Part shown: positions 1 through 64,000 of the stretch, one piece after another
Layout: every line of letters starts with the position of its first letter
Position numbering within the stretch: the first letter of the stretch is position 1
Assembly (NCBI GenBank): GCA_003215295.1
Contig: QCKN01000003.1
Span: forward strand, 62,001-126,000
Source: Prochlorococcus sp. AG-409-P03
GTDB lineage: Bacteria; Cyanobacteriota; Cyanobacteriia; PCC-6307; Cyanobiaceae
Direction of reading: 5' to 3'
Length of the DNA: 64,000 nt
Notes under the pieces: generated by a model
Databases searched by the model: none
What the model was told of the DNA's origin: nothing
The model's input: the letters and a program-made list of their open reading frames with translations, nothing else
Made by a program: the position numbers and the translations under genes

Positions 1-1028
1 ACATCCCAACTCCACGGGCGTCGTGTTGTAGCAGGTAGGTCAGCGCCTCTTTCTATTTGGTTAGGATTGTAGTTAGATGGTTTATGCTCGATGGGCGTAG
101 CATCTACTTTAAGAGGATCCTCTGGCACTAAGCTGGTTTCAGGTTTAACCTTAGGGTCTGTGGGTTTTCCTCTCCCTACTTTATACCATGGAACTCCTCC
201 TTTACTAATAGGTCTACCTGTTCTAGATATCCCTGGCTCTGTTGTGTATGGATAAGAGGGGTCCGTTCTATCTCCAGATGTCTTTCTATATTCTGGTTCC
301 TCCTCACCCCTAGCCATGGCTCTAGCTCTTGCGATATCTCTAAATGCTTTCACTGCTTCAGGATCACCAGCCAATCTTTTAGCTTGAGCTTGCTGCCTTT
401 CTCTCCTTTGGATCCTCTGTGAAGTTGTTTGGTTCATGTACTTTCCAGAGGTTCCAGTTTGCTGCTTTCCTGGCTGAAATCCGAACTCTGTCTTCTTTGT
501 TACTTTACCAGTATCTGGATCCACTTCTGTTCTTTGTACATCTCCATATCTTGAAGTAAATCCAGGAAGTGGCTTTCCTTGTCTCAGTTCGTACTCTCTA
601 GCAAACTCATCTCTTTTAGCAGCAGTAGGAGCGTTCATCTTCCATTGATCAGAAAAGGTGGGTGCCCCTTTCCCCAATCTTCTATCTGCCATTCTTCTTT
701 GTACGATATCCCAAGCTTTATCTCCTACTACTCTTTCTCCAGTGTTAGGATCAATCGCACCACCAACCATAGCATCACGCTTGGCTTGAGCTTTCATTGC
801 GGCTCCCATATAGCCTTTCCTATAACCGAAACGATAATCATCTGCTGTTCCGATAACATCTCTTTTGATACGCTTTGCTGTTGCTCCTAATGAGCCTCTA
901 AGCTTCCCCGCCTTGGTTTTTAGTGTAGAGGCTAATAATTCATCAATTCGATCATCAAATTCACTCTTAATATTTTCTTTAAGAGCTTGTCTTTCTGTAA
1001 GAATATCGTGTAATTTTTTCTTATCCAT
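1..1028 (-). CDS. Basic phage protein of unknown function, C-terminus cut by window edge
   Basis: The minus-strand frame is open from an ATG at 1028 to the left edge without a stop, so at least 342 residues are encoded and the end lies outside. It follows the neck gene directly (stop and start form TAATATG). The protein is rich in Arg, Lys, Gln and Pro with no recognised domain. Its N-terminus, MDKKKLHDILTE, ends in the L-x-E pattern preferred by T4-type prohead proteases, as in the small-protein cassette near 60 kb. A capsid-internal protein is therefore possible, but this is inference. The frame was translated by hand and is clearly protein-like. Confidence 0.75.
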   Translation of the reverse strand, partial: MDKKKLHDILTERQALKENIKSEFDDRIDELLASTLKTKAGKLRGSLGATAKRIKRDVIGTADDYRFGYRKGYMGAAMKAQAKRDAMVGGAIDPNTGERVVGDKAWDIVQRRMADRRLGKGAPTFSDQWKMNAPTAAKRDEFAREYELRQGKPLPGFTSRYGDVQRTEVDPDTGKVTKKTEFGFQPGKQQTGTSGKYMNQTTSQRIQRRERQQAQAKRLAGDPEAVKAFRDIARARAMARGEEEPEYRKTSGDRTDPSYPYTTEPGISRTGRPISKGGVPWYKVGRGKPTDPKVKPETSLVPEDPLKVDATPIEHKPSNYNPNQIERGADLPATTRRPWSWD

Positions 1029-1029
1029 A

Positions 1030-1923
1030 TTAGTATGTAGTGAACACGGGTGGTTCTTCGATCTGTGAAGTAAGTTCTTCCATAAGAGCTTGCTTTTCTG
1101 TGGCTGATTCTTGTGCTAACTGTTGAGCATTAAGTGAGACACCCCCTCCAGGAGAAGGAACTTGTCCATATTTACCCCTAACCTGTGATAATACACCTTT
1201 AGCTACCGCTAACGCATACCTTTGAATCCAATTAACATAAGCAGGGTGTATAGTATTAGAATCTAATGCTCTATACTCAATAATAACAGGCTCTGGAGTC
1301 ATCACAGGAGCAGGATATAACTGCACATAGCGGTTATTTAAAATATTATATGAGCCTTCCTGGCTTAAAATCTTTCGTGTACTTTCGAGCATACTTTGGA
1401 GGAGGTAGAAATCACCTACCCCAAAGTTTTCAAACAAGAAATTCTCTTGAAAATACTTAATAAAAAAGTCAAATTCAAGCGTTCCTGCTTGCGATTGGAT
1501 ACTAAGCAAAGATTTTTTGTACACAATATAGCTTAAATTATCAATCATATATGTAGGAAGTTCATATACATTCTGACCAGCAGAAGCTTCAAATACTGCA
1601 TACTGCATAGTCCATAATGGAGCATGATAGTTTAGCTTTGTAACAGCTTCATCTATGCTCGCTTTTAATTGATAATGTGTAAGTTCGACACGAACAATAG
1701 GATGACCTAACATCCCCAAAACATAGTCTTTAACTAGTTCATCAAAAGGGGAAAACTCTACTCCATCTGATAGTTTAGTTTTATTCAGTTTTGAAGGATC
1801 AATATCTCCTTCTGGGGTATAGTTAAGGAGGTCATAGCCATAATCTTTAGAACTATTTCTATTACCAAAACTTGTCCCGTAACCATTAAGCCTCGGTCTT
1901 GGAAATGTCTTGTTTGTCGCCAT
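1030..1923 (-). CDS. Neck / head-completion protein, T4 gp13-like
   Basis: The 297-residue protein has, near residue 70, the segment LGHPIVRVELTHYQL, followed by a helical stretch and an aromatic-rich core. This resembles neck proteins (gp13 type) of T4-related marine phages, which sit under the portal after DNA packaging. Its place shortly after the major capsid gene fits head completion. Assignment rests on motif memory and context, not on a search. Its start overlaps the preceding 69-residue gene by 38 bases. Confidence 0.6.
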   Translation of the reverse strand: MATNKTFPRPRLNGYGTSFGNRNSSKDYGYDLLNYTPEGDIDPSKLNKTKLSDGVEFSPFDELVKDYVLGMLGHPIVRVELTHYQLKASIDEAVTKLNYHAPLWTMQYAVFEASAGQNVYELPTYMIDNLSYIVYKKSLLSIQSQAGTLEFDFFIKYFQENFLFENFGVGDFYLLQSMLESTRKILSQEGSYNILNNRYVQLYPAPVMTPEPVIIEYRALDSNTIHPAYVNWIQRYALAVAKGVLSQVRGKYGQVPSPGGGVSLNAQQLAQESATEKQALMEELTSQIEEPPVFTTY

Positions 1924-2095
1924 CTATTTCTACCTTCTTTTTGGGTCTACCCCGTTTCTTTTCCTCAATTAAAGTTAACTGTGGATAATCTAGCTTTTCT
2001 TTTGTTTTTATTATTTGTTTAGGGCGAATTTCAAGTATCTCACCACCAACATATAATAACATCCTGAATCGGCAGGAGCTTTTGTATGTATACAT
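1886..2095 (-). CDS. Small protein with AT-hook-like basic motif
   Basis: A 69-residue protein. The first 35 residues (VGGEILEIRPKQII region) look like a small beta domain common in phage structural operons. The C-terminal half holds KKRGRPKKK, an AT-hook-like R-G-R-P core that can bind the minor groove of AT-rich DNA. It lies between the terminator after the capsid gene and the neck gene, overlapping the latter by 38 bases. No strong ribosome binding site is visible; an inner ATG giving MLLYVGGE is the alternative start. Function unknown. Confidence 0.6.
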   Translation of the reverse strand: MYTYKSSCRFRMLLYVGGEILEIRPKQIIKTKEKLDYPQLTLIEEKKRGRPKKKVEIDGDKQDISKTEA

Positions 2096-2114
2096 TATTC
2101 TACTTTATATAGGC

Positions 2115-2151
2115 AAAGAAAAAGGGCCAAGGAAGTAATTTTCCCTGGCCC
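2115..2151 (-). terminator. Rho-independent terminator after major capsid gene
   Basis: On the minus strand an 11-bp stem (GGGCCAGGGAA with TTCCTTGGCCC, one G-U pair) and a 6-nt loop are followed by TTTTTCTTT. It lies about 50 bases past the major capsid stop. It should limit read-through into the neck genes, so capsid mRNA can be made in excess. Confidence 0.9.
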
Positions 2152-2198
2152 CTCTATTTCTTTATGATTTATTATCTAAATCATTCAACCATTATGGC

Positions 2199-3845
2199 TT
2201 ATGCCATCCCGCCTTTCACCTTAGCGAATGGGGTGAAGAGGAAGTTAGCGGTAGGCCCGATAAGTCTCAAGATTCTATAGTATCTTGAGGCTGGGGTTAC
2301 TGCTGCCTTACCATAGCGGGTGAGGATCCCCTTCCTGGGCTGGAAGTCGGTGGGATCAACGATGGTGGGTAGAGTCTGGAGTGGGATGTATGGAGAATAG
2401 ACAAAGCCTGAATCCATAGCATTGGCACCCTTATAACCCATCATAAGCTCATCTTCTGGGTACATAGGATCGACATAAAGATCAAACTGACCAGCAAGTT
2501 TACCCTTGTACTCAATGTTACTACCACCAACATTGGTGGGACCGTCAATCTTATCAACACCACCCTCAAGCTTTGCAGCAGAGTGAAGCATTGAAGCGAC
2601 TAGAGGTGAGCAGACAATCCAGTTACCAGGACCACGCATCGTAGTCTTGTAGATGTCCTGACTCATAAGATTAAGCATTGCAAGCAAGTTTGCATAGACA
2701 TGACCGACATGCTGAGGTGCAAAATCAAGAGCAGAAGTTGAGAAATCATATAAGAATACATTTTCGTTAGTTCCAGCAGTGTCTGTGCCTGTAGTGTAAT
2801 CATACAAGAAGTCAGCAGCAGGATCATTAGTTGCCATGTCAGGCTGAAGAACAAAGTTGTTCGAATTTGCCTGATCAAGGTTAGCCTTCTTCCACTTAGA
2901 TCCCTTGGCTTCAAGTTCACCATCAACATCGTATGAAAGCATACGAAGATCTTCGATAAGCTCACGGTCGATCTCAAGGCGAAGTTCCTTACCAAGCATG
3001 TCAGTAAGCTCCCGCTCAAGGTCAAGGTTGTGATAAGCCTTAAGGTCTTGAGAAGCCTCAAGAGTCCAAAGGGCTCTCATCTTACGAGTACGGGCTGCAA
3101 CAGGCTGCTGCTCGATGTGGAAGACCATTTCTGGAATACCAGAACCAGCCAAACGCTCACCAGCAGAGACATTGAATCCCATCATTCCGTGAGGACCAGA
3201 GCGAGTCGATCCAGTATCGTCACGACCGAGATCACCAACGGCAGGCCAAGAGGCAATCTTACCACCCATGGTAGCAGAAGCATAAGGACCATTAGCACCA
3301 GCACTCATGAAGAGAGCAGATGTAGTAAGATCTCTACCTGCAAGAGCAGAAGGTGACCAGCCATTGTTGGTTACAACAATGTTACTATTACCTAATGCAC
3401 TATCGGGGTCATGAGTTTGATCCATATCATAGTTTGCACCCCCAAAGATTGGGTTAGTGGTCAAGCCTCTGTATGTGAGTTGATACTTGTTGTAGATCTG
3501 CTGCTCAGAACCACCATCAACACGACTGTTACCAATGTAGAAGATCTGTGAAACAGGTCCCTGCATTGGCTGAACGCCAACAATATTGTTAGCAATTAGT
3601 TCAGGATAAACGCGACGAACAATAGGAAAAGCAAACTTCTGGAAAGTACCTAAGCGGCCTACGGTAGTTTGTGTACCACCAGTATCGACTGCTTCCTGAA
3701 GTTTTTCAGAAATAATCGACTTAGCTTGGTTCTCAAGAAGTTGAGCGGTTACTCTTCTTCCGTAGTCATCGCCTATCCCTTCAAGAACTGGTTCCCATTT
3801 TTCTACGACTTCATTCTTAATTCCGTCTGTGGGCATAATATCCAT
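2199..3845 (-). CDS. 23: Major capsid protein, T4 gp23-like
   Basis: The 548-residue protein is close in length to T4 gp23 and has the expected N-terminus, a conserved region around VGRLGTFQKFAFPIVRRVYP (residues about 62-81), and a C-terminal ASRYYRILRLIGPTANFLF region. It builds the hexameric capsid lattice. Scaffold lies directly upstream and protease upstream of that, the T4 order 21-22-23. The N-terminal 51 residues contain three [L/I]-x-E sites (LLE, ISE, LQE) that could be cut by the protease during maturation. A strong terminator follows the stop. Confidence 0.95.
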   Translation of the reverse strand: MDIMPTDGIKNEVVEKWEPVLEGIGDDYGRRVTAQLLENQAKSIISEKLQEAVDTGGTQTTVGRLGTFQKFAFPIVRRVYPELIANNIVGVQPMQGPVSQIFYIGNSRVDGGSEQQIYNKYQLTYRGLTTNPIFGGANYDMDQTHDPDSALGNSNIVVTNNGWSPSALAGRDLTTSALFMSAGANGPYASATMGGKIASWPAVGDLGRDDTGSTRSGPHGMMGFNVSAGERLAGSGIPEMVFHIEQQPVAARTRKMRALWTLEASQDLKAYHNLDLERELTDMLGKELRLEIDRELIEDLRMLSYDVDGELEAKGSKWKKANLDQANSNNFVLQPDMATNDPAADFLYDYTTGTDTAGTNENVFLYDFSTSALDFAPQHVGHVYANLLAMLNLMSQDIYKTTMRGPGNWIVCSPLVASMLHSAAKLEGGVDKIDGPTNVGGSNIEYKGKLAGQFDLYVDPMYPEDELMMGYKGANAMDSGFVYSPYIPLQTLPTIVDPTDFQPRKGILTRYGKAAVTPASRYYRILRLIGPTANFLFTPFAKVKGGMA

Positions 3846-3847
3846 AA

Positions 3848-4483
3848 TTAATTTCTCCTAGTTTCGTTGAAAGGCATAAACGCCATAACATCTTCGGTTA
3901 AGAACTCATTATCATTTTGAGTTTCAACCGTAGTAGATTCAGAGTCTACTTCCTCTGATATAACTAAAGCTCTTTCGTTTGATTTGAAAGGCTTTTCTAC
4001 TACACCTTCAAGATGCTGTACGCTTTCCTGAAGTGTCTGATTTTTCTCTTCGATTAATGCTAACTTGTCATTGTATACTTTGATAGTATTTTCTAACTTA
4101 GCATTCTCCATAAGAGCTTCGTTAAGCTCATGAATGATTAGCTGATTCTCTTCAGCAATCTCTTGAGCTTCTTGTGATACAAGAGCGACAGCAGACTCGT
4201 TATCACTTTCAGAAAGCTCAATAGCCATGAGTGACTTTAAGTACTCAAAGCTTTTGGCATTTTTAAAAGTATCATCTTCTGCTTCTAATTCTCTTATAGC
4301 TTGTTCTTTAATTGAGTCCATCTTAAGACGAAGGAAAGAATAAACTTTATCCTCCAAATCTTGAACTCTTTCGTTGACCTGCTCAGTTATAACTGTATCA
4401 ACGATGTTCGCAATATCCTCTAGTGCTTCCTCACTTAAATTTTCAGGAAGTAAAGAGGCGAGATTTTCCATTTTATTACTCAT
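3848..4483 (-). CDS. 22: Prohead core scaffold protein, T4 gp22-like
   Basis: The 211-residue protein is acidic and almost wholly helical, with a long coiled coil from about residue 40 to 160. It sits between the protease and the major capsid gene, exactly where T4 has gene 22. Such proteins form the core around which the capsid assembles and are then digested by the prohead protease. Only two bases separate it from the capsid gene. A late-promoter-like octamer (4505-4512) lies 21 bases before its ATG. The call rests on position, length and composition. Confidence 0.85.
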   Translation of the reverse strand: MSNKMENLASLLPENLSEEALEDIANIVDTVITEQVNERVQDLEDKVYSFLRLKMDSIKEQAIRELEAEDDTFKNAKSFEYLKSLMAIELSESDNESAVALVSQEAQEIAEENQLIIHELNEALMENAKLENTIKVYNDKLALIEEKNQTLQESVQHLEGVVEKPFKSNERALVISEEVDSESTTVETQNDNEFLTEDVMAFMPFNETRRN

Positions 4484-4504
4484 AATAAACTCCGTTTCTA
4501 TCTT

Positions 4505-4512
4505 TATTTATT
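4505..4512 (-). promoter_or_regulatory. Possible T4-type late promoter before scaffold gene
   Basis: The minus strand reads AATAAATA, matching 7 of 8 bases of the T4 late consensus TATAAATA, 21 bases before the scaffold ATG and directly after a perfect hairpin. A phage late sigma factor would be needed; none is in the window. Confidence 0.4.
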
Positions 4513-4535
4513 AGTTAATATAAACTATATTAACT
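4513..4535. repeat. Perfect 10-bp inverted repeat next to late promoter motif
   Basis: AGTTAATATA and TATATTAACT are separated by AAC. On the plus strand it is followed by eight T residues, so it could end antisense transcription. On the minus strand it lacks a U-tract and directly precedes the AATAAATA motif. Confidence 0.6.
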
Positions 4536-4553
4536 TTTTTTTAATTTTTGTAA

Positions 4554-5831
4554 TTATATACCTGTTCTATCCTTAAACCTTTTCCAGGGACTGTCTGGAA
4601 CCGCACCTGTTCCCGCAGTAGCATCTTTATCCGCTTCAAAAGATTTCATTATGTCAGCAGCCAACCCACGCAGAATAGGTTTCGTTTCTGGGGCCTCGCC
4701 CCCTTCTCCACTTTTCATTTTAGCAGCCCACTGATCGGCCCTCTTCAGCTTTGGTGATTTCTTTATCGAACCTCCGTGAGCAAGCATCTTTGCGTCCTTA
4801 TCGCTTAATCCTTTTTTAGCTTTTTTTTTAGATTCATTTAATTTTTGATCCAAGGAAGAGCGTAAAAGAGCATAATCAGTGCTATCGTTTTGAGAACTTG
4901 GAAGTAAACTTTTTACCGCTGCGCTTACTTTACCAAAAACACTTTTCTTTTTTGGTGCGGGTTTAGGTTTAACAGCTCTTTGAGACTTAATGTTTGAAAG
5001 AATCTCACTGCCTCTACGAGCAGCCCTTAGGTGCTCTGGCTCACCCGTATGAGGGTTTCCACCATGACCACCAGTATACTCCTGTACTTTTACTGTTTCA
5101 GTAGGTGTTTCTGCATCGTCATAAGTTCTGTGCTTTCTTTTGCGAGCATTAGGATTGTTGTGCCCGAACTTAGCATCACCTCTAAACAAGTGTAATGGAT
5201 CTTTTTTACCACCCTTTTTGGTGGTTTTTTCAGTAAGCTTTTGCTTAAGAATAGTAGTAAACACCTTTTCCTTAGCTGCTTTATCTAAAGTATCTTTAAC
5301 AATGTTTTCTACTAAATCGGATTGAGTGGACTCTGCAAGAGTGGGGAAAGCACCTCTAGTGGATGGATCAGCAACAAGGTCGAAAGTAACCAGCTTAAAA
5401 TCTTCGTTAACTTTCTTTGTTCCATTGTCACCTTCAGAAAGAGTACCCATACCTCTAGAAGAAATACCAATCTTAACACCCCCTTCAACCAAGGCTTGTG
5501 CTACTTTACCTGCGGGAGTATTAAGAAGCTCACACTCACCTATAACATCGTTGCCTTTAACATGAAGGTTTGTAATAAGATGAGAAACATTGCTTAATTT
5601 AACAGAGTCATGGCTTGGGTGATCTAGTTCGCCCATCAATCTTCTCTCATTTAAAGCATCAGTAAGCTTAGTGACTTCACGCTCCAATAAAGCCTTAGAA
5701 TACACTCTCTTATTATTGTTTGCTTCATCTGCTCTTTGGAAAACCCCACGAAGTTTTTTGCATGTCTGACCGTTCTTTTCCTCGGTTAGAACTTCCATTT
5801 CTTCTAAAATAAATGTATCTACTAAAATCAT
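4554..5831 (-). CDS. 21: Prohead maturation protease (gp21-like) with long basic C-terminal extension
   Basis: Residues about 25-170 form the prohead serine protease domain. MGELDHP carries the likely catalytic His71 and GISSRGMG the Ser124/125. T4-type enzymes cut scaffold, capsid and internal proteins after [L/I]-x-E. At 425 residues it is about twice the length of T4 gp21 (212). The extra C-terminal half, from about residue 200, is Lys-rich and low in complexity (for example KPKPAPKKK). It may bind DNA or the core, or be removed by self-cleavage; this is inference. The gene lies between core protein genes and the scaffold, as in T4. Confidence 0.9.
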   Translation of the reverse strand: MILVDTFILEEMEVLTEEKNGQTCKKLRGVFQRADEANNNKRVYSKALLEREVTKLTDALNERRLMGELDHPSHDSVKLSNVSHLITNLHVKGNDVIGECELLNTPAGKVAQALVEGGVKIGISSRGMGTLSEGDNGTKKVNEDFKLVTFDLVADPSTRGAFPTLAESTQSDLVENIVKDTLDKAAKEKVFTTILKQKLTEKTTKKGGKKDPLHLFRGDAKFGHNNPNARKRKHRTYDDAETPTETVKVQEYTGGHGGNPHTGEPEHLRAARRGSEILSNIKSQRAVKPKPAPKKKSVFGKVSAAVKSLLPSSQNDSTDYALLRSSLDQKLNESKKKAKKGLSDKDAKMLAHGGSIKKSPKLKRADQWAAKMKSGEGGEAPETKPILRGLAADIMKSFEADKDATAGTGAVPDSPWKRFKDRTGI

Positions 5832-5832
5832 A

Positions 5833-6225
5833 TTACTTGTGCTCCTTATACTTTTCGAACTTTTTGGACTTCTGCTTTCCGTGTTTTCTCATGGTCCTAA
5901 CTGAATGTGCTTTAATGCTTGAAAACTCGGAGGATGGAGTAGAACTTCCAGGAGTAAACCCTTTGGCTACTCTACCGCTGCAAGAGGGAACTTGAGACTT
6001 TTGCTTTTTCCTTTGCTTGGTAATAACATAAATTCTTTTGGATCCTTTTGTTGACATCATTTGTCCAGGATATCCAGCGCAAACACCTTTTTCTAAGGTA
6101 TCGTATACCTTAACTTTTGATTTCGTAGCAGTGGCTTTTCCTGACTTATTTAAAGTGTTGTACTTACCTCTACCTGAAGGGTATCTTTTCCCTTTTGCTT
6201 CAAGAATTTGATCCAGGATGTCCAC
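5833..6225 (-). CDS. Small basic prohead-associated protein
   Basis: A 130-residue, very Lys/Ser-rich protein with a GTG start that shares one base with the stop of the upstream gene (TAGTG). The N-terminus, MDILDQILE, ends in I-L-E, a consensus site for T4-type prohead protease, and the rest is strongly basic. Position just before the protease gene suggests a prohead core or internal protein, comparable in place to T4 gp68. No known domain was recognised. Confidence 0.7.
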   Translation of the reverse strand: MDILDQILEAKGKRYPSGRGKYNTLNKSGKATATKSKVKVYDTLEKGVCAGYPGQMMSTKGSKRIYVITKQRKKQKSQVPSCSGRVAKGFTPGSSTPSSEFSSIKAHSVRTMRKHGKQKSKKFEKYKEHK

Positions 6226-6701
6226 TATTTTTTTCCTAAAATATTTAAGAGGTCCTGCCTTCTACTTTTTCGTGACTTTTTAGAAGTACCTGCGAAATTA
6301 GGGGAAATCCGACCGACTGTAGTTTTTGCTTCCCCACCTACAAAACCAGAGCCTGTCATTTCACGAAGAACAGAAGTTAACTCCCTAACTGCACCTTCAA
6401 AACGCTCAACTAATGCAGCATGTTCGTGCAATATTTGAGGTTCTTCAGGTGTAGAGATCTCAATTTCAGGAATTTCTTCTACTTCTGGTTGTTCTTCTGG
6501 CTCTTGTGGAGCTTCAACAGAAAAAGATTCGTTAAGAATCTGGTTTCGCATGTTACTAGGGACTTCAATGTCACTAATATCAGCTTGCCCTTTCTCTGCA
6601 TTAACGCCTGTAAAAGGATCTCTGGAGGTTGGAGTGGGACTTTCTAGTTCCTGCTCAATTAAGTTTAAAGCAAAGTCCCCTATGGACTCTACCGAACTCA
6701 T
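6225..6701 (-). CDS. Probable prohead core protein
   Basis: A 158-residue protein with an acidic, Pro/Glu-rich middle (about residues 60-95), a helical segment (about 95-120), and a short basic tail ending in SRRQDLLNILGKK. It overlaps the upstream acidic gene by ATGA and the downstream gene by one base, so translation is probably coupled. Context (acidic core gene before, protease after) suggests a prohead core component. No family was recognised. Confidence 0.6.
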   Translation of the reverse strand: MSSVESIGDFALNLIEQELESPTPTSRDPFTGVNAEKGQADISDIEVPSNMRNQILNESFSVEAPQEPEEQPEVEEIPEIEISTPEEPQILHEHAALVERFEGAVRELTSVLREMTGSGFVGGEAKTTVGRISPNFAGTSKKSRKSRRQDLLNILGKK

Positions 6702-7060
6702 TTTGCTTCTTCTTCCTCTTCTTCCTCTTCTTCCTCTTCCTCGTCACCTTCATTTAAAAGGTACTCTTCTGCGGCATCAAATAGTTCAAGCATGTTTGAA
6801 GCATGCTCAAGGAGAGCGTCATCTTCAAGGTTATCAAGAACATACTCAAGATCCTCAAGAGAGAAAGAAACTTCCTCTTCAGAAACCTCTTCAGCGGCTT
6901 CCTCAACGACCTCAGTAGCCTCAGAAACTTGTGCAACTTCTTCGGTTGCCTCTTCAGTAGCCTCTTCAATTTTTGCTACCTTGACATTTGCTTTTGCCCA
7001 AGACTCTTCTTCGCAGAGTTGCTTGATAAACTCATCAGTTACTTGTGTGTTAAAATCCAT
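6698..7060 (-). CDS. Highly acidic small protein, probable prohead core (gp67-like position)
   Basis: A 120-residue protein dominated by Glu, with E/V/A repeats in the middle and a run of 13 Glu near the C-terminus. It resembles T4 gp67 (PIP) in acidity and in preceding the protease gene. Acidic core proteins are cleaved to peptides that stay with packaged DNA. The assignment is from composition and position only. An inverted repeat with a late-promoter-like motif lies upstream. Confidence 0.6.
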   Translation of the reverse strand: MDFNTQVTDEFIKQLCEEESWAKANVKVAKIEEATEEATEEVAQVSEATEVVEEAAEEVSEEEVSFSLEDLEYVLDNLEDDALLEHASNMLELFDAAEEYLLNEGDEEEEEEEEEEEEAK

Positions 7061-7090
7061 TGTTTTTTCCTCAATTAGAATTAGGTTAGA

Positions 7091-7124
7091 ATATAACCTC
7101 TACATTTATTTAGAGGTTATATTA
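7091..7124. repeat. Perfect 13-bp inverted repeat holding a promoter-like motif
   Basis: AATATAACCTCTA and TAGAGGTTATATT flank an 8-base loop. On the minus strand TCTAAATA (7108-7115), 7 of 8 bases of the T4 late consensus, spans stem and loop. No T-run follows on either strand, so it is not a typical terminator. It fills the 92-base gap between the PAAR gene and the acidic core gene. Confidence 0.7.
7108..7115 (-). promoter_or_regulatory. Possible late promoter before acidic core gene
   Basis: TCTAAATA on the minus strand, 47 bases before the ATG at 7060, partly inside the stem of the 13-bp inverted repeat. It would head the capsid operon. Evidence is the motif and position only. Confidence 0.35.
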
Positions 7125-7152
7125 TGTAGTGTAAATAAAAATTTAGTTTTTG

Positions 7153-7575
7153 TTACCCAGCAAAGACATTTGGTGATCCATCACTCAAAATATAAGTACT
7201 TTCTCCTGGGTTTGTTCCTTTGTCCCCTACCCTATGTACTGGTCTGTCCTCAAAGAATACCGTTGCAGAGCCTTCTGTAGCCCAAGAAGGCGTGTGCTCA
7301 TTGGAATCATCTCCTTCATGATCATCTCCCACTGAACAATCAGTATCTCCTAAAGATCCAGTAGATTGGGTTCCTGCAACTGCGCCCCTGAATCCATTGA
7401 CCAGTACTGTAGCAGCACCTTGGTCACTCCCTGCATTTTGTAAGGTTGTTGTGTAGTCAGAAGGTACTATAACATGCCCATCATCTCCCTCATGATCATG
7501 TGTACACTTAGATCCTCCAGCAGCAGTAGTTGTCCCTGTATCTGCTGCGTTATGTCTTCCTACTTTACTACTCAT
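7153..7575 (-). CDS. PAAR-motif spike tip protein
   Basis: The 140-residue protein ends in SDGSPNVFAG and contains ATVFFEDRPVHRVGD, hallmarks of PAAR-type proteins that form the sharp metal-bound tip of contractile-tail spikes and type VI secretion needles. Cys and His residues (CTHDHEGDDGH and a second DHEGDD cluster) could bind the metal or further loops. It should cap the gp5-like spike encoded at 32,077-33,147, although 25 kb of tail genes lie between them. It is the last gene of the tail block in the direction of transcription. Confidence 0.85.
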   Translation of the reverse strand: MSSKVGRHNAADTGTTTAAGGSKCTHDHEGDDGHVIVPSDYTTTLQNAGSDQGAATVLVNGFRGAVAGTQSTGSLGDTDCSVGDDHEGDDSNEHTPSWATEGSATVFFEDRPVHRVGDKGTNPGESTYILSDGSPNVFAG

Positions 7576-9495
7576 TTAACTTACTCCTCCACCTCCAGGT
7601 TTGACACCAATGACAATTTGCTCAGTTTCAGGATCTTCGTACTCATTAGGATAATACTTTAAGTAAGTAGGAGCATGATCCTTGTTTATTAGATTTGTAT
7701 AAACAGAAAGTTTAGGGTATGTTTCAGTAGCACCCACATAAGTTAATAATGTGATATACTTATCCCGACTAACATGACCCATTTTTGGGAAAGTTTCTGA
7801 TACGCTTGTTGAACTCGAAAGCGTTTGCAATCTAAGTTTAGATAAAAAAGTTTTATAATTTTCAACATCTAGTCTTAAAGAATGAAGCTGAGAAGGGGTT
7901 AAGCGATAAAACAACTCAACAAAGGGAGTAACAGAAGGTAAAGTGCCATAGGAAGTATTTAAACTTTTCATAACTGTTAATGCTTTATAGAGTGGTCCTG
8001 CCGTTCTAGGCAAAGTTTCACTACCTTTTTTATAATAAGTTGAATTTGGAAACGCTGCTGTGTTAAAAGTGTAGGTATTTGTTGTGGAGTTGTGGGTTAG
8101 ATGGGAGCAATTAGCATCTGAATCTTGTACATCATTGTCCAGGTGGGGAATAAATTTGAGAGATCTAGTACCATAAACTCCCATTTTAGACCTACCATGA
8201 AAAGGAGTATACTCTGTTTTATCCGTGGGAACAATAACTATATGTTGAGGAATGCACCGTGGATAGGTTTTTTCATCTATATTGTTAAAAAAATGAGTAG
8301 AAAAATCAGAGAAAGTTACTGTAGCTTGCTCTTTATCAATCAGATAATCAATGATGGGGTCATCATGTAGAACATAAAAAACAGCATTAGGAAAAGCTTT
8401 TCTCTCTAAATCTGTGTCAATAGTGGTAGTTGTATTATAAGTAGCCGTTGTAGACCTAATTAAAGAGGTATTCGACTCTAAATCACTAACAGATGCTGTG
8501 TCCAAATTAAGAACAATATATGAGTCTCTTCCTGTAGCGGTAGTGTATGTAGTTTCTATATTATCTGTTTCCGTAGTAGCAACCTTAATAGTTATTGAAG
8601 AGTCTTCACGCAACAAATTAAATATTTTTTCTGAATCAAGGAGTGTTGGGACTTTAGCCTTGCTTATGTCTGATGTTAGTTTAACTATAGAGGAGTTAAC
8701 TAAAATATGATCACCAGCCTCGTAGGGCACTTTGTTAACAGTTTTTCCTGAGTCTTCAACATGTAGCGTGTCATCTGTGGCTATTGTGAAACTATGCTCT
8801 GTCCCATCTTCTTTTAATACAACAAGCTTTTTATTAACATCGGCAGGAATGGTTCTCCAGTATTTTAACCTATCAGATAGAACACCTGAATACTTTGTAT
8901 AGTCTAGGTCTGCTGAATCTTCTTTTGCAATCTTATATGCTATATTCTCATCCTTAATTAAATTATTAGTAGCATACTTTGGAGCGTTGTTAAATGAATG
9001 AGTGTTGCCTAATCTTTTTATATAATTAGAATTAAAGTACTTCAATTCATTTCTTACTAAAAGATTTTGAATAGTTGCTAGGAAGTTTCTTTTAGCTGAG
9101 TTACCGTCTAAAGTTTCAATCTTTTCTAAACTAATTTTCAAGTCATCAGCTAGACTCTGTTCAATAATACTTAAAGAGATGTCCCCATATGGATATGGAT
9201 TGTAGGTGCCTACTTCAGCGTTTAACCGTATTATCTCTGAGATACTTTCATGAACCTTATTAGAGAAAACATCTTTTATGTTATACCAATCATACGCTAC
9301 GGGAAGATTCGCTTCTTTTTTTGAGATAACATCCCGATACCCGTGCCCAGGCCACTCATATCTTTCATCAAATACACTTGATCTTCCAGTAAAAGAGTAT
9401 CTATCCGCAGATGGAATCACTGATTTAGTGGTTCTAATTCCATCTAAGGGCGCGGGAGTAAACTTATAGGTTCCTTGTGGCCTATTATAAACCAT
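7576..9495 (-). CDS. Unrecognised large structural protein of the tail block
   Basis: A 639-residue protein with no domain I can name. The first 60 residues are Pro/Tyr/Arg-rich and loop-like, the middle is mixed helical and beta (Thr/Ser-rich around residues 310-370), and the C-terminus ends in a Gly-rich VKPGGGGVS. It is directly adjacent to the PAAR gene and 3 bases from the 749-residue baseplate-associated protein, so it is probably a virion tail or baseplate component. Confidence 0.65.
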   Translation of the reverse strand: MVYNRPQGTYKFTPAPLDGIRTTKSVIPSADRYSFTGRSSVFDERYEWPGHGYRDVISKKEANLPVAYDWYNIKDVFSNKVHESISEIIRLNAEVGTYNPYPYGDISLSIIEQSLADDLKISLEKIETLDGNSAKRNFLATIQNLLVRNELKYFNSNYIKRLGNTHSFNNAPKYATNNLIKDENIAYKIAKEDSADLDYTKYSGVLSDRLKYWRTIPADVNKKLVVLKEDGTEHSFTIATDDTLHVEDSGKTVNKVPYEAGDHILVNSSIVKLTSDISKAKVPTLLDSEKIFNLLREDSSITIKVATTETDNIETTYTTATGRDSYIVLNLDTASVSDLESNTSLIRSTTATYNTTTTIDTDLERKAFPNAVFYVLHDDPIIDYLIDKEQATVTFSDFSTHFFNNIDEKTYPRCIPQHIVIVPTDKTEYTPFHGRSKMGVYGTRSLKFIPHLDNDVQDSDANCSHLTHNSTTNTYTFNTAAFPNSTYYKKGSETLPRTAGPLYKALTVMKSLNTSYGTLPSVTPFVELFYRLTPSQLHSLRLDVENYKTFLSKLRLQTLSSSTSVSETFPKMGHVSRDKYITLLTYVGATETYPKLSVYTNLINKDHAPTYLKYYPNEYEDPETEQIVIGVKPGGGGVS

Positions 9496-9498
9496 AAT

Positions 9499-11748
9499 TT
9501 ATTCAATATCTGCTAACTTAGTGATACTAAAACTACCTTCAACTATAAGATCTTGGCTCTCTGTCTGCGAGGAGGGATCTCCATCTGAATCTTCATATAC
9601 GAGCCCTTCTTGGGACAACCTAACCTGATAATCTATAAAATCTTCCCCTGGTGGAGGCACAACATGAGCGATAATAGTGCCTCCTATAGTGCGACCGTCA
9701 TTTCGGTAATTGACAATCCGATTTAAAGAGCCCTCACTTGGAGGAGACCACCAGCTTCCTGCGCCCATGTCGGCGTGGTCTCCAAAGTTATCACTAGTTC
9801 CCTCAAACCTATCCCAAGAAGTATTATCAATAGTAAGTGGCCCTCCACCAGGATTTCGCCAAAGATGTAGCTTGGCATCCATCATTTTAGAGGATTGATT
9901 GCCATCTGAATCTTGTTCTCTACTCCAGATAGGATTTATAAAACAATCAATTTTATAGATGCCTCGTTTTAAAGTAATCATACCTTGATCTGCTATATAA
10001 ATCTCATTATTATCATTATATAATATTGTTCTCTGTGGGTTAGCATCTGGCATAGAAGTTCCTGCACCTGTATGTTTTAATATTAAATACCCATCTTTTG
10101 AAAGTTTATCTTCATTAGGCCAAGAAGAATTAATAATCTTACTATAGAACTGAGGCTTATTTGGGTTTGTTACAGCATTTACCAAAGCCGTTAATTCCGA
10201 AATTTTCAGATCATATCTTTCCACTATTGTCGCTTCTATATTCCTAGCATACTCTTGTAATTGGCGTTTTCCGACCGCAGGGTTAACCATAGATAATTGA
10301 GGAACCGCAGCAGCGATACCTGCTCGTTCATTATACGCTAACTCAGCAGTCCTAAAGAAAGGACGGATATCAACGATATGATCCATAGATAAAGTTTGTG
10401 TTTCTTGTCCGCTCTGTGAGAACACATAACATATTGGTAAAACTGATTGTCCAACCAATCTAATATCAGTGTCTACAAGATTATCAGCTAACAGAGGGGC
10501 TAAATTCATTAAGTCATCAGGTGATGGGAAGCTTCCTCTAAAAGTAATTGAACCGTTAGGGATGGTAGTTAATTCTGTGTCCCAGTGATCTACTATGGGA
10601 GAAAGTAAACTTTTTGAAACATCATAACTCCCTGGATTTCGCTCATCAAGAACATACTCTACTGTATCATTCGCAGCTTCGTTACCTATATCACCTGGGG
10701 CAACATCGGTTAAAACACCAGCACTATCTTTTTTCTTAAGAATTAATCCAGCACCTTTAACTAACCCTAACTTTGGAGCCGTTATTGTTGTTATTCCGTC
10801 TCTGTGACCTATTCTAGTTCTTTTCGAATCTACAGGGTGAGTGTATAAGAAAACTAAATCAATACGATAATTAGGGGAAGCATCAGTTGAATTATCCATA
10901 AAATCAGCCGAATCGAACGCTGGGATATCAATAGTTAATTCCTGAGGTACATTAACTACCGCTGTTCTAGCTACACCCTTCCATCTCTTAGTAAACTCCA
11001 TAGATAACTTTTGCGACAAAAGAGTATCAGAGCTAGTTGTTGCGTATTTCCATACAGAAGTCTTTAAACCTGGAATTCTATTAGGAGCCTGTCCTATTTG
11101 ATATCGGAGATCATACCCTTCTTCCAATGTAGTATTAAATATACGGTAATAATCGTATAAACCGTTGAACCCTAACCCTGCTAAACTAGGAGTACCTGCA
11201 TTTACGGTAAAATTACCAATAAGCTTGTGTAGGGTCTCCTCAGGAAGAGTAAGGAGGTATTTTGTGGGGAGTAATCTTTCACTATCTTGAGATTCAGGAA
11301 CATCAGGATCATACTCAGGAGCCTGCAAGTTTGGTCCTTCAGCCTGTAAAGTACTTATGTAATTTTGTAATCCATAGGCATCGTTAACTCTTGCAGTAAA
11401 GTTTCCAGGCTTAACTCGTACAATCCTATCTGTACCAATTACATGTGGCTTAAGTTCGTTAAAGTCTGCCCTGTTAATACCGTTAGTGGTTGTCCCACCT
11501 GAGCTTCCTCCAGTACCTGTACCATTCTGAATTTGGTCTCTAAGCCATAAGCAGTTTTCTTGAAGTTGCTTAAGTGGGATGTTGTCAACTTCCCAATAGT
11601 AGGGATCGTTTGATTTGTAGTAACGAACAGGATCGGTAAATTTATAAGGACTTTCTGTAAAATTAAACTCTAAATTAGAATCGCCAGTGTACGAAGATCC
11701 CGTACCATTACCATTTCCATTTCCACTATTATTACCGTTGTATGCCAT
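9499..11748 (-). CDS. Tail/baseplate-associated protein with WExDN docking motif
   Basis: A 749-residue protein. After a Gly/Asn-rich start comes DPYYWEVDNIPLKQLQE (about residues 48-65), closely resembling FYNWEQDNLPLYDLEE in the neighbouring 1250-residue protein. The shared element is probably an attachment or trimer-forming segment. The remainder is beta-rich with a jelly-roll-like C-terminal part (about 560-749). No enzyme motif is seen. Its ATG directly follows the stop of the upstream gene, so the two are co-translated. Confidence 0.65.
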   Translation of the reverse strand: MAYNGNNSGNGNGNGTGSSYTGDSNLEFNFTESPYKFTDPVRYYKSNDPYYWEVDNIPLKQLQENCLWLRDQIQNGTGTGGSSGGTTTNGINRADFNELKPHVIGTDRIVRVKPGNFTARVNDAYGLQNYISTLQAEGPNLQAPEYDPDVPESQDSERLLPTKYLLTLPEETLHKLIGNFTVNAGTPSLAGLGFNGLYDYYRIFNTTLEEGYDLRYQIGQAPNRIPGLKTSVWKYATTSSDTLLSQKLSMEFTKRWKGVARTAVVNVPQELTIDIPAFDSADFMDNSTDASPNYRIDLVFLYTHPVDSKRTRIGHRDGITTITAPKLGLVKGAGLILKKKDSAGVLTDVAPGDIGNEAANDTVEYVLDERNPGSYDVSKSLLSPIVDHWDTELTTIPNGSITFRGSFPSPDDLMNLAPLLADNLVDTDIRLVGQSVLPICYVFSQSGQETQTLSMDHIVDIRPFFRTAELAYNERAGIAAAVPQLSMVNPAVGKRQLQEYARNIEATIVERYDLKISELTALVNAVTNPNKPQFYSKIINSSWPNEDKLSKDGYLILKHTGAGTSMPDANPQRTILYNDNNEIYIADQGMITLKRGIYKIDCFINPIWSREQDSDGNQSSKMMDAKLHLWRNPGGGPLTIDNTSWDRFEGTSDNFGDHADMGAGSWWSPPSEGSLNRIVNYRNDGRTIGGTIIAHVVPPPGEDFIDYQVRLSQEGLVYEDSDGDPSSQTESQDLIVEGSFSITKLADIE

Positions 11749-14700
11749 TTAGTTTCCTTTCCCTAGATCAAAGATGTTAGATGATCTGAATCCTTTACCT
11801 AACTGGTTTGTGGTAGGTGTCTCCATCTCTCCACCAGAAGCGTCATATGAACTGTATATAACAACCTTAGGACCACCTCTGTCTCCTATTGCTCTAAAAG
11901 CAGCGTTCTTAGCATTAGCAAAGGTGTTAGCTGCTGACTCATCAAGCATAATATTATAGGGGTTATGTTGTGGCCCGAAGTCCTTGGATCTGTAATATCC
12001 TGATAGGCCTAAATCAGGCATTCCCTCATATTGGTAGGCTCCCCCATCATTAGTACTTGAAAGAAGAAGATGTTGATACCCGACAGCACTTACATTATCT
12101 AACCCAATTCCTGCACCGACAGGAACACCTGCTGGTCCTGACAAACTATACCCCTGTGCTAAATGTTGATAAGGCCTGTTGTCATTTAGGTGGTAAGGAT
12201 ATACACCACCAAAAGGTACAGCCCCATTAAGATTGCCAGAGGCGTAACCAACTTGTTTCATCGCAGGGTCAACACTGAAATATAACCTGAAAGGGCCTTT
12301 ATTTTGATAACTGGTCATGCCTATAGTGGTACTGTTATTGTGTACAGACTCAGAAATTGCACTAAGCACAGAGAAAGTTGGTCCTCCATCAGCCCACCGA
12401 AGTCCATCGACATCAGAAACCTGAACACCTAAGCCATACAAATCGCAAACAGCAATTCGACCTGTTTCTGGGTTATGTTCCGCTCCATAAGCTACTGCGC
12501 TTGTGGATGTATTATCAGTAATTGTTCCACTGGCAAACTCATTATATGATTCCCCTGAGAAGTACGCTGCTCTAGGACCATGATAATCAGCTTTAGCAGG
12601 ATGGTCTCCACTCACACTAATATATGAAGCATTTAGCCTTGAGGAGTCTGCGATGTTCCAAATAAGAAGATTATTATTACCTTTTATATCGGTATCAGCT
12701 TCTGATCTAGTTGGGTCGAAATAGGTTCCGTTTGCAATTGGTCCACCACATGGGAAGTGGACATTTTTAACATTAACTTGACTCCCACCTAAAGCACGAA
12801 CACAATAGCCTCCTAGCGAGACACTAATCTTAGTTATGGCACTTGAATCTGCTCCAAAAGGATTGAGTACTTGATAAAGTGTATCATTTCCTTTCATATT
12901 CGCATTTTTGATTCTATCTCCTGCAACAGTATCGGGGAGTGCTGAAGCGATGTTCTGTCTACTTCCACTATCAATCGAGTTGGTTATAGCATCGGCTGGA
13001 TTAGGGAAGAACTGCATAGAACCTCTTGAATATAATGAAGAGGGGCTATTATCGTTGTCAAAGTCTACGCCATCGCCGTATATACTATCGCCTGAGACAT
13101 CCCAAAAAGCGTTGAAATCACCCAAATTTTCCATGTTGATTACTGAGTTATTATCAGCAACAAGACATGCCCTGGTTGAGTGTAGCTCAACCGCTGTATG
13201 GTTTAAAGGGTTAGTTAAAGTAAACCCACTTACATCTAATTCACCACTGCCTTTTTTATGAGGACAGAACTCCATAACTGAATTATTGTCAGCTAAAACA
13301 TCTACACCGAATTGAGCGATAACAGTTGGGCCTCGGAAAGAAACCTTAGAATTATTATCTGCTGCGATCCCTGCATTATGCAACTGCTTTGCAAGGTCTG
13401 GGGGACCAATAACCATAGTAGTTCCTGAGCCAGTACCTAAGAATTTAACTTCAGAATTATTCTGAGCTAAAACAGCGGAGCCTTTAGTTGGATGTAAACC
13501 TAACATACCACTTACATCTAATCTACAATGGATTAAGTCCGCTTTAGATTGATTAACTTCAACCGCAGGAAGCGATGTATTCTTTGCACCTCGGTTTAAA
13601 ACACCATGGGACTGTACCATTCGCATCAATCCAAACCTTTGGGGACGGTTGTTATTAGAAGATCTAATATTTGTAGAATCATCATAACCGAAACTACTAT
13701 TAGAATCAAGGACTAAATGTTGCCCATTCTGCCTGAAAAAGGTTTGTGAGAAACGGACACCTTTTGAGCTTTCAACTAAGTCGCTGAATGTATCATTAGA
13801 ATAATTCTTATTGTATACAATGTGAGAATTATTCGCTCGCAATCCTATATACTCACTATTCTCTACGGTAAGCTCATCTGTTTTAATAACAGAGTTATCT
13901 AAATCAAGACCGTATTCATTATTAAATACATCTAGCCTTCCATCAAAAGCCATATGTGAGTTGATAGCTTTAACACCGAAGTTATTATACCCAACATGGA
14001 CATTGGTTGCAAGCCTTCCGCTATCACCTGAGGCCCCTGCATCAAAGATACTATTCTCTAATAGAATGCCTACTGAGTTTTGTTGTGTGTGAAAAAGGAA
14101 GTCCACACCAGAAGCGTATAGGTCAGCACTTACAGAAACAGTACTGTTAAATGCACGAAGCCCAGCGGTCTCATTATCTGCTCTTGCCTCAGACCCCTTA
14201 GTGTTATTCGTAACTTCGTAATTGCGGTGGGAATAGAATCCCCTACTTAAAGTTACATTAGAGTTTCTAATCTCTGTTCCATACAATTTGCATCGTGTAG
14301 TGGCAACATTTTCTAATGTAACACCATTAGAATTTTCAACCACTGCACCTTTATCAATGAGGTACTTACCTACAGGGGTTCCATTTTCTCCACCTCCTGT
14401 GTTCGCTCCATCAACACAGAATCCTCTAAGATAAATAGGACCATCACAATTGTTAACCCTAATTGAGCTAACATGATTTGCAAATACAAGCCCTGCAATT
14501 TGATCATCATTAGTAGTATCAAAAGCAACGGGAGGAGCCGATCTCCCTAAATGTGAATCATCAATCTGGCTTTTTGCGCTGACATCTAAGACTTTTACAG
14601 AAAGATCTTTAACGCTGTGTTTTCTTACTCCTTCTGTATATCCTGCTATTCCGTATTCAGATAACTCAAAAACAGCACTTGTACCTTTAGCCCAGGGGTT

Positions 14701-15501
14701 AGGTGCAGCGAAATCACCCCCACTAGCTTCGTGTAAAGAAAACTGGACTCTATCAGGTCTTTGCCCTGAGTCATTTTGGTGAGCGGTACTAAAGAATGCT
14801 CTTATTCCCTCTCCTGTTCCTGAAAAATTAGCTTCATTTTGGTGTCTGTGGAAAATTCGTCTAGTATTAAGTTTTGAATTGGCAATTGAAACACCAATAT
14901 TTTCTTCAACTCTAGACCAAACATTGTCCACATAACTTGACAAGTCGATTGATGATACATATCGCCAAGACTTAGCTCCATTTAGAGGAGTTACATTCCA
15001 AGTTCTACCTATAGCTCCCGTTCCTGATACGAAAGCAGTTGTAGCACCAGCGGCTAAAGCACCTGTACCACCAAATTGATCAGAATATACTTTAGCGCAC
15101 CCTCTATTAACAATCTCTAAAGCCCCGTCTTCGCTACAGGTTATACCTTCCAAGTTTAAAGAACCTAACGCGCCAGAAGCAACAACTTCAATACACACTG
15201 GGAATCTTAATTCTCTAGGAAGTGAATCAACAGCAGTTTGGAGGTTGGTAAATACTCTACCATTTGCACTTTCATTAGTTCCAGACACTAACAGCGCCAT
15301 ACTTGGTACAGCAGAAGCCCCATACCCTGCTCCTTTAGCCCATAAATATTCTGTTCTTTCCTCTAAATCGTACAGTGGGAGGTTATCTTGCTCCCAATTG
15401 TAGAAGGAACTAGTATCATGCTTGGTAACATATGGGTTCCAGTAAGTGGTGGGAGTTATTCCCGCGCTTACAGTGTAGAGATCGTCTGGATAAAATGGCA
15501 T
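11749..15501 (-). CDS. Large right-handed beta-helix tail fibre or spike
   Basis: The 1250-residue protein begins with the docking segment also found in the next gene (WEQDNLPLYDLEE, about residues 36-48). From about residue 330 to 790 it contains many N-S/N-N turns spaced 20-25 residues apart (for example VENSNGVTLENVATTRC and LRANNSHIVYNKN), the signature of a right-handed parallel beta-helix as in phage tailspikes and pectate lyases. Such proteins bind or degrade host glycans. I see no clear catalytic residues. The C-terminal 400 residues look like a mixed beta capping region. Confidence 0.7.
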   Translation of the reverse strand: MPFYPDDLYTVSAGITPTTYWNPYVTKHDTSSFYNWEQDNLPLYDLEERTEYLWAKGAGYGASAVPSMALLVSGTNESANGRVFTNLQTAVDSLPRELRFPVCIEVVASGALGSLNLEGITCSEDGALEIVNRGCAKVYSDQFGGTGALAAGATTAFVSGTGAIGRTWNVTPLNGAKSWRYVSSIDLSSYVDNVWSRVEENIGVSIANSKLNTRRIFHRHQNEANFSGTGEGIRAFFSTAHQNDSGQRPDRVQFSLHEASGGDFAAPNPWAKGTSAVFELSEYGIAGYTEGVRKHSVKDLSVKVLDVSAKSQIDDSHLGRSAPPVAFDTTNDDQIAGLVFANHVSSIRVNNCDGPIYLRGFCVDGANTGGGENGTPVGKYLIDKGAVVENSNGVTLENVATTRCKLYGTEIRNSNVTLSRGFYSHRNYEVTNNTKGSEARADNETAGLRAFNSTVSVSADLYASGVDFLFHTQQNSVGILLENSIFDAGASGDSGRLATNVHVGYNNFGVKAINSHMAFDGRLDVFNNEYGLDLDNSVIKTDELTVENSEYIGLRANNSHIVYNKNYSNDTFSDLVESSKGVRFSQTFFRQNGQHLVLDSNSSFGYDDSTNIRSSNNNRPQRFGLMRMVQSHGVLNRGAKNTSLPAVEVNQSKADLIHCRLDVSGMLGLHPTKGSAVLAQNNSEVKFLGTGSGTTMVIGPPDLAKQLHNAGIAADNNSKVSFRGPTVIAQFGVDVLADNNSVMEFCPHKKGSGELDVSGFTLTNPLNHTAVELHSTRACLVADNNSVINMENLGDFNAFWDVSGDSIYGDGVDFDNDNSPSSLYSRGSMQFFPNPADAITNSIDSGSRQNIASALPDTVAGDRIKNANMKGNDTLYQVLNPFGADSSAITKISVSLGGYCVRALGGSQVNVKNVHFPCGGPIANGTYFDPTRSEADTDIKGNNNLLIWNIADSSRLNASYISVSGDHPAKADYHGPRAAYFSGESYNEFASGTITDNTSTSAVAYGAEHNPETGRIAVCDLYGLGVQVSDVDGLRWADGGPTFSVLSAISESVHNNSTTIGMTSYQNKGPFRLYFSVDPAMKQVGYASGNLNGAVPFGGVYPYHLNDNRPYQHLAQGYSLSGPAGVPVGAGIGLDNVSAVGYQHLLLSSTNDGGAYQYEGMPDLGLSGYYRSKDFGPQHNPYNIMLDESAANTFANAKNAAFRAIGDRGGPKVVIYSSYDASGGEMETPTTNQLGKGFRSSNIFDLGKGN

Positions 15502-15504
15502 AAT

Positions 15505-16095
15505 TTAGAATTGTAAAGTCCACTTGAAGACTAGTGCAAAAGCATCAGTCTTTGTTATTGCAGTAAATGGTCTGTATGCAACTAAGATCGGTGATTCAGC
15601 AGCTAAACCTCTAGGATTTCTCATAAATAGTCCAACTTCATTTAGATCGACACCTACCCCGTTAGCAGTATACCTATCTAATACCAGTATAAACCTGACA
15701 GAAGTTTTAGTTACTTTTTCAACATGGTTAAACGGTATCCTAACAAAAGCTTTATTACTTCCTAATACAGATCCATTTTCTACAGGAGCCAAAAGTTCAA
15801 TAAATGCTTCAGAACCAGAGGATTCGTACTGAGCTTGCGATAGCCCAGAGACTAACTTAAAACTGGAGACTCCATATGTATTTATATCCCCCGACACTCC
15901 GACTTGGAAATTGAGTATCTGAAAATTCTCAATAGATGTCCCACCTGATGCTGAGAACAAATGAGATAACCCTACTGCCATCCCCGAAGTAATGACATTT
16001 CTTTCATCAAATACTAATTCTTCAGTTCCATCAGAATAAATCTTAGATATCTCTAAGAATCCGTAAGGCTTGATTGTGTCTTTTGTTCTATTCAT
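15505..16095 (-). CDS. Stand-alone fibre docking-domain protein (paralogue 1 of 3)
   Basis: A 196-residue protein that consists only of the domain found at the N-terminus of the next gene. Its start has ISKIYSDGTEELVFDERNVI followed by a conserved Gly, and its end has ANGVGVDLNEVGLFMRNPRG and a final aromatic beta strand (FKWTLQF). The neighbouring 954-residue protein has the same beginning and, at residues 140-202, the same end. It may be an adaptor or a fibre base whose distal part has been lost. It is the third of three tandem paralogues. Confidence 0.75.
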   Translation of the reverse strand: MNRTKDTIKPYGFLEISKIYSDGTEELVFDERNVITSGMAVGLSHLFSASGGTSIENFQILNFQVGVSGDINTYGVSSFKLVSGLSQAQYESSGSEAFIELLAPVENGSVLGSNKAFVRIPFNHVEKVTKTSVRFILVLDRYTANGVGVDLNEVGLFMRNPRGLAAESPILVAYRPFTAITKTDAFALVFKWTLQF

Positions 16096-16121
16096 TATAA
16101 TTATATACCTATTTTAAAAGC

Positions 16122-18986
16122 CTAAGGTGTTATTTCCCATGTCAATACTTTGTGTGCATTGTTACCTAACAGAACAGCTTGTGATCCTTTATTATACTCC
16201 CAATATATTGGGGATGTGTTCTTACCTGCCCCACCTTGATTAAAGGTGGTTGCTTCATCACCTTCTTCTAATTTAGCATGTGATAAGGCTATATATTTTA
16301 GTGCAGTAAAGGAAGCAATATTCGCTAAATCACCGAAAACAAGAAGAATAACAGCTTTACTTCCATAGTCCCCCTCAGGGAAAGTCCCAGTGAAAGAAAC
16401 TCTTTGCCAATCATTGTATCCTTGGGTTCCACCTGAAATACCTGAATCAATAGTATTAGTATCAATAGTTTCTTTTTGATAAGGAACACCTCCAAAGTCT
16501 GAGTTCCCACCTTGAGCGTATACGCCACCCTTTTGTGCATACATAGCTAAACTAACATCTACACCTGTAACACTTCCTAATTGAAAGTAACAAGAAAAAG
16601 TAAATGTTTTACCTGATATCGAATCAACATCTACTACACCTTTTCTTCCATTATGAATGGCGTTCACATTAGCAGCAGTCTCTCTAAATAAGTAATCCCA
16701 TTCTGTACCCCCATAAGGATCTTGCTGACTTGGTAGCTGTTTGGGGCCATCACCAAAAACCTTAAGGTTTTGACCACCTAACCAATTTCCTGCTGTATAA
16801 AAACCAGTCTTCCCATTTACAGTAAGGTCTCCACCAAAATCAAAAGGATCCCCGTTTACAGCACCTATTAAATAGTTATCGTTACTAACATTCCCACCTT
16901 GGAACTCGCTTCGTCTGTACTCAACATCGTTTGCTACCACTTTAGAAGGTGGGGTAGGATACAAATGAAGAGTTGTAGTGCGGTTCGATTTTAATCTCTT
17001 AACTTGTGCTTGAACTCCTGGGGAGGTCTCAATACCGTAGTGCTGAAAAGAAGCTATATTGTTCATAGAAGAAAGAGTGGAAGACAATGTAGGTGCATAA
17101 TCTTCAAAATAAAAGTTAGCCGCTCCTCCATTATGATGATCCCATTCAGACGCACTTGGAGAGGCTAACACATTAAAAATTCTTTGTGATTTATATATGC
17201 AATACTCACCCTCTGTTGGGAAAGATAAAGTATTCGCAGAAACATGATCCCAAGCAGTATCTAAATAAGTTTTTCCTGTATCTGAATTAATACCAGCAAG
17301 GTGATCAAAATTATGCGCGTTATAATCTCCTGTCCTTATTTGTCGCAAGTAATTAGGGTGATTTAACCCACTTCCTTCTGCACAAACAGCCCAGTTATGG
17401 AACATGGTTATTCCACTCATATAAAGTGGTTGTTCTCCGTCTCCGTATGAAAGCACTAATGGCAAGTGTCTTGTGTTTTTTGCAACACTTAAATTTGCCG
17501 AAACAGTAGAGGTATCATGCTGATGATGAAAGGCACTATTCTTATAGAACTCAGAGATAAATGATGAAGTCGTGGAAGGGGAGATAGATGCATAGGGTTC
17601 TGCAACACTAGAGAGCTGAAGCGCACTAATATCACTCCACGAATCTCCCTCATGAGGGTCTCCAGCACCTGTTTCCTCCTGCGGAATGTAAGGCAACCTT
17701 CCCATGCCTGAGGTCCAAAAGCGTAATCTATCCTGATGTACATGACTATTTCTAAAGAAATTGTCATAATTTAAAGCGTCTGGACTTTCAGATACTATTC
17801 CTGCTACCATAAAATCTTTTGTCGGATCAAGCAGTTTAGATGCATAAGTTATAGGGGCGACTCCTCCATTAGAGAATCCCCATAAATAAATCCTTTTATC
17901 ATTAATGGGATGCTGACTTTTCATCCAACTAACCGCAAGTTTTAGATGGCGCAAACCTACATTTTCATTCCATAAACCTAAATGCATGGCTCTGTTCCAT
18001 CCTCGAACATCATCAAAAGCTCGATTAGTTAATCCGAACTTACCTAGACATGGATGAACCATAAAATACCCATTATCTACAGCTTTTGATACAAGTAACC
18101 CTGATACGACTCCTGAGACTAAAATCTGATCAAATTCATGTGTAGGCGATTGCGTGGTATCAACTGAGGATAACCCTAGACCTCCTCTTTCAAAGCCGTG
18201 ACATCCAATAACTAGTGGACTTCCATCAGGATAAACATCATATTTTGCTGGTCTATTTACTATAAAAAATTCATCAAAATCTGTTTCTGTGCTTAAAGAA
18301 CCATTATCCGTTGTTCCACTTAAAACTTGAACAACATAAGTGAAGTTTTCACCTGGGGTAGCTTGGGTAATATCGGCTGCAAACGAGAAAGTCCAATCTA
18401 TTGCAACAGAAAATTCTGCATTTTTAACAATAGGTTTTTCTAGGGATCTATAAGCAGCTAAAATAACTCTATCTTTACCTTTAGCTCCCTCAGGATTCTT
18501 CATAAAAAGACCTAGCTCTCGAATACTTTGCCCATTTGCAGTGTCTTCATCTAGGGTAATTCTATGTTTAATTACATCACTATTATCAAATGAAGTATAA
18601 GCTTGCCTGTCAAGTTTGGCAAACAACCCCGAAGATACAAAGTAAACTAAATCATTAGCAGGAATAAAATCATCATCCACCATCACTTGGGGAGTAGTCT
18701 GAAGCATGAGAGGACTTTCATTACCATACTCTGATAAACTGAAAGCTGAACTTAAAGTATAGAAATTATTCTTCAAGAAAAAGTTTACAGAGGATAAATC
18801 CCTTCTGCTATCTCCTAACTGAAAATAACCAATCTGGTGGTCCTCAACATCAGTTGACCCATTTTGAGTGAATATATTAACTAAAGAGCAACCAAGTCCA
18901 TCAGTAACAATGTTACTATCATCGAAGATTAATTCTTTATCTCCGTTAGAATAAATTTTAGTTACTTTTACATTACCTCTAATCAT
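16122..18986 (-). CDS. Tail fibre with alpha/beta-hydrolase (esterase-like) domain (paralogue 2 of 3)
   Basis: Residues 1-202 form the shared docking domain. Residues about 245-565 resemble a PHB-depolymerase/feruloyl-esterase-type alpha/beta-hydrolase: an oxyanion-hole region CHGFERGG (262-269), the nucleophile elbow G-F-S-N-G with Ser372, and candidate triad partners Asp516 (YGDGE) and His558/562 (HNFDH). The C-terminal part (about 780-930) is a carbohydrate-binding-like beta module ending in HAKLEEGDEATTF, also present in the upstream fibre. The likely role is removal of ester groups from host surface glycan during adsorption. It overlaps the upstream gene by ATGA. Confidence 0.75.
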   Translation of the reverse strand: MIRGNVKVTKIYSNGDKELIFDDSNIVTDGLGCSLVNIFTQNGSTDVEDHQIGYFQLGDSRRDLSSVNFFLKNNFYTLSSAFSLSEYGNESPLMLQTTPQVMVDDDFIPANDLVYFVSSGLFAKLDRQAYTSFDNSDVIKHRITLDEDTANGQSIRELGLFMKNPEGAKGKDRVILAAYRSLEKPIVKNAEFSVAIDWTFSFAADITQATPGENFTYVVQVLSGTTDNGSLSTETDFDEFFIVNRPAKYDVYPDGSPLVIGCHGFERGGLGLSSVDTTQSPTHEFDQILVSGVVSGLLVSKAVDNGYFMVHPCLGKFGLTNRAFDDVRGWNRAMHLGLWNENVGLRHLKLAVSWMKSQHPINDKRIYLWGFSNGGVAPITYASKLLDPTKDFMVAGIVSESPDALNYDNFFRNSHVHQDRLRFWTSGMGRLPYIPQEETGAGDPHEGDSWSDISALQLSSVAEPYASISPSTTSSFISEFYKNSAFHHQHDTSTVSANLSVAKNTRHLPLVLSYGDGEQPLYMSGITMFHNWAVCAEGSGLNHPNYLRQIRTGDYNAHNFDHLAGINSDTGKTYLDTAWDHVSANTLSFPTEGEYCIYKSQRIFNVLASPSASEWDHHNGGAANFYFEDYAPTLSSTLSSMNNIASFQHYGIETSPGVQAQVKRLKSNRTTTLHLYPTPPSKVVANDVEYRRSEFQGGNVSNDNYLIGAVNGDPFDFGGDLTVNGKTGFYTAGNWLGGQNLKVFGDGPKQLPSQQDPYGGTEWDYLFRETAANVNAIHNGRKGVVDVDSISGKTFTFSCYFQLGSVTGVDVSLAMYAQKGGVYAQGGNSDFGGVPYQKETIDTNTIDSGISGGTQGYNDWQRVSFTGTFPEGDYGSKAVILLVFGDLANIASFTALKYIALSHAKLEEGDEATTFNQGGAGKNTSPIYWEYNKGSQAVLLGNNAHKVLTWEITP

Positions 18987-20893
18987 GCGAACTTAATCCT
19001 CCACACCAGGGTTAAATCTTGATATCCTATAGCTCCTGGTTCAGTTATACTTTTATCACTAATCTTCGCTAAGTTATCCGTTAATGTTCGCTTGGCAAAT
19101 AATTTATACCTTAGCGGGTTATTTTCTGCCTTAAAGCGGAAGGGTGGGTATTCATTTCTTCCTGCAACAAAGTCTGTAGCAGTCGAACCCTCCTCTAACT
19201 TAGCATGAGCCACAGCAACATATTTTCCATTTTCGTAGAAAACACCACTAGGAACTCCCCAACCCAAGCTACTAAGAACTATCTGACAATTAATTGCACT
19301 AGTTCCATCAGGGAATTTGGCAGTATGAGATACTCTTGTCCAATTATTTAAATCATCATCCTGGACAGAACCTGTCAGCGAAGATAAGGACCCCCTCTGT
19401 CCTAGTGCAGCCCCACCTGAGGTTGGAAAACCATAATGAAGATCAGTTGCACTAGTCATAGCAGTCATATGTAATCCAATCGAGGATCCATAAAGTGCGC
19501 CTGGATTCTGATAACCTTGGAAGTAAACTGAGAAAGTATAATCGCCAGAAGCGGTCAAAGTTGGAATAGCGACTTTAGCTACGGTGCTTGCCCCTACTCC
19601 TGCGCCAGCAATCGCTTGCCATGCATGTCCACCATATGGATCTCTTTGATTACCACTAACGGGGTCAGCAGTAATACCTAAATTTGTTTTAACCCAACCA
19701 TAAGTATTTTGGAACTGATATGGATCCCCCGATGCGGTGCTTCCATCTGCATAATATAATAAGTTATCAGTCTCAGTATGTGCTGTTGCGCTTAGACCTG
19801 CTAATGTTTTCTCTAAATCAATCGTCCACAAGCCAAGAGTCGTTATCCCTCCAAATAGGTTTGAGTACCCCACATCACCTGAAGCAAGAGTTGTTACATA
19901 TATAACTTCACAATTCTCTAAAGGGGTGGTCTTGCCTACTATATGGTTCAAATTGGTATTTCCAGGAACTGCGAACGCTGGCATTGTGTCATTTCCTTGT
20001 TGAGCAGATACTAATAACCCTGACAGTGATCCAAGTGTTTGGACTCCAGCTTCTTTCTTTATACCGCTCAACTCACCTAAGCATAAAGTATATGCCTTGA
20101 CATACCCAGACATATCCATAGCTTGTGCGTTATTATACCCACCTCCTAATGGCCCACCGTATACACTACCACCATAATGAACAGAAGAGACCGCTCCTGC
20201 ATCTTGAGGATTGGGGTAAATTGCTGCGCCATGTCCACCTACATCATCCTTATGTCCATAAGTTTGTGAGCTTACTATGATAGCACTTGATCCAGTCCCC
20301 GATAAAGGCCAACACCCTCTAAAAATAGAGGAAGCGGCTGAATCGAATTGGGTAACATTCATGTTATGCCCAACAGGAGTGTACTTTCCAGCCACTAACT
20401 TGCCAGATTCATCATAATGGAACTCACCACCGCTCAAATCAATTGCCGTATCAGTACCCGCCTCTAAGACTGTATCTACGGGATTAGGAAAGGAATTTTT
20501 AAGTCTATCCCTTGCAGGAGCAGCATAGGATGAAGCTAACAATTGGAGGTCATCCCCGTGGTTCCAAGTACTACTCATTTCCATAACCCGCATAATTTGA
20601 TCATCCTGGATACGAGTGATTAAAGAACTCGTACCAAAGTGATCCCCTGCTGGTGGAGCCCAGTAGTGTCCGTACTGTGTGTATGCAGACGCTGCTTTGC
20701 CGAAACTTATTGCTTGTACAGTATAGTTCGAGGTATCATTCATACCTGAAACAGAAGAAACAATAGATGAGGGGGTCATTAATAAATCAACAATAGCTTC
20801 TCCTGCTCCATCTACAATCAGATTTTGCTCTGTATGAAGAAGCTTTTGGTCATTAGTGCCAAAACCACTATAAATTTCTACTATTCCAATCAT
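18983..20893 (-). CDS. Tail fibre with docking domain split by an inserted module (paralogue 3 of 3)
   Basis: The 636-residue protein starts with a divergent form of the shared docking domain (VEIYSGFG...NLIVDG, residues 4-30) and ends with its apparent closing strands (DLTLVWRIKFA). The sequence between holds a Gly/Ser-rich beta region and a carbohydrate-binding-like module (about 455-570) ending in HAKLEEGSTATDF, almost identical to one in the neighbouring hydrolase fibre. The binding domain therefore seems inserted into the docking domain rather than appended. It is the first of three tandem paralogues, one base overlapping the upstream gene (TGATG). Confidence 0.7.
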   Translation of the reverse strand: MIGIVEIYSGFGTNDQKLLHTEQNLIVDGAGEAIVDLLMTPSSIVSSVSGMNDTSNYTVQAISFGKAASAYTQYGHYWAPPAGDHFGTSSLITRIQDDQIMRVMEMSSTWNHGDDLQLLASSYAAPARDRLKNSFPNPVDTVLEAGTDTAIDLSGGEFHYDESGKLVAGKYTPVGHNMNVTQFDSAASSIFRGCWPLSGTGSSAIIVSSQTYGHKDDVGGHGAAIYPNPQDAGAVSSVHYGGSVYGGPLGGGYNNAQAMDMSGYVKAYTLCLGELSGIKKEAGVQTLGSLSGLLVSAQQGNDTMPAFAVPGNTNLNHIVGKTTPLENCEVIYVTTLASGDVGYSNLFGGITTLGLWTIDLEKTLAGLSATAHTETDNLLYYADGSTASGDPYQFQNTYGWVKTNLGITADPVSGNQRDPYGGHAWQAIAGAGVGASTVAKVAIPTLTASGDYTFSVYFQGYQNPGALYGSSIGLHMTAMTSATDLHYGFPTSGGAALGQRGSLSSLTGSVQDDDLNNWTRVSHTAKFPDGTSAINCQIVLSSLGWGVPSGVFYENGKYVAVAHAKLEEGSTATDFVAGRNEYPPFRFKAENNPLRYKLFAKRTLTDNLAKISDKSITEPGAIGYQDLTLVWRIKFA

Positions 20894-23800
20894 CAGTTAG
20901 TAATATCTAGTTTTGTAACTTGCTTGTAGTTAGAATCTCTAACAGTCCATAACCCTGGAGAGTTTTGACCATCCATTTGGTATGGGTGAAGTCGGTAATT
21001 AAGCCTACCTCCACCACTAGTCTCCATGTTTGATGCTGTTACTGCGGCATTCCTAGAACCTAAGTTATTCGTTAAACTATTAAAGTACCGCAAAATAACC
21101 AAAAGCTCATCTTCTTCTATCTGTGCATATGCTGTTTCTTTCTTTTCTATGTAACTACCTAAAGTTGAGCTTGTAATTCCTACAAAGGCTGAACCATCAA
21201 TATCTCTTGGGACTGCATTCTCATCTAGGTAGAAGTAACCACCGCTAAAATTAGTGTTGGTATAATTATGTGCCGATACTTGAGTATTTAACTTAATAAT
21301 ACCAGTTATTGGATTTTGGACAGAAGCAGTAACTCTTTGGATTCCACTCCAGTCACCGATAGAAGAAGCAGCTTTAACTTTAGTAGTGCCTGTAAACATA
21401 CTACCTGAAGTATCCATGTAACAAAGTTCTTTATCAATCTTTGCTATCGTGTCTGTATCACCTACAAAGAGATCTCCTGCCATATATTGGAAATCTTTAA
21501 GCTCTGAAGCATTACCTTCATGGAAAAGAGACCCCCAAACTTTCCAATCATTTCTGGTTGTTTCAGAATGTGCATTTCTCCAATCAGTATTCTGAGGAAT
21601 TGCCATGTCATAGGAATAGGGTTTATGCATTTGCATAGTAATCCTTAATCCATTTACTTTATTTTTATGGAATGCAAATTCTTCTTTATTATCCCATAAT
21701 GCAGGATTATTAGGAGCATCTATCGTTCTATTAATCCAAGAACTCCTCCAATGAACAGATACTGAAGCTCTAAACCACCCATTTTCTAACTCAACAACAT
21801 TACACCGTTCACCTTCTACAGCAGGACTCCCCGCATCGTAAAACGCTGGGGCATTAACAGCATAACTGGAGACCATCGCTTGACCATATATTGCGTTTCC
21901 TGGGGTAACTTTAATAGAAGTATATGGGAGTGACGATGCAGCGTCCCACTGCGCTGTATTTCCCTCATTTACAACACCTGTGTTTGGGTTTGTGGGTTGC
22001 GTTGCTGCATTTCCACTAGTATTATATATAAACCAACTTTCGTCGTGCTTAGGTCTAAGGTAATTAAGCGTTAATAGGAATGAACCGTAATCAGTATCGT
22101 GAACATTACCTAAATTATCAAACACTATACTGGAAGTGTTAATGCCTGGTTTAAAGTAAACAGAATAAGTATACTCTTTTCCATCTTCTAGTTCTGTATA
22201 AGGAATATCTTGAATTATACCATTTGGTGGTATGGACCCTGCTCCGTAATTAGTTTTAACTGCTTTATTAATATTAGTAAAGTCCGTAGGGGCATTATCA
22301 AGCACCCCTCTTGTTGCTGCATTAAAATAAGTCCCTGTGGGATCAAAAATAGTTTCTTTAACAGGTTTTCTATCTTCAGCTTGAGTAACTAACCAACCTA
22401 AGGAATAATTCTCGTCAGAGTTTGGCGCGATAAGACTCACATTAGAAAGTAAATCAAAGAAATTCTCGTACTCTGATCCAGTAAAAATCTGTTCTCCTGC
22501 AAAAACAGATCCTGTAAACCAAGGAACTTGATCACCTTCTAGTCTAAACGGTCTGGGGTCCGTATGTCTAAATGTTTGAATTGGGAATATATAGTTTAAG
22601 TTTGCTGAGTCCCCGAAAGATACAGGACGATCAGTGTTTAGGTCTCCAGCGACAAGTAACCGCTCTATCCCAGTAGAACAGGTAACCAGGGTGGTGCCGA
22701 AAGGATAGTGTAGTGGTGAACTCCAACCGTCAAACCACATCCCTCTCGCAAATACATCATCATCCCAAAGTGCTTGAGTATAGTTTCCATTAGGGTGGTG
22801 AAGGAAATGGCCCCAATCAGGTCCATCGCCACAATAACTACACCCAGGGAGAGGATCACCATTAAAAGGCTTGAGTTGTCGTTGAAATTCTACTCCCTTC
22901 TGTTCATCATCATCCCAATAATCATTAATATAAGTATTGTATCCAAAATCTGGGAAACTGTAGTTAAGGAGTGATGGCATGTCTGAGAACTCTGTGGTAG
23001 TGGTTGATGTTTCTAAAGCAACTTTTGATCCATCTTGTTTCCAGAACCCTGCGGAAAGATCAACTAACGCCCCAGGAGACTCATGGAAGATCTCATCCGT
23101 TTGAGAGAAATCAGGTAGTATAAACTCTTCAGCGATAAATGCCCTATCTTTTTGTGTTTCATCAACAATGCTCACGCTGTCAAAAAGAATAGTAGTAGTA
23201 TCTTCGTTTGTTGGATACAAGAAAACTTCTACAATATAGTTTTGAGCTTTTCTGTGTACTTGGTGTCCTTGTTTCGTCCCCACTAATTTACTAAAGTAAT
23301 TTATAGGTACATTTATTTTAGAATTATGGGTATCAAAGTTTAGCTTTAGGCACTGTACATGTTTTTCTTGTAAGATTTCTAATGTAGGCAAATCAACAAT
23401 AGTATCATACTCAACACCCTCAGTGCAATAGGTAGTTGTTTGCGTTTCTCCCTCTAGGCTAGAAGAATCTAATGTAAACTTATGAGCTAGTTTTTCTAAA
23501 ACCGTGGTTTCTCCTATTTCAATATCTGTAACAGAAGAAGCGTCTTGCATGCTCCAACTACCGTCAGGCATATAGTTCCAGAAAACCTTTTTATTATCTA
23601 CATCATTCTCCACATCAGTATGAATCCAAACTCCAACAGAAGCTCCTCCAATTTCAGGAGTATCATCTTTGAAGGGAATGCAATTAACTGCTAATGATAG
23701 ATAATGTTCTGGTATTAAAAAGTTGTTATTGCTTTCGGTAGCACTTAAGTTAAGTCTTAGTCTAGGAACCCCATGACTCCTAGATTTAGATAGAATAAAC

Positions 23801-26800
23801 TTGTTTCCTGCAAAGTAACCATCAGAGTTAGGTCTAGACAAGGTGGGATCAAGCTCGACAATGGAGAACCAATTTTTAGGAACCACCCCCTCGATAGCGG
23901 ACCCATCGACAAGCTCGACCCCACTAACCATATGTTGAGTTCTATACTCAGGAACTCTAACATATAAATCTTTATCAGCAGAGTGAAGACTTACTCCTAT
24001 TCCAGACAATGCACTACTGGTATAGTCCCTCGCTAAATTTAACTCATATTGTGATCCATATGATGAAGCTTGGAAAATACCGCTTGTTGCTATACCAGAG
24101 CCATCAACCCTTAAATTTCCATTATAAAACAAAGGGCCGTAAACATGAGATAACAAGTTTTTTCCACCATCAAGTCTTGAATCAATTAACTTTCCACTCA
24201 ATCCATCTGAATAAAAATGCTCAATATAATCCCTGTATAGTGAGTGTATCCCTTTACCTATATTCTTTCTATTATTGCCTGATTTATCTTCGCTAAGATA
24301 GCGTACACTTTGTCTTTGATCTAGCCGCTTATTAAAGAATTCATCAAAATTCATACCCAAGTATGATTTCTGATTTTTTAAACTTTCGACTATATCGCAC
24401 CATGCAGATGAGGCGTTAAAGTATTGAGCATTATGATCACTTTCAATTTTTGCTTTTTCAGATTCAATTCGTTCAGTAAGCGCATGAAGGACACGGATAA
24501 TATCTGGAGCAGAATCTCTTCGTATATAATCATCCTGAGAAGAAACATCCCAAATAGAGGTATCCCCTCGAACAGGGAATGTATTACTCACATCAACATT
24601 AAAATAAGTATTAACCGAATTGGGATCATTGGATACATTGTAAACACTAGATGTATTAGTAACATCGTCTACAGGATGAAAATTTAATGATGAAGGTACA
24701 AAGCCTAAAAGGGTATAATCAAAACTCTTCTCTGGATACGAGGAGGATGTATTAAAGTAGACAGGCATACTATCGCCTCGCCTAGAATACCACCCACCTC
24801 CCTTTTGAGTTATTACATTTTTAAAATTCCTTCTTCGGATAGAATTTCGTGGGATTGCAATAGCGGAAGTAGACCCCATCGCTGTGTCTGTAAATGAATC
24901 TACCTGTTCTCTTTTGAATACTGGAAGAGTGTCATGTATGTGGTTACCTTTAGAATCGTCGAATCCGCTATGAAAATCCTGGCCTCTCATCCCTTCGCCG
25001 CGCAAGTTGACCGATGATGCCTCATAACCTCCTAAGGCTCCTGAGGTATGTAAATCGTTCAAATTCAACCTATATGAAATTGCAGTATTACCAATACTAC
25101 TCAAGTAATCTACATGGCGCAAAACGAAATCAGCTTGTGGTTTCGACTTTGCAGGAGCGAAATCATCAATTATCTTTAAACTATCAAAAACATCACGCTT
25201 AGTATATCGTGAATCTGTTAGATATAGTACATCAAAATCACCGCCAACAACTTCAAAATTGAACATTGAGGATTTTCCATTCCACATACTTATGTAATCG
25301 TACTTATCTCTTTGATGCTTACTAATTATTGTTTCATAGTTTGGAGGTAGCTCTAAGGAAGAGGTTAGGAATAAAAAGCCAGATTGCCTAGATTTAGAGG
25401 TTGACAGTTTTGCTGTTGTATTATCCTGAATAAAAGATTTTAATTTTTGTGTACTAGGTAAAGCAACTTCTAAACAATTCAATTCATTAATTATAAAATC
25501 TAATAAATCTTCTGTTATTGCGGTGTCAGCATAGTACCTTTCATCTTCCCATGGTGGAATTGGATATAATCTACCTCTATAATTAAACACAAAGTTTGGA
25601 TCACCTAAGGTAGCAACATACTCAGAATTAGGGTTAGGAGCCTTGTAGGTCCTCCAGCGACCATAATGTGGAGCACCGAGAGGCGTTTGGTGTACATCTC
25701 CTAGACCGTCTGGAGGGGAATCGTAATCATCAAACCAAGCTTTTCCGCTGTCTAGAATATGAACTCTAAAAGGCTCATTACCAATACGGAATTGTGTTGG
25801 GAACTCAGTTACACAGCGTTTAAGGATTTCATCTACTACATACTTAATATTAAGATCTAAGTCTGATGGATCATATCCTGGAATACCTAAAGCCATAGCC
25901 TTATCTTGAGTCCAAGTACTTAGACTTTCAAATAAAGGAGAGTCTGTCTTAAGTAAGTAGAAAATTAAATTAGGAACATATGACTCGTAAAATTCAGTTA
26001 TAGAATTTTCTGGATCTAAAGGACTGTTAGGAATAACAGCGTGGAGTGCATCTATCAAGCCCTGTCTTGTTCCTTTCTTTTTGTAAAGATCTACAGCCGA
26101 TCTAAGTTGTCTTCGCCATGCAGCCTCATCACTTCCATAAAGTCTCCAACCAACTAAGTCGGCAAGGAAAGGAAGGTAGTCTTTTGGGCAACTTTCGATT
26201 GAGGTTAAAAGTCTAATACTTTCAACCTGATCATTTACATCATACATGCTGTATGCTACAGCACGAAGAAGCTTATGCAGAGGGCCATCTTCTACATTTT
26301 CACTTTGCACAGAATTAAATAATAAGTAGTTTTCAAAAGAATCTTTAACCTTAGTATTATTTCTGTCTGTGTATAATGGAGAATATTCTATCTCAATTAG
26401 AGTTTTTAGCTTGTCTAAATTCTGAGTTCCACTTGTATAGGTTCCTGTTCCTGACATAAAATCAGGAGGAATTACATTAACATCTAAAGAACTTAAAGCA
26501 TTGTAATTCTTCCACACATATTCCTGATACATTTTAATTGCATAATCTAAGGTAATATCTTTACCTTCAAAGATCATATCAGTTAAAGCACTGAATACTA
26601 ATGAAGATGGGGAAAACCCTACGGTCTCTTCTCCTGTTGTGGCTCGCGTAATAAGCCCTGATGTATTAAGAAAGTACAACCAGTTCAGGGAACTTGTAAG
26701 AAATTCATGTGACTCTGTATTATTATTTCCAAATGCAGAGGTAGTGTTCGCTGTGATATCAGTATTTGGATGAATAGAAGGAAGAAGCGTTCCACTAACA

Positions 26801-27168
26801 TAGTCCGCAAAATCATCTTTACTTTTGTAATTAGTAAGCCTAGTATTTAAGGGCCTAAGAATAGCATCATCAAAAAACTTAGGTGTAATATTGGTTAGAT
26901 TATTCTGCTTAATAAAGTATTTAGAAATACCTTTAATATTATTAATGTCCTCTAAATTAGAAGTCGCAGATACATGCAACCCACTAACTTCATTTTCCTT
27001 TGTTAGGTATGTGATATACTTCGAAGAAATAATGTGACTATTAATCAAATCTTGATTAATATCTGATGCTAACCCCGCAAGGTTTATATCATCCTGAAGA
27101 TAAACCTTTGGAGTGATAACCTTTAGAACATCAACATAATTTCTTTTAAAGTATTTTCTATCGGCCAT
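20893..27168 (-). CDS. Giant baseplate wedge protein with P2 gpI/T4 gp7-type region
   Basis: At 2091 residues this is the longest gene here. A gpI-like tail domain lies at about residues 290-410, with SCPKDYLPFLADLVGWRLYG followed by Arg-rich helices and KKGTRQGLIDALHAVIP. In contractile tails gpI/gp7 partners with gpJ/gp6, and the gp6-type gene is directly upstream. The C-terminal half carries beta modules of carbohydrate-binding type (DGKEYTYSVYF... and ENGWFRASVSVHW, about 1630-1800). It is about twice the length of T4 gp7 (1032). It probably forms the outer wedge and holds the fibres encoded downstream. Confidence 0.75.
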   Translation of the reverse strand: MADRKYFKRNYVDVLKVITPKVYLQDDINLAGLASDINQDLINSHIISSKYITYLTKENEVSGLHVSATSNLEDINNIKGISKYFIKQNNLTNITPKFFDDAILRPLNTRLTNYKSKDDFADYVSGTLLPSIHPNTDITANTTSAFGNNNTESHEFLTSSLNWLYFLNTSGLITRATTGEETVGFSPSSLVFSALTDMIFEGKDITLDYAIKMYQEYVWKNYNALSSLDVNVIPPDFMSGTGTYTSGTQNLDKLKTLIEIEYSPLYTDRNNTKVKDSFENYLLFNSVQSENVEDGPLHKLLRAVAYSMYDVNDQVESIRLLTSIESCPKDYLPFLADLVGWRLYGSDEAAWRRQLRSAVDLYKKKGTRQGLIDALHAVIPNSPLDPENSITEFYESYVPNLIFYLLKTDSPLFESLSTWTQDKAMALGIPGYDPSDLDLNIKYVVDEILKRCVTEFPTQFRIGNEPFRVHILDSGKAWFDDYDSPPDGLGDVHQTPLGAPHYGRWRTYKAPNPNSEYVATLGDPNFVFNYRGRLYPIPPWEDERYYADTAITEDLLDFIINELNCLEVALPSTQKLKSFIQDNTTAKLSTSKSRQSGFLFLTSSLELPPNYETIISKHQRDKYDYISMWNGKSSMFNFEVVGGDFDVLYLTDSRYTKRDVFDSLKIIDDFAPAKSKPQADFVLRHVDYLSSIGNTAISYRLNLNDLHTSGALGGYEASSVNLRGEGMRGQDFHSGFDDSKGNHIHDTLPVFKREQVDSFTDTAMGSTSAIAIPRNSIRRRNFKNVITQKGGGWYSRRGDSMPVYFNTSSSYPEKSFDYTLLGFVPSSLNFHPVDDVTNTSSVYNVSNDPNSVNTYFNVDVSNTFPVRGDTSIWDVSSQDDYIRRDSAPDIIRVLHALTERIESEKAKIESDHNAQYFNASSAWCDIVESLKNQKSYLGMNFDEFFNKRLDQRQSVRYLSEDKSGNNRKNIGKGIHSLYRDYIEHFYSDGLSGKLIDSRLDGGKNLLSHVYGPLFYNGNLRVDGSGIATSGIFQASSYGSQYELNLARDYTSSALSGIGVSLHSADKDLYVRVPEYRTQHMVSGVELVDGSAIEGVVPKNWFSIVELDPTLSRPNSDGYFAGNKFILSKSRSHGVPRLRLNLSATESNNNFLIPEHYLSLAVNCIPFKDDTPEIGGASVGVWIHTDVENDVDNKKVFWNYMPDGSWSMQDASSVTDIEIGETTVLEKLAHKFTLDSSSLEGETQTTTYCTEGVEYDTIVDLPTLEILQEKHVQCLKLNFDTHNSKINVPINYFSKLVGTKQGHQVHRKAQNYIVEVFLYPTNEDTTTILFDSVSIVDETQKDRAFIAEEFILPDFSQTDEIFHESPGALVDLSAGFWKQDGSKVALETSTTTTEFSDMPSLLNYSFPDFGYNTYINDYWDDDEQKGVEFQRQLKPFNGDPLPGCSYCGDGPDWGHFLHHPNGNYTQALWDDDVFARGMWFDGWSSPLHYPFGTTLVTCSTGIERLLVAGDLNTDRPVSFGDSANLNYIFPIQTFRHTDPRPFRLEGDQVPWFTGSVFAGEQIFTGSEYENFFDLLSNVSLIAPNSDENYSLGWLVTQAEDRKPVKETIFDPTGTYFNAATRGVLDNAPTDFTNINKAVKTNYGAGSIPPNGIIQDIPYTELEDGKEYTYSVYFKPGINTSSIVFDNLGNVHDTDYGSFLLTLNYLRPKHDESWFIYNTSGNAATQPTNPNTGVVNEGNTAQWDAASSLPYTSIKVTPGNAIYGQAMVSSYAVNAPAFYDAGSPAVEGERCNVVELENGWFRASVSVHWRSSWINRTIDAPNNPALWDNKEEFAFHKNKVNGLRITMQMHKPYSYDMAIPQNTDWRNAHSETTRNDWKVWGSLFHEGNASELKDFQYMAGDLFVGDTDTIAKIDKELCYMDTSGSMFTGTTKVKAASSIGDWSGIQRVTASVQNPITGIIKLNTQVSAHNYTNTNFSGGYFYLDENAVPRDIDGSAFVGITSSTLGSYIEKKETAYAQIEEDELLVILRYFNSLTNNLGSRNAAVTASNMETSGGGRLNYRLHPYQMDGQNSPGLWTVRDSNYKQVTKLDITN

Positions 27169-27172
27169 AACA

Positions 27173-28846
27173 CTAAATTAATGCAAAGTTAATCGTTAAG
27201 TTGTTTAGCTGGATGATTTCATTGAATGAAACTTCAATAATATCAGGAATATTATCAATGGTTGCATATCGTACCTGTGGGATCTTATGTAGTTCTTTGT
27301 TTAGGTTCTGTGATATAAGCCTAGCACCAAACGACATTTTATCAACACTAAAGTAATCAAGAATCTTAGCAAAAGCTAATCCCTTAATTGTCCCTTCTTC
27401 TTTTTGTAACTTCTCATCAACATGAATCGTTACAACCAAATCCAAAGTTCTAATTAACCCATCGGCAACCACGATATCATCGGTTAACATCTTTTTATCA
27501 TCAATAGCTTCTAGTAGTTCCGTTTTAAATTGTACAGTTGCTCTTTTTAATTGAGTAGGAGAAGCTACCTCTAAGGCGTAGAGATCAATAACATTTGCAG
27601 AGCTATATGCTTTTCTGGTTGCGGCGGTAAGCTTCGCACTTGTACCTGCGGTACTAACAAATCTGTTTCCAAACGCCTCGTAATCTTCTAAAGTAACTAA
27701 TCTATCTTGCCTCTTAAAGTCCATAGGACCGTATCGTTTGGCATGGGCAACAGTTTCAGCATCGGCTCCACCTAAGGATACACTTGTATTTGTTGCTCTA
27801 GATGTTCTAGTTTCATTAAGAGTATTAACTCTTGCAGATATAGGTGCGGAGATGCTTTGGGAGTATATGTTCCCTCGGATACCTCCTCCTGTTCTATAGT
27901 TTATTACATAGTTAGCATTTGCAGGTGGAGAAGCGCCGAGTACGCCATCGCCAAAGAGCAGTACTGCGTTAAACCTTTCATCATAGCTAACTTCAAAAAC
28001 CTTGTCTTCATACCCTGAAGCTTGAAATAGATTATCTACTTGTCTATACACTCCTGACGCATTACTGTTATCTGCATTTACATATACCTGAACACTGTTC
28101 TCACAAACAGGACCTTTTTCAAGCAGCACTTTTTTTACACTTTCTCTAGCATCAAAAACACCTTTCTGTATATTCAGTGAACCTTCCACAAGAGCTAAAT
28201 TATCCCAGACTCTAGCGTTAGCAATTACATCGTTTTCCGCAGTGCCAGAAGCGACATACTCTACAGATTCGGTGGAATATAATTTTAAAGAAGACTCGGC
28301 ATTCAAGTCAGTTAGCTTGCCATCCTTGGTTTTGTACAGTATAAAAGTTAGTGGCGATCCGTCTTCAGGAGATGTCACTGTAAACACCCTATCTGAAACA
28401 TCTATCTCTACATATTCATCTTCATCAAAAGTGCCTACTCGATCATCAAGTGTAAGAGAGGCTTTTGCTCCTGAAGAGATTGGACCCTTCATTTTAATAC
28501 CAATCAATTGAAGCAGCTTATTTACATTTGCACGATTTTGTGCAGTAGCTATGTAGTTTTCATTTGCGAGCATATCTGCCTTCATAGACATAACTGAGCC
28601 CATATAAGCCACTAATTCAGAAAACATTATACCAAAGTCAGACTCCGAATAGTTCTGGTAATCTAAGGGGTATACTGCTTGTAAATACTTTATTAGAGAA
28701 TTCTTAAGAGAAAGAAAGTCTGTTGCAGCATAATCAATTAAATCCTCTTTTCTTTCAAAACCGTCACCATAAGGTAACAGCTTTTCAAAATCAGACGCTG
28801 CGGTTGTAAAAGGGATTGAATCTGGTAAATTATATGAATCTGTCAT
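27173..28846 (-). CDS. 6: Baseplate wedge protein, T4 gp6 / baseplate J-like
   Basis: The 557-residue protein has the baseplate J-type N-terminus, with LVAYMGSVMSMKADMLANEN (about 72-91), the central GDGVLG motif near residue 300, and a C-terminal domain including KRYGPMDFKRQDRLVTLEDY (about 367-386). gp6/gpJ forms the inner wedge ring around the hub. It overlaps gp25 upstream by ATGA and lies 4 bases before the gpI-type gene, the usual gp25-J-I order. Confidence 0.9.
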   Translation of the reverse strand: MTDSYNLPDSIPFTTAASDFEKLLPYGDGFERKEDLIDYAATDFLSLKNSLIKYLQAVYPLDYQNYSESDFGIMFSELVAYMGSVMSMKADMLANENYIATAQNRANVNKLLQLIGIKMKGPISSGAKASLTLDDRVGTFDEDEYVEIDVSDRVFTVTSPEDGSPLTFILYKTKDGKLTDLNAESSLKLYSTESVEYVASGTAENDVIANARVWDNLALVEGSLNIQKGVFDARESVKKVLLEKGPVCENSVQVYVNADNSNASGVYRQVDNLFQASGYEDKVFEVSYDERFNAVLLFGDGVLGASPPANANYVINYRTGGGIRGNIYSQSISAPISARVNTLNETRTSRATNTSVSLGGADAETVAHAKRYGPMDFKRQDRLVTLEDYEAFGNRFVSTAGTSAKLTAATRKAYSSANVIDLYALEVASPTQLKRATVQFKTELLEAIDDKKMLTDDIVVADGLIRTLDLVVTIHVDEKLQKEEGTIKGLAFAKILDYFSVDKMSFGARLISQNLNKELHKIPQVRYATIDNIPDIIEVSFNEIIQLNNLTINFALI

Positions 28847-29310
28847 ATTGTTGCTTGCACCTCTATTGCTGACCCTTCATCGCCTCTTATTCGTATGTTT
28901 AGAATAATTACGATTCCAGGAATACCTTTATATGAAGAAGTTTCATTACTTTGAAAAACAGAAAGTTTAAGTATCTCCCACTCTGGGTGATTAGTAGCTA
29001 CTGCGGTATAAACCTCTTCAACAATCTCCTCATGAAGCTGCTCATCTAAAGGCTCGAATAGGAACTGCTCTAAGTCTATTCCATAGTTAGGGAGCATGGG
29101 GCGCTCGCCCGTCTGAGTGTTGAGGAATTGATATACCATGCTACGAAGCAGGTTCCGATCCGTAGCTTTATTGAATGCACCATAACCTTCGTTGCTAGTT
29201 AGAGGGTAATTAATCCCAACTACTCTAGGAGTCTTCTTTACCGAAGTTATAGCTTCGTTAAGATGCTTAGGGGTGTCAAACCCGTAAGTAATAGATTCAG
29301 TTACAGTCAT
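28843..29310 (-). CDS. 25: Baseplate wedge protein gp25
   Basis: The 155-residue protein is a GPW/gp25 family member: a central helix region, NLLRSMVYQFLNTQTGERPMLP-type core (about 52-74), the conserved LFEPLD segment (about 84-89), and a final beta strand pair. gp25 is homologous to type VI secretion TssE and helps start sheath assembly on the baseplate. It overlaps neighbours on both sides by ATGA, indicating translational coupling. Confidence 0.92.
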   Translation of the reverse strand: MTVTESITYGFDTPKHLNEAITSVKKTPRVVGINYPLTSNEGYGAFNKATDRNLLRSMVYQFLNTQTGERPMLPNYGIDLEQFLFEPLDEQLHEEIVEEVYTAVATNHPEWEILKLSVFQSNETSSYKGIPGIVIILNIRIRGDEGSAIEVQATI

Positions 29311-32075
29311 AGCTTAATGTTTTTGAAAAAGTCTTTTTGTGCTTTATAATTAGTTACTACCTCTTTAGTAGTTAGGGCTTTCGAATAGAACTTTAAACTT
29401 CCAACATAGCCATCTAGAGCACTCCTATATCCGTGCCTTTCTGACATAAAGCCACCAGAAGAACTTGTAATTTTCATGCCATCAGTCCAGCCCCCACCAA
29501 CAATCCAAGGAGTATACAGACTACCTGTTATTGTATTGTTGTAATTATTTGGTCCCTCATTAAAAGCACTTGTACCTAGTTGATTTACAGTGCCGCTATA
29601 GTAGTAAAAACTACTAGTTGTAGCGTCTGCGGGTGTAATAAATGTAGGAATTTTAGGCATACTATTTTTAGCTATACCAAATACATCAGACATTGCGGAA
29701 GTAGCCATTAAGTTACCGTCTAGGTGTATTCGAACTTCATCAACATTAGGATCAAATGACACATTAATATGCATGAAATCCCCCGACACATCATTAAACT
29801 TTACACTATTTACAGTAGTAGAAGAATCTACAGTCATTTTAGAGTATCGAAGACCGTTATCTACAGAGCTAACTGATACGAATTCAACATCAGAAGTGTT
29901 TAAAGATTGCGTGGTAGCTAAGAAGAAGCAGCTAGATGCAGCAGTTGCGCTCGCTACTAGCCCCAAGGAACTTGCTGGGTCTGTATCACTACCTGGAGTA
30001 ACTCGTTCTGAGGAATAGATTTGAGGATCTCTACTAAATCCCATAACAAAACCTTTAGTTGTTACGGTAGTATTATCTTCTAACATCATGTTATCAGCAT
30101 TAGCTACAAGAGATCCTCCTGTATTTTCACAAGCTAACAACAATTTATAGTAGTTGTAGTCTGCCCAATCCCCTGAATCAGTATCCACTGTTGTACTAGA
30201 GGCTTCACCGTAAACTTCGGCACCACTAAATGAAGTTCCATACTGAGGGATATGCACCCACGCATCTATACTAGCTCCATTTTGATTATATAATAAATTT
30301 TGGAAGTCGATGGAGTCTGGTAGCTTAACAAAACTACCTAACGCACTTGTGTACACTTCCGTATTTTTGTATTGCTGTCTGGTTATCCCTTTAAGTTTAG
30401 CAAGACCTAAACCTTTATCAAACACATCACCTGCATCCGATGCTACTAATTGAGCATTATTAGCTGAATTATTCGCACAGTTAAGCACTTTGTAATCATT
30501 AGAATTTGTTCCAACGATGTCAGAATTTAAGAAATTATAAACAGCGAACAGATCGTCTGTTACAATGTTATCTGTTAGAGACAGTACGGGCGCGTCAGTA
30601 GAGCTAAACTCACCTAGGTTAATAATTCCCCCCGCACCAACAGGAGGGACTATCATTGGAGGTGCTAATGTTTGTGCTTCTGCCCTAGCAGAGCGAACAA
30701 ATTTAGGTCTAATAGGCAAGACTATACCTTCAACCTCGCCCTCTTCAAAAGTTAGGTTGCGTTGTTTTTTTATATCAACATCTAGATTTATTCCACTAAG
30801 ATAAGAGAAGTCGTTAATAGGAACAGTGCCTGGAAGGAAAGTTTGATCTGCACCGAACATTTGGTTAGCTAATACCGCTACTTCAATTTGCTTCTTTCTT
30901 TTGTTAATTCTCTGAGTATGTCTATCTATTGCTGCAAATATACTTTGTTGGAAGTTAACTACTAATGCAGACTTAGCATCATATCCCGAGGCTACGAGGC
31001 TGTTTACATGACTGGAAAGGTCATATACTTCTTTATTCTTTTGATTCTCTAGTACTTGTAAGAAATGATCTTCAGTGTAATGTGTAGCCATAGAAGGCGT
31101 ATTGTTTACCTGATCAACATCAAAAAAGGTATCCACATACTTACCTAGCTCGCTTAAAGCGACAGTGGTTCCTTTTCCACCTAAGTTGGGATCGTGTTCT
31201 AAGCCCCATTTGTCGCCTGGAATTACAATCCCTAGGTCTGCACTAGTTGGAATTGGCCCTCCATCAGTGTAGGATCTATTTTGAGAATCATAATAAAGAC
31301 CATCTCTAGAAAGTAGGAATTGTCCTTTTTTTGCCGCAGGAGGTCCGAATACTAGCCTAAATATGGGCCTTGCTTCTTCCTCTTCTGCTACTCTAGCCGC
31401 TTCTACTTCTCTTTCAGAGAGTACCTCCGAAATTAAATTTAAAGCACTAGTGCATTTATTGGAGAAGTTTACAGCAGTTTGTACCTGCTGTTTCATAATT
31501 AAAAACTCCCCCTGTCTATTCTTTTGGAATGGAGACTGGTTTGCGGGGTCAGTGGGATCATTTGGATCACCTCCTGCTCCTGGTCCACCATCTAAAACGA
31601 GTTGTGCGCTTCCTGTCTCTTCTCCATCAACTAACCTAAACCAAGCCTCTGTATCATCAAGACATTTACTTATATTTTCGTAAATCTCGCTACCTTGACC
31701 ATATAAATCAGCCAAGGCATCGGCTACACCGAAAGCGAACCCTGCATACTCTGCCCATTGCGCGTCGATTCCGTACCGAGAACTTGAAGAAAGGAACTTT
31801 AGTTTTCCAGTATCAGCATCTATTTCCATGATACCTAAATCCCTAAAAGCCCAAGCCATAGCGTCCGCTATTGCATTTTGGGCTGCTTCCTTACCTTCTT
31901 GAATACCTAGGGCAAAGCCGCCTAAGGTATCCCCTGGGATAAGGGATAGTACATCTTTTCCAAGCTCAATCATGCAGGTAGGCACACCCCATTCCATTAG
32001 ATATCCCTCTACAGGGTTATCTAAATTTTGGATAAACAGTCCGTTTTTTAGGTCTAGCTTTGGAAAATTAACCAT
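29307..32075 (-). CDS. Baseplate/tail protein with C-terminal LamG-like domain
   Basis: A 922-residue protein. The first 450 residues are helical and Ala-rich with no named domain. The C-terminal third (about 580-915) resembles a concanavalin A-like/laminin-G fold, with ASIDAWVHIPQYG, a DEVRIHLDGNLMATS strand pair and LDGYVGSLKFYSKALTTKEV near the end. Such domains bind glycans. It lies between the spike gene and gp25, so it probably sits on the baseplate. Function beyond that is unknown. Confidence 0.7.
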   Translation of the reverse strand: MVNFPKLDLKNGLFIQNLDNPVEGYLMEWGVPTCMIELGKDVLSLIPGDTLGGFALGIQEGKEAAQNAIADAMAWAFRDLGIMEIDADTGKLKFLSSSSRYGIDAQWAEYAGFAFGVADALADLYGQGSEIYENISKCLDDTEAWFRLVDGEETGSAQLVLDGGPGAGGDPNDPTDPANQSPFQKNRQGEFLIMKQQVQTAVNFSNKCTSALNLISEVLSEREVEAARVAEEEEARPIFRLVFGPPAAKKGQFLLSRDGLYYDSQNRSYTDGGPIPTSADLGIVIPGDKWGLEHDPNLGGKGTTVALSELGKYVDTFFDVDQVNNTPSMATHYTEDHFLQVLENQKNKEVYDLSSHVNSLVASGYDAKSALVVNFQQSIFAAIDRHTQRINKRKKQIEVAVLANQMFGADQTFLPGTVPINDFSYLSGINLDVDIKKQRNLTFEEGEVEGIVLPIRPKFVRSARAEAQTLAPPMIVPPVGAGGIINLGEFSSTDAPVLSLTDNIVTDDLFAVYNFLNSDIVGTNSNDYKVLNCANNSANNAQLVASDAGDVFDKGLGLAKLKGITRQQYKNTEVYTSALGSFVKLPDSIDFQNLLYNQNGASIDAWVHIPQYGTSFSGAEVYGEASSTTVDTDSGDWADYNYYKLLLACENTGGSLVANADNMMLEDNTTVTTKGFVMGFSRDPQIYSSERVTPGSDTDPASSLGLVASATAASSCFFLATTQSLNTSDVEFVSVSSVDNGLRYSKMTVDSSTTVNSVKFNDVSGDFMHINVSFDPNVDEVRIHLDGNLMATSAMSDVFGIAKNSMPKIPTFITPADATTSSFYYYSGTVNQLGTSAFNEGPNNYNNTITGSLYTPWIVGGGWTDGMKITSSSGGFMSERHGYRSALDGYVGSLKFYSKALTTKEVVTNYKAQKDFFKNIKL

Positions 32076-32076
32076 A

Positions 32077-33147
32077 TCAAGTCTCGCTTAAATCCTCTAA
32101 CTTGTCTTCGTCAAAGAAGCTGTAGTTACCATCTTCATTTTTCATTTGATCGTAATTGTTTAATTGTATGCTCATATTATCATCAACATCAAATGTAGGG
32201 TTTAATTCAATTTTACCACCTGCATCACTTTGTATATTAACATTGGCTCCTTTTATATTTACATCACCTGCGCTTCTCATTGCAATTCCTTTAGAAGCAA
32301 ATACTCCTACATTCCCTCTGCTACGAACTTGTACAGTAGAATCATCTCCACCCTTAGTATCTATGAATACTCCACCTTCTACATCATAAGTTTCAATAAT
32401 AATGTTACCGTTATCAGAAATAATCCTAATATTGCCAGAAGATTTGTTATAAGGAGCCTCACCATGCTTTACACTGGACTTATTTACTAGTTGAATCTCT
32501 CTTCCATTAGTTCCAACCTCTAAAGTTATGTTTCCCTCCCTACTTACAGTTGTTGATGAGCCTTTACAAGCCGAATAAATGGAATTTGGGCCTACAATTC
32601 CCTCTTTAACCTTATTTTCCGTTATTTTTATCCCTGCCATCTCATTTCCAGTCTTGAGTACGATAGCATCTACTCCAGGAGCATCATTTAGAGCTACAAC
32701 CTTACCAGTTGCCGATTTTAAGCGTATCCCTGGGTTCATCCTTGCTGAATTTCGGTCATCTTTAAGTAAAATTTGGTTTTTTAGAGGGGTTGTAATGCCA
32801 TAGGACATGGGAATGGAAGCAAAATTATATAATTTTGGATTAAATCCTATATTTTTGCTAGTTGCCTCATCCTCAAATACAGGTCTACCTTGGATTTCTG
32901 AATTTTGTGTTGGTGCAGTTGTACAGGATAAGAAATGGTACGAAGGGTCATTCTCTGGTTTGCAGCAGAGAACTCTAGTGCCAACTTCAGGAATAGCGCC
33001 GAAACCACTATGATGACCTCCACCATATGGAGTTCCATACCATACCCATACTGATCCAGGAAGCTCACCATCGAATTGAACTGCTATCATTCCTTGACGG
33101 GTTGGATCTGCATTACTTGTTACTGTTCCTACTTTAATATTTTCCAT
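32077..33147 (-). CDS. Central spike protein, gp5/VgrG/gpV-like without lysozyme domain
   Basis: The 356-residue protein has an N-terminal OB-fold (residues about 1-90, with GTVTSNADPTRQGMIAVQF and GAIPEVGTRVLCC), then a linker and a C-terminal triple-stranded beta-helix region (about 200-335) with short repeats such as GNIRIISDNGNIIIET. This is the membrane-piercing spike below the tail tube. Unlike T4 gp5 it has no lysozyme domain, so the tail has to rely on another enzyme. It should carry the PAAR tip encoded at 7,153-7,575. Confidence 0.85.
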   Translation of the reverse strand: MENIKVGTVTSNADPTRQGMIAVQFDGELPGSVWVWYGTPYGGGHHSGFGAIPEVGTRVLCCKPENDPSYHFLSCTTAPTQNSEIQGRPVFEDEATSKNIGFNPKLYNFASIPMSYGITTPLKNQILLKDDRNSARMNPGIRLKSATGKVVALNDAPGVDAIVLKTGNEMAGIKITENKVKEGIVGPNSIYSACKGSSTTVSREGNITLEVGTNGREIQLVNKSSVKHGEAPYNKSSGNIRIISDNGNIIIETYDVEGGVFIDTKGGDDSTVQVRSRGNVGVFASKGIAMRSAGDVNIKGANVNIQSDAGGKIELNPTFDVDDNMSIQLNNYDQMKNEDGNYSFFDEDKLEDLSET

Positions 33148-33149
33148 TT

Positions 33150-36100
33150 TTAATCAATAGCTGGTATCATCCCTGGGCTGGGGTCTGGGTGGGTATAACC
33201 CATTGAACGCCAGTATCCTTCTAAAACTTCTTCTTCTGATTTACTCATAGTAGAAAGATCTGAATGTCCTAAATAATCGTTGTAAGCATCATGTCCGTAT
33301 TCGGAATTCTGTGCTCTCCATCTAGCTATAACACTAGCGGCTAATCCTTCCCAATCATTATCACTAGAAACACGATTCCAATCTGTATTTCTTTCCACCC
33401 AATCTCGTACATCTATATTATATGTTATAATAGGAGTTAATGCTCCTTCAAAAGTATCAGGCGATTCATCTTCGACGGGAGTAGGGGGTAGGTCATCAGG
33501 GAGAGGGATCGGTGTAGGTGTATGCATCGGAGCCCTGACTGGTTCCGTATCCAAAACTGAATCACCTGCGTCTTTTGTTGGAGGTAAGACCACTGGATGA
33601 GTAGGATCAATTAATGGAACAGGAGCAGTAGCCTCTGGTGCTGCGTAATCAGGTAGAGGTGGCAGTGTCCAAGGATCAATCTCGGGTGGGACTTCAGCGG
33701 CAGGAGGGTCAGAATAGAATGGGTCAATCCTAGGATCAAGCCCACGGGCTCCCCCAGCAAAGTGTGCAGGGTCAGTAGGAAGATCAGCATGCCATGCAGC
33801 GGTCATAGCTCCTGCAATTTTTATACCAGCCATTGATGCAGTTCGCGCAGCTAACCCTAGAGCACCTCCACCTCCAAGTTTCTGATCGTCCATTTCTATA
33901 GGATCCTTGATGACAAGGAATTCAGAATAGGCATCACGATTTGATATATAATGTCTGAAACCAAAGATTCTATAAAGACCTGAATAAAAACTGTTTACTG
34001 GGTTTCTATTTGTTTTTCCATCGTATAATTGCCTAACTTGATTTAATCTATTTACAAAAAGCAAAGAAGGTCTGCTTAAAATAGCACCATCTGAATATTC
34101 AAACATTGGGAGAGTTCTTATTTGTCCCGAAAATCTAAAATTAAATAATTTAAAAAAGAAATGCAAAAAAGACAAAGACGAAGATTTGGTATATTTTTTA
34201 TGAATCTTTGACATGCCTAGGCCCGTTGTAGTTGTCAACAATGTGGCTAAATTTTTAGCCAAAGATCCAACGCTGACAGGGGGTCTGCCCATCATAGCTC
34301 TGGCATGTGCCCATAAAGGGTCAGAACTACTATAATCTTCTAAAATTCTTGTGTATAAAGCTAAAACATCAGCAGAAGTAATTGTCTTACTTGAAGCTTT
34401 AATATGCTTATGAGGGATGGCTGCTGTTTGGTTAGCCATGGTCCATTGCATCTCACTAAAACTTAAATTAAGTAGTGGAAAAAACCCCTCTTCAGTCTTG
34501 ATGTTCAGGTGAATTACATTAGGATTTGAAGTGTTACACCTAAAAACAGGAATACCGAAATTAGCAATCTTTTCTTTCGCTTCTTGTGAGTAATTAAACT
34601 CATCTGGTATTTTGTTTATCGCTAAATCAGGATCGAAAAAACTAGTAGTTTTAAACTTTTTAGTTATTATGCTTTGAATGTACGCAAAAAAAGGTAATCC
34701 TGTATCTGCAAAATTACTTAGCACAGGATTCGAAGTATATGCAGGGGTAGTTGGGTCATTTAAATCAATTAGCCTATTCCAGAAAGGGTCTCCACCTCTC
34801 CCTACGCGAGGATCATATGAAGGTGGAGTATACTGAATATGTTCAGCGGTTCCATGAAGAAGAGATTGTTGTGTTTTTTTATCTAATCTTGGATTATTTA
34901 CAAAAATACCACCTTGTAAATAATTTTTTATATATTTTCTAGCTCCAAAAACAAACATTCCTGGTTCACTAGATGGTAAAGAGCCAGTTAACAAGGAGTA
35001 AGAAGTTCCTATCATCTTTTTGTAAATATCAATTAGCTCTACATTACTTTCCCAGTACCAATAAGGTTGGATAAGTTCTTCCGAAGTGGCGGTAGATACT
35101 CTTCTAAGCAACTCAGTTATTGGAGCTAACCTGTTGCCTTGGTTTATCTGCTCTGCCATTTCATCATCAATTAGAAAAGTTAACCAGTACATTCCACCAT
35201 AATTAGCATCAACTAAACTTATAAATTCTTCCTGATTCACCACGGGAGCGTCCCATGTAACACCTCGTCTAGCTTTTGCAATAGCGGGATCATAGTATCT
35301 TGCTCCGCTAGTACTGCTATCTGCTTGCATTGTAACAACTTTTAATCCCAAATCTTCATAAATCTCTCTTGCAAGTATAGCAGCCGCAGTATCTGAATTA
35401 TACGGAGTCATACCAGCATACGCAGCATCAATTTCTTCAGGCTCCGCAATTAATTTTAGTCGATCTGATATTGAAGCATCTTTGTTTTTTAAATATTGCT
35501 TAAGTAGCTTATTTAAGTCTGGTAACACTACTAAACTATTAGGAACCCCTACTTCTTTTAGGTAATGAGTAATTAGATGTGTAATATTTTTATCGAGATT
35601 TAAAATATTATTAGTCTCAGGTACAATTTCAATATCGTCCTTGTAATTAGGGACACCTCCTCCCATAGTAGTTCTAACTATCCTTCTAGTTGAGTGAGTC
35701 GTGCGATATTCAAATAAAGGAACCCTAACTGCGAATTCAAATTTTTCCTCAGCTAGATCAACTGCTTTTTCTGGGTTTAGCTTCTTAACCTCTGGTGTAG
35801 CTACAAATGTATACTTTGTAGTCTCTAGGTTCTTCATGTTGTTAGCATAAGTTACATCAATAAGAACAGACTCAAACGGCCCAGCCCAATGGCTTAGATC
35901 ATCTCCTACACCGTACATAATATAGACTTTAGGAAATAACTTAGGCAGGTTGTCCGTTAAAGTATGTCTCACGCTGCTCGCGTCTAATGTATCGCCTTTC
36001 GACTCCGCTTCCTCTACTAACTGATTTCTTTGCTCTACAACTCTAGCTAGTCTGGACGATAAGGCAGTATCTAGTAATGTTCTTAAGAATAAAAGCTCAG

Positions 36101-36356
36101 GCTCTAATACTTCAATTTTAATTGTAAGACCTTTATCGTCTGCTCCCTCACCAAAAGCTACCTTATGGTCAAGACTTAAAAAACTTTCATCTCTATTATT
36201 AAGAACAGCCGTATTAGCTAAACCAGCAGCCTTAGTTTCAAGAAGAGACGCAAACTCTGCCCTACTACTTTGCTTCGAAAACTTCCTAGCTAGACCTTGA
36301 TCTAATGTTATTATAACATTATAAGTTGCAATAGTTCTATTGTTGGTTCTAGCCAT
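33150..36356 (-). CDS. Large baseplate hub candidate with Pro-rich linker
   Basis: A 1068-residue protein encoded directly upstream of the spike gene, the position of hub proteins (gp27 type) in many contractile phages. The N-terminal 250 residues are mixed alpha/beta. Residues about 860-990 form a strikingly Pro-rich, low-complexity linker, followed by a compact C-terminal segment with many Trp residues (WVERNTDWNRV, YWRSMGY). I recognise no family; the hub role is inferred from position and size. Confidence 0.6.
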   Translation of the reverse strand: MARTNNRTIATYNVIITLDQGLARKFSKQSSRAEFASLLETKAAGLANTAVLNNRDESFLSLDHKVAFGEGADDKGLTIKIEVLEPELLFLRTLLDTALSSRLARVVEQRNQLVEEAESKGDTLDASSVRHTLTDNLPKLFPKVYIMYGVGDDLSHWAGPFESVLIDVTYANNMKNLETTKYTFVATPEVKKLNPEKAVDLAEEKFEFAVRVPLFEYRTTHSTRRIVRTTMGGGVPNYKDDIEIVPETNNILNLDKNITHLITHYLKEVGVPNSLVVLPDLNKLLKQYLKNKDASISDRLKLIAEPEEIDAAYAGMTPYNSDTAAAILAREIYEDLGLKVVTMQADSSTSGARYYDPAIAKARRGVTWDAPVVNQEEFISLVDANYGGMYWLTFLIDDEMAEQINQGNRLAPITELLRRVSTATSEELIQPYWYWESNVELIDIYKKMIGTSYSLLTGSLPSSEPGMFVFGARKYIKNYLQGGIFVNNPRLDKKTQQSLLHGTAEHIQYTPPSYDPRVGRGGDPFWNRLIDLNDPTTPAYTSNPVLSNFADTGLPFFAYIQSIITKKFKTTSFFDPDLAINKIPDEFNYSQEAKEKIANFGIPVFRCNTSNPNVIHLNIKTEEGFFPLLNLSFSEMQWTMANQTAAIPHKHIKASSKTITSADVLALYTRILEDYSSSDPLWAHARAMMGRPPVSVGSLAKNLATLLTTTTGLGMSKIHKKYTKSSSLSFLHFFFKLFNFRFSGQIRTLPMFEYSDGAILSRPSLLFVNRLNQVRQLYDGKTNRNPVNSFYSGLYRIFGFRHYISNRDAYSEFLVIKDPIEMDDQKLGGGGALGLAARTASMAGIKIAGAMTAAWHADLPTDPAHFAGGARGLDPRIDPFYSDPPAAEVPPEIDPWTLPPLPDYAAPEATAPVPLIDPTHPVVLPPTKDAGDSVLDTEPVRAPMHTPTPIPLPDDLPPTPVEDESPDTFEGALTPIITYNIDVRDWVERNTDWNRVSSDNDWEGLAASVIARWRAQNSEYGHDAYNDYLGHSDLSTMSKSEEEVLEGYWRSMGYTHPDPSPGMIPAID

Positions 36357-36360
36357 AGCA

Positions 36361-36666
36361 TTACGAGATTACTGGTATAAGTATTTGATCCCCACTATTA
36401 AAGCCTTCAAAAGGGTCAGTAACTCCATTTACTAACATTAAATACCACCAGTATCCTGGAGTTCCAAAGAAAACATTTGAGATAAGGTCAGGTCTATGCT
36501 CAAATCCTGCTGGAACTCTGCCAATTTTTGTTTGCACATCTGTAATATTTTCTGAGACGGCATCTATTTGTGACCCTACAGAAGTAGTTATATTTCGGCC
36601 TTTATGGAATAGTGCTCTAACTCCATGCCCGTATCGAGTAATGCTAGTTCTACTTTCTCCAATCAT
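36361..36666 (-). CDS. 53: Baseplate wedge protein gp53-like, LysM fold
   Basis: The 101-residue protein ends in a LysM-type module: GTPGYWWYLMLVNGVTDPF, then FNSGDQILIP, the typical W-x-L...N-x-I/V...D-P-F...G-x-x-I-x-I-P pattern of T4 gp53. gp53 clamps the wedges onto the hub. Here it follows a tube-proximal protein and precedes the hub gene, all within a few bases of one another. Confidence 0.8.
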   Translation of the reverse strand: MIGESRTSITRYGHGVRALFHKGRNITTSVGSQIDAVSENITDVQTKIGRVPAGFEHRPDLISNVFFGTPGYWWYLMLVNGVTDPFEGFNSGDQILIPVIS

Positions 36667-36669
36667 TTA

Positions 36670-37599
36670 TTATCTCCATCTAGGTTTATCGTCATCCCTG
36701 CTTGTCATAGGTTTTCCAGGGACTACATCCGAACTGCTCATCATGGGATCAGTAGATTGGTAGTCGCTAAGAACAATAGACTCCCAACCTGCTAAGTTAT
36801 CTCGACTAATTGGAATCGCTTGCTTATAAGCTCCTCTGTCTCCCTCTCGCACCTCTAAAAGGTCCATGCTAACACCTATCACTCTAGGAAGCATAGTTCT
36901 TTGGTCATAACCTGCTTTATCATCAGCAGATATTCGATAAGAAGTGCATACACAAGGTATGTTCTGATATAGTACACCATATGTTAAGCGAACAATTGGA
37001 GGTCCATAGAAAGGATTTTGTGCGTTATTTAAAACACTTGATCGAATTAAATTAGCCCAATATACAATCGCATCAATTATGCGGTATTTCATCTCATCCA
37101 TCCCAAGTAAAGGGCTATCTTCTACTTTTTCTTTATACTTTAAAAGATCGTACTCCTCGTTATTTTCTGTCCCTGATATTGTAGGATCTTTTCCTAAAAT
37201 TTCTTCCCACTGTTTTTCATATTTACTTGAACGGGCAGGGCCTAGATTTTCTTGATTGGTAAAGTCTTGGAAGAAAGATTTTTGTAAATTCTCAACTGAC
37301 TTATCTCTTCTTCTCATACCTAAATTGGATCCAATTCCTGCTGTAACAAAACTTTGAATGTTTGGCAAAGTCATGTTAAAAGTTATTGCTAATTTTCTAG
37401 AGTCAGCGCCTGTGTATCCAAAAGAATTTGAGGATCTACCGATAGGGTTATATTTTACTAATTTAGCAGACTTAGACTCCTTAATTGTTACATTCTCAAA
37501 GAAAGGTAATATTCTCTTAACATCTTTATCATGAGTTGGAAACACAAAAACAAGTCTTGATCTTTCCTCAATATGTGAATCTATTCTTAATATAGTCAT
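36670..37599 (-). CDS. Tail tube-proximal baseplate protein (CIS tube protein-like)
   Basis: The 309-residue protein has, at about residues 45-80, KYNPIGRSSNSFGYTG followed by SRKLAITFNMTLP, resembling the N-terminal domain of contractile injection system tube proteins (Afp7 type), which join the tube to the baseplate. In those systems this domain is commonly fused to LysM; here LysM is the separate next gene (36,361-36,666). The assignment is moderate and based on motif and context. Confidence 0.55.
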   Translation of the reverse strand: MTILRIDSHIEERSRLVFVFPTHDKDVKRILPFFENVTIKESKSAKLVKYNPIGRSSNSFGYTGADSRKLAITFNMTLPNIQSFVTAGIGSNLGMRRRDKSVENLQKSFFQDFTNQENLGPARSSKYEKQWEEILGKDPTISGTENNEEYDLLKYKEKVEDSPLLGMDEMKYRIIDAIVYWANLIRSSVLNNAQNPFYGPPIVRLTYGVLYQNIPCVCTSYRISADDKAGYDQRTMLPRVIGVSMDLLEVREGDRGAYKQAIPISRDNLAGWESIVLSDYQSTDPMMSSSDVVPGKPMTSRDDDKPRWR

Positions 37600-37602
37600 A
37601 AT

Positions 37603-39216
37603 TTATGGGGTCGCTCCTATAATTAAACCAACATCAGTTGGTGCTGGAGTTGCAACACCTCGGGCTATTTCATCTAAGTAATCAATTACTGATCTAGCTA
37701 CTTCATCTCTACGAATAGGATCTAATAAGTCAGGTCGGAACGCCATAGCAATTCCTGCATCAGATGAAATAGCTTTTGCCATTTGTAAAAAGGAGTTTGT
37801 ACTTGCAACATCCATCTGCTGCCTTCTCTGTTCGTTGTGGAATTTATCCTTCTCCATTTGAAGGCTTTCTTCACTTGATTTTGCTAGGCTTGACATTGAT
37901 GCAGCCATCATACCTATACCTACAACAGCGCCAAGTAAAATGCCTATTACTCCACCTCCAGCAAGTGCAGCGGTAGCGGATTTAGTTTGTGCTATTGTAT
38001 TCCCATGAGTAGCGCCTATTAAGCTACCTATGGCACCGAGTAAGGTTTTCCCCTGTATTTGTGTAGCCACCCACTGTGCTGTTGTTATGGCAAATCTAGT
38101 AGCTTGAACGGTTAATAAAGTTGTAGTTACTCCAATAAGAGCAGGGAATAGTGTTGCTACTAGAATTTTTAGTGGAGTTTTTAGTGTAGTTAAAATATCT
38201 ACTATTGGTGGTAATAAAATAGCACCCATTTCTTTTAATGGTTCAACTATTTCAGAAAATAATATATTTAACTCTCGCATCTGATTTGCTAAGACCTGTT
38301 CTGGTCCTTCAGGTGCCATACCTGCTCTATTTAACTGTAAAGCCATCTGCCCCAAGCCACCTTCTCCACCTGCAATACCAAGTAAAGCGGTGAATACCTC
38401 ACCTAACTCCCCACCTGCTCCACCTGTAAGAGCTTGAGTTTGTTTAGCACTGATAGAGATTGCTTCTGATAATTTCTCAGTCATCTGAGATGGAGATAGT
38501 GTTCCTGCTCTAATGTCCCTAGCAATTTCTAATAATCCTAATCGTTGAAGCAGCGCAGAGCTAGTTGCAGGGTCTGCCAGTACGGAGGCAAACTTTCCAA
38601 TAGTACCTCCGAACTGCGCTCCCATCCGACCAGTTAGTTCAATTACAGATTTAGATAAAGGACCAGCAATACCTAACTGACCAAAAGTTGCCATTTTACT
38701 CGAAAGTACCTGGACTGCTCCAATTAAATCAGTAGTTGTGATATTGTAAGCAGTAGAAGTATACATTAAATTTTCAGATAAGCTGTTTAATGAATTTTCA
38801 GTTAACCCTCCCTGATTAAAGAGAAGCTGATTTAATTTCATAAGACCCTGAGTGCTTTGCCCAGTGTTTCTCATAAAAGTCGCTAATTGGAGCGTTGCAG
38901 GGTTTAACTTATCAAAACCCGCGCTTCTTAGTTCTATAAGAGATTGAGTATTTTCGGCAAAGCCCCCTCGTAAAGACGCTAGTGCTGCATTATTTCCTTC
39001 GGTTAACCCTGCTAAAGTCTTATCTATTGCAAGCGATTGTTTTTGCAGATTATTTGCCTCTTGAACTGCTCTTCCTAATTCCTTTACTGGTGTTATTAAA
39101 GCGTTAAAAGCCAAATGACTCATACCCATGGATTTTCTGAGTCCATCTAAACCTGTATAAACTAGATTTAGTGACTCATTTAGAGTGAAAAAAGTGTTTT
39201 GGGCCTGACTTACCAT
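37603..39216 (-). CDS. Tail tape measure protein
   Basis: The 537-residue protein is mostly helical, rich in Ala, Leu, Gln and Gly, with a hydrophobic central block at about residues 340-440 (GAILLPPIVDILTTLKTPLK and Gly/Ala-rich segments) typical of tape measure proteins that set tail length and insert into the host membrane. Its position between tube-proximal and tail genes fits. It is shorter than many, suggesting a short tail if length scales as usual. Confidence 0.75.
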   Translation of the reverse strand: MVSQAQNTFFTLNESLNLVYTGLDGLRKSMGMSHLAFNALITPVKELGRAVQEANNLQKQSLAIDKTLAGLTEGNNAALASLRGGFAENTQSLIELRSAGFDKLNPATLQLATFMRNTGQSTQGLMKLNQLLFNQGGLTENSLNSLSENLMYTSTAYNITTTDLIGAVQVLSSKMATFGQLGIAGPLSKSVIELTGRMGAQFGGTIGKFASVLADPATSSALLQRLGLLEIARDIRAGTLSPSQMTEKLSEAISISAKQTQALTGGAGGELGEVFTALLGIAGGEGGLGQMALQLNRAGMAPEGPEQVLANQMRELNILFSEIVEPLKEMGAILLPPIVDILTTLKTPLKILVATLFPALIGVTTTLLTVQATRFAITTAQWVATQIQGKTLLGAIGSLIGATHGNTIAQTKSATAALAGGGVIGILLGAVVGIGMMAASMSSLAKSSEESLQMEKDKFHNEQRRQQMDVASTNSFLQMAKAISSDAGIAMAFRPDLLDPIRRDEVARSVIDYLDEIARGVATPAPTDVGLIIGATP

Positions 39217-39710
39217 TATTGTTCAGTAATTTCTGCGTTCGGATTTATTTCCATATTAAGTTGATTTATATTACCATCAACTTTGGTTGTCATAAAAGTT
39301 CTAAAATTTTCAGATCTAAACACTCTGGATAGTCCTTTTGTTGCTTTATAAGTAAATAGCGATCTGACGGGAAACCCGTACCTCTGTGCATTTTTATATA
39401 GCCCTGTAAGAACAGTATGAATTACTTCTACAGGTACATCATTAACTAAAAATCCAGAGATTACTTTATTATTTTGGGGAGTATTATAAATACCACCACC
39501 TCCTCTAGCTTTAGTTACGAAAAGAAGTCGTTCTTCTCCCGTATAACTAAAATAAACCATATCCCCTGCATCAATAAGGCTACTACCTTTAAATAGCTGG
39601 GTAGTATTTTCCCGTAGTCCCGTTTTTTCAACAGTTTCGGGATCACCAAAAGACCCTGCCAAAACAAGGTCCAAAAGTTTATTCAAGAAAGTTTTAGAGA
39701 ATTTAGCCAT
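39216..39710 (-). CDS. Unrecognised tail-block protein
   Basis: A 164-residue protein with an N-terminal helix (FSKTFLNKLLDLVLAG), a beta-rich centre with Gly-rich ARGGGGIYN, and a C-terminal half with HTVLTGLYKNAQRYGFPVR. Its stop overlaps the start of the tape measure gene by one base. It heads this tail operon, with a perfect TATAAATA 9 bases before the ATG. No family was recognised. Confidence 0.65.
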   Translation of the reverse strand: MAKFSKTFLNKLLDLVLAGSFGDPETVEKTGLRENTTQLFKGSSLIDAGDMVYFSYTGEERLLFVTKARGGGGIYNTPQNNKVISGFLVNDVPVEVIHTVLTGLYKNAQRYGFPVRSLFTYKATKGLSRVFRSENFRTFMTTKVDGNINQLNMEINPNAEITEQ

Positions 39711-39719
39711 GTCTGTCTA

Positions 39720-39727
39720 TATTTATA
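39720..39727 (-). promoter_or_regulatory. T4-type late promoter motif, perfect octamer
   Basis: The minus strand reads TATAAATA, an exact match to the T4 late consensus, inside the 35-base gap between divergent genes. It is only 9 bases before the ATG at 39710, which would leave almost no leader and no Shine-Dalgarno, so either the transcript is nearly leaderless or the match is fortuitous. Confidence 0.4.
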
Positions 39728-39745
39728 TATATTAATGGTTAAACA

Positions 39746-40045
39746 ATGAGTAATACAGTAGACATCGAGTTAATTGATTTTCTAGATCTCCTCAATCATA
39801 CACTAAGTAATGAGTTTACGGAGAAATGGAGACATAAGTATAGTGAAAAATTTATTAAGCATTTTCAGTTAAAAATATTACATACTATAAATAAAGGTAA
39901 AGTATTGAAAATAAATACTTTATATCTATACTTAACTAAGAAATGTAAATATTCAAGGGATCAAGTCCTTAACTTTTTTGAGACAATAGATATAGATATC
40001 TACAGACCCTTATTGACAGGGAAATTAACTAAACACTTATTATGA
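39746..40045 (+). CDS. Small helical protein of unknown function
   Basis: A 99-residue Lys/Leu-rich protein, mainly helical by eye, with no recognised motif. It starts a two-gene plus-strand island; its stop overlaps the next start by ATGA at 40042. The divergent minus-strand tail gene starts 35 bases away. Plus-strand genes here otherwise serve DNA metabolism, so an early or middle role is possible. Confidence 0.65.
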   Translation: MSNTVDIELIDFLDLLNHTLSNEFTEKWRHKYSEKFIKHFQLKILHTINKGKVLKINTLYLYLTKKCKYSRDQVLNFFETIDIDIYRPLLTGKLTKHLL

Positions 40046-40338
40046 TTGATATTCAAATGACAGATTTACACAGCTTTTTTATGTGGGTTATGGTTTGCTT
40101 TAGCCTTACCCTCATAGTTACCGATGGCACCATTTTTGAGAAATGGCGAACTGCTATTAGAAATAGAAGCGATTTTTTAGGCAAGCTATTTAGCTGCCCT
40201 CTTTGCTTTGGTTTTTGGGTTGGTGTTCTTTTAGGCTATACCTACCTTTCACCTACTAATTGCCTCTTCCTTGACGGAGCTTTAGGCTCTGGTACAAGTT
40301 GGATGCTTTATAGCTTCTTTAACCGTTCCGCTTCTTAG
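40042..40338 (+). CDS. Small membrane protein, DUF1360-like
   Basis: A 98-residue protein with a hydrophobic N-terminal segment (about 10-28) and a second one (about 55-70) that contains SCPLCFGFWVGVLLGY. The C-P-x-C-x-G-F-W-V-G pattern is that of DUF1360-type membrane proteins, of unknown role. It is coupled by ATGA to the upstream gene, and its 3' end overlaps the convergent nuclease gene by 20 bases. Confidence 0.7.
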   Translation: MIDIQMTDLHSFFMWVMVCFSLTLIVTDGTIFEKWRTAIRNRSDFLGKLFSCPLCFGFWVGVLLGYTYLSPTNCLFLDGALGSGTSWMLYSFFNRSAS

Positions 40339-41086
40339 CCTCGTTTAGTCGTTGTTGAACGACACAGCCTTCATTAAACTCAGTGCAGTAGCTTTTATAC
40401 GCGCACCAATTGCAAAATTGGTTTTGCATGGGGGTTAAATCAGTTTTCTTAGCCTTTCTGATTTTCCATACATCATCTAGCACACTTTTAATGTGTGCCC
40501 GTATCTGAGCAGAGGTATACTTCACGGTCACTAAGTTATCCGACAGAGGGTAGTAGTGACCAGCGGTAATATTCTCAATCGGAATATTGTAGAGCTTATG
40601 CACGGCATATACATAGCCTTTCATTTGGCTATCTTGGAAGAGGTCTATCTTACTTTTCTCTCTTTTAGATGTTTTGTAGTCTAAAACGAGATACCCACCG
40701 TTACGCCCTTTGATAATCCTATCAATATATCCGTTGATGGTGATACCTTCCGCAATCTCTAGGTTAAAATGCTGTTCACTTGTACCTACTTCTGAAAAAG
40801 AAGCATTTAGGCGTAAAAAATTCTTTAAACAAGGGTCTATTTTGTTGTTATAGCTCTTGGAAAACTTATAATTTCCTTTTAAGTCTTCAGATATACCTTT
40901 TAGTTGCTCAAAAGTAGTGCTTTGGACTCCATCCTCAAAGATTTTGTGGATATATGAGCCAAAATGAAGAGCGTCGGTATTTAATGAGTCAGGCTCCTCA
41001 AGTTTGTCTACATACTTGTAGCGGTACTTGAGCTTGCACTGCTTAAATGTGTCTCGTTTCGAATTACTTATTGTATTTATAAACAT
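40319..41086 (-). CDS. Cas4/RecB-type PD-(D/E)XK nuclease with Fe-S cluster cysteines
   Basis: The 255-residue protein has SNSKRDTFKQCKLKYRYKYV at the N-terminus (Cys17), His47 (GSYIHKIFE), Asp122 (GYIDR), the catalytic LDYKTS (Asp136, Lys138), QMKGYVYA (Gln154), and C-terminal Cys225, Cys228 and Cys234. One Cys before and three after the nuclease core is the arrangement of the 4Fe-4S-stapled Cas4/AddB family, which resects DNA ends. It probably acts in phage recombination or host DNA breakdown. The ATG at 41086 shares CATG with the divergent primase start; GAGGA lies about 10 bases upstream. Not linked to any CRISPR array. Confidence 0.85.
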   Translation of the reverse strand: MFINTISNSKRDTFKQCKLKYRYKYVDKLEEPDSLNTDALHFGSYIHKIFEDGVQSTTFEQLKGISEDLKGNYKFSKSYNNKIDPCLKNFLRLNASFSEVGTSEQHFNLEIAEGITINGYIDRIIKGRNGGYLVLDYKTSKREKSKIDLFQDSQMKGYVYAVHKLYNIPIENITAGHYYPLSDNLVTVKYTSAQIRAHIKSVLDDVWKIRKAKKTDLTPMQNQFCNWCAYKSYCTEFNEGCVVQQRLNEAKKRNG

Positions 41087-42095
41087 GATAAATCCTCAGT
41101 TCATTAAAGACTACCTCATTGAAAAAGTGGGCAGCGATTATAAAGAATCATCCAACCATGCAGAGCTAATAATCCCATCCTTTTTCATCGAAAATGACTA
41201 CAAAAAACATATGAGCGTCAATCTTACCTCAGGTTTGTGGCAATGCTTCAAAACAGGTAAAACAGGAAATTTCATCCGTTTATACTCGATTTTAGAGGGT
41301 ATTTCGTATAAACGAGCGGAATCGGCCCTTTTATTTCGTGAGTTAGAGGATAATAACTATGCAGCGTGGGAAAGAACATCTGAAAACACAGAAAGTACTG
41401 AGCTAGAATCAACCATAGATCTAAAAGGTTTCATCCCTATAAACATTAACAGTTATGAATCAAAGAATGATCAGGTGGTAAAAGCTTGGAACTTTCTTAT
41501 GTCCAGAGGGCTCTTCAATACTTCTGAATTTGAAGAGGCTCCATATTATCTAGCTACACAAGGGAGGTATAAGGATCGTCTAATTATCCCGTTCAAGGAT
41601 GACATGGGTGAAATTTTCTTTTTTCAGGCGCGAGCCCTATCCCCTGACATACAACCCAAGTACCTAAACCCTTCTGTTGATGAGGGTGTTAAAGCCAGCA
41701 ATATTTTATACCCATTTGATTATGATGCTGATCACTTGGTGATCTGTGAGGGTCCCTTAGATGCTATTACATTAAATTTACATGGGTTTAATGCTACTTG
41801 TACTGTAGGAAGCTCTATTTCAGGGGTTCAGATGCAGATGCTAAAAGAGTTTGCAGGTAAAATAATTCTTGCATACGACAATGATGAAGCAGGAATTCGG
41901 GGTTTGGCTAAGTTCGAAGCACAAAGACGGCAGTATTTAATGCCTGAATTTAGTGTAGTGTTTCCCCCACAAACTGCAAAAGATTGGAATGAAGCCCACA
42001 TTAAGGAGGAAAACTTAAGTTCTTGGATTCATCAAAATCAGTACGATTATACCTACGAAAATATCACTAATCAGCAGCTAAACCAAACCTTTTAG
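41085..42095 (+). CDS. DNA primase with TOPRIM domain (T4 gp61-like)
   Basis: The 336-residue protein has an N-terminal part resembling the primase zinc-ribbon region (LWQCFKTGKTGNFIRLY, residues 51-67) but with only one Cys, then the TOPRIM domain with EGPLDA (222-227), YDNDEAG (264-270) and KDWNE (299-303). Length is close to T4 gp61. It makes RNA primers with the replicative helicase. I chose ATG 41085 over the upstream TTG at 41028 because conservation starts there. No Shine-Dalgarno is visible, and the region upstream is coding for the divergent nuclease. Confidence 0.85.
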   Translation: MINPQFIKDYLIEKVGSDYKESSNHAELIIPSFFIENDYKKHMSVNLTSGLWQCFKTGKTGNFIRLYSILEGISYKRAESALLFRELEDNNYAAWERTSENTESTELESTIDLKGFIPININSYESKNDQVVKAWNFLMSRGLFNTSEFEEAPYYLATQGRYKDRLIIPFKDDMGEIFFFQARALSPDIQPKYLNPSVDEGVKASNILYPFDYDADHLVICEGPLDAITLNLHGFNATCTVGSSISGVQMQMLKEFAGKIILAYDNDEAGIRGLAKFEAQRRQYLMPEFSVVFPPQTAKDWNEAHIKEENLSSWIHQNQYDYTYENITNQQLNQTF

Positions 42096-42646
42096 AGATC
42101 TAAGAATGCTAATTCAAATTCAGGACAAGAGTTTTGCTTTGCTGCCTGACAAATATCAAAAATTGTTCCGTTTACCGTGGTGGAAGTATCGAAACTTGCA
42201 TTATAAGCTCCAGGAAGCCTGCATGCATTAACTGATGCAGTTGCTCTGGTTTGTGATTCTACATCATCCTCTTGTACAAGTCTTCGCATAAACCCCATCT
42301 CTTGGGTTCTAATAGTGCCACTTAAACCTACACCACCAGTTGAGGAGTCACTCTGAAGCTCTACAACATGAGGTTTAAAGAAGTCGCCCCCACTTGCGGT
42401 TGCGTAGATATGCTCTCTTGAAGCTTCAATTGTATAACTAGCCTCGATGTAATTAAAGTCTTCTGTACCATCTTCAGGCTTATACTGAGTCTTTCTGCGG
42501 TACATGATTTCAATATTTTGAATATGTACTCTCCAATCTCCAGTGATTCCACTGTTATCGAAGGTGCTTCCTGAGGCTGCAAATGTTTCGCCATTTTCCG
42601 CGTCCCCGAAGCTTCCTTTGCTTATTGTGTATTTTGTAATAGCCAT
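42092..42646 (-). CDS. Unrecognised tail-block protein
   Basis: A 184-residue, beta-rich protein (many Thr/Ser/Gly strands; RRKTQYKPEDGTEDFNYIEA near residue 50) without a recognised family. It has a good ribosome binding site (TAGGAGA) and a late-promoter-like TATAAATT just upstream. It follows the 339-residue structural gene. Its stop overlaps the end of the convergent primase gene by 4 bases. A tail tube or completion role cannot be excluded. Confidence 0.65.
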   Translation of the reverse strand: MAITKYTISKGSFGDAENGETFAASGSTFDNSGITGDWRVHIQNIEIMYRRKTQYKPEDGTEDFNYIEASYTIEASREHIYATASGGDFFKPHVVELQSDSSTGGVGLSGTIRTQEMGFMRRLVQEDDVESQTRATASVNACRLPGAYNASFDTSTTVNGTIFDICQAAKQNSCPEFELAFLDL

Positions 42647-42660
42647 TGGGTGTATCTCCT

Positions 42661-42668
42661 AATTTATA
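42661..42668 (-). promoter_or_regulatory. Possible late promoter with good ribosome binding site
   Basis: The minus strand reads TATAAATT, 7 of 8 bases of the T4 late consensus, followed by TAGGAGA and the ATG at 42646. Confidence 0.4.
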
Positions 42669-42688
42669 TACTGTACGAATCTAATAAG

Positions 42689-43708
42689 TTAATTAATTAT
42701 TAGATAAAATAATGGGCTAACGATATGCTGATCAATTAAATCATATGAAACTTGAATAGAATAAGTACCAGTTCTTGAGCCCAAATCATCATCATTAAAA
42801 ATTGGAGCCTCCTCGCCTTCATCGTAGGTGTCTCCAGGTCGTTTACCTCTAAGGTCTGTTGTATCAAAATTCCAAACTATTGTATTATCTGAAGTTACTT
42901 CAACATCTGCTGAAGAAGCAACTAACACTCTAGCTGGAAGATTTACATCTTCATTATGCTTATGCATTTTAATCTCAACACCGCTAACAGAAGAGCCTTT
43001 TAATGCATTTTTAGTAGCTTCGTCAATATCTCGATTTTGAATCGTGATTTCAGTTCCTACCTTAATAGCAACATCAGAACCTAACCTTATGCGTCTGTTA
43101 AATAGTTTATTTTTTGCAGTGAGAAGTAAAGGCTGAGTTAAAGTTACAAAAGTATCAGCAAAAAGCTCAAAATCATTTATAACAACCTGCCAATCAGAAT
43201 TAGGGCTAAACTTTACTGTCCAAACATCAATGTATTCTGCGGTTGATGATGCGGTATTTTGAACAATAAACTGATTTACTCTATCAACACCTGAAATCAA
43301 TCCCGCATTATAACCATCTAAAACTACTGCATACTCACCAGGAGTCATACCTAAGTTATAAATACCGCTTGTTCCTGTATTGCTAAAGTCAGGTTCCGCG
43401 TAGTCTATAGGTTCCCCTGTATAGTTTCCTTCATCAAAATTACTAGCAATGAATGTTTCACCACCCTCTGCCGCAGGACCAAAGACCATTAAGGATTTCT
43501 CAGCACCTTCCTCCGAAATTAGACCATCATCGCCTAAAACTGTGTTAGGGGCTATATGGTCATTCTTGTTAAAAATGTGTACCGATCTAATAGCATAAGG
43601 GTTTCTAGGAATCCCATCATCTATAAAAAAGGATCTAAGCAGCACTCTAGAAAGTACGCTTGGTCTATTATGACGATCATTAACTGATGTTTGATTTACT
43701 AATGGCAT
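42689..43708 (-). CDS. Unrecognised structural protein downstream of tail-assembly gene
   Basis: A 339-residue protein, beta-rich with acidic loops, ending in QVSYDLIDQHIVSPLFYLIIN. No family recognised. Its first 29 bases overlap the -1 frame extension of the tail-assembly gene upstream, so translation is probably coupled to frameshifting ribosomes. Virion role inferred from neighbours. Confidence 0.65.
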   Translation of the reverse strand: MPLVNQTSVNDRHNRPSVLSRVLLRSFFIDDGIPRNPYAIRSVHIFNKNDHIAPNTVLGDDGLISEEGAEKSLMVFGPAAEGGETFIASNFDEGNYTGEPIDYAEPDFSNTGTSGIYNLGMTPGEYAVVLDGYNAGLISGVDRVNQFIVQNTASSTAEYIDVWTVKFSPNSDWQVVINDFELFADTFVTLTQPLLLTAKNKLFNRRIRLGSDVAIKVGTEITIQNRDIDEATKNALKGSSVSGVEIKMHKHNEDVNLPARVLVASSADVEVTSDNTIVWNFDTTDLRGKRPGDTYDEGEEAPIFNDDDLGSRTGTYSIQVSYDLIDQHIVSPLFYLIIN

Positions 43709-44623
43709 CTTTTTCTCGCTCCTGCTCTTCCATAAGAAGATTCATAAATATAACTCTTTCAGACCTAGTTAAGTGTAGAACATCGCTATAACTTAAGCCC
43801 ACATGCTTTATTAGTATATAGGCTTCTTGAATTAGGTCTTTTAAAGTTAATCCATCAGTTAATTCGGAGAGAAAAAATTTGGCGTAATCGGCAAGGCTAT
43901 CGCGTTGTGCTCACTACAGGTTGAACAAATAAATTTAACTTCAGTTTGAATACCGTATTCAGTATTCGATACTGCGTTAATTATTGTATGTAGATCTGAG
44001 ATGGGTAATCTCTTAATCACTTTGGCGATGACACCTTTATCTTTGCTGCCTCCTATTTCTGGAACAAACCTCCAGAGTTGGTCAAGTGTTTTGTCAGGGT
44101 TGGTAAGATAAGCCTCATCGGTAACCCTAGGCATTCTTACTTTACAAGTTTTTTTGATCTTTGGTAGATCAATCTCCTGAGGATCAGTAAAATCATCAGG
44201 AACATTAACATTGATTAATTTATCTAGTTCAATAGATAGTTTATTTTCAGCGTTACACTTAGAGCATAAGGACATGACTTTATACTCAGAGCCATAAGAT
44301 AATTCTCTAATTTTTAAAATAAGGAACAATTTATCCATTAAAAGCAGATTTTCAACATCTAAGCCCTGTACGCATCTAGATAGAAGTAGGTTAGCTCCAT
44401 CTATCGAAGGATCATTTTGTGCTGTAATAATTGCCTTTTCATCCTCAAAACTCATAGGACGAACAGAGACTTTTGTTTCATCAAAATTTGATCCATAAAA
44501 CTTTCCCCTGGAGGGGACTTCTACCTGTATCTCAACATCACTTGGAAGATGCTCTAAAATACTGGCAATTTCCTCTTCTTCAGTCAGAGAAAACGCTTCT
44601 GGGGTGGTTTCTTTCGTATTCAT
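43680..44623 (-). CDS. Frameshifted long form of tail-assembly protein (-1 fusion, about 314 residues)
   Basis: The 254-residue zero frame ends at 43859. The -1 frame is open from upstream of the slippery site to 43680 and has no ATG, GTG or TTG until the middle of its sequence, yet encodes a convincing helical peptide (63 residues, with LKDLIQEAYILIKHVGLSYS and LTRSERVIFMNLLMEEQERE). Shifting -1 at U UUU UUC joins Phe251 to this peptide. This is the layout of the lambda G/GT tail chaperones, known in many phages. The extension fills the 150-base gap before the next gene. The frameshift is inferred from sequence alone. Confidence 0.75.
43859..44623 (-). CDS. Baseplate hub/tail-assembly protein, T4 gp26-like (zero-frame form)
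   Basis: The 254-residue protein has VEVPSRGKFYG (34-44) and VSVRPMSFEDE (52-62), matching T4-type base plate proteins of the gp26 family, and two CxxC pairs (Cys120/123, Cys233/236) that may bind zinc. A good ribosome site (AGAGGT) precedes the ATG. The final codons, TTT TTC TCT CCG AAT TAA, include the slippery site, so this would be the majority product and the 314-residue fusion the minority. The divergent UvsW-like gene starts 28 bases away. Confidence 0.78.
   Translation of the reverse strand: MNTKETTPEAFSLTEEEEIASILEHLPSDVEIQVEVPSRGKFYGSNFDETKVSVRPMSFEDEKAIITAQNDPSIDGANLLLSRCVQGLDVENLLLMDKLFLILKIRELSYGSEYKVMSLCSKCNAENKLSIELDKLINVNVPDDFTDPQEIDLPKIKKTCKVRMPRVTDEAYLTNPDKTLDQLWRFVPEIGGSKDKGVIAKVIKRLPISDLHTIINAVSNTEYGIQTEVKFICSTCSEHNAIALPITPNFFSPN
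43871..43877 (-). promoter_or_regulatory. -1 ribosomal frameshift slippery site U UUU UUC
   Basis: In the minus-strand zero frame the heptamer falls as T TTT TTC, the canonical X XXY YYZ layout, four codons before the stop (TTC TCT CCG AAT TAA). The -1 frame read from there is open for 63 codons and ends inside the next gene. Confidence 0.75.
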
Positions 44624-44651
44624 TTTTTACCTCTAGACTATTATAGGATGT

Positions 44652-46022
44652 ATGGAAATACAAGTATCAAATATTAAATCTAAATTAGTAACTGATAATC
44701 CCAAATTACTTAAAGCCTTAGTAAAACTATATACCTTTAAAGTTCCTGGGAGTGAATTTTCGTCTGCATATAGAGCTAGAAGGTGGTCTGGTGACAAAAA
44801 ATTTATATCTAATACTGGGACATTTAGAACGGGTCTTCTACCTAGGATATTAGACGATTTAAAAAAGATCGACTGTACACCAGAGATAAAGTACAAAAAA
44901 ACTAACTTACCTGTAACCCCTCACAATTGGCAAATTGAAGGGTTTAATTATTACGATTACCAAGAAGACCTTATTATGCGAGGTCTAAATCAATTAAGGG
45001 GAATTATAAAATCCCCTACTGGGTCAGGAAAAACCTTAATTATGGCAGGTTTAATTAAGGGATTAATGGGTAGAAAGATGGTGATCCTATTTAATGCAAA
45101 ACAACTGCTAACTCAAACCTATGAGTTTTTAACGCAAACTTGTGGATTTGAAGGAGTTGGCTTATGTTACGGGGAGGGCTATGTTTATGGGGATATAATG
45201 CTTTGCACTGTTCAAAGTATAGAAAAAATATTAGATACCCATCTTGATGATGCTGAAGTATTGATGGTTGATGAGTGTCACGAATTTGCAAATGGAAAAA
45301 CTACTTTACCTGCAATTCAGGCTTTTCCAAAAGCTGAGTATAGATTTGGGTTTACTGCGACCCCTCCAAAAGAACCAATTCCAAAATATAATTTAGAGGG
45401 TGCATTAGGACCTATTATTGAATCTAAAAATACAGCAAATCTAATAGATGATGGAAAACTTGCAAAACCCATAATACAGTTAATTGATAGAAGCTATGCT
45501 GCTAGTGGGTTAGATGAAGACATGTCTTACTTAGAAGTGTATGATGAATACATTGTCAATAATGACCTAAGAAACAAAATTATAAGAGAGATTGTAGATG
45601 ACATCAGAAAACGAAATAAACAAGCCCGTATACTTATACTTACCAAATCACTTGATCACGGAAGAACCTTGGAACACTTACTTGGAGGCAGTTGTGAATT
45701 CCTCCAAGGGTGCAATTCAGTCGGAGAAAGGTATGAAGCTATATCTAGATTCAGAGGATGTGGAGAATCTAGCATCCTCATTGGTACTAAAATCCTGCAA
45801 ACAGGGGTTAACATTGAGGAAATAACACATTTTATAAATGCGCGAGGAATGAAGTCTGAGATAGCAACCCTTCAAGCTTTAGGTCGCGCACTCAGAAGAC
45901 ATGACTCAAAAGAATGTGTTTATATTTATGATTTCTTAGACAAAGAAAAGTATTTAAATGAGCATTCTAGGGCAAGAAAAAAGCATTATGAACGGGAAGG
46001 ACATGAGGTAAAAGTATTATGA
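44652..46022 (+). CDS. uvsW: UvsW-like SF2 DNA helicase
   Basis: The 456-residue protein has Walker A SPTGSGKT (121-128), motif II DECH (207-210), motif III TAT (235-237) and motif VI QALGRALRR near residue 415. The N-terminal 90 residues are the small substrate-binding domain typical of T4 UvsW (503 residues), including RARRWSGDKKF. UvsW unwinds branched DNA and R-loops and helps switch from origin- to recombination-driven replication. GGATGT precedes the ATG. It is followed by a 75-residue gene overlapping by ATGA. Confidence 0.9.
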   Translation: MEIQVSNIKSKLVTDNPKLLKALVKLYTFKVPGSEFSSAYRARRWSGDKKFISNTGTFRTGLLPRILDDLKKIDCTPEIKYKKTNLPVTPHNWQIEGFNYYDYQEDLIMRGLNQLRGIIKSPTGSGKTLIMAGLIKGLMGRKMVILFNAKQLLTQTYEFLTQTCGFEGVGLCYGEGYVYGDIMLCTVQSIEKILDTHLDDAEVLMVDECHEFANGKTTLPAIQAFPKAEYRFGFTATPPKEPIPKYNLEGALGPIIESKNTANLIDDGKLAKPIIQLIDRSYAASGLDEDMSYLEVYDEYIVNNDLRNKIIREIVDDIRKRNKQARILILTKSLDHGRTLEHLLGGSCEFLQGCNSVGERYEAISRFRGCGESSILIGTKILQTGVNIEEITHFINARGMKSEIATLQALGRALRRHDSKECVYIYDFLDKEKYLNEHSRARKKHYEREGHEVKVL

Positions 46023-46246
46023 AAGATATAAAAGATATAAAAAAACATGTAGCAAAATTATCTGAAACTGAAATTACTACATTAAAAGCTATACAAAGTA
46101 ATTTAACTAACATACAAAAAAAGCCCACCGTTTCTGAGGATGGGCTTAGGGTGTTAGAAAACTGTCTATCAGAGTTAGAAATTTTTAAAAATAACTACAC
46201 CTGGAGACTAATTAGACTATTAAAACAAAATCATATGATTGATTAG
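46019..46246 (+). CDS. Small helical protein after uvsW (UvsW.1-like by position)
   Basis: A 75-residue, all-helical, Lys-rich protein translationally coupled to the helicase by ATGA. In T4 a protein of about this size, UvsW.1, is also encoded directly after uvsW. Similarity is in size and place; sequence similarity was not tested. A minus-strand terminator lies inside its coding sequence, and its 3' end overlaps the stop of the convergent iscU gene by 4 bases. Confidence 0.65.
   Translation: MKDIKDIKKHVAKLSETEITTLKAIQSNLTNIQKKPTVSEDGLRVLENCLSELEIFKNNYTWRLIRLLKQNHMID
46116..46147 (-). terminator. Rho-independent terminator of the iscU operon, inside an opposite-strand gene
   Basis: On the minus strand AAGCCCA (plus CC beside a bulge) pairs with TGGGCTT, followed by a run of T. 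It lies about 100 bases past the iscU stop and within the plus-strand 75-residue gene, so it should stop minus-strand transcripts before they run antisense to uvsW. Confidence 0.85.
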
Positions 46247-46617
46247 TTACTACTTCTGTAGTCTTTTATTGCGGCTTTTATCGCGTCCTCTGCCAGAACG
46301 CTGCAATGAATCTTCACGGGTGGAAGGCTTAGTTCTTTTACGATCTGAGAATTTGTTATCTCGTTTGCCTCGTCCAACCGCTTTCCCTTGATCCATTGTG
46401 TGGCGAGACTGGAAGAAGCGATTGCGCTGCCACATCCGAAAGTTTTGAACTTGGCATCCACGATGAGATCCCCTTCTACCTTTATTTGTAGTTTCATCAC
46501 ATCCCCGCATTCTGGAGCCCCAACTACGCCCGTTCCTACTCCCTTCTCGTCCTTTTTGAAACTTCCCACATTCCTTGGATTGTGGTAATGATTTAGAACC
46601 TTTTCGCTGTACGCCAT
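46243..46617 (-). CDS. iscU: IscU Fe-S cluster scaffold protein
   Basis: A 124-residue, full-length IscU. It starts MAYSEKVLNHYHNPRNVGSF and keeps all key residues: Cys37 and Asp39 (APECGD), Cys62 (FGCGSAIASSS), the LPPVK chaperone-binding motif (98-102), His104 and Cys105 (KIHCSVLAEDAI). IscU is the platform on which IscS builds 2Fe-2S clusters. No iscS, hscA or fdx gene is nearby, so it would depend on host partners. I chose ATG 46617 because homology begins there; an upstream in-frame extension looks spurious. No Shine-Dalgarno is evident, so translation may be coupled to the overlapping upstream gene. Confidence 0.93.
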   Translation of the reverse strand: MAYSEKVLNHYHNPRNVGSFKKDEKGVGTGVVGAPECGDVMKLQIKVEGDLIVDAKFKTFGCGSAIASSSLATQWIKGKRLDEANEITNSQIVKELSLPPVKIHCSVLAEDAIKAAIKDYRSSN

Positions 46618-46843
46618 CGTCTTTTTTTGTTTTAGATTTGGTTTCCTGTTTCTTTGCGAGAGCCATGCGCTCCTCAATACCCTTATAAACGGCATCTGCC
46701 TGTTTTTGGGTCATTTTTCCTTCTTTCACAGCCATTTCTACGCGAGTTTTAATAGCGTCTAAATCCATTCGACCTCTATCTTGTGCAACTGCTGTAAAGC
46801 TAAAAGTAATTAAACAAAATAATGCTAAAATAAGTTTACTCAT
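46250..46843 (-). CDS. Secreted small protein whose frame runs on over iscU
   Basis: A strong Shine-Dalgarno (AAAGGAGGG) precedes ATG 46843. Residues 1-21 are a signal peptide (hydrophobic FCLITFSFTAVAQ, cleavage likely after AVAQ), then a helical segment (about 27-66, EGKMTQKQADAVYKGIEERM). After residue 74 the frame continues for about 120 codons over iscU in another phase, giving a low-complexity Arg/Gly/Ser tail that looks like non-native coding. At the junction is A AAA AAA G: a -1 slip or one extra A there would end the protein after 83 residues (stop at 46593). The true C-terminus is therefore uncertain. The function is unknown; a periplasmic accessory protein is possible. Confidence 0.6.
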   Translation of the reverse strand: MSKLILALFCLITFSFTAVAQDRGRMDLDAIKTRVEMAVKEGKMTQKQADAVYKGIEERMALAKKQETKSKTKKDDGVQRKGSKSLPQSKECGKFQKGREGSRNGRSWGSRMRGCDETTNKGRRGSHRGCQVQNFRMWQRNRFFQSRHTMDQGKAVGRGKRDNKFSDRKRTKPSTREDSLQRSGRGRDKSRNKRLQK

Positions 46844-46863
46844 AAGTAATCCCTCCTTTATAT

Positions 46864-47091
46864 CTAGTCAACTGGAAGTTTAATATCTGGATTTTCTAAT
46901 TTTAATTTTAATGCCCAGTTCTCCATATCCCTTCTAGTCCACTGATCTTCTAACTTACTTTCCAAAGCATCTAATTTATAATGAATTGAATTCAGTTGAG
47001 TGCTAATCCATACAACCCCAGCACACAATGTAATCACCATACCTAAAGGCATTAGTGTATCTTTGCTTATTAAACTCTTTTTAACATCCAT
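46864..47091 (-). CDS. Small single-pass membrane protein
   Basis: A 75-residue protein with one transmembrane segment (about 13-32, LMPLGMVITLCAGVVWIST) followed by a short coiled coil and a charged C-terminal part. Its start overlaps the fibre gene's stop by one base (TAATG). Similar small proteins accompany phage lysis or tail genes, but no specific role can be assigned. Confidence 0.65.
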   Translation of the reverse strand: MDVKKSLISKDTLMPLGMVITLCAGVVWISTQLNSIHYKLDALESKLEDQWTRRDMENWALKLKLENPDIKLPVD

Positions 47092-47987
47092 TACTTAATC
47101 CTTTTCAAAGTTAAATTTGATCCTGCTTCCAGGTGGGCAGTTTTACTACCACCATCGTCCATCTCTATACTTACTGTGATATAATCTCCTGTAGATGCAG
47201 TAAAAATAGAATGAAATGTTCGTTCTTCAGGGCCTACAGTACCATAAAGTTTAGGAGATATTGTATGAAATGCAGTTCCGTTTTTCTTAGCCCTTAGCTC
47301 AATAGGATCAGACTGGGATCCTGCATCAACAACAAAATTACCTAAAAGTTCGTAAGTCCCTGTTGCACTAACTGTAAAATATTTTTCGCCATCATTCCAC
47401 GCAATATGATTTGTATCTGATATAGCGGTTGTAGTAGTTGCTCCTGCTGCAAAGTTTATTTCGTCAGTAGTGTTTGTTCCTGCGGTAGAGCATTCCACAT
47501 AAGCAAAAGGCTGTGGATATGGCATTCCATTGTAATTGATTGCAGAAACATCAGTAGCAGATACACTAGATGCTCCCCCAATTAAACCTGTAATTGAAGC
47601 GCCAGTGTTCGTGGTCTCTATTTTTTTAGAATTATTATAATAAAGCCATACTGCGGCATTCTCATTAAATCTAGCAAAATCTTCGCCATTATTAGATTTA
47701 AAATGGATGTCATCTTCAGTTTGAACAGTTATTGTCCCATCAGTCGCTCTAATAAGATTTGGGTATGAAGCCCCGTCATCCCGTCTAATGAATAGGTGGG
47801 CTCCCCCACCTCCAACACAGGAAACTCCTACTGAGGAAATATCAGTAGCGGAAACTGAACCACTAATAGAAAGAGAAGAAGCTCCGAAACGAGATCCATC
47901 AGTTATTAAAATAGAGCTTGTAGGAAGCTCCGTTATTACACTATTAGCGGCAGTCCCCGACAGAACCAGAGGACGGTAATCAGCCAT
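47091..47987 (-). CDS. Fibre protein with C-terminal jelly-roll-like (TNF/C1q type) domain
   Basis: A 298-residue protein. The N-terminal half is Ser/Thr/Gly-rich with short beta repeats (SGSVSATDISSVG, SVSATDVSAIN) as in phage fibre shafts. Residues about 165-298 look like a trimeric jelly roll: FTVSATGTYELLGNFVVDAG, IELRAKKNG, HSIFTASTGDYITVSI and a terminal LTLKRIK strand. It is encoded among head/portal-side genes, so a head or neck fibre is as likely as a tail fibre. Confidence 0.65.
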   Translation of the reverse strand: MADYRPLVLSGTAANSVITELPTSSILITDGSRFGASSLSISGSVSATDISSVGVSCVGGGGAHLFIRRDDGASYPNLIRATDGTITVQTEDDIHFKSNNGEDFARFNENAAVWLYYNNSKKIETTNTGASITGLIGGASSVSATDVSAINYNGMPYPQPFAYVECSTAGTNTTDEINFAAGATTTTAISDTNHIAWNDGEKYFTVSATGTYELLGNFVVDAGSQSDPIELRAKKNGTAFHTISPKLYGTVGPEERTFHSIFTASTGDYITVSIEMDDGGSKTAHLEAGSNLTLKRIK

Positions 47988-47990
47988 AAC

Positions 47991-48449
47991 TTACCTCCCT
48001 CTCCCACCCTTGAACCTATTTCCAGGGCCATCAAAATCTGCGTCAAAAGCAATACCAGAACCATTTCGAATAACAGTAAATACAAAATGTTCACTCCATA
48101 CAGCATTACTATTAGCTTTATCTACAAGGTCTTGGATAGTAGGTTTACCAGCACCAGAATTTAATCTAGCACCAAACTTAGCAGAACTGGATTTACTGTC
48201 ATGAATTTCCATAAATGTTCTACCTCCACTATGAACCGCATGAAAAGTTAAATCATTTCCTTTCCTTCCACGATAAGTGGTACTCTCATTTTTTATGGTT
48301 ACCTTAACATATGGCTTTCCACCGCTTCTAAGAATACATACAGCATTAATAAATCTTTTCGCTACCGCCATTGATCTACGACCAGGACGAACAAGACCAT
48401 CAATTGTAGAAGCTAAAGAGTTAGCAGTACCTAAGTTAACTACTTTCAT
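47991..48449 (-). CDS. Unrecognised structural-block protein
   Basis: A 152-residue basic, beta-rich protein (RFINAVCILRSGGKPYVKV; C-terminal GPGNRFKGGRGR). I placed the start at ATG 48449, which overlaps the upstream stop as ATGA, rather than at the TTG nine bases further upstream. It follows the tandem pair of paralogues. No family recognised. Confidence 0.65.
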   Translation of the reverse strand: MKVVNLGTANSLASTIDGLVRPGRRSMAVAKRFINAVCILRSGGKPYVKVTIKNESTTYRGRKGNDLTFHAVHSGGRTFMEIHDSKSSSAKFGARLNSGAGKPTIQDLVDKANSNAVWSEHFVFTVIRNGSGIAFDADFDGPGNRFKGGRGR

Positions 48450-48994
48450 GGACCCCAAACCCTCTCTTGATCTTTTATACTATTTGAGGTTTTAGCCACT
48501 CCATAAGTCAGAGCAAATATTCGTAATTCTTCACTGTGATTTCCTACAGTTACTGCATTAAAAGGAACCATAGTAGTTAACACCAAAGAAGTGCCCATAG
48601 GACCAACAACTCCAGGTACGGATTTCGCGCTATCTATTGATGAGGCAAATACAGGCCCAGCACCTAATGTAATCGCAACACTTGAAAATAAAGTTCCTGA
48701 TCCTTGTGAGTATCCTACACCAGAAGTATAGGCTTTGTATTGCCACCTTGTTCCTGAGAAAGTAGCAGGAGCCAGACGCATCCATGCAGTAGATCCAAGG
48801 CTAGAGGTTGACGCTTGATCTACATCGGGTGTAGGACCTACATTTACTGCCACACCCCCAGATAAATCAATCAAAGTGGCGTAGGTAGCTTCAACTGAAG
48901 TTCCTACCGTATCCTCTAACGAAACTGATTTTGTAACTCCCGAGGCTACAGTAAAAATCTTAGTTACAGGTAGTATTACATCTCTTTGCGACAT
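48446..48994 (-). CDS. Tandem structural paralogue B (head decoration candidate)
   Basis: A 182-residue protein clearly paralogous to the preceding gene: both begin RDVILPVTK or REVILPVTK, share TYATLIDLSGG, STAWMRLAP or TTAWMRLVP, PGVVG-x-x-GTSLVLTT, VTVGNHSEE, and end DQE-x-x-WGP. It has an insert of about 10 residues after LSGG. Small beta-rich proteins encoded beside portal genes are often capsid decoration or completion proteins; that role is inference. One-base overlap with the upstream gene. Confidence 0.7.
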   Translation of the reverse strand: MSQRDVILPVTKIFTVASGVTKSVSLEDTVGTSVEATYATLIDLSGGVAVNVGPTPDVDQASTSSLGSTAWMRLAPATFSGTRWQYKAYTSGVGYSQGSGTLFSSVAITLGAGPVFASSIDSAKSVPGVVGPMGTSLVLTTMVPFNAVTVGNHSEELRIFALTYGVAKTSNSIKDQERVWGP

Positions 48995-49524
48995 TAAGGA
49001 CCCCAGGGCTGCTCTTGATCTTTAAGACTATTAGCGTTCTTAATATTACCAAAGGTTAGAGCAAAGACTTTTGTTTCTTCACTGTGATTCCCGACTGTTA
49101 CTCTATCAAAAGGAACTAAAGTTGTTAACACCAAGGAAGTCCCCGCAGGCCCAACAACACCAGGGACTGCCTTACCACTATCTATAGAAGATGCAAAAAC
49201 AACAGCCCCAGCCGCTGCATCCTTATCAGTCTTGTAAACTCCCCCCGCAACCGCACCAGCAGCACCTTCTGTGTAGCCTACTCCAGAAGACCAAGCCTTG
49301 TACTGCCAGTTAGTGGCAGAGAAATGTCCAGGAACTAACCTCATCCAAGCAGTAGTACCTAAATCCTCGGCAGGTTTTTGAGGACCTCCAGAAAGATCAA
49401 TTAAAGTAGCGTAAGTAACCTCAACAGAAGTTCCTGTAGTATCCTCTAAAGTAATAACCTGGGTAGCACCCGAGGCCATGGAAAATACTTTGGTTACAGG
49501 TAGGATTACTTCTCGTTGGCCCAT
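48994..49524 (-). CDS. Tandem structural paralogue A (head decoration candidate)
   Basis: A 176-residue protein, the upstream copy of the tandem pair. It shares with copy B the start, the VTYATLIDLSGG strand, a WQYKA-x-x-SGVGY segment, the GNHSEE turn and the DQEQPWGP C-terminus, and differs by a Gly/Ala-rich loop around residue 90. The identical ends suggest both bind the same site in the virion. Start overlaps the stop of the acidic 600-residue gene by one base. Confidence 0.7.
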   Translation of the reverse strand: MGQREVILPVTKVFSMASGATQVITLEDTTGTSVEVTYATLIDLSGGPQKPAEDLGTTAWMRLVPGHFSATNWQYKAWSSGVGYTEGAAGAVAGGVYKTDKDAAAGAVVFASSIDSGKAVPGVVGPAGTSLVLTTLVPFDRVTVGNHSEETKVFALTFGNIKNANSLKDQEQPWGP

Positions 49525-51326
49525 TACTCTTCTTCCTCTTCTTCTTCCTCAGTACCTGAGATGTCTAAATTACTTAGAGCATCTTCTAATTCCTTTAAAG
49601 CATTCATATACTCATCAGGATTGATCTCTTTTCTTTCTTTTTTCTCTTTTTCAGGTAACTCTTCTTCCTCTGGAGCTTCTTGATCAAGTGTTGCCGTAGG
49701 AGCTTCTTCTTGCTCCTCCTCTTCTTCACTTACCTTTTGCTTTCTTTTTTTAGCCTCTTGTCTAGCGGCTTTAGTTCCTCCCTTAATACCTTTTTCAGGA
49801 TAGCCTTCTTCTTCGTCTTCTTCTAAAGCTTCAGGATCCTCTTCAGGGTAAACATTATGGATTTCCGCTCCATCAATAACCGTCCTCTTCTCATCATATT
49901 CGGGAATTTCTTCTGTTTCTTCTTCGTCGTTTTCGTCTGCTATTTCAACAGGCTCAACCACTGCATCTTCATCGTATTCTGGGATCTCATTTTCGTTAAC
50001 GCTTTCGGGGTTTTCCCGCCTTTCGGCTAAAAGATCAACAAGTTCATTAATATTTGAGCAGTAAGTTGAGATATCACTAAAGTTTAGTGTCTCAATATCG
50101 TTTTCAGGCTCAAAACCCTCAAACCCAGCCTCGGTAAAGATAACTTTAATATCTTCGTTAACATCTAAACACTCAACACCGTCTCTGTTTCGTAATAATT
50201 TGCTTGTTTCCTTTAAGATCTCTTTAATTGCACTATTTTTAGGTGCGACCTTTGCAAGACATTCGAAAAGAACTACTTGTGTATTTGCTAAACTCTTAAA
50301 GGAGGGAATTTCTTTTAAATTTTGAACATTAACACCGTACTTTTCGTTTAAAGAGCGGATAAACAAGGATTTTACTGGCTTTTTAGCTTCAAAAAGGTAA
50401 GAAACAAAGCTGTTTAGATCCTTTTTAGAAACTAAAGAAGATTCTCTAAGCTCTAAGCTGTTCATTATCACAGTTCTAAGCTCTTTTTTAGATGCTAAGG
50501 CCAAATATGGGACTTGTTCTATAGCTTCTACTAGATGCTGTTCAATTGTCTCTTCATTTGGATCAAAAATACACCCTGCTAAGTTCGAAATCTTCTCCTC
50601 ATTAACCCAGATTGAGGCAAAATTTTGCTTCGTTTCGTACAATTCTTTGCGAACAAGCTCTTGGCTGCAAATCATCTCATAAATACTTTTTTGATGCCCC
50701 TCATCAACAACAAAGTTCTGCTCTTCTTGCAAGTTATCGTATTCAATTCTAGGGCAATCGAAGGCTTTGGAGATAGTGTTTGATAAAATAATTGAATTTC
50801 TAACCTCAGGGATACTTTCTATAGCTTCTCTATTCTCTGCTAGGAATTCAACGACTAAGGGAGCAACTTCAACTAGCTTTTGATAGCTATCAGAGCGAAT
50901 AATCCCCTGTCTTTCATGTAACTTTGCAGTTTTTTCAAGAAGATTATTTCTTACTGTAAAGAATTTAGCTCTATTTTCCCAAAGGCTAAGAATATTATCA
51001 AAAGAATCATCTGCGTCTGCGAAATCTTCTTCATAAATATTCTGAATAAAGTTAGAGACCTTTGACGATACAAAAGTATCGAACTGCTCTTCATCAAGGA
51101 AGACATCTGAATCTTCAATTATAATGTTTTGCAGAGAAATGCCTTGGGAGAAATCGTAGTTACCTTTTACGATTTTGTCACTTTCTGTAATAAAGATAGC
51201 TTCCTGAGTGGAGTCGTTAATAGAGAATACTTCAATATTCTCCCTAAGAGATCTGCCTAAATAATCAGCTATCTTTAGTATATTAACGAGCTTCTTATTG
51301 CGATTTTCAAAAATATGGTCAAACAT
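49524..51326 (-). CDS. Large protein with extremely acidic C-terminal tail, prohead core candidate
   Basis: The 600-residue protein has a folded helical part (residues about 1-420) and a low-complexity Glu-rich tail (about 420-600) ending in eight Glu. It directly follows the portal gene, where T4 has the acidic core genes 67 and 68. A Lys/Arg-rich patch (KAARQEAKKRKQK) interrupts the acid. A prohead core or portal-assembly role is inferred from place and charge. AAGGAAA precedes the ATG. Confidence 0.6.
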   Translation of the reverse strand: MFDHIFENRNKKLVNILKIADYLGRSLRENIEVFSINDSTQEAIFITESDKIVKGNYDFSQGISLQNIIIEDSDVFLDEEQFDTFVSSKVSNFIQNIYEEDFADADDSFDNILSLWENRAKFFTVRNNLLEKTAKLHERQGIIRSDSYQKLVEVAPLVVEFLAENREAIESIPEVRNSIILSNTISKAFDCPRIEYDNLQEEQNFVVDEGHQKSIYEMICSQELVRKELYETKQNFASIWVNEEKISNLAGCIFDPNEETIEQHLVEAIEQVPYLALASKKELRTVIMNSLELRESSLVSKKDLNSFVSYLFEAKKPVKSLFIRSLNEKYGVNVQNLKEIPSFKSLANTQVVLFECLAKVAPKNSAIKEILKETSKLLRNRDGVECLDVNEDIKVIFTEAGFEGFEPENDIETLNFSDISTYCSNINELVDLLAERRENPESVNENEIPEYDEDAVVEPVEIADENDEEETEEIPEYDEKRTVIDGAEIHNVYPEEDPEALEEDEEEGYPEKGIKGGTKAARQEAKKRKQKVSEEEEEQEEAPTATLDQEAPEEEELPEKEKKERKEINPDEYMNALKELEDALSNLDISGTEEEEEEEE

Positions 51327-51384
51327 AATTAATTTCCTTAATGTAAAGCACTATGTTATATATGCTTATTTAAACCAGAAAAAA

Positions 51385-53154
51385 TCACTTATTTTGGTTT
51401 AATCTTTTTATGATGCGATTTATGGTTTTTACCTCTGCACTGTCTGCACCTTTCTCAGTGATTAGACGCTTCTTTATAGTTGACAAATCTACCTTGTCTT
51501 CTGATGGACCAGCCATAGGCTGTGTGTTTTGTACTGCTGCTGGCTGGTTTCCTGGGTTAAGATCACCAGCCCCAGGAGAAATTGCATTCATCTCTCCCTG
51601 CTGTTCAGCCATTTCTTTTGCCTCTTTCTCTAGCTGGTTTTTGATCCATTTAATTTCTCCCTCACTCATATCATAGTACTCTTTATAGATATGCTCTTTA
51701 GGAAATAAACCAGTCGAAGTTACTCCCTGGATAATTCTAAGTTTAGCTTCATCAATTTCCAACTTTCTCTTAGTGAACATATCTGAAGGATCAGGCAATT
51801 CTACTCTGAGGTCTTTAATAAGACTTTCTGGAAATTCCTTAAACCCTAAATGGGTTCTTGCAATCTGCTCTAATCCCAACTCCATTGCGTGTTGAATTCT
51901 AGAGATTGTTCTAGCAAATTTAACATCTAGCTGGGAAAGATTCGCCTTTCGTTCAGGAGACTTATCTTTCTCAACAATAAAATCTTTAGGTATTTTAAGG
52001 GCTGCCAAAAGCTTATCACGGAAATATTGAACATCGGCTGTTTCACCTAAATTCTGCGCTCCTGGAAGTGTCTCAATTTTTGTTCCCTGGTTATTTCCTT
52101 TTACTGGAACAAAGAAATCCTCATCTGCGCTTAATGGGTTATATCGCTCATCTAACCCTCCACGGTTAAAGTATTTTTCCTTTTTGAATTTCTCTTTAAC
52201 TCGTTCAATAAACATTTCTGCCTTACCTGAGGGTAAGTTTCCTACATCAATATAGAAAATTCGTCTTTCAGGTGCCCGAGCTAATCGGTAAATGAGCATA
52301 GCATCTTCCATTAATTTAAGAGACTTAAAGGTTTGGATTGCCATAGATGCTATAGATTTACCATATGGATAAAATTTAGGGTCAGAAGTAAATAATTTAA
52401 AATGAACGATCTGGTTCTTATCAAGCTCAATATATTTTTGAGTTTTTTGAGATTCATATGAGTTATTTACCATACCCTCCCAACTAGATTTCTCTGGAAT
52501 TTCTTGGAGGAAATTATTTAAATAGCCGTACTTATCTTCTACTCTAATAATAAAATTAGGGTTAAGAATTTTAACTCTTTGAACTCCTGCGGAGTAGTTA
52601 TTTTCATCAACAATAGTTTCTATGAAGCAATCACCAAACTTTACCGCATTACGAGTAATATCCCAATATAATCTATCTAGCCTGATTCTATCAAACAACT
52701 CCATCACTTCTTGTACTACCTCTGGACTATCTGATTTAATCGACCAGCGTTCATTTTTGGTATTTCTTTGCGTACAATCATCAGCATAGATGTCGAACGC
52801 TGATCCTACTTCAGGATACTCATCCATACTTTCATATGATTTATAGCGTTTTTTACGGTTTAACTCTGCTTCTTGCGATACAGGTGTCGCCCTACTGATT
52901 GCAAGGGGTACTCCAGGTTGAGGCTTAAGTCCAGGTGCATCATGTATAATGGTATCACCTTTAGAGGCTGAAGGCTTATCATATTCAAGTTCTTTTACAA
53001 CGGCAGGTTGGGCTCTTGTAGCAAAAAATCTTGCGAAAAACTTTCCAAGAAATCCTCTAGGATAAAAATAAGGTCCTACTCGCCCAGACCCTACATCAAA
53101 AGTGGTCTCACCTACAGTTTCATTAAGTTGTTCTTGTTCTAGCTTATCAGCCAT
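51385..53154 (-). CDS. 20: Portal protein, T4 gp20-like
   Basis: The 589-residue protein has typical gp20 segments: SYESMDEYPEVGSAFDIYAD (about 103-122), YRLARAPERRIFYIDVGNLP (about 284-303), KIETLPGAQNLGE and DIQYFRDKLL-like DVQYFRDKLLAALKIPKDF (about 363-390). The dodecameric portal starts head assembly and is the DNA channel. It overlaps the terminase gene by 16 bases. The C-terminal 80 residues are Gly/Pro/Gln-rich and then basic. Confidence 0.93.
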   Translation of the reverse strand: MADKLEQEQLNETVGETTFDVGSGRVGPYFYPRGFLGKFFARFFATRAQPAVVKELEYDKPSASKGDTIIHDAPGLKPQPGVPLAISRATPVSQEAELNRKKRYKSYESMDEYPEVGSAFDIYADDCTQRNTKNERWSIKSDSPEVVQEVMELFDRIRLDRLYWDITRNAVKFGDCFIETIVDENNYSAGVQRVKILNPNFIIRVEDKYGYLNNFLQEIPEKSSWEGMVNNSYESQKTQKYIELDKNQIVHFKLFTSDPKFYPYGKSIASMAIQTFKSLKLMEDAMLIYRLARAPERRIFYIDVGNLPSGKAEMFIERVKEKFKKEKYFNRGGLDERYNPLSADEDFFVPVKGNNQGTKIETLPGAQNLGETADVQYFRDKLLAALKIPKDFIVEKDKSPERKANLSQLDVKFARTISRIQHAMELGLEQIARTHLGFKEFPESLIKDLRVELPDPSDMFTKRKLEIDEAKLRIIQGVTSTGLFPKEHIYKEYYDMSEGEIKWIKNQLEKEAKEMAEQQGEMNAISPGAGDLNPGNQPAAVQNTQPMAGPSEDKVDLSTIKKRLITEKGADSAEVKTINRIIKRLNQNK

Positions 53155-54698
53155 CTTATATCTTCCTCTGTCATACCATTAAAGGTTCTAAATTTACCTT
53201 TTCCACTAGAAGGGAATAAGGGGTCTTTTTTAAACGGTTTTTCTCTTCTGAATTCAACATGCGAATGTTCTACATATATATTTAGTCCATGAACAGCTAA
53301 AGCTAAACTCATAATTAGATCATCATGGCTATTTTTTTCAGCAGCAACTTTACCTGACTCAGTTAAGACAAAGGAGTTTAGCTCTTTAAGGGTTCTTTCT
53401 GAGTTAATTTTAATCATGTTAGTTCGTATGGCTTCTTCTAATTCAGCAAGAATTTGATCCCTGTTTTTAAGAGTTACCTGAAATCCTGGATTGCCCTTAT
53501 CATCATGCCATAGATTTTCATACTCATATTGATTATATAGCCAATCAATAACATTGTTTCCTATGGTATTTCTTTCTATAACCATTAAAGCTGTATTATA
53601 TTGCATCCCTTCTGTTGCTAAAATTTTTGAAAATTCATTAATTGGGGTCTTGTTACTATAAAATTCAGCTACAACTTCACCATTATAAGTATTCATAATC
53701 TGAAATGCTGAATAATCTAATTCTCGGCCTAAAGCGGTATCAACCCCTATAATGTACTCATAGGAAGGATCTGGATCCTGCCAGATACGCATACGATTGT
53801 TATACTTTCTATAGTAATCTTCGCTTACATTATCTCGTAATGATGTAAGAATACTACCTTCAATAAATGTATCCCCTGTTCCTAAAAACTCACATTCATA
53901 CTCTTGCAGCCATTTTTTTAATGGCATATTTGATCGTGTGACTTTCTCCCAATCATCAATATTCATAGGAGGATCCCGACGCTCCATAGCTTCATACAAA
54001 TGGTCATACCCTGGAATTCGACTATATTCTGGGTGTTGCTTCCAATTAATGTCAATAGCATTGAATGAGTTGCGTTCTGCCATAGCATCATTGTATGTTT
54101 CATAATACCAATTACCTACGCCATTAACTGTAGACAGAACAAAGGCCCTTCCACCCGTTGAAATAATTGGGTACACAGCAGCCCAAATAGAATCAATATT
54201 TTCAATGAATGCCGCTTCATCAATAACCAAGAACGATCCCGCAAGTGATCGTCCTGACTGTTTGCCTGAGGGCCTCGACTTAATTATTGAATGTGTCTTT
54301 AATTTTAAAGTGTGTTTATTACTTTCTACAATTCCTGCTTGTAAAAATAAAGGAAGCTCTTCATACATAATCTTTATTCGGTCAAGAACCTCTGTGGATT
54401 CAGTATCACCCACCGACAAAATAACAATTGATTTGTGTGTCTGAAAGGTTGCCATCCATAAAGAGTAGGCAGCCGAAATAGTAGTACATCCTGCTTGCCT
54501 GAATTTCCTTAAAATATTAAATCTATGTTTCTCTATGTTCTGTAAAATTAACCTTTGAAATGGGTATAATTCAAAGGGAACTAAACCACGAACAGGGTGT
54601 GTAACTTTTATATATTTACAAATGAAATAAATGGGGTCTTCTTTACATTTATTAAATTCCTCTAGTAAAAGTTCTTCTTCGCTTCTATTATATGACAT
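53139..54698 (-). CDS. terL: Terminase large subunit (gp17-like DNA packaging motor)
   Basis: The 519-residue protein has the ATPase with Walker A RQAGCTT (about 68-74), Walker B FLVIDEAAF (about 152-160), a coupling motif LSTVNG, and the C-terminal RNase H-type nuclease with IIGVDTALGRELDYSA (first Asp) and HDDLIMSLALAV (last Asp). It cuts and pumps phage DNA into the prohead. Its ATG shares CATG with the divergent glycosyltransferase-like gene. No small terminase was recognised in the window. Confidence 0.95.
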   Translation of the reverse strand: MSYNRSEEELLLEEFNKCKEDPIYFICKYIKVTHPVRGLVPFELYPFQRLILQNIEKHRFNILRKFRQAGCTTISAAYSLWMATFQTHKSIVILSVGDTESTEVLDRIKIMYEELPLFLQAGIVESNKHTLKLKTHSIIKSRPSGKQSGRSLAGSFLVIDEAAFIENIDSIWAAVYPIISTGGRAFVLSTVNGVGNWYYETYNDAMAERNSFNAIDINWKQHPEYSRIPGYDHLYEAMERRDPPMNIDDWEKVTRSNMPLKKWLQEYECEFLGTGDTFIEGSILTSLRDNVSEDYYRKYNNRMRIWQDPDPSYEYIIGVDTALGRELDYSAFQIMNTYNGEVVAEFYSNKTPINEFSKILATEGMQYNTALMVIERNTIGNNVIDWLYNQYEYENLWHDDKGNPGFQVTLKNRDQILAELEEAIRTNMIKINSERTLKELNSFVLTESGKVAAEKNSHDDLIMSLALAVHGLNIYVEHSHVEFRREKPFKKDPLFPSSGKGKFRTFNGMTEEDIRWLIS

Positions 54699-55386
54699 GC
54701 AGTATTACGCCTTTATTTGTACTAGATCTAGTGACTTAACAGACACTACAAAAGAATTAGTCTCCTATTTATCTAGTATTGATACAAAGGTAAAAATCTT
54801 AGCGGGTGAAGACTCTATCTTTGCTGCATATGATAATGCGCTACATAGTGAGAAACTTGATCCTTCTGATATTATTATACTCTGCCATGATGATATAAAA
54901 ATAACAACTAGTCCTCAAGTATTTAAAGAAATAGTCGAAAGTAAACTAAAAAACCCCAAAACTGGCTTTTTAGGGGTTGCAGGGACAAAAACACTAGGAC
55001 AAACCGCTGTATGGTGGGATCAATCTTTGTGGCAACAACATAGACATACTGGTTATGTACTGCATGGAGAAGATATATCCTCTGCTGATGCCACTTTTTA
55101 TGGTAATTATGGGCAAGCAGTTGTTATGGATGGATTATTTCTGGTAGCAACTGCAAAAACACTAAAGTTAATAGGGTTACAAAAACCAAAAAGATTTATA
55201 GGTGAATGGGATTTTTATGATATTTTATACACATATAAAGCCCATAAAAGAGGATTAAGAAACTATACTGTACCTATTACAGTGCTACACCAATCTAGAG
55301 GAGAGTTAGCAGGGCGAGATTCTTGGCATCAAAATAGAGCAGCATTTCTAAAAATGACAGAAGGTAGGCTTCCTGTCTCTATTTAA
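54697..55386 (+). CDS. Glycosyltransferase-like protein (GT-A type)
   Basis: A 229-residue protein with IIILCHDDIKI (acidic DD, like the metal-binding motif of GT-A enzymes), GFLGVAGTK, a WWD segment, VVMDGLFLVATAK and NYTVPITVLHQS near the end, the order of motifs seen in family 2-like glycosyltransferases. It may modify phage DNA, a virion protein or a host glycan; the target is unknown. ATG 54697 is preferred over ATG 54631, which lies inside the terminase gene. Its end overlaps a minus-strand ORF. Confidence 0.7.
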   Translation: MQYYAFICTRSSDLTDTTKELVSYLSSIDTKVKILAGEDSIFAAYDNALHSEKLDPSDIIILCHDDIKITTSPQVFKEIVESKLKNPKTGFLGVAGTKTLGQTAVWWDQSLWQQHRHTGYVLHGEDISSADATFYGNYGQAVVMDGLFLVATAKTLKLIGLQKPKRFIGEWDFYDILYTYKAHKRGLRNYTVPITVLHQSRGELAGRDSWHQNRAAFLKMTEGRLPVSI

Positions 55387-55536
55387 GTGCTTACCTAACT
55401 TTCTCTTCGACTCAGCAATCCTAATTCGCTTGAGTTTTTTCATAAAAGCATTACGCTTTTCCCAGTACCGAGGATCTTTATTCCTAGGAAGTCTTCGCCG
55501 CAGTTTAGTTACCCCAGTAATGTCTTCCAGGAACAT
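55348..55536 (-). CDS. Small very basic protein, overlapping both neighbours
   Basis: A 62-residue protein, rich in Lys and Arg (LRRRLPRNKDPRYWEKRN). It overlaps the end of the upstream paralogue gene by 32 bases and the convergent glycosyltransferase gene by 39. The composition looks protein-like and it fills what would otherwise be a gap, but no good ribosome binding site is seen. No family recognised. Confidence 0.5.
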   Translation of the reverse strand: MFLEDITGVTKLRRRLPRNKDPRYWEKRNAFMKKLKRIRIAESKRKLGKHLNRDRKPTFCHF

Positions 55537-56494
55537 ACTCAGGGTTACAAACCCCTAATGCATCAGGTGCTCTGACAAATCTAGGAGTGCCAGCACCACC
55601 TTGACTTATATCAACAGATATTTTTTGTCCGATAGCGTCAACTAAAACCTGAACATCTCCTGGGTCATCTTGATCTGAGGAATATGTTCCAGGTTTAAAA
55701 CCAAGAACGCCTCCATTAGTTACTCCTATATTTGTAGGAATATATCCACCATTAGGGAAATGGTCTGCAAGACAACTTCTATGTCCACCCCATTTGTTAC
55801 TAGCAGCTAATATTTTAATTCTTCCTTGTGATTGGGTCAAAGCATGCCAAAATTGAGGCTCATTTATATTGACCCAATCCATTGGATCTTGAGGTGATGC
55901 ACTAACACCACAGTTAGTATGATTTGCCATAGTGTAATTGTATCCATCACCCTGATATGGTTCTAGTGCCCCAAATCCCCCAGATTCTGCCATTAAAGGG
56001 TAAGTACCCATGTCAGATTCATTATCAATACCATCATCCCAAAGCCTTCTGTAGTAATAAGGTTGTGTGGTCGCAATTATTCCTTGGACACTCATCGTTC
56101 CAGCAGCAGGAGTTCCATAAGTTTGACCCATTTCATCAGCACTAACTGAATATAGTGTAAATCTTTGAGGTTGAATGTATGAGGAAGTCTCATACCAGTC
56201 CCAAACTTTTCTTTTTGTTACGATAACACTGCGAAGCTGGATAAGGAGTTGGGTATGCATCCAATCTAGTTCAGCGTTCATACTACTTAGAGTTATGTCT
56301 CCTTCAATCATTCTAAAGTAGGGAACTCGCTTATAAGCAAATGTTAGTTCTTGCGTTTCTTCATAATGTGGGCCTGAAAAATACCCAACACCAGAAACAC
56401 CTGATACTGGACCAGTACTAGAAAAACTTAAATATCCAGGTGAAAACGCTGTGTTTATTTTTTTTGATACGGGACTTGTTACTACTGTTGCCAT
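55505..56494 (-). CDS. Tandem structural paralogue 4 of 4
   Basis: A 329-residue protein very close to the preceding paralogue: same N-terminus with GPVSGVSGVGYFSGPHY, a TFAYKRVPYF segment, RFTLYSVSADEMGQTYGTP near residue 105, a PYYYRRLW motif, a DVQVLVDAIGQ helix and the C-terminal RHYWGN. The family is not one I recognise. Beta-rich composition and tandem arrangement suggest virion surface or fibre proteins. It follows the previous copy by three bases. Confidence 0.65.
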   Translation of the reverse strand: MATVVTSPVSKKINTAFSPGYLSFSSTGPVSGVSGVGYFSGPHYEETQELTFAYKRVPYFRMIEGDITLSSMNAELDWMHTQLLIQLRSVIVTKRKVWDWYETSSYIQPQRFTLYSVSADEMGQTYGTPAAGTMSVQGIIATTQPYYYRRLWDDGIDNESDMGTYPLMAESGGFGALEPYQGDGYNYTMANHTNCGVSASPQDPMDWVNINEPQFWHALTQSQGRIKILAASNKWGGHRSCLADHFPNGGYIPTNIGVTNGGVLGFKPGTYSSDQDDPGDVQVLVDAIGQKISVDISQGGAGTPRFVRAPDALGVCNPEYVPGRHYWGN

Positions 56495-56497
56495 AAT

Positions 56498-57610
56498 TTA
56501 ATTACCCCAATAATGTCTTGATTTACTATATTCAGTATTTGTTAAACTTTGCCAACGATTAAAGTAAGGGTGTTGTAACAAAGGACCAACAAAGTAATCA
56601 GATTCAAGAGCTACAGAACCATCATTCCATTGTTTTGCAATAACATCAGCAATACCGTCAACTAATAGTTGTACATCTGCTGTATTATCTTGTTCACTAC
56701 TGTAAGCTCCTAATTTGTTACCAAACATATGATTATCTACAATAGCATTCGTGCTAAAAAACGGTCCCGTCTGACCAGGAGGAAGACATGTATCATCCCC
56801 AGTCCAGTTAGGATAGCCGTATTCGGTTTGAACTTCGGAATCCCCTAGCGTTTCACCTGCAATAGTGTACCAAAAATTAACATCATTTAAAACGATAGGT
56901 CCGATAAAGAATGGTGGATGCGTAGAGTTTGGGTACTCAGGACCAATTAAAGCATCTTTATAGCAATCGGTTGGTCTATCATTAGCGAAAGGTCTATAGC
57001 TATATGCTTGGAGTGCGTAGCCTGGACTTGTAACTCCAGGAAGTCCTCCATACCCTGGATGGTTTGGATGGGGTCTTAATGCTTCTGCATACCTCTGGGG
57101 AGTTACGATCCCGTTAGTTGTCCAAGTTGCACTATCAGTATCATCTTGAGTTGTCCATGGTCTTCTAAAATACCAAGGCTGTGTTGTTAATATATCTCCT
57201 CTAACAGAAAGTGTCCCAGCGGCTGGAGTTCCATAAGTTTTTCCACTCTGATCGTCTGCACTTACTGAATAAACCGTAAATCTTTGTGATTGCGTATAGG
57301 AAGAAGTTTCATACCAGTCATAAACTTTTTCTTTTGTTACTTTGGGTCTAATTGTTAGCAACAAATGTGTGCCCAAGTAGTGAGGAGCAAGAGTAACTGA
57401 ACTTAAACTTATTGTTCCTTGATTAAATTTAAATCGAGGTACTCTTTTATAGTAAATATCTAAAGTTTGTGTCTCAACATAGTGAGGTCCAGAAAAGTAC
57501 CCAACACCAGATACACCAGAAACAGGTCCTGTACTGGAAAAAGTTAAATATCCAGGTGAGAATGCTGCTGCTGATTTCTTTGCTACAGGTGTTCTAACTA
57601 ATGTTGCCAT
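56498..57610 (-). CDS. Tandem structural paralogue 3 of 4
   Basis: A 370-residue copy, the longest, with a 40-residue insertion in the middle (Pro/His/Gly-rich, around residues 165-215). It shares GPVSGVSGVGYFSGPHY, YYKRVPRF, RFTVYSVSADDQSGKTYGTP, a DVQLLVDGIADVI helix and the RHYWGN end with copy 4, so this pair is the most recent duplication. No enzyme motif seen. Confidence 0.65.
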   Translation of the reverse strand: MATLVRTPVAKKSAAAFSPGYLTFSSTGPVSGVSGVGYFSGPHYVETQTLDIYYKRVPRFKFNQGTISLSSVTLAPHYLGTHLLLTIRPKVTKEKVYDWYETSSYTQSQRFTVYSVSADDQSGKTYGTPAAGTLSVRGDILTTQPWYFRRPWTTQDDTDSATWTTNGIVTPQRYAEALRPHPNHPGYGGLPGVTSPGYALQAYSYRPFANDRPTDCYKDALIGPEYPNSTHPPFFIGPIVLNDVNFWYTIAGETLGDSEVQTEYGYPNWTGDDTCLPPGQTGPFFSTNAIVDNHMFGNKLGAYSSEQDNTADVQLLVDGIADVIAKQWNDGSVALESDYFVGPLLQHPYFNRWQSLTNTEYSKSRHYWGN

Positions 57611-57622
57611 AAAAATCTCCTA

Positions 57623-58465
57623 TTAAGTCCAATCGTGTCTTTGCCAGCGGTAAGAAAATAATGTAACCTGTTCGCCTGTTTGAGAGAACAATCCACCCAT
57701 ATTATATTCGCTACCAATTGTATCGGTTCCTATAATTACATCATCTACAAGATCTTGACCATAGGAGTAAGGACCTGTTTTAGGTGCAATTTCTGCCCAC
57801 ATATTCGCTGTATACCCTGATTCTCCATCAATAGTATCCGTAGCGAACATAGATTTAAAATCTCCCCAAACAAGTTCTGCATCTACAGGGTTACCCACTC
57901 CACCTGGACCAGGGGTACTGTGATTATCATTATAAGCTTGATAGTTATAGCCGATTACAGTATCATCCCTTTCTTGGTGCTGTCCTTCAATCCAAGGCTC
58001 TCTCTTATAGAATTTTTGGCTAGTATAAACTCTACCGACAGGCCCATAAGTACTGGAAAATACCGATAATCCACAATCTGATGGAGTTTGATTGCAATAA
58101 GTGTTTCCTTGAGAATCCGCACTTGCAGCTTCTATGGAGAATCTTTGTCCTTGGACATAAGATGATGTTTCAAACCACTCATAGCTTTTTCTTGTATTTA
58201 CATTTGCGGTCGCTCTAACCATAAGAACAGAACCTGTATTAGTTGCTGTCCAGGTTGAACCGCTTAAACTTACAACAACGCTACTTAAGTAACCGTAGGG
58301 AACTCTAACATAGTCGTAGTTTAGTGTTTGTTCCTGAATAAAGAATGGACCAGAAAGTGCTCCAACGCCAGAAACACCTGAAACAGGTCCAACTCCCGAA
58401 CTCATAAATAAACCTGCTCCAGTGGCGTTTGTAGGTGCTGAGGTTCTAATTAGTGGTGATGCCAT
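57623..58465 (-). CDS. Tandem structural paralogue 2 of 4
   Basis: A 280-residue copy. It shares GPVSGVSGVGALSGPFF, NYDYVRVPYG, RFSIEAASADSQGNTY, FYKREPW, a DDVIIGTDTIG segment and a C-terminal RHDWT. Two Cys (CNQTPSDC) sit at the position where copies 3 and 4 have GTPAAG. GGAGACTTAC precedes the ATG of this gene. Role unknown. Confidence 0.65.
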   Translation of the reverse strand: MASPLIRTSAPTNATGAGLFMSSGVGPVSGVSGVGALSGPFFIQEQTLNYDYVRVPYGYLSSVVVSLSGSTWTATNTGSVLMVRATANVNTRKSYEWFETSSYVQGQRFSIEAASADSQGNTYCNQTPSDCGLSVFSSTYGPVGRVYTSQKFYKREPWIEGQHQERDDTVIGYNYQAYNDNHSTPGPGGVGNPVDAELVWGDFKSMFATDTIDGESGYTANMWAEIAPKTGPYSYGQDLVDDVIIGTDTIGSEYNMGGLFSQTGEQVTLFSYRWQRHDWT

Positions 58466-58529
58466 GTAAGTCTCCTAAATTGTTCTCCTAATATATCTAG
58501 TGTTGTCTAGTCTTATTTTGTGTAAATTA

Positions 58530-59396
58530 TTATGTCCAGTTGTGATGTGTATAATTATACATATTAACTAAAACATTGTGCATCCCAGTGCCGTGATTTA
58601 CTGTACTTACTGGTCTACCTGCTCCATCTGTTAAATGACCATCCTTAAATAGTCTTCCAATTTCATCTGTTGTAACACGAACATCATCAACTTTATCTAA
58701 CTCTACGCGATATCCACCAAATTTAAGACCAAGTTGGGGTTGTGATTCAACACCAAGAAGTGTGCCTTTTGCTCCCATCATAGTGTTCCAAGAATGTGCG
58801 TGTTCAGGTGTCATAAGATCCTCTAATGTTTGGTACTCATTTAAAATAACAGGAATTGAAACTCCGTTATTCGAGGAAACGGAAACAGCAACAAAGTTCA
58901 TCGCTCCTCTAGAACTCTGAGTTTGTATAACATCTCTACCCTCCACATAAGGCTTTCTAGAGTAGAATGGATGGTCTGTAATCACACGACCCCTAGGACC
59001 AAAAGCACCCGCAGTTAATGAACTTCCGTATGTTTCCCCGTTAGCGTCTGCACTTACCGATTGCACAACAAAATCTTGCGCTTGTTGGAAACTTGAAGTT
59101 GCATAAAATACATTACTACTTACTGCGGTATAGTGACAATCAGCAACAATAAGAAGGACGGTTTTATCAATTTTTCCTTCCATAGTTATACTGCTTAATC
59201 CTACCGACATAGAAGATACGCTTCCGATAGGAACTCGTAAGTAGTTATAATTCAGTGATTGAGTCTCAATAAACCAGGGACCTGAAAGATCTCCAAGGCC
59301 AGAGGTATCACCAGAGGTTGCAAACGATTGAGTTGTTTGATCTATTCCTCCTGGGTATGCGTTATAATATGGTACTGCTGCGGCTGTGCTAGTCAT
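58530..59396 (-). CDS. Tandem structural paralogue 1 of 4
   Basis: The 288-residue, most divergent copy: DLSGPWFIETQSLNYNYLRV (about 36-55), FVVQSVSADANGETYG (about 107-122), FYSRKPY, DDVRVTTDEIG and C-terminal HHNWT. CGGAG lies before the ATG and a hairpin with a TAAATA motif further upstream, so this gene probably heads the four-gene operon. Confidence 0.65.
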   Translation of the reverse strand: MTSTAAAVPYYNAYPGGIDQTTQSFATSGDTSGLGDLSGPWFIETQSLNYNYLRVPIGSVSSMSVGLSSITMEGKIDKTVLLIVADCHYTAVSSNVFYATSSFQQAQDFVVQSVSADANGETYGSSLTAGAFGPRGRVITDHPFYSRKPYVEGRDVIQTQSSRGAMNFVAVSVSSNNGVSIPVILNEYQTLEDLMTPEHAHSWNTMMGAKGTLLGVESQPQLGLKFGGYRVELDKVDDVRVTTDEIGRLFKDGHLTDGAGRPVSTVNHGTGMHNVLVNMYNYTHHNWT

Positions 59397-59409
59397 GTGT
59401 TATCTCCGT

Positions 59410-59438
59410 GTCTATTTTATTTAGGCGTTAAAATAGAC
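59410..59438. repeat. Perfect 10-bp inverted repeat with promoter-like loop
   Basis: GTCTATTTTA and TAAAATAGAC flank a 9-base loop. On the minus strand the loop and stem contain CCTAAATA (59418-59425), 6 of 8 bases of the late consensus, 21 bases before the paralogue 1 ATG. The remaining 59439-59543 stretch holds a short palindrome (CTGTTTAGTTAAACAG) and a possible 14-codon frame, but nothing I can call. Confidence 0.55.
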
Positions 59439-59543
59439 AAAAACTAATATAAATTACTGTTTAACTAAACAGCTATGCTCCCTTTCAGCAATTTGCTACT
59501 CGGGGGATCATAAATCTTTTTAGTTTCATAATAATCCTCTATT

Positions 59544-59645
59544 TTATTTAGTAATGAAGCCCTCTTCTATTAGCTTCTTTTCTAATGAAATACAATTGTT
59601 TATTAAATCAGAAAAAGCAAACTCTATTCGCATTCTTATTGGCAT
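59544..59645 (-). CDS. Possible 33-residue mini-protein at end of small-gene cassette
   Basis: An ATG at 59645, one base after the stop of the upstream gene (TAATATG), opens a 33-codon frame (MPIRMRIEFAFSDLINN then CISLEKKLIEEGFITK). The sequence is amphipathic and helical and looks like real coding, and close spacing suggests coupled translation. At this length a chance frame cannot be ruled out. Confidence 0.4.
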   Translation of the reverse strand: MPIRMRIEFAFSDLINNCISLEKKLIEEGFITK

Positions 59646-59646
59646 A

Positions 59647-59967
59647 TTATTTCACTGGCTCCCAAGTTAAGTATTGTCTTCCTCTACCAAAATTCATAAA
59701 ATTAGGTCTACCTGTAGATTTTCCTTTTTGTGTTCTTGCTCCTGCCATAAAAGCTAAGTTTCTTGCTTTTTGGGTTGTTGTTACTTTTTTTGCTGCTGCT
59801 AACCTATCAAGCACATTTTGCATATTTTTTATAGATTTTCTAGGCATAGGATGATGTCTAGTACTTTTTAGTGCATCAACATCTAAAACACCCTTAACCT
59901 CTCTTCCTTCTGGATCTATTATAGGTCTTTCAATCAACAGACCATAAATTTTACGGTAACTTGACAT
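59647..59967 (-). CDS. Small basic protein with [L/I]-x-E leader
   Basis: A 106-residue basic protein. Its N-terminus MSSYRKIYGLLIE closely resembles that of the 135-residue protein two genes upstream (MNYFERIYCLLVE); both end in L-x-E at residue 13. The rest is Lys/Arg-rich (AAAKKVTTTQKARN, RTQKGKSTGRPNF) with no named domain. It overlaps the upstream gene by 17 bases. Candidate capsid-internal protein processed by the prohead protease (inference). Confidence 0.7.
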   Translation of the reverse strand: MSSYRKIYGLLIERPIIDPEGREVKGVLDVDALKSTRHHPMPRKSIKNMQNVLDRLAAAKKVTTTQKARNLAFMAGARTQKGKSTGRPNFMNFGRGRQYLTWEPVK

Positions 59968-60283
59968 CTCTTGACCTTATTTGCTTTCTTGTCCTTGATT
60001 GAGGTATTAGGGGTCTTAACCTAATTGCAGTATCTAAATTTTGTGAAGATTGTTTCCTTAATTTGTCAGCAACCGTTCGCATTGTAGCAGCGTGTAACTT
60101 ACCAATGTAACTTCCTGAACCTTCTCCTGCGACTGCCTTTTGTATAAGTTCTCCTGCTTTTCCTCCTTGTTTCCAAGATTTAGTAAAAGCTTTCCTGTAT
60201 GCGCGTGTGGCTCCAGACAGCTTCCTTTCAGGCTGTTCGTCTGCCTTCACAATCTCAGTTAATAACTTATCTTCCCAGTTCAT
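59951..60283 (-). CDS. Small basic protein with MNW leader
   Basis: A 110-residue basic protein starting MNWEDKLLTE, with L-T-E at residues 8-10. The remainder is helical and Lys/Arg-rich (RAYRKAFTKSWKQGGKAGEL). ATGA overlap with the upstream gene shows coupled translation. It belongs to the cassette of short proteins sharing the leader. Function otherwise unknown. Confidence 0.7.
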   Translation of the reverse strand: MNWEDKLLTEIVKADEQPERKLSGATRAYRKAFTKSWKQGGKAGELIQKAVAGEGSGSYIGKLHAATMRTVADKLRKQSSQNLDTAIRLRPLIPQSRTRKQIRSRDVKLP

Positions 60284-60687
60284 TTTACTCCCCCCGTAGC
60301 TCTTTGAGTACGAGTCGCTACTGCTGGGGTTGGTTCAGTTTTTTCCCCGCTAACAGTTCGTGTCCTACCCATTGCTGCATAATGTTTTCGCTGTGCTGTT
60401 GTTAAGTTTATTGCTGTAGGAACAATATCCTGTCCAGATGTTCGTCGTGTTCTTTTAAGACTTTTTGCTGTAGCTTCTTCATCAGATGTGCCTTTGGCCT
60501 TTCTTTTTTCTATTCTTTGTCGTTTTAATATTGCTGCCAACTCATCTCTATTGTGCTGTGTTTCGGGTCGCCTTCCACTCACATGAATTGGATCACCTTT
60601 ATCATCTGTAGAATATACAGGCTTAGTGTCCTCTGGACCCCTCCTCATCTCTACTAGTAAGCAATAAATTCTTTCAAAATAATTCAT
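60280..60687 (-). CDS. Small basic protein with MNY leader
   Basis: A 135-residue protein starting MNYFERIYCLLVE, with L-V-E at residues 11-13. The rest is Arg/Lys/Thr-rich with no domain (KRQRIEKRKAKG, RRTSGQDIVP). Overlaps the genes on both sides by ATGA. Candidate internal protein of the cassette. Confidence 0.7.
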   Translation of the reverse strand: MNYFERIYCLLVEMRRGPEDTKPVYSTDDKGDPIHVSGRRPETQHNRDELAAILKRQRIEKRKAKGTSDEEATAKSLKRTRRTSGQDIVPTAINLTTAQRKHYAAMGRTRTVSGEKTEPTPAVATRTQRATGGVK

Positions 60688-60839
60688 TTTGTTTTCACTT
60701 TTTTAACACATCTCTCATAACGAGACTTTGCAGCTTTTGACCAGTTTTTTCTTCCTGGACCTGCGGTGTTCTCAATGGAGTCTGTACATATAGCCCATGG
60801 ATTTTTTACTCTTTCAAGAAGTTTTTGTTGCCATTTCAC
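60684..60839 (-). CDS. 51-residue basic protein with GTG start
   Basis: A frame of 52 codons begins with GTG at 60839, overlapping the upstream stop as GTGA, and ends overlapping the next ATG as ATGA. The protein starts MKWQQKLLERVKNPWAICTD and continues basic (RKNWSKAAKSRYERCVKKVK). The L-L-E at residues 7-9 and the K-W start match the leader family. The perfect overlaps at both ends are strong support. Confidence 0.75.
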   Translation of the reverse strand: MKWQQKLLERVKNPWAICTDSIENTAGPGRKNWSKAAKSRYERCVKKVKTK

Positions 60840-60988
60840 TTCTTTTTCTTACGCTCCTGTGCCCTATCCCATACTTTCAGCATAGAAGGAGACAGTCTAT
60901 CACGAATACCTCCTTTACCTTTTATTACAGGTTTTGTATTTTTGGCTGGGTCCAAAACATATTCAAATAAATTCTTTTGCCAATTCAA
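60836..60988 (-). CDS. 50-residue basic protein with TTG start
   Basis: A frame of 51 codons starting with TTG at 60988, three bases after the upstream stop. The protein starts MNWQKNLFEYVLDPAKN and ends in basic QERKKKK. The M-N-W start and L-F-E at residues 7-9 match the leader family, which decides for the TTG start. Ends by GTGA overlap with the next gene. Confidence 0.75.
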   Translation of the reverse strand: MNWQKNLFEYVLDPAKNTKPVIKGKGGIRDRLSPSMLKVWDRAQERKKKK

Positions 60989-60991
60989 TAT

Positions 60992-61345
60992 TTAGCCTCT
61001 CCTGCCTCTCCTACCATGAGTTCCAGATCGTTCCCTAGCAGTCGTATCACCCATCTGCCCCAATTCTGCATCATCAAAATGGGAGTGTGGTTTATCAACA
61101 ATGGCTCTCATACCTGGGACTGGTCTAGTGGTCGCTCTTCTTGTTGGCTTTCCTGTATAAGTCCCACCTTTACCAGACTTAGCTGGTACAAATCCCTTGC
61201 CTACTGTAGTTGTAGCACCCTGTTTCTTACCACCACGCTTATATGTTATGGTCTTGGGTCTTCTACCATGTTTGGTTTGCTTTAGTCTTTGTTTTTTTAA
61301 TTCACCTTCAAGTATAATTTCAACAACTTTTTCTTTCCAATTCAT
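60992..61345 (-). CDS. Basic Gly/Arg-rich protein with MNW leader
   Basis: A 117-residue, strongly basic protein starting MNWKEKVVEIILEGE, with I-L-E at residues 11-13, then a Lys/Gly/Thr-rich middle (KHGRRPKTITYKRGGKKQ) and a GRRGRRG C-terminus. One base separates it from the upstream membrane protein gene. Such composition suits a DNA-binding internal protein; no domain is recognised. Confidence 0.72.
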   Translation of the reverse strand: MNWKEKVVEIILEGELKKQRLKQTKHGRRPKTITYKRGGKKQGATTTVGKGFVPAKSGKGGTYTGKPTRRATTRPVPGMRAIVDKPHSHFDDAELGQMGDTTARERSGTHGRRGRRG

Positions 61346-61346
61346 A

Positions 61347-61547
61347 CTATTCTCCTTCTACTGCCTCAACAACAGTTCCTTTAAAAGATGTACCTAAGTC
61401 TAATAACTTCTGTATACCGAGAGTTAACCCGTAACCCACACCGAAAAACATACCTGCTAAAACAATAAGCTCTGCAAAGCTCATTTTATAAACAGAAAAT
61501 GGTGTTCTAAATTTATCTTTAAACCAAAATCCCCAAAACCAATTCAT
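61347..61547 (-). CDS. Small membrane protein, possible lysis accessory
   Basis: A 66-residue protein with a Trp/Phe-rich start (MNWFWGFWFKDKF) and one transmembrane segment (about 24-45, FAELIVLAGMFFGVGYGLTL). It overlaps the upstream gene by ATGA. Although it begins MNW, it lacks the charged helix and [L/I]-x-E of the neighbouring family, so I do not group it with them. Holin or spanin accessory is possible. Confidence 0.6.
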   Translation of the reverse strand: MNWFWGFWFKDKFRTPFSVYKMSFAELIVLAGMFFGVGYGLTLGIQKLLDLGTSFKGTVVEAVEGE

Positions 61548-61930
61548 TTCATAAATCCTCTTTTTCTAGCTTCTTCATGAAGCTCTTCTTCTTTCTGATC
61601 ACCATTCTCAACAATCCCCTTAAGAATGGTTGATAAATTAGTTACAACAAGCGTGATCAAACCTGCTACTACTGCAATACTAGTTTCGGGAACAAATTGT
61701 ATCGAAAAAATGAATGTGCAAACTAGGAATGTTAAATAGAAACCAGCAAACTTTGCAAGGTGCTTAGACGCTGTTTCTTTTGCGCTTTCACGAATTAATA
61801 GTTCTCTAAATTTAGCATCTGATTCTGCATTTAGCTTATCAACCTCTACTCGTCCCTCTGCTTCTTTTAGTTTAAGAGCAGACTGTACATCTATGTACCC
61901 TTTATTGTCAACCATTGGTTTGTCTACCAT
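61544..61930 (-). CDS. Holin-like protein with two transmembrane segments
   Basis: A 128-residue protein: a charged N-terminal helix (about 15-60), two transmembrane segments (about 65-85, FAGFYLTFLVCTFIFSIQFV; about 86-106, AVVAGLITLVVTNLSTIL), and a short Glu/Lys-rich tail. A two-span protein with charged ends, next to a lysozyme-like gene, fits a class II-type holin, but no family was recognised. AATTAAATAGG lies upstream, a weak promoter-like motif. Confidence 0.55.
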   Translation of the reverse strand: MVDKPMVDNKGYIDVQSALKLKEAEGRVEVDKLNAESDAKFRELLIRESAKETASKHLAKFAGFYLTFLVCTFIFSIQFVPETSIAVVAGLITLVVTNLSTILKGIVENGDQKEEELHEEARKRGFMK

Positions 61931-62013
61931 AATAACACCTATTTAATTTTTTTTTCTAACTACCCTACCAGTATATTTAGGTAAGCTCTAAATATTGTTA
62001 CTTATAAATTTAA

Positions 62014-62322
62014 TTAGCGTGGACCTGTACCTTTGATTCTACTAAAATTCCTTCTTTTTGGGCTAGAGGAATCAACAATATAAACAATAGGACCTTGGGA
62101 ATAATCATACTCAGGACCCCAAGCTTCCCCAAAAATATCTTTTGGTTGTACTCCTTGACCACTATATTGCCCACCTGTCCAACGCCTCCAATTCGACCAT
62201 GTTTGTGCTTTTGTGCCTATATTATCTTTATATCTTGTACTCGTCCCAACATCTGGGTAATTATCAGTAACATCAGAAAACCCTTTTCCAGGGCTAAGTC
62301 TTAAAACTACATATTCGCTCAT
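62014..62322 (-). CDS. Unrecognised 102-residue protein
   Basis: A small, Trp/Tyr/Gly-rich protein (WSNWRRWTGGQYSGQGVQ, WGPEYDYSQGPIVYIVD) with a C-terminal basic stretch. A good ribosome binding site (TAGGAGA) and a promoter-like AATAAATA lie before it. It follows the Cys-rich lysozyme-like gene, so it may be a virion or lysis protein. No family recognised. Confidence 0.6.
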   Translation of the reverse strand: MSEYVVLRLSPGKGFSDVTDNYPDVGTSTRYKDNIGTKAQTWSNWRRWTGGQYSGQGVQPKDIFGEAWGPEYDYSQGPIVYIVDSSSPKRRNFSRIKGTGPR

Positions 62323-62336
62323 AATTTATCTCCTAA

Positions 62337-62344
62337 TATTTATT
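62337..62344 (-). promoter_or_regulatory. Possible late promoter before 102-residue gene
   Basis: The minus strand reads AATAAATA (7 of 8 bases of the T4 late consensus), then TTAGGAG and the ATG 14 bases downstream. It overlaps the last bases of the upstream gene. Confidence 0.4.
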
Positions 62345-64000
62345 TAATGATGGTGAGATCTATAATGTCTTCTGTATCTGGTTCCATCAGTCCTAGGAAG
62401 ATCCTGACTTCTACTGTTACCAAAGAATTGAGATTTAGCCGCATCAGCACAAGCTTTCCAAGAATCACTATTAAGATTAGCTTCTCCACATTTTTCTTCT
62501 TCGTATTGTAAAAGAGCGTCCCACTGATGCCAATCCTCATTTGCCCACTTGGAGGTCCACCCTGCGGCAGGTTGGCCTCTTCTAGCATCAGGTCCTAGAT
62601 GGTGGTATCTAACAATATCCGAAGGTGAAAATTTAGCAGGATCACTCCACCAATAGGAACCCGCATGAACCCCTTCGGCTTCCCACTGCATCATGTATAA
62701 AGCAGCAATCCAGAAGCTATAGTCACAAGCGCATTGTTTACTCCATTCTCCCATACCTGCTTTGTAAACCCAGTGTTTTTTGCTATCGTATTCAGCATCT
62801 TCAGGCATATTTGGGTATTGTTCACCATCTTCAAAAGTTCTAGGATTAATCCAAGTAGCATCTAAGGGGCCTGGGACAAAATCACAACTTTCATGCCTTT
62901 GGTTCCAGCTAGAGGGTCTAACCTCAGGACTCCGATATGCGCTTCTATCAGGATTAGTATAAGGCATATGCCATGATCCAGGAGGGATCGCGTATCGGCG
63001 TTGTCTACTAGATGCATTAGGACTTATATTCTTATAAGCTCCGCTCCATAATTTGCCACAACTAATTTCATATGCTTCTATAAAAGCAAAACCTTCAGGT
63101 CTACCATTGGTTTCTTCTGGATCAGGATAATCATACCTTTGAGGACAAGAAGGAGGTCCATTGTACCGATTAGCCCGTCCACTGGTTCCTTCTTCTGCTG
63201 TACCCGCGTTTTGGATCATTCTTGCATAAAATGCTTGAGCATCAATCCAATAGGGTTCTCTAATTTGTAAACAGCCATGCGCTGTACCATTCATATTTAA
63301 TCCTGGTTCAACGACAACATCATCAACCACCAGCTTTGGAGGCCATGGATCGCCTCTCAAACCATAATGACCATTATTGGAACAAGGACCACCCTCTCCA
63401 TTAACACCTTGTCCAGGAGGTCTATTGGGCCAACCTTGATTGCATGGCCTCTCATTCATCTGGCTTTCTGGTCTTAATAAAGCTTGTAAGACTGTCATCT
63501 GATTTTCCAGATGCTGTTGCTGCGCTTCAAGATCACCCTTTTTATCACCATGATGTATTCCAAATGGATTAAATCCTTGTCCATGGGTTCCACCATTTAA
63601 TGTCATACACCTAAAAGGAATACAATAACCTAAATTCCAGTCATGAGAAGTACCAGGAGGAATATCACTTGAACCGTACCAATAATCAGGAATTCGTGTT
63701 CTATCATCATCTTCCTCCTTACAGGCAGCTTCGCAAGCACTTTTACTACGATGCACACATTCGCAATTATCACTAGGTATGCACTTTTTACAGTACCAAC
63801 TTTCATCCCATTGAACTTCCGTAGGCCCTGGACCCCCACAACCCATGCCAGGACCACACCCTACAACAACCCATCTACCATGCTTATAACAACACCATTT
63901 TTTAGCTGTTGTTCTATCTGGGGCTGGTTCATCTGCTGCAAACCAACCAAAAGATTCGGTTTCACTACCCCAATTTTTGTTTGTAGTTTGCTTTTCACTG
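62344..64000 (-). CDS. Cys-rich protein with lysozyme-like motifs, N-terminus beyond window
   Basis: The frame is open from the stop at 62344 to the right edge; the ATG at 63846 is internal, since coding-like sequence with KKWCCYKHGRWVVVGCGPGM continues upstream. At least 551 residues are encoded. The N-terminal visible part is Cys-rich (WYCKKCIPSDNCEC, ACEAACKEE), suggesting small disulfide modules. Further on, HGCLQIREPYWIDA resembles the core of i-type (destabilase) lysozymes, and SPSDIVRYHHLGPDARRG their conserved C-terminal H-x-G-P element. The catalytic Glu would be in VVVEPGLN. The motifs are about 200 residues apart, so an insertion or a different fold is possible. Endolysin or virion muramidase is the inferred role. 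Confidence 0.6.
   Translation of the reverse strand, partial: SEKQTTNKNWGSETESFGWFAADEPAPDRTTAKKWCCYKHGRWVVVGCGPGMGCGGPGPTEVQWDESWYCKKCIPSDNCECVHRSKSACEAACKEEDDDRTRIPDYWYGSSDIPPGTSHDWNLGYCIPFRCMTLNGGTHGQGFNPFGIHHGDKKGDLEAQQQHLENQMTVLQALLRPESQMNERPCNQGWPNRPPGQGVNGEGGPCSNNGHYGLRGDPWPPKLVVDDVVVEPGLNMNGTAHGCLQIREPYWIDAQAFYARMIQNAGTAEEGTSGRANRYNGPPSCPQRYDYPDPEETNGRPEGFAFIEAYEISCGKLWSGAYKNISPNASSRQRRYAIPPGSWHMPYTNPDRSAYRSPEVRPSSWNQRHESCDFVPGPLDATWINPRTFEDGEQYPNMPEDAEYDSKKHWVYKAGMGEWSKQCACDYSFWIAALYMMQWEAEGVHAGSYWWSDPAKFSPSDIVRYHHLGPDARRGQPAAGWTSKWANEDWHQWDALLQYEEEKCGEANLNSDSWKACADAAKSQFFGNSRSQDLPRTDGTRYRRHYRSHHH

Follow-up and report, generated by a model that had tools for sequence, protein, structure and literature searches.

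A probable −1 ribosomal frameshift in a putative chaperone gene for tail assembly in a T4-type phage

Introduction

Does the gp26-type gene in the phage DNA studied here encode one protein, ending at its own stop codon, or two? The gene lies on the minus strand of the window, that is, the whole stretch of 64 kb that was analysed, which is part of a contig of 130,604 bases whose gene coordinates agree with those of IMGVR_UViG_2716884398_000001. An original prediction, made from the sequence of the window, proposed a programmed −1 frameshift in this gene that follows the logic of the lambda G/GT chaperones. These tail assembly chaperones and their relatives were reportedly treated by Xu, Hendrix and Duda in 2004. 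They have also been reviewed in PMC5009743.

We consider it highly probable that the locus encodes a tail assembly chaperone of a T4-type phage in two forms, the longer of which arises via −1 ribosomal slippage. The majority of ribosomes would stop at TAA and release a 254-aa gp26-type protein (TAC-N), and a minority would slip back one base at T TTT TTC, where two tRNA-Phe would re-pair from UUU/UUC to UUU/UUU. The slipped ribosomes would read 63 more codons and produce a 314-aa fusion (TAC-NC) that ends in the helical C-terminal domain of gp51. If the two forms act like those of lambda G/GT, the tape measure protein may be coated by the short one and tube subunits recruited by the long one. 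We infer the occurrence and efficiency of slippage, as well as the chaperone role in the window phage; the slippery site, the conservation of the second frame, the selection on it, its homology and the architecture of T4 gp51 can be read in the sequences themselves.

Results and discussion

Sequence features of the gp26-type locus

The features of the locus, all on the minus strand, are as follows.
43859..44623, minus strand: 0-frame ORF for a T4 gp26-type protein of 254 aa (PF12322, phrog_150), the putative short chaperone, TAC-N
43874..43880, minus strand: overlapping in-phase heptamer A AAT TTT, common to the window-type lineage and rare in cyanophages
43871..43877, minus strand: slippery heptamer T TTT TTC, in phase (from the sequence; recurs in relatives)
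43859..43861, minus strand: 0-frame stop TAA (from the sequence)
43683..43871, minus strand: −1 frame of 63 codons, gp51-type C-terminal domain, the putative TAC-C (homology, dN/dS, HMM, model)
43680..43682, minus strand: −1 frame stop TAA (from the sequence)
42689..43708, minus strand: next gene, 339 aa, no family match; its ATG sits inside the −1 frame

The gp26-type protein matched PF12322 with 61.7 bits against a curated cut-off of 24.5 (E 1.1e-16) and phrog_150, ‘baseplate hub’, with an E-value of 6.8e-22. Its gene ends in CCA AAT TTT TTC TCT CCG AAT TAA. The original prediction of a canonical slippery heptamer in the right phase at the end of the 0 frame is therefore borne out by the sequence (43877-43871), in which T TTT TTC is followed by three sense codons (TCT CCG AAT) and then by TAA at 43861-43859. 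The −1 frame is open for 63 codons after the heptamer, also as predicted: it opens at CTC (43871), closes at TAA (43682-43680) and overlaps the next gene, whose ATG is at 43708, by 29 nt with the stop counted.

Such an arrangement is rare in the window. An in-phase T TTT TTC occurred only 3 times in 52 window genes (20,190 codons), and an in-phase A/T heptamer together with a −1 frame of at least 90 nt past the stop was present in only two genes, one of which was the gp26-type gene. The other gene (6225-6701, minus strand) has GGA AAA AAA TAG at its end, and the −1 frame there leads into the downstream ORF at 5833-6225 (minus strand), which has its own GTG start and an SD-like AGGA. This pair may represent either coupling or a second frameshift.

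Occurrence of the slippery site in related phages

The nearest relatives (L004, L097, L098 and L099; 43-46% identity in gp26) have all kept AAT TTT TTC and a −1 frame homologous to that of the window. All four distinct window-type sequences contain T TTT TTC with a homologous −1 frame. For cyanophages, syn9 gp26 was used as the query and 80 of the 597 loci found were kept. T TTT TTC lay one codon ahead of the stop in all 80 of them, and wherever the locus was long enough, the −1 frame was intact, with 60-69 codons. Thus, both elements are retained when homologues are compared, as the original prediction had asked. The same heptamer and a −1 frame were observed in 12 named phages, including Bacteroides and jumbo phages (LR756511, Atu_ph07): syn9, S-PM2, AG-345-D19, Citrobacter Ci1, Desulfovibrio 7757, Stenotrophomonas YB07, Aeromonas Ah1, KVP40, Rhizobium IC12, LR756511, Atu_ph07 and BS162P1. 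It should be noted that the heptamer-bearing loci are mutually non-independent, yet they span very distant lineages, and the slippery signal looks real because it has been kept across such distant relatives. The heptamer was absent from the locus examined in Vibrio phage D510. Nothing was found by searching IMG/VR with BS162P1 gp26, by searching the genome contigs with the window gp26 or by a profile scan with A1, and no PF12322 protein was found in the other 19 genomes near the source bin.

A chance explanation would be that Phe-Phe is a conserved protein motif and that the open −1 frame arose by accident or is the remnant of a gene, and Phe-Phe near the C-terminus of gp26 is indeed kept in most of the family. 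However, the invariance extends to the codons: elsewhere in cyanophage gp26, Phe is encoded by TTT 654 times and by TTC 255 times, whereas the slippery site is TTT-TTC in 80 of 80 loci. The preceding codon was T-final in all 80 loci and was mostly one of two unrelated serine codons (AGT in 40, TCT in 32). Codon usage indicates that the constraint at this site acts on the nucleotides, beyond Phe-Phe alone.

Initiation and selection in the −1 frame

The original prediction also held that the −1 frame has no early start codon of its own, which proved correct for the window: ATG, GTG and TTG are absent from the first third of the frame and the earliest possible start is a GTG, 59 nt beyond the 0-frame stop. 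The −1 frames of L004 and L097 are startless up to 89 nt beyond the stop, and that of Desulfovibrio phage 7757 contains no ATG, GTG or TTG at all. There was no start codon up to 45 nt beyond the stop in 18 of 80 cyanophage loci, in the four window-type sequences and in Desulfovibrio 7757. A usable start for the small frame is thus absent in the closest lineage and in several others.

On the other hand, a start lies near the stop in some relatives (at +5 in 34 of 80 cyanophage loci, at +2 in KVP40 and at −1 in BS162P1), and gp51 is annotated as a gene of its own in the records of S-PM2 and syn9. These ATG or GTG codons and annotations are what speaks for the small frame as a separate gene, expressed from a non-standard start codon or by ribosomes that re-initiate once they have terminated gp26. 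We regard this as unlikely: the position of the start is not conserved whereas the heptamer is invariant, a protein begun at the available codons would lack part of the conserved domain, and T4 gp51 carries its homologous domain joined to a gp26-like one. In relatives with an ATG near the stop, a free small product may be made in addition to the fusion that −1 slippage would yield.

Codon statistics, which had been suggested as a check, revealed protein-coding constraint in the −1 frame, with dN/dS far below 1. Between L004 and L097, the part of the frame past the stop had a dN of 0.007 and a dS of 0.44 (dN/dS 0.017); wider pairs gave dN/dS values of 0.14-0.47 with dS near saturation. In cyanophages, the median dN/dS of the −1 frame was 0.18, and the same columns read in the other frames gave 1.0 and 2.0. 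These substitution patterns indicate that the −1 frame is under purifying selection. In addition, a run of 13 identical bases (AGAAGCCTATATA; window 43815-43827, minus strand) within the −1 frame is common to the window, L004, L097 and L099, although synonymous sites are near saturation in the window-type relatives.

Homology to T4 gp51

An HMM built from cyanophage and other −1 frames matched the window peptide with an E-value of 5e-5 and T4 gp51, at its C-terminus, with one of 5e-6. Residues 1-201 of T4 gp51 form a PF12322 domain (E 3.9e-52). All 17 rows of the −1 alignment matched phrog_634, the gp51 family; the match of the window peptide alone was weak (E 0.077). The window peptide was modelled as three helices (pLDDT 86), in line with the helical peptide foreseen from the sequence; comparison of the C-domain model with the PDB gave no convincing match. 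By these profile matches, the −1 peptide is identified as the C-terminal domain of T4 gp51, and T4 gp51 appears as a gp26-like domain followed by this same C-terminal domain. Its architecture is therefore like that of the predicted frameshift product.

Profile homology to gp51, codon-level invariance at the site and a dN/dS far below 1 solely in the −1 frame together refute the chance explanation as far as sequence can, and we give it next to no credence.

Structure and genomic context

The model of the window gp26 (pLDDT 84.5) had HK97 gp13 (Z 6.1, rmsd 2.8 over 73 residues) and YqbN (Z 6.0, 3.6 over 82) as its best structural matches, although a Z of about 6 can stem from a common arrangement; the third-best match had a Z of 3.7. 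The HK97 gp13 match covers residues 28-111 of the model. Foldseek gave an E-value of 4.4, and a sequence search of the PDB found nothing. The modelled N-terminal fold is suggestive of the tail assembly chaperones of HK97 and YqbN. Given the gp51 C-domain in the −1 frame, the architecture of T4 gp51 and this fold, a chaperone in two forms would be expected, gp26 being the short and gp26-gp51C the long one. The lambda G/GT logic of the original prediction is supported by the chaperone-like fold and by T4 gp51.

With regard to gene order, the homologues in SP-15 and LIS04 lie between the tube and tape measure genes, the classical position; no tube or tape measure gene was recognised in the 64-kb window. 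The phage was correctly taken to be of the T4 type, as homologues of gp20, gp21 and gp23 are present: profile matches included Portal_T4 (6e-78), Peptidase_S77 (2e-25), Gp23 (5e-77) and gp25 (4e-10), and a terminase gene is also present. Because its gp26 is only ~20% identical to aligned cyanophage gp26, the phage is, on sequence grounds, no ordinary cyanophage. Its contig belongs to a bin whose MnmG is up to 81% identical to that of Prochlorococcus single-cell genomes, which marks the bin as a picocyanobacterium and a putative host. The window also encodes a NifU-like Fe-S cluster assembly protein in a phage (46243-46695, minus strand; phrog_8429, 1.9e-40). A literature search for DUF6760 found nothing.

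Possible stimulatory elements

An SD-like GAGGG is located ~10 nt ahead of the heptamer in cyanophages (L016-L095) and in most other T4-like phages. Its SD-likeness exceeded that of most other positions in the gene, and in cyanophages both of its codons were enriched: GAG was found in 54 of 80 loci vs 553 of 1911 (29%) elsewhere, and GGG in 21 of 80 vs 33 of 500 (7%) elsewhere. It is a candidate ribosomal stimulator of the dnaX type. No SD-like stimulator is present at the window site or in its lineage.

These observations bear on another route to the fusion, in which RNA polymerase slips on the six T (transcriptional slippage). A TTTTTT run is present in every −1 case, as such a process would need. 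However, the seventh base is always C, with seven T never found, and the codon phase is fixed, whereas with transcriptional slippage any phase would do and longer runs would be favoured; the GAGGG of cyanophages likewise points to the ribosome. We therefore consider this route very unlikely, far less likely than ribosomal slippage and also less likely than a separate gene.

No conserved hairpin or pseudoknot, which the original prediction had proposed to look for, was found downstream of the window site. The 80-120 nt downstream folded better than shuffled sequences (z −2.6 and −3.15), but the stem was rejected as a stimulator: its strong part begins ~45 nt past the heptamer, the relatives lack it (z 0.05 to −2.8 at 120 nt) and the alignment contains no compensatory changes.

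Comparison with known systems

Like lambda G/GT, the window locus would give a short protein and a −1 frameshifted long form, with the heptamer near the end of the first frame and a second frame without its own start, and the modelled N-terminal part of gp26 is suggestive of HK97 gp13. It differs in that the N-terminal protein belongs to the larger PF12322 family with further parts and in that the phage is contractile and T4-type. T4 itself appears to have the same two proteins, gp26 as TAC-N and gp51 as TAC-NC by a presumed assignment of gene numbers; there, each form has its own gene (26 and 51), whereas the window has one locus with a predicted frameshift. The gp26/gp51 loci of cyanophages and KVP40 share T TTT TTC and a homologous −1 frame with the window but have the upstream internal SD-like element that its lineage lacks. 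The TAC locus of Pseudomonas phage Adele and the Vandenendeviridae (PMC12846349) is also a myovirus chaperone locus with a −1 frameshift at a poly-T site; these phages belong to another family, and the likeness is one of description of site and locus.

As to novelty, the original prediction did not recall a description of this mechanism in a T4-type phage. Vladimirov, Gautam and Davidson (2022, Virology 566:9-15), as cited in PMC10885494 and PMC12846349, are credited with naming the tail assembly chaperone genes of T4-like phages. According to PRFect (PMC10885494), that study reports that some T4-like phages use a duplicated, fused gene instead of frameshifting, and according to the Adele paper (PMC12846349), it reports poly-T −1 signals in T4-like TAC-N genes. 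Frameshifting in relatives other than T4 may well have been described there already, to judge from these citations. The mechanism itself very probably holds, the hint of novelty is weakened, and the window locus is a further case of a known strategy, not a new kind of system.

The case also lends itself to a clear evolutionary comparison, in which frameshifting is set against gene duplication as the source of a two-form chaperone.

Relatives with the second frame in the +1 register

SP-15, LIS04, GXN1, LR756508, the Streptomyces BRock/LuckySocke group and Microcystis phage Mel-JY01 all have their second frame in the +1 register. Among the loci collected, a gp51-type domain in this register was seen in L005, L006, L007, L009, L014, L112-L126 and L128. 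In the Streptomyces group, TTT C was invariant at the end of gp26 (13 of 13 loci), and Phe codons elsewhere were 41 TTT and 43 TTC. The +1 frame had a dN/dS of 0.16 (1.0 and 1.75 in the other frames), and hhalign aligned its peptide with the −1 peptide as a homologue (probability 92%, E 7e-7). The TTT C motif is not universal, since LIS04 has TTT A and Mel-JY01 has TTT T. Judged from the reading frames, this class would use a shift of either +1 or −2.

It seems fairly likely that the gp26/gp51 family reaches the same C-domain via opposite shifts, that most lineages shift by −1 at T TTT TTC whereas Bacillus SP-15, Streptococcus GXN1 and phages of the Streptomyces BRock/LuckySocke type shift by +1 or −2, for the most part at TTT C, and that T4 has a duplicated, fused gene instead. 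If so, one orthologous gene would show three ways to the same two products.

Possible hidden gp51 genes

Sullivan et al. (2010; PMC3037559) noted that gp51 of cyanophages and marine vibriophages lacks ~200 N-terminal residues and has ~20% of the length, and cyanophages and KVP40 were described as having a separate, reduced gp51. With −1 slippage, gp51 would be short in these phages because gp26 provides the 200 residues when the frame shifts. The same study reported gp51 as missing in phage Aeh1. In such phages, a ‘missing’ gp51 may hide in an unannotated −1 frame, and many phage annotations could be affected. Aeromonas phage Ah1 (L107) has such an unannotated −1 frame after position 2744, which extends 57 codons past gp26 and appears to be a hidden gp51.

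Follow-up and report, generated by a model that had tools for sequence, protein, structure and literature searches.

In phage T4, the capsid-targeting sequences (CTS) are propeptides of 10-19 residues which are cut after L/I-X-E, where targeting needs residues 4 and 7 and cutting needs residues 8 and 10 (PMC9026906). The T4 proteins Ip1-Ip3 carry a common leader on unrelated bodies, are injected, and each blocks a different GmrSD (type IV restriction) enzyme (PMC12373910). In SPN3US, gp53 and gp54 have an identical 15-residue start followed by diverged bodies (PMC5694885), and in P1 an N-terminal signal directs the defence-blocking Dar proteins into the head, a signal that a foreign protein can ride as well (PMC9024508). 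Herein a cassette of small genes in an uncultured marine phage is compared with these systems. The window, namely the whole stretch of 64,000 nucleotides that was analysed (G000:C3:62001-126000), is part of the 130,604-base phage contig C3 (IMGVR_UViG_2716884398_000001). The C3 phage is T4-type, with an S77 protease, a gp23 major capsid protein and a T4-like portal and terminase, and its best capsid matches among isolates are cyanophages which are only about 30% identical. The contig sits in a Prochlorococcus bin (G000; 1.36 Mb, 47 contigs, probably a single-cell genome), whose RNA polymerase beta subunit shares 95% identity with that of Prochlorococcus AG-402-P18; despite the bin, the phage is far from the known Prochlorococcus phages, and Prochlorococcus is its putative host at most. 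A close relative, G001 (129,906 bases, capsid 95% identical), was read whole and used as the full-length comparison genome.

The first-pass annotation had described six consecutive genes at window positions 59647-61345, each starting with a short leader that ends in [L/I]-x-E, and our analysis agrees with it in all six coordinates and all six motifs. The genes lie on the minus strand, where neighbours overlap by 4-17 bases or leave a 3-base gap, and their leader reads M-N-x-Y/W-x-R/K-I/L before it terminates in [L/I]-x-E. Just past the window end there are four further leader genes, which have the cleanest leader consensus. These features are as follows, with a stroke after the Glu of the motif:

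60992..61345, minus strand: leader protein 1, 117 aa, MNWKEKVVEIILE/GELKKQ..., net charge +19; leader codons 61307-61345
60836..60988, minus strand: leader protein 2, 50 aa, TTG start, MNWQKNLFE/YVLDPAK...; leader codons 60962-60988
60684..60839, minus strand: leader protein 3, 51 aa, GTG start, MKWQQKLLE/RVKNPWAICTDS...RYERCVKKVK; leader codons 60813-60839
60280..60687, minus strand: leader protein 4, 135 aa, MNYFERIYCLLVE/MRRG..., net charge +11; leader codons 60649-60687
59951..60283, minus strand: leader protein 5, 110 aa, MNWEDKLLTE/IVKADEQ..., net charge +13; leader codons 60254-60283
59647..59967, minus strand: leader protein 6, 106 aa, MSSYRKIYGLLIE/RPIIDPEG...; leader codons 59929-59967
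G000:C3:128051-129355: second cassette, with the leaders MKAYEKIYRFLTE, MDSYDRIYDLLTE, MNSYERIYNLLTE and MRYQERLLSLVTE

The two non-ATG starts in the window cassette (TTG at 60988 and GTG at 60839) are ATG in both G001 counterparts, and the counterpart of leader protein 2 begins with MHWEQKILE. Leader proteins 4 and 6 (PSSM score 31.8 and profile score 27.2, respectively) have no counterpart in G001, where the slot of leader protein 1 is occupied by a different leader gene of 71 aa. Searches of the window cassette proteins against Pfam and PHROGs gave no match above the cut-off. As to the surroundings, the adjoining positions 55505-59396 encode a run of four proteins that resemble one another, begin with GPVSGVSGVG-like sequences, include a pair of close paralogues and are possibly fibre or decoration proteins; window positions 62344-63999 hold most of a 564-aa Cys/Trp-rich protein (whole at G000:C3:124344-126038) of a kind that G001 has too, and a small ferredoxin-like protein with a CVEVCPVDCIHEAEP motif is found at G000:C3:45303-45563.

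The motif by itself was rejected as evidence, for its base rate is 23%: of the 166 genes on the phage contig, 38 have [L/I]-x-E near the start, in the same zone as in the leaders, and a search for the motif alone would thus miss the distinctness of the cassette. The unusual part is the extended common leader together with the clustering and the unrelated bodies. In an unsupervised comparison of all N-termini of the phage contig (residues 2-13), 38 similar pairs were obtained as against 8 in shuffles, and most of the similar pairs come from two clusters, namely the window cassette and C3:128051-129355. The same comparison, run blind on an 18-kb region of T4, picked out only the internal protein genes (IPII-IPIII, IPIII-IPI), and the same test on the Methylophilales phage Melnitz and the Prochlorococcus phage P-HM2 gave no [L/I]-x-E family. 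When 88 leader proteins are aligned, the consensus MNxYxRIYxxLxE stands in the first 13 columns and almost nothing is conserved beyond; the mean identity over the whole alignment is 5%.

The position of the motif was then read from leaders that had been recognised on residues 2-8 only, so that the cleavage site played no part in the recognition; reversed-sequence controls for the leader profile returned no leader. Among 79 unique leader proteins the motif ends exactly at residue 13 in 61, where 0.95 are expected, and in the subset that was not chosen by the scan patterns it does so in 23 of 41 (0.45 expected); as the 79 proteins are interrelated and 11 of them seeded the profile, such figures are strong contrasts rather than independent p-values. 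Nearly all of the exceptions (16 of 18) have the motif at residue 9, 10, 12 or 14 instead, and the residue following its Glu is variable, Ala being the most frequent. Tyr occupies residue 4 in 44 of 69 leaders, while residue 7 is I, V, L or M in all 69. A second kind of leader, here called W-type as distinct from the Y-type, has Trp at residue 3 and the motif often at 9-10, so that the residue rules of T4 map onto it inexactly.

A profile search for the leader in related phage contigs, which had been suggested as a check, revealed cassettes in about 20 contigs. These came from scanning IMG/VR with two leader patterns, which gave 11 and 84 stretches, followed by profile scans and gene calls. 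The longest cassettes, in contigs g005 and g004, have nine and seven leader genes in a row, respectively. Most marine contigs have two cassettes, one Y-type (MNSYERIYNLLTE-like) and one W-type (MNWQNRIYESLTE-like), on either side of genes for lipoproteins and membrane proteins, and the terminase gene follows downstream of this arrangement. A second lineage (g018-g021, g026 and g011) has its leader genes immediately upstream of the S77 gene. A near-identical, slightly stricter leader pattern had zero matches in 257 billion bases of cellular genomes. Among 50,697 isolate phages the leader peptides gave only a chance-like internal match near a gene end in Synechococcus phage B23, and the NPWA/CTDS cargo family matched nothing.

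Head genes, among them the protease that would remove such a leader, are encoded at the other end of the window, where two further genes with the motif are also found:

2199..3845, minus strand: gp23-type major capsid protein, K-L-Q-E/A at the propeptide end
3848..4483, minus strand: scaffold or core protein in the gp22 position, 15 [L/I]-x-E where 6.1 are expected
4554..5831, minus strand: gp21-type prohead protease (S77), 425 aa
5833..6225, minus strand: conserved basic protein in a gp68-like position beside the protease, MDILDQILE/AKGKR...
3..1028, minus strand: part of a basic protein, whole at G000:C3:61664-63028, 454 aa, MDKKKLHDILTE/RQAL..., net charge +36

The assignment of a gp21-type protease to 4554-5831, made before any database search, holds with an E-value of 2e-25 to Peptidase_S77 and of 2e-52 to the PHROG head maturation protease. 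Both S77 and gp23 are present on all five leader contigs of at least 74 kb, and S77 is present in 3 of 25 contigs that match the loose pattern but are mostly without strong leaders, both being small samples. The freshwater contigs L060 and L107, which looked as if they had leader genes and no S77, were considered as a possible counter-example and set aside, L107 being apparently a fragment that misses the gp21 region; as judged on N-terminal resemblance, the terminase, the portal and the 600-aa gene block recur in it. In each of the five lineages compared, hydrophobic-x-E closes the capsid propeptide, and the protein in the gp22 position has the motif at two to three times the expected number. 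Moreover, the window protease has a basic tail, of net charge +23 over 224 aa, which starts after K-L-T-E at residue 201; C3, G001, g004 and g002 all have such a tail, which follows immediately on an [L/I]-x-E at about residue 200, while g011 and g018 are without it, and its length varies by lineage from about 75 to 300 aa. This hyperbasic tail looks like fused cargo.

The two further genes had been placed under the same leader pattern in the first-pass annotation. For 5833-6225, the N-termini in five lineages are MDILDQILE, MALLIDILAE, MNIFETIRE, MRIIDLLQE and MRILQLIIDS, and the comparison of these five retains [L/I]-x-E in four; the gene is a conserved one on the protease side rather than cassette cargo, and its product, which stands apart from the cassette, is possibly cut by the protease. 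The gene that is truncated at position 1 does bear the motif, and in full it encodes the 454-aa basic protein listed above, which is found only in the nearest relative and is possibly a further substrate. A 943-aa protein encoded after the tail tube gene (G000:C3:54595-57426), which matches no family, starts with MNYFTQLLE; this start is kept in relatives (MNYFEELLE, MDYFTELLE), while the remainder is 26% identical in g002.

The leader behaves as an exchangeable module. In the clearest case, MKAYEKIYRFLTE/DTPSKTEV in C3 and G001 corresponds to MSWKNTLLSLLE/DTPSKTEI in g002, where the homology of the bodies begins at the predicted cut. The HGADVFHKKLGN body stands behind MNAYERIYTLLTE in G001 and behind MNWQNRIYESLTE in L111, and the CTDS...RCVKKV body, to whose family leader protein 3 belongs, follows W-type leaders in C3, g004, g003 and L111 and a Y-type leader (MNTYQRIYDLLTE) in contig g021 of the other lineage. 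The family of leader protein 5 has homologous bodies behind three unrelated N-termini, in which the Glu of the E10 column is invariant. In some reading frames the leader even occurs two or three times in frame, namely G001:48665-49231 (L022:8665-9231), L077:10785-11393, g005:2020-2877, g005:2874-4034 (L225, same coordinates) and g004:69757-70530 (L211:9757-10530); some of their modules are separate genes elsewhere, and the body of leader protein 2 recurs within the fused protein in L077. These frames resemble several cargo genes fused into a polyprotein. Cargo turnover is rapid, as only 5 of the 10 C3 cassette genes have a full-length counterpart in G001, compared with 148 of 156 other genes.

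The bodies, which had been noted as mostly basic, are so without exception: all 69 leader bodies are net positive, compared with 33% of other small proteins. Their K+R content is 24% of residues, hydrophobic residues are few and Cys is almost absent, and the mean charge reaches +0.145 per residue, against +0.03 to +0.06 in the T4 internal proteins. In a charge-hydropathy comparison, all 72 bodies tested lie on the disordered side of the line, as do 89 of 191 other small proteins, while the mature T4 internal proteins are about neutral on this line. An AlphaFold model of leader protein 5 has a helical leader, a flexible break at residues 16-18 and a helical hairpin; a fold search with it gave no informative match and no E-value below 0.8. 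No match was found between the bodies and IPI-III or other described internal proteins, and both their charge and their hydropathy lie clearly outside the range of the T4 proteins. Among the 88 leader proteins, essentially none matched an anti-defence family, the one weak PADLOC match being to JetC (E 0.001), and a single one, outside the window, matched DUF6321; the C-terminal part of one cargo protein in g011, also outside the window, matches several PHROG families without an assigned function.

Altogether, comparison of the sequences makes it probable that the leader, of 9-13 residues, acts as a capsid-targeting propeptide in the way of the T4 CTS and is removed by the gp21-type protease. 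This proposal was already made in the first-pass annotation and now gains strong comparative support from the register of the motif, the exchange of bodies, the co-occurrence with gp23 and S77 and the outcome of the blind test on T4. The sequences themselves show the common leader, the fixed motif, the exchange and turnover of bodies, the co-occurrence with the protease and the extreme basicity; from these we infer how the proteins would be targeted, cleaved, kept in the head and ejected, and what the cargo would do. The amphipathic start of the leader would bind the prohead core, by which the protein would be carried into the forming head. There the phage's own gp21-type protease would cut after [L/I]-x-E and release a small, strongly basic mature protein that would stay with the packaged DNA. 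The leader is an interchangeable module behind which bodies are gained, lost, swapped and fused, so that the cargo sets differ between relatives. Most of the cargo would probably be DNA-associated internal protein, and some or all of it may enter the cell with the DNA.

Two explanations dispense with this role of the leader. It might be an uncleaved docking tag for the tail, the portal or a host target, with an incidental [L/I]-x-E; in favour of this, the leader is predicted to be helical, and the C3 phage genome has the motif by itself in many genes. We hold this improbable, because the motif keeps a fixed register with every leader type, stays when the remaining leader is replaced, as in the invariant E10 column, and marks the very site where body homology begins in the DTPSKTE family. 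The other explanation, that these are ordinary paralogues with a slowly changing N-terminus, or that a DNA or RNA element overlies the start codons with no targeting role, finds some footing in g005 and g002, where leader codons differ at only 0.22 and 0.26 of comparable positions as against 0.56-0.57 expected, an excess of likeness which points to recent DNA copying there. But in C3, g004 and especially g003 the codons differ at 0.42-0.55 as against 0.56-0.59 expected, so it is the amino acids that are kept and not the DNA; besides, the same body behind different leaders makes simple divergence insufficient, and we regard this explanation as very improbable.

The remaining alternatives concern what a capsid-targeted, cleaved cargo would do. 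An injected anti-defence arsenal, whose bodies would mostly inhibit restriction or other host defences after delivery in the manner of T4 Ip1-Ip3, has its precedent in those proteins (PMC12373910), which block type IV restriction enzymes and so make the reading a possible one, and the fast cargo turnover between close relatives speaks for it too. We nevertheless find it rather unlikely, since usable matches to functional families, anti-defence ones included, were found for none of the leader proteins, the bodies are hyperbasic and uniformly on the disordered side, unlike the near-neutral T4 proteins, and the single body that was modelled forms a plain helical hairpin, for which the fold search gave no informative match. 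A set of internal proteins associated with the DNA is no less likely than such an arsenal. That the cargo is protamine-like or counterion-like, neutralising or ordering the packaged DNA, we take as a serious possibility a little short of an even chance: any basic body would then suffice, so that the bodies could be unrelated yet uniformly basic, and the positive charge of every body, the K+R content, the mean charge per residue and the basic protease tail after [L/I]-x-E in cassette-bearing lineages are all consistent with it, although body motifs kept across lineages (CTDS...RCVKKV, MSGATRAYRK) would be needless for pure charge. A bolder reading, which we put forward tentatively and consider unlikely, takes the standard leader as an exchangeable adaptor for open-ended, lineage-wide cargo loading, with cassettes of nine or more genes and multi-leader polyproteins which the prohead protease would cut into several hyperbasic, mostly disordered proteins; these would coat the packaged DNA like protamines and be ejected along with it; if true, this would be a function not described for T4-type phages.

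A leader that probably works as a capsid-targeting propeptide would extend capsid-targeted cargo beyond the T-even phages, whose hosts are enteric bacteria, to aquatic phages that are uncultured. Its pattern has the specificity needed for finding internal proteins in metagenomes, as the strict form picks out 11 viral stretches, and about 70 nameless small genes become candidate head cargo, each with a testable cut site. The leaders may also serve, just as they are, as tags by which proteins could be loaded into phage heads, and cargo that coats DNA, if it does so, would be a protamine-like solution in tailed phages.

Compared with known systems, the P1 Dar proteins are alike in that an N-terminal signal, the packaging signal of DarB, loads proteins into the head; they differ in being large and in showing neither a common leader consensus nor signs that a conserved cut follows the signal. 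The head propeptides of SPN3US and phiKZ (proteases gp245 and gp175) are alike in a gp21-related protease, a short motif ending in Glu and internal and ejected proteins with removable N-termini, but there the motif is A/S-x-E, the propeptides are often over 100 residues, the cargo is much larger, and a cassette of small basic proteins is absent. The internal proteins IPI, IPII and IPIII of T4 (MKTYQEFIAE) share with the leader set a short leader with an [L/I]-x-E end on small proteins with unrelated bodies, S77 gp21 and gp23 in the same genome, rapid cargo turnover and, for the Y-type, an aromatic residue 4 (Tyr4) and a hydrophobic residue 7. Unlike in T4, the leader sequence is different, comes in two types (Y and W) and usually has 13 residues instead of 10, so that the Y-type would be cut three residues later; up to nine consecutive genes stand here against three in two loci, with fused multi-leader proteins besides, and the bodies are far more basic, predicted to be disordered, and show no homology to the T4 internal proteins that we could find. 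To sum up, the leader set is real and very probably CTS-like in its working, as a larger and more modular form of the T4 internal proteins.
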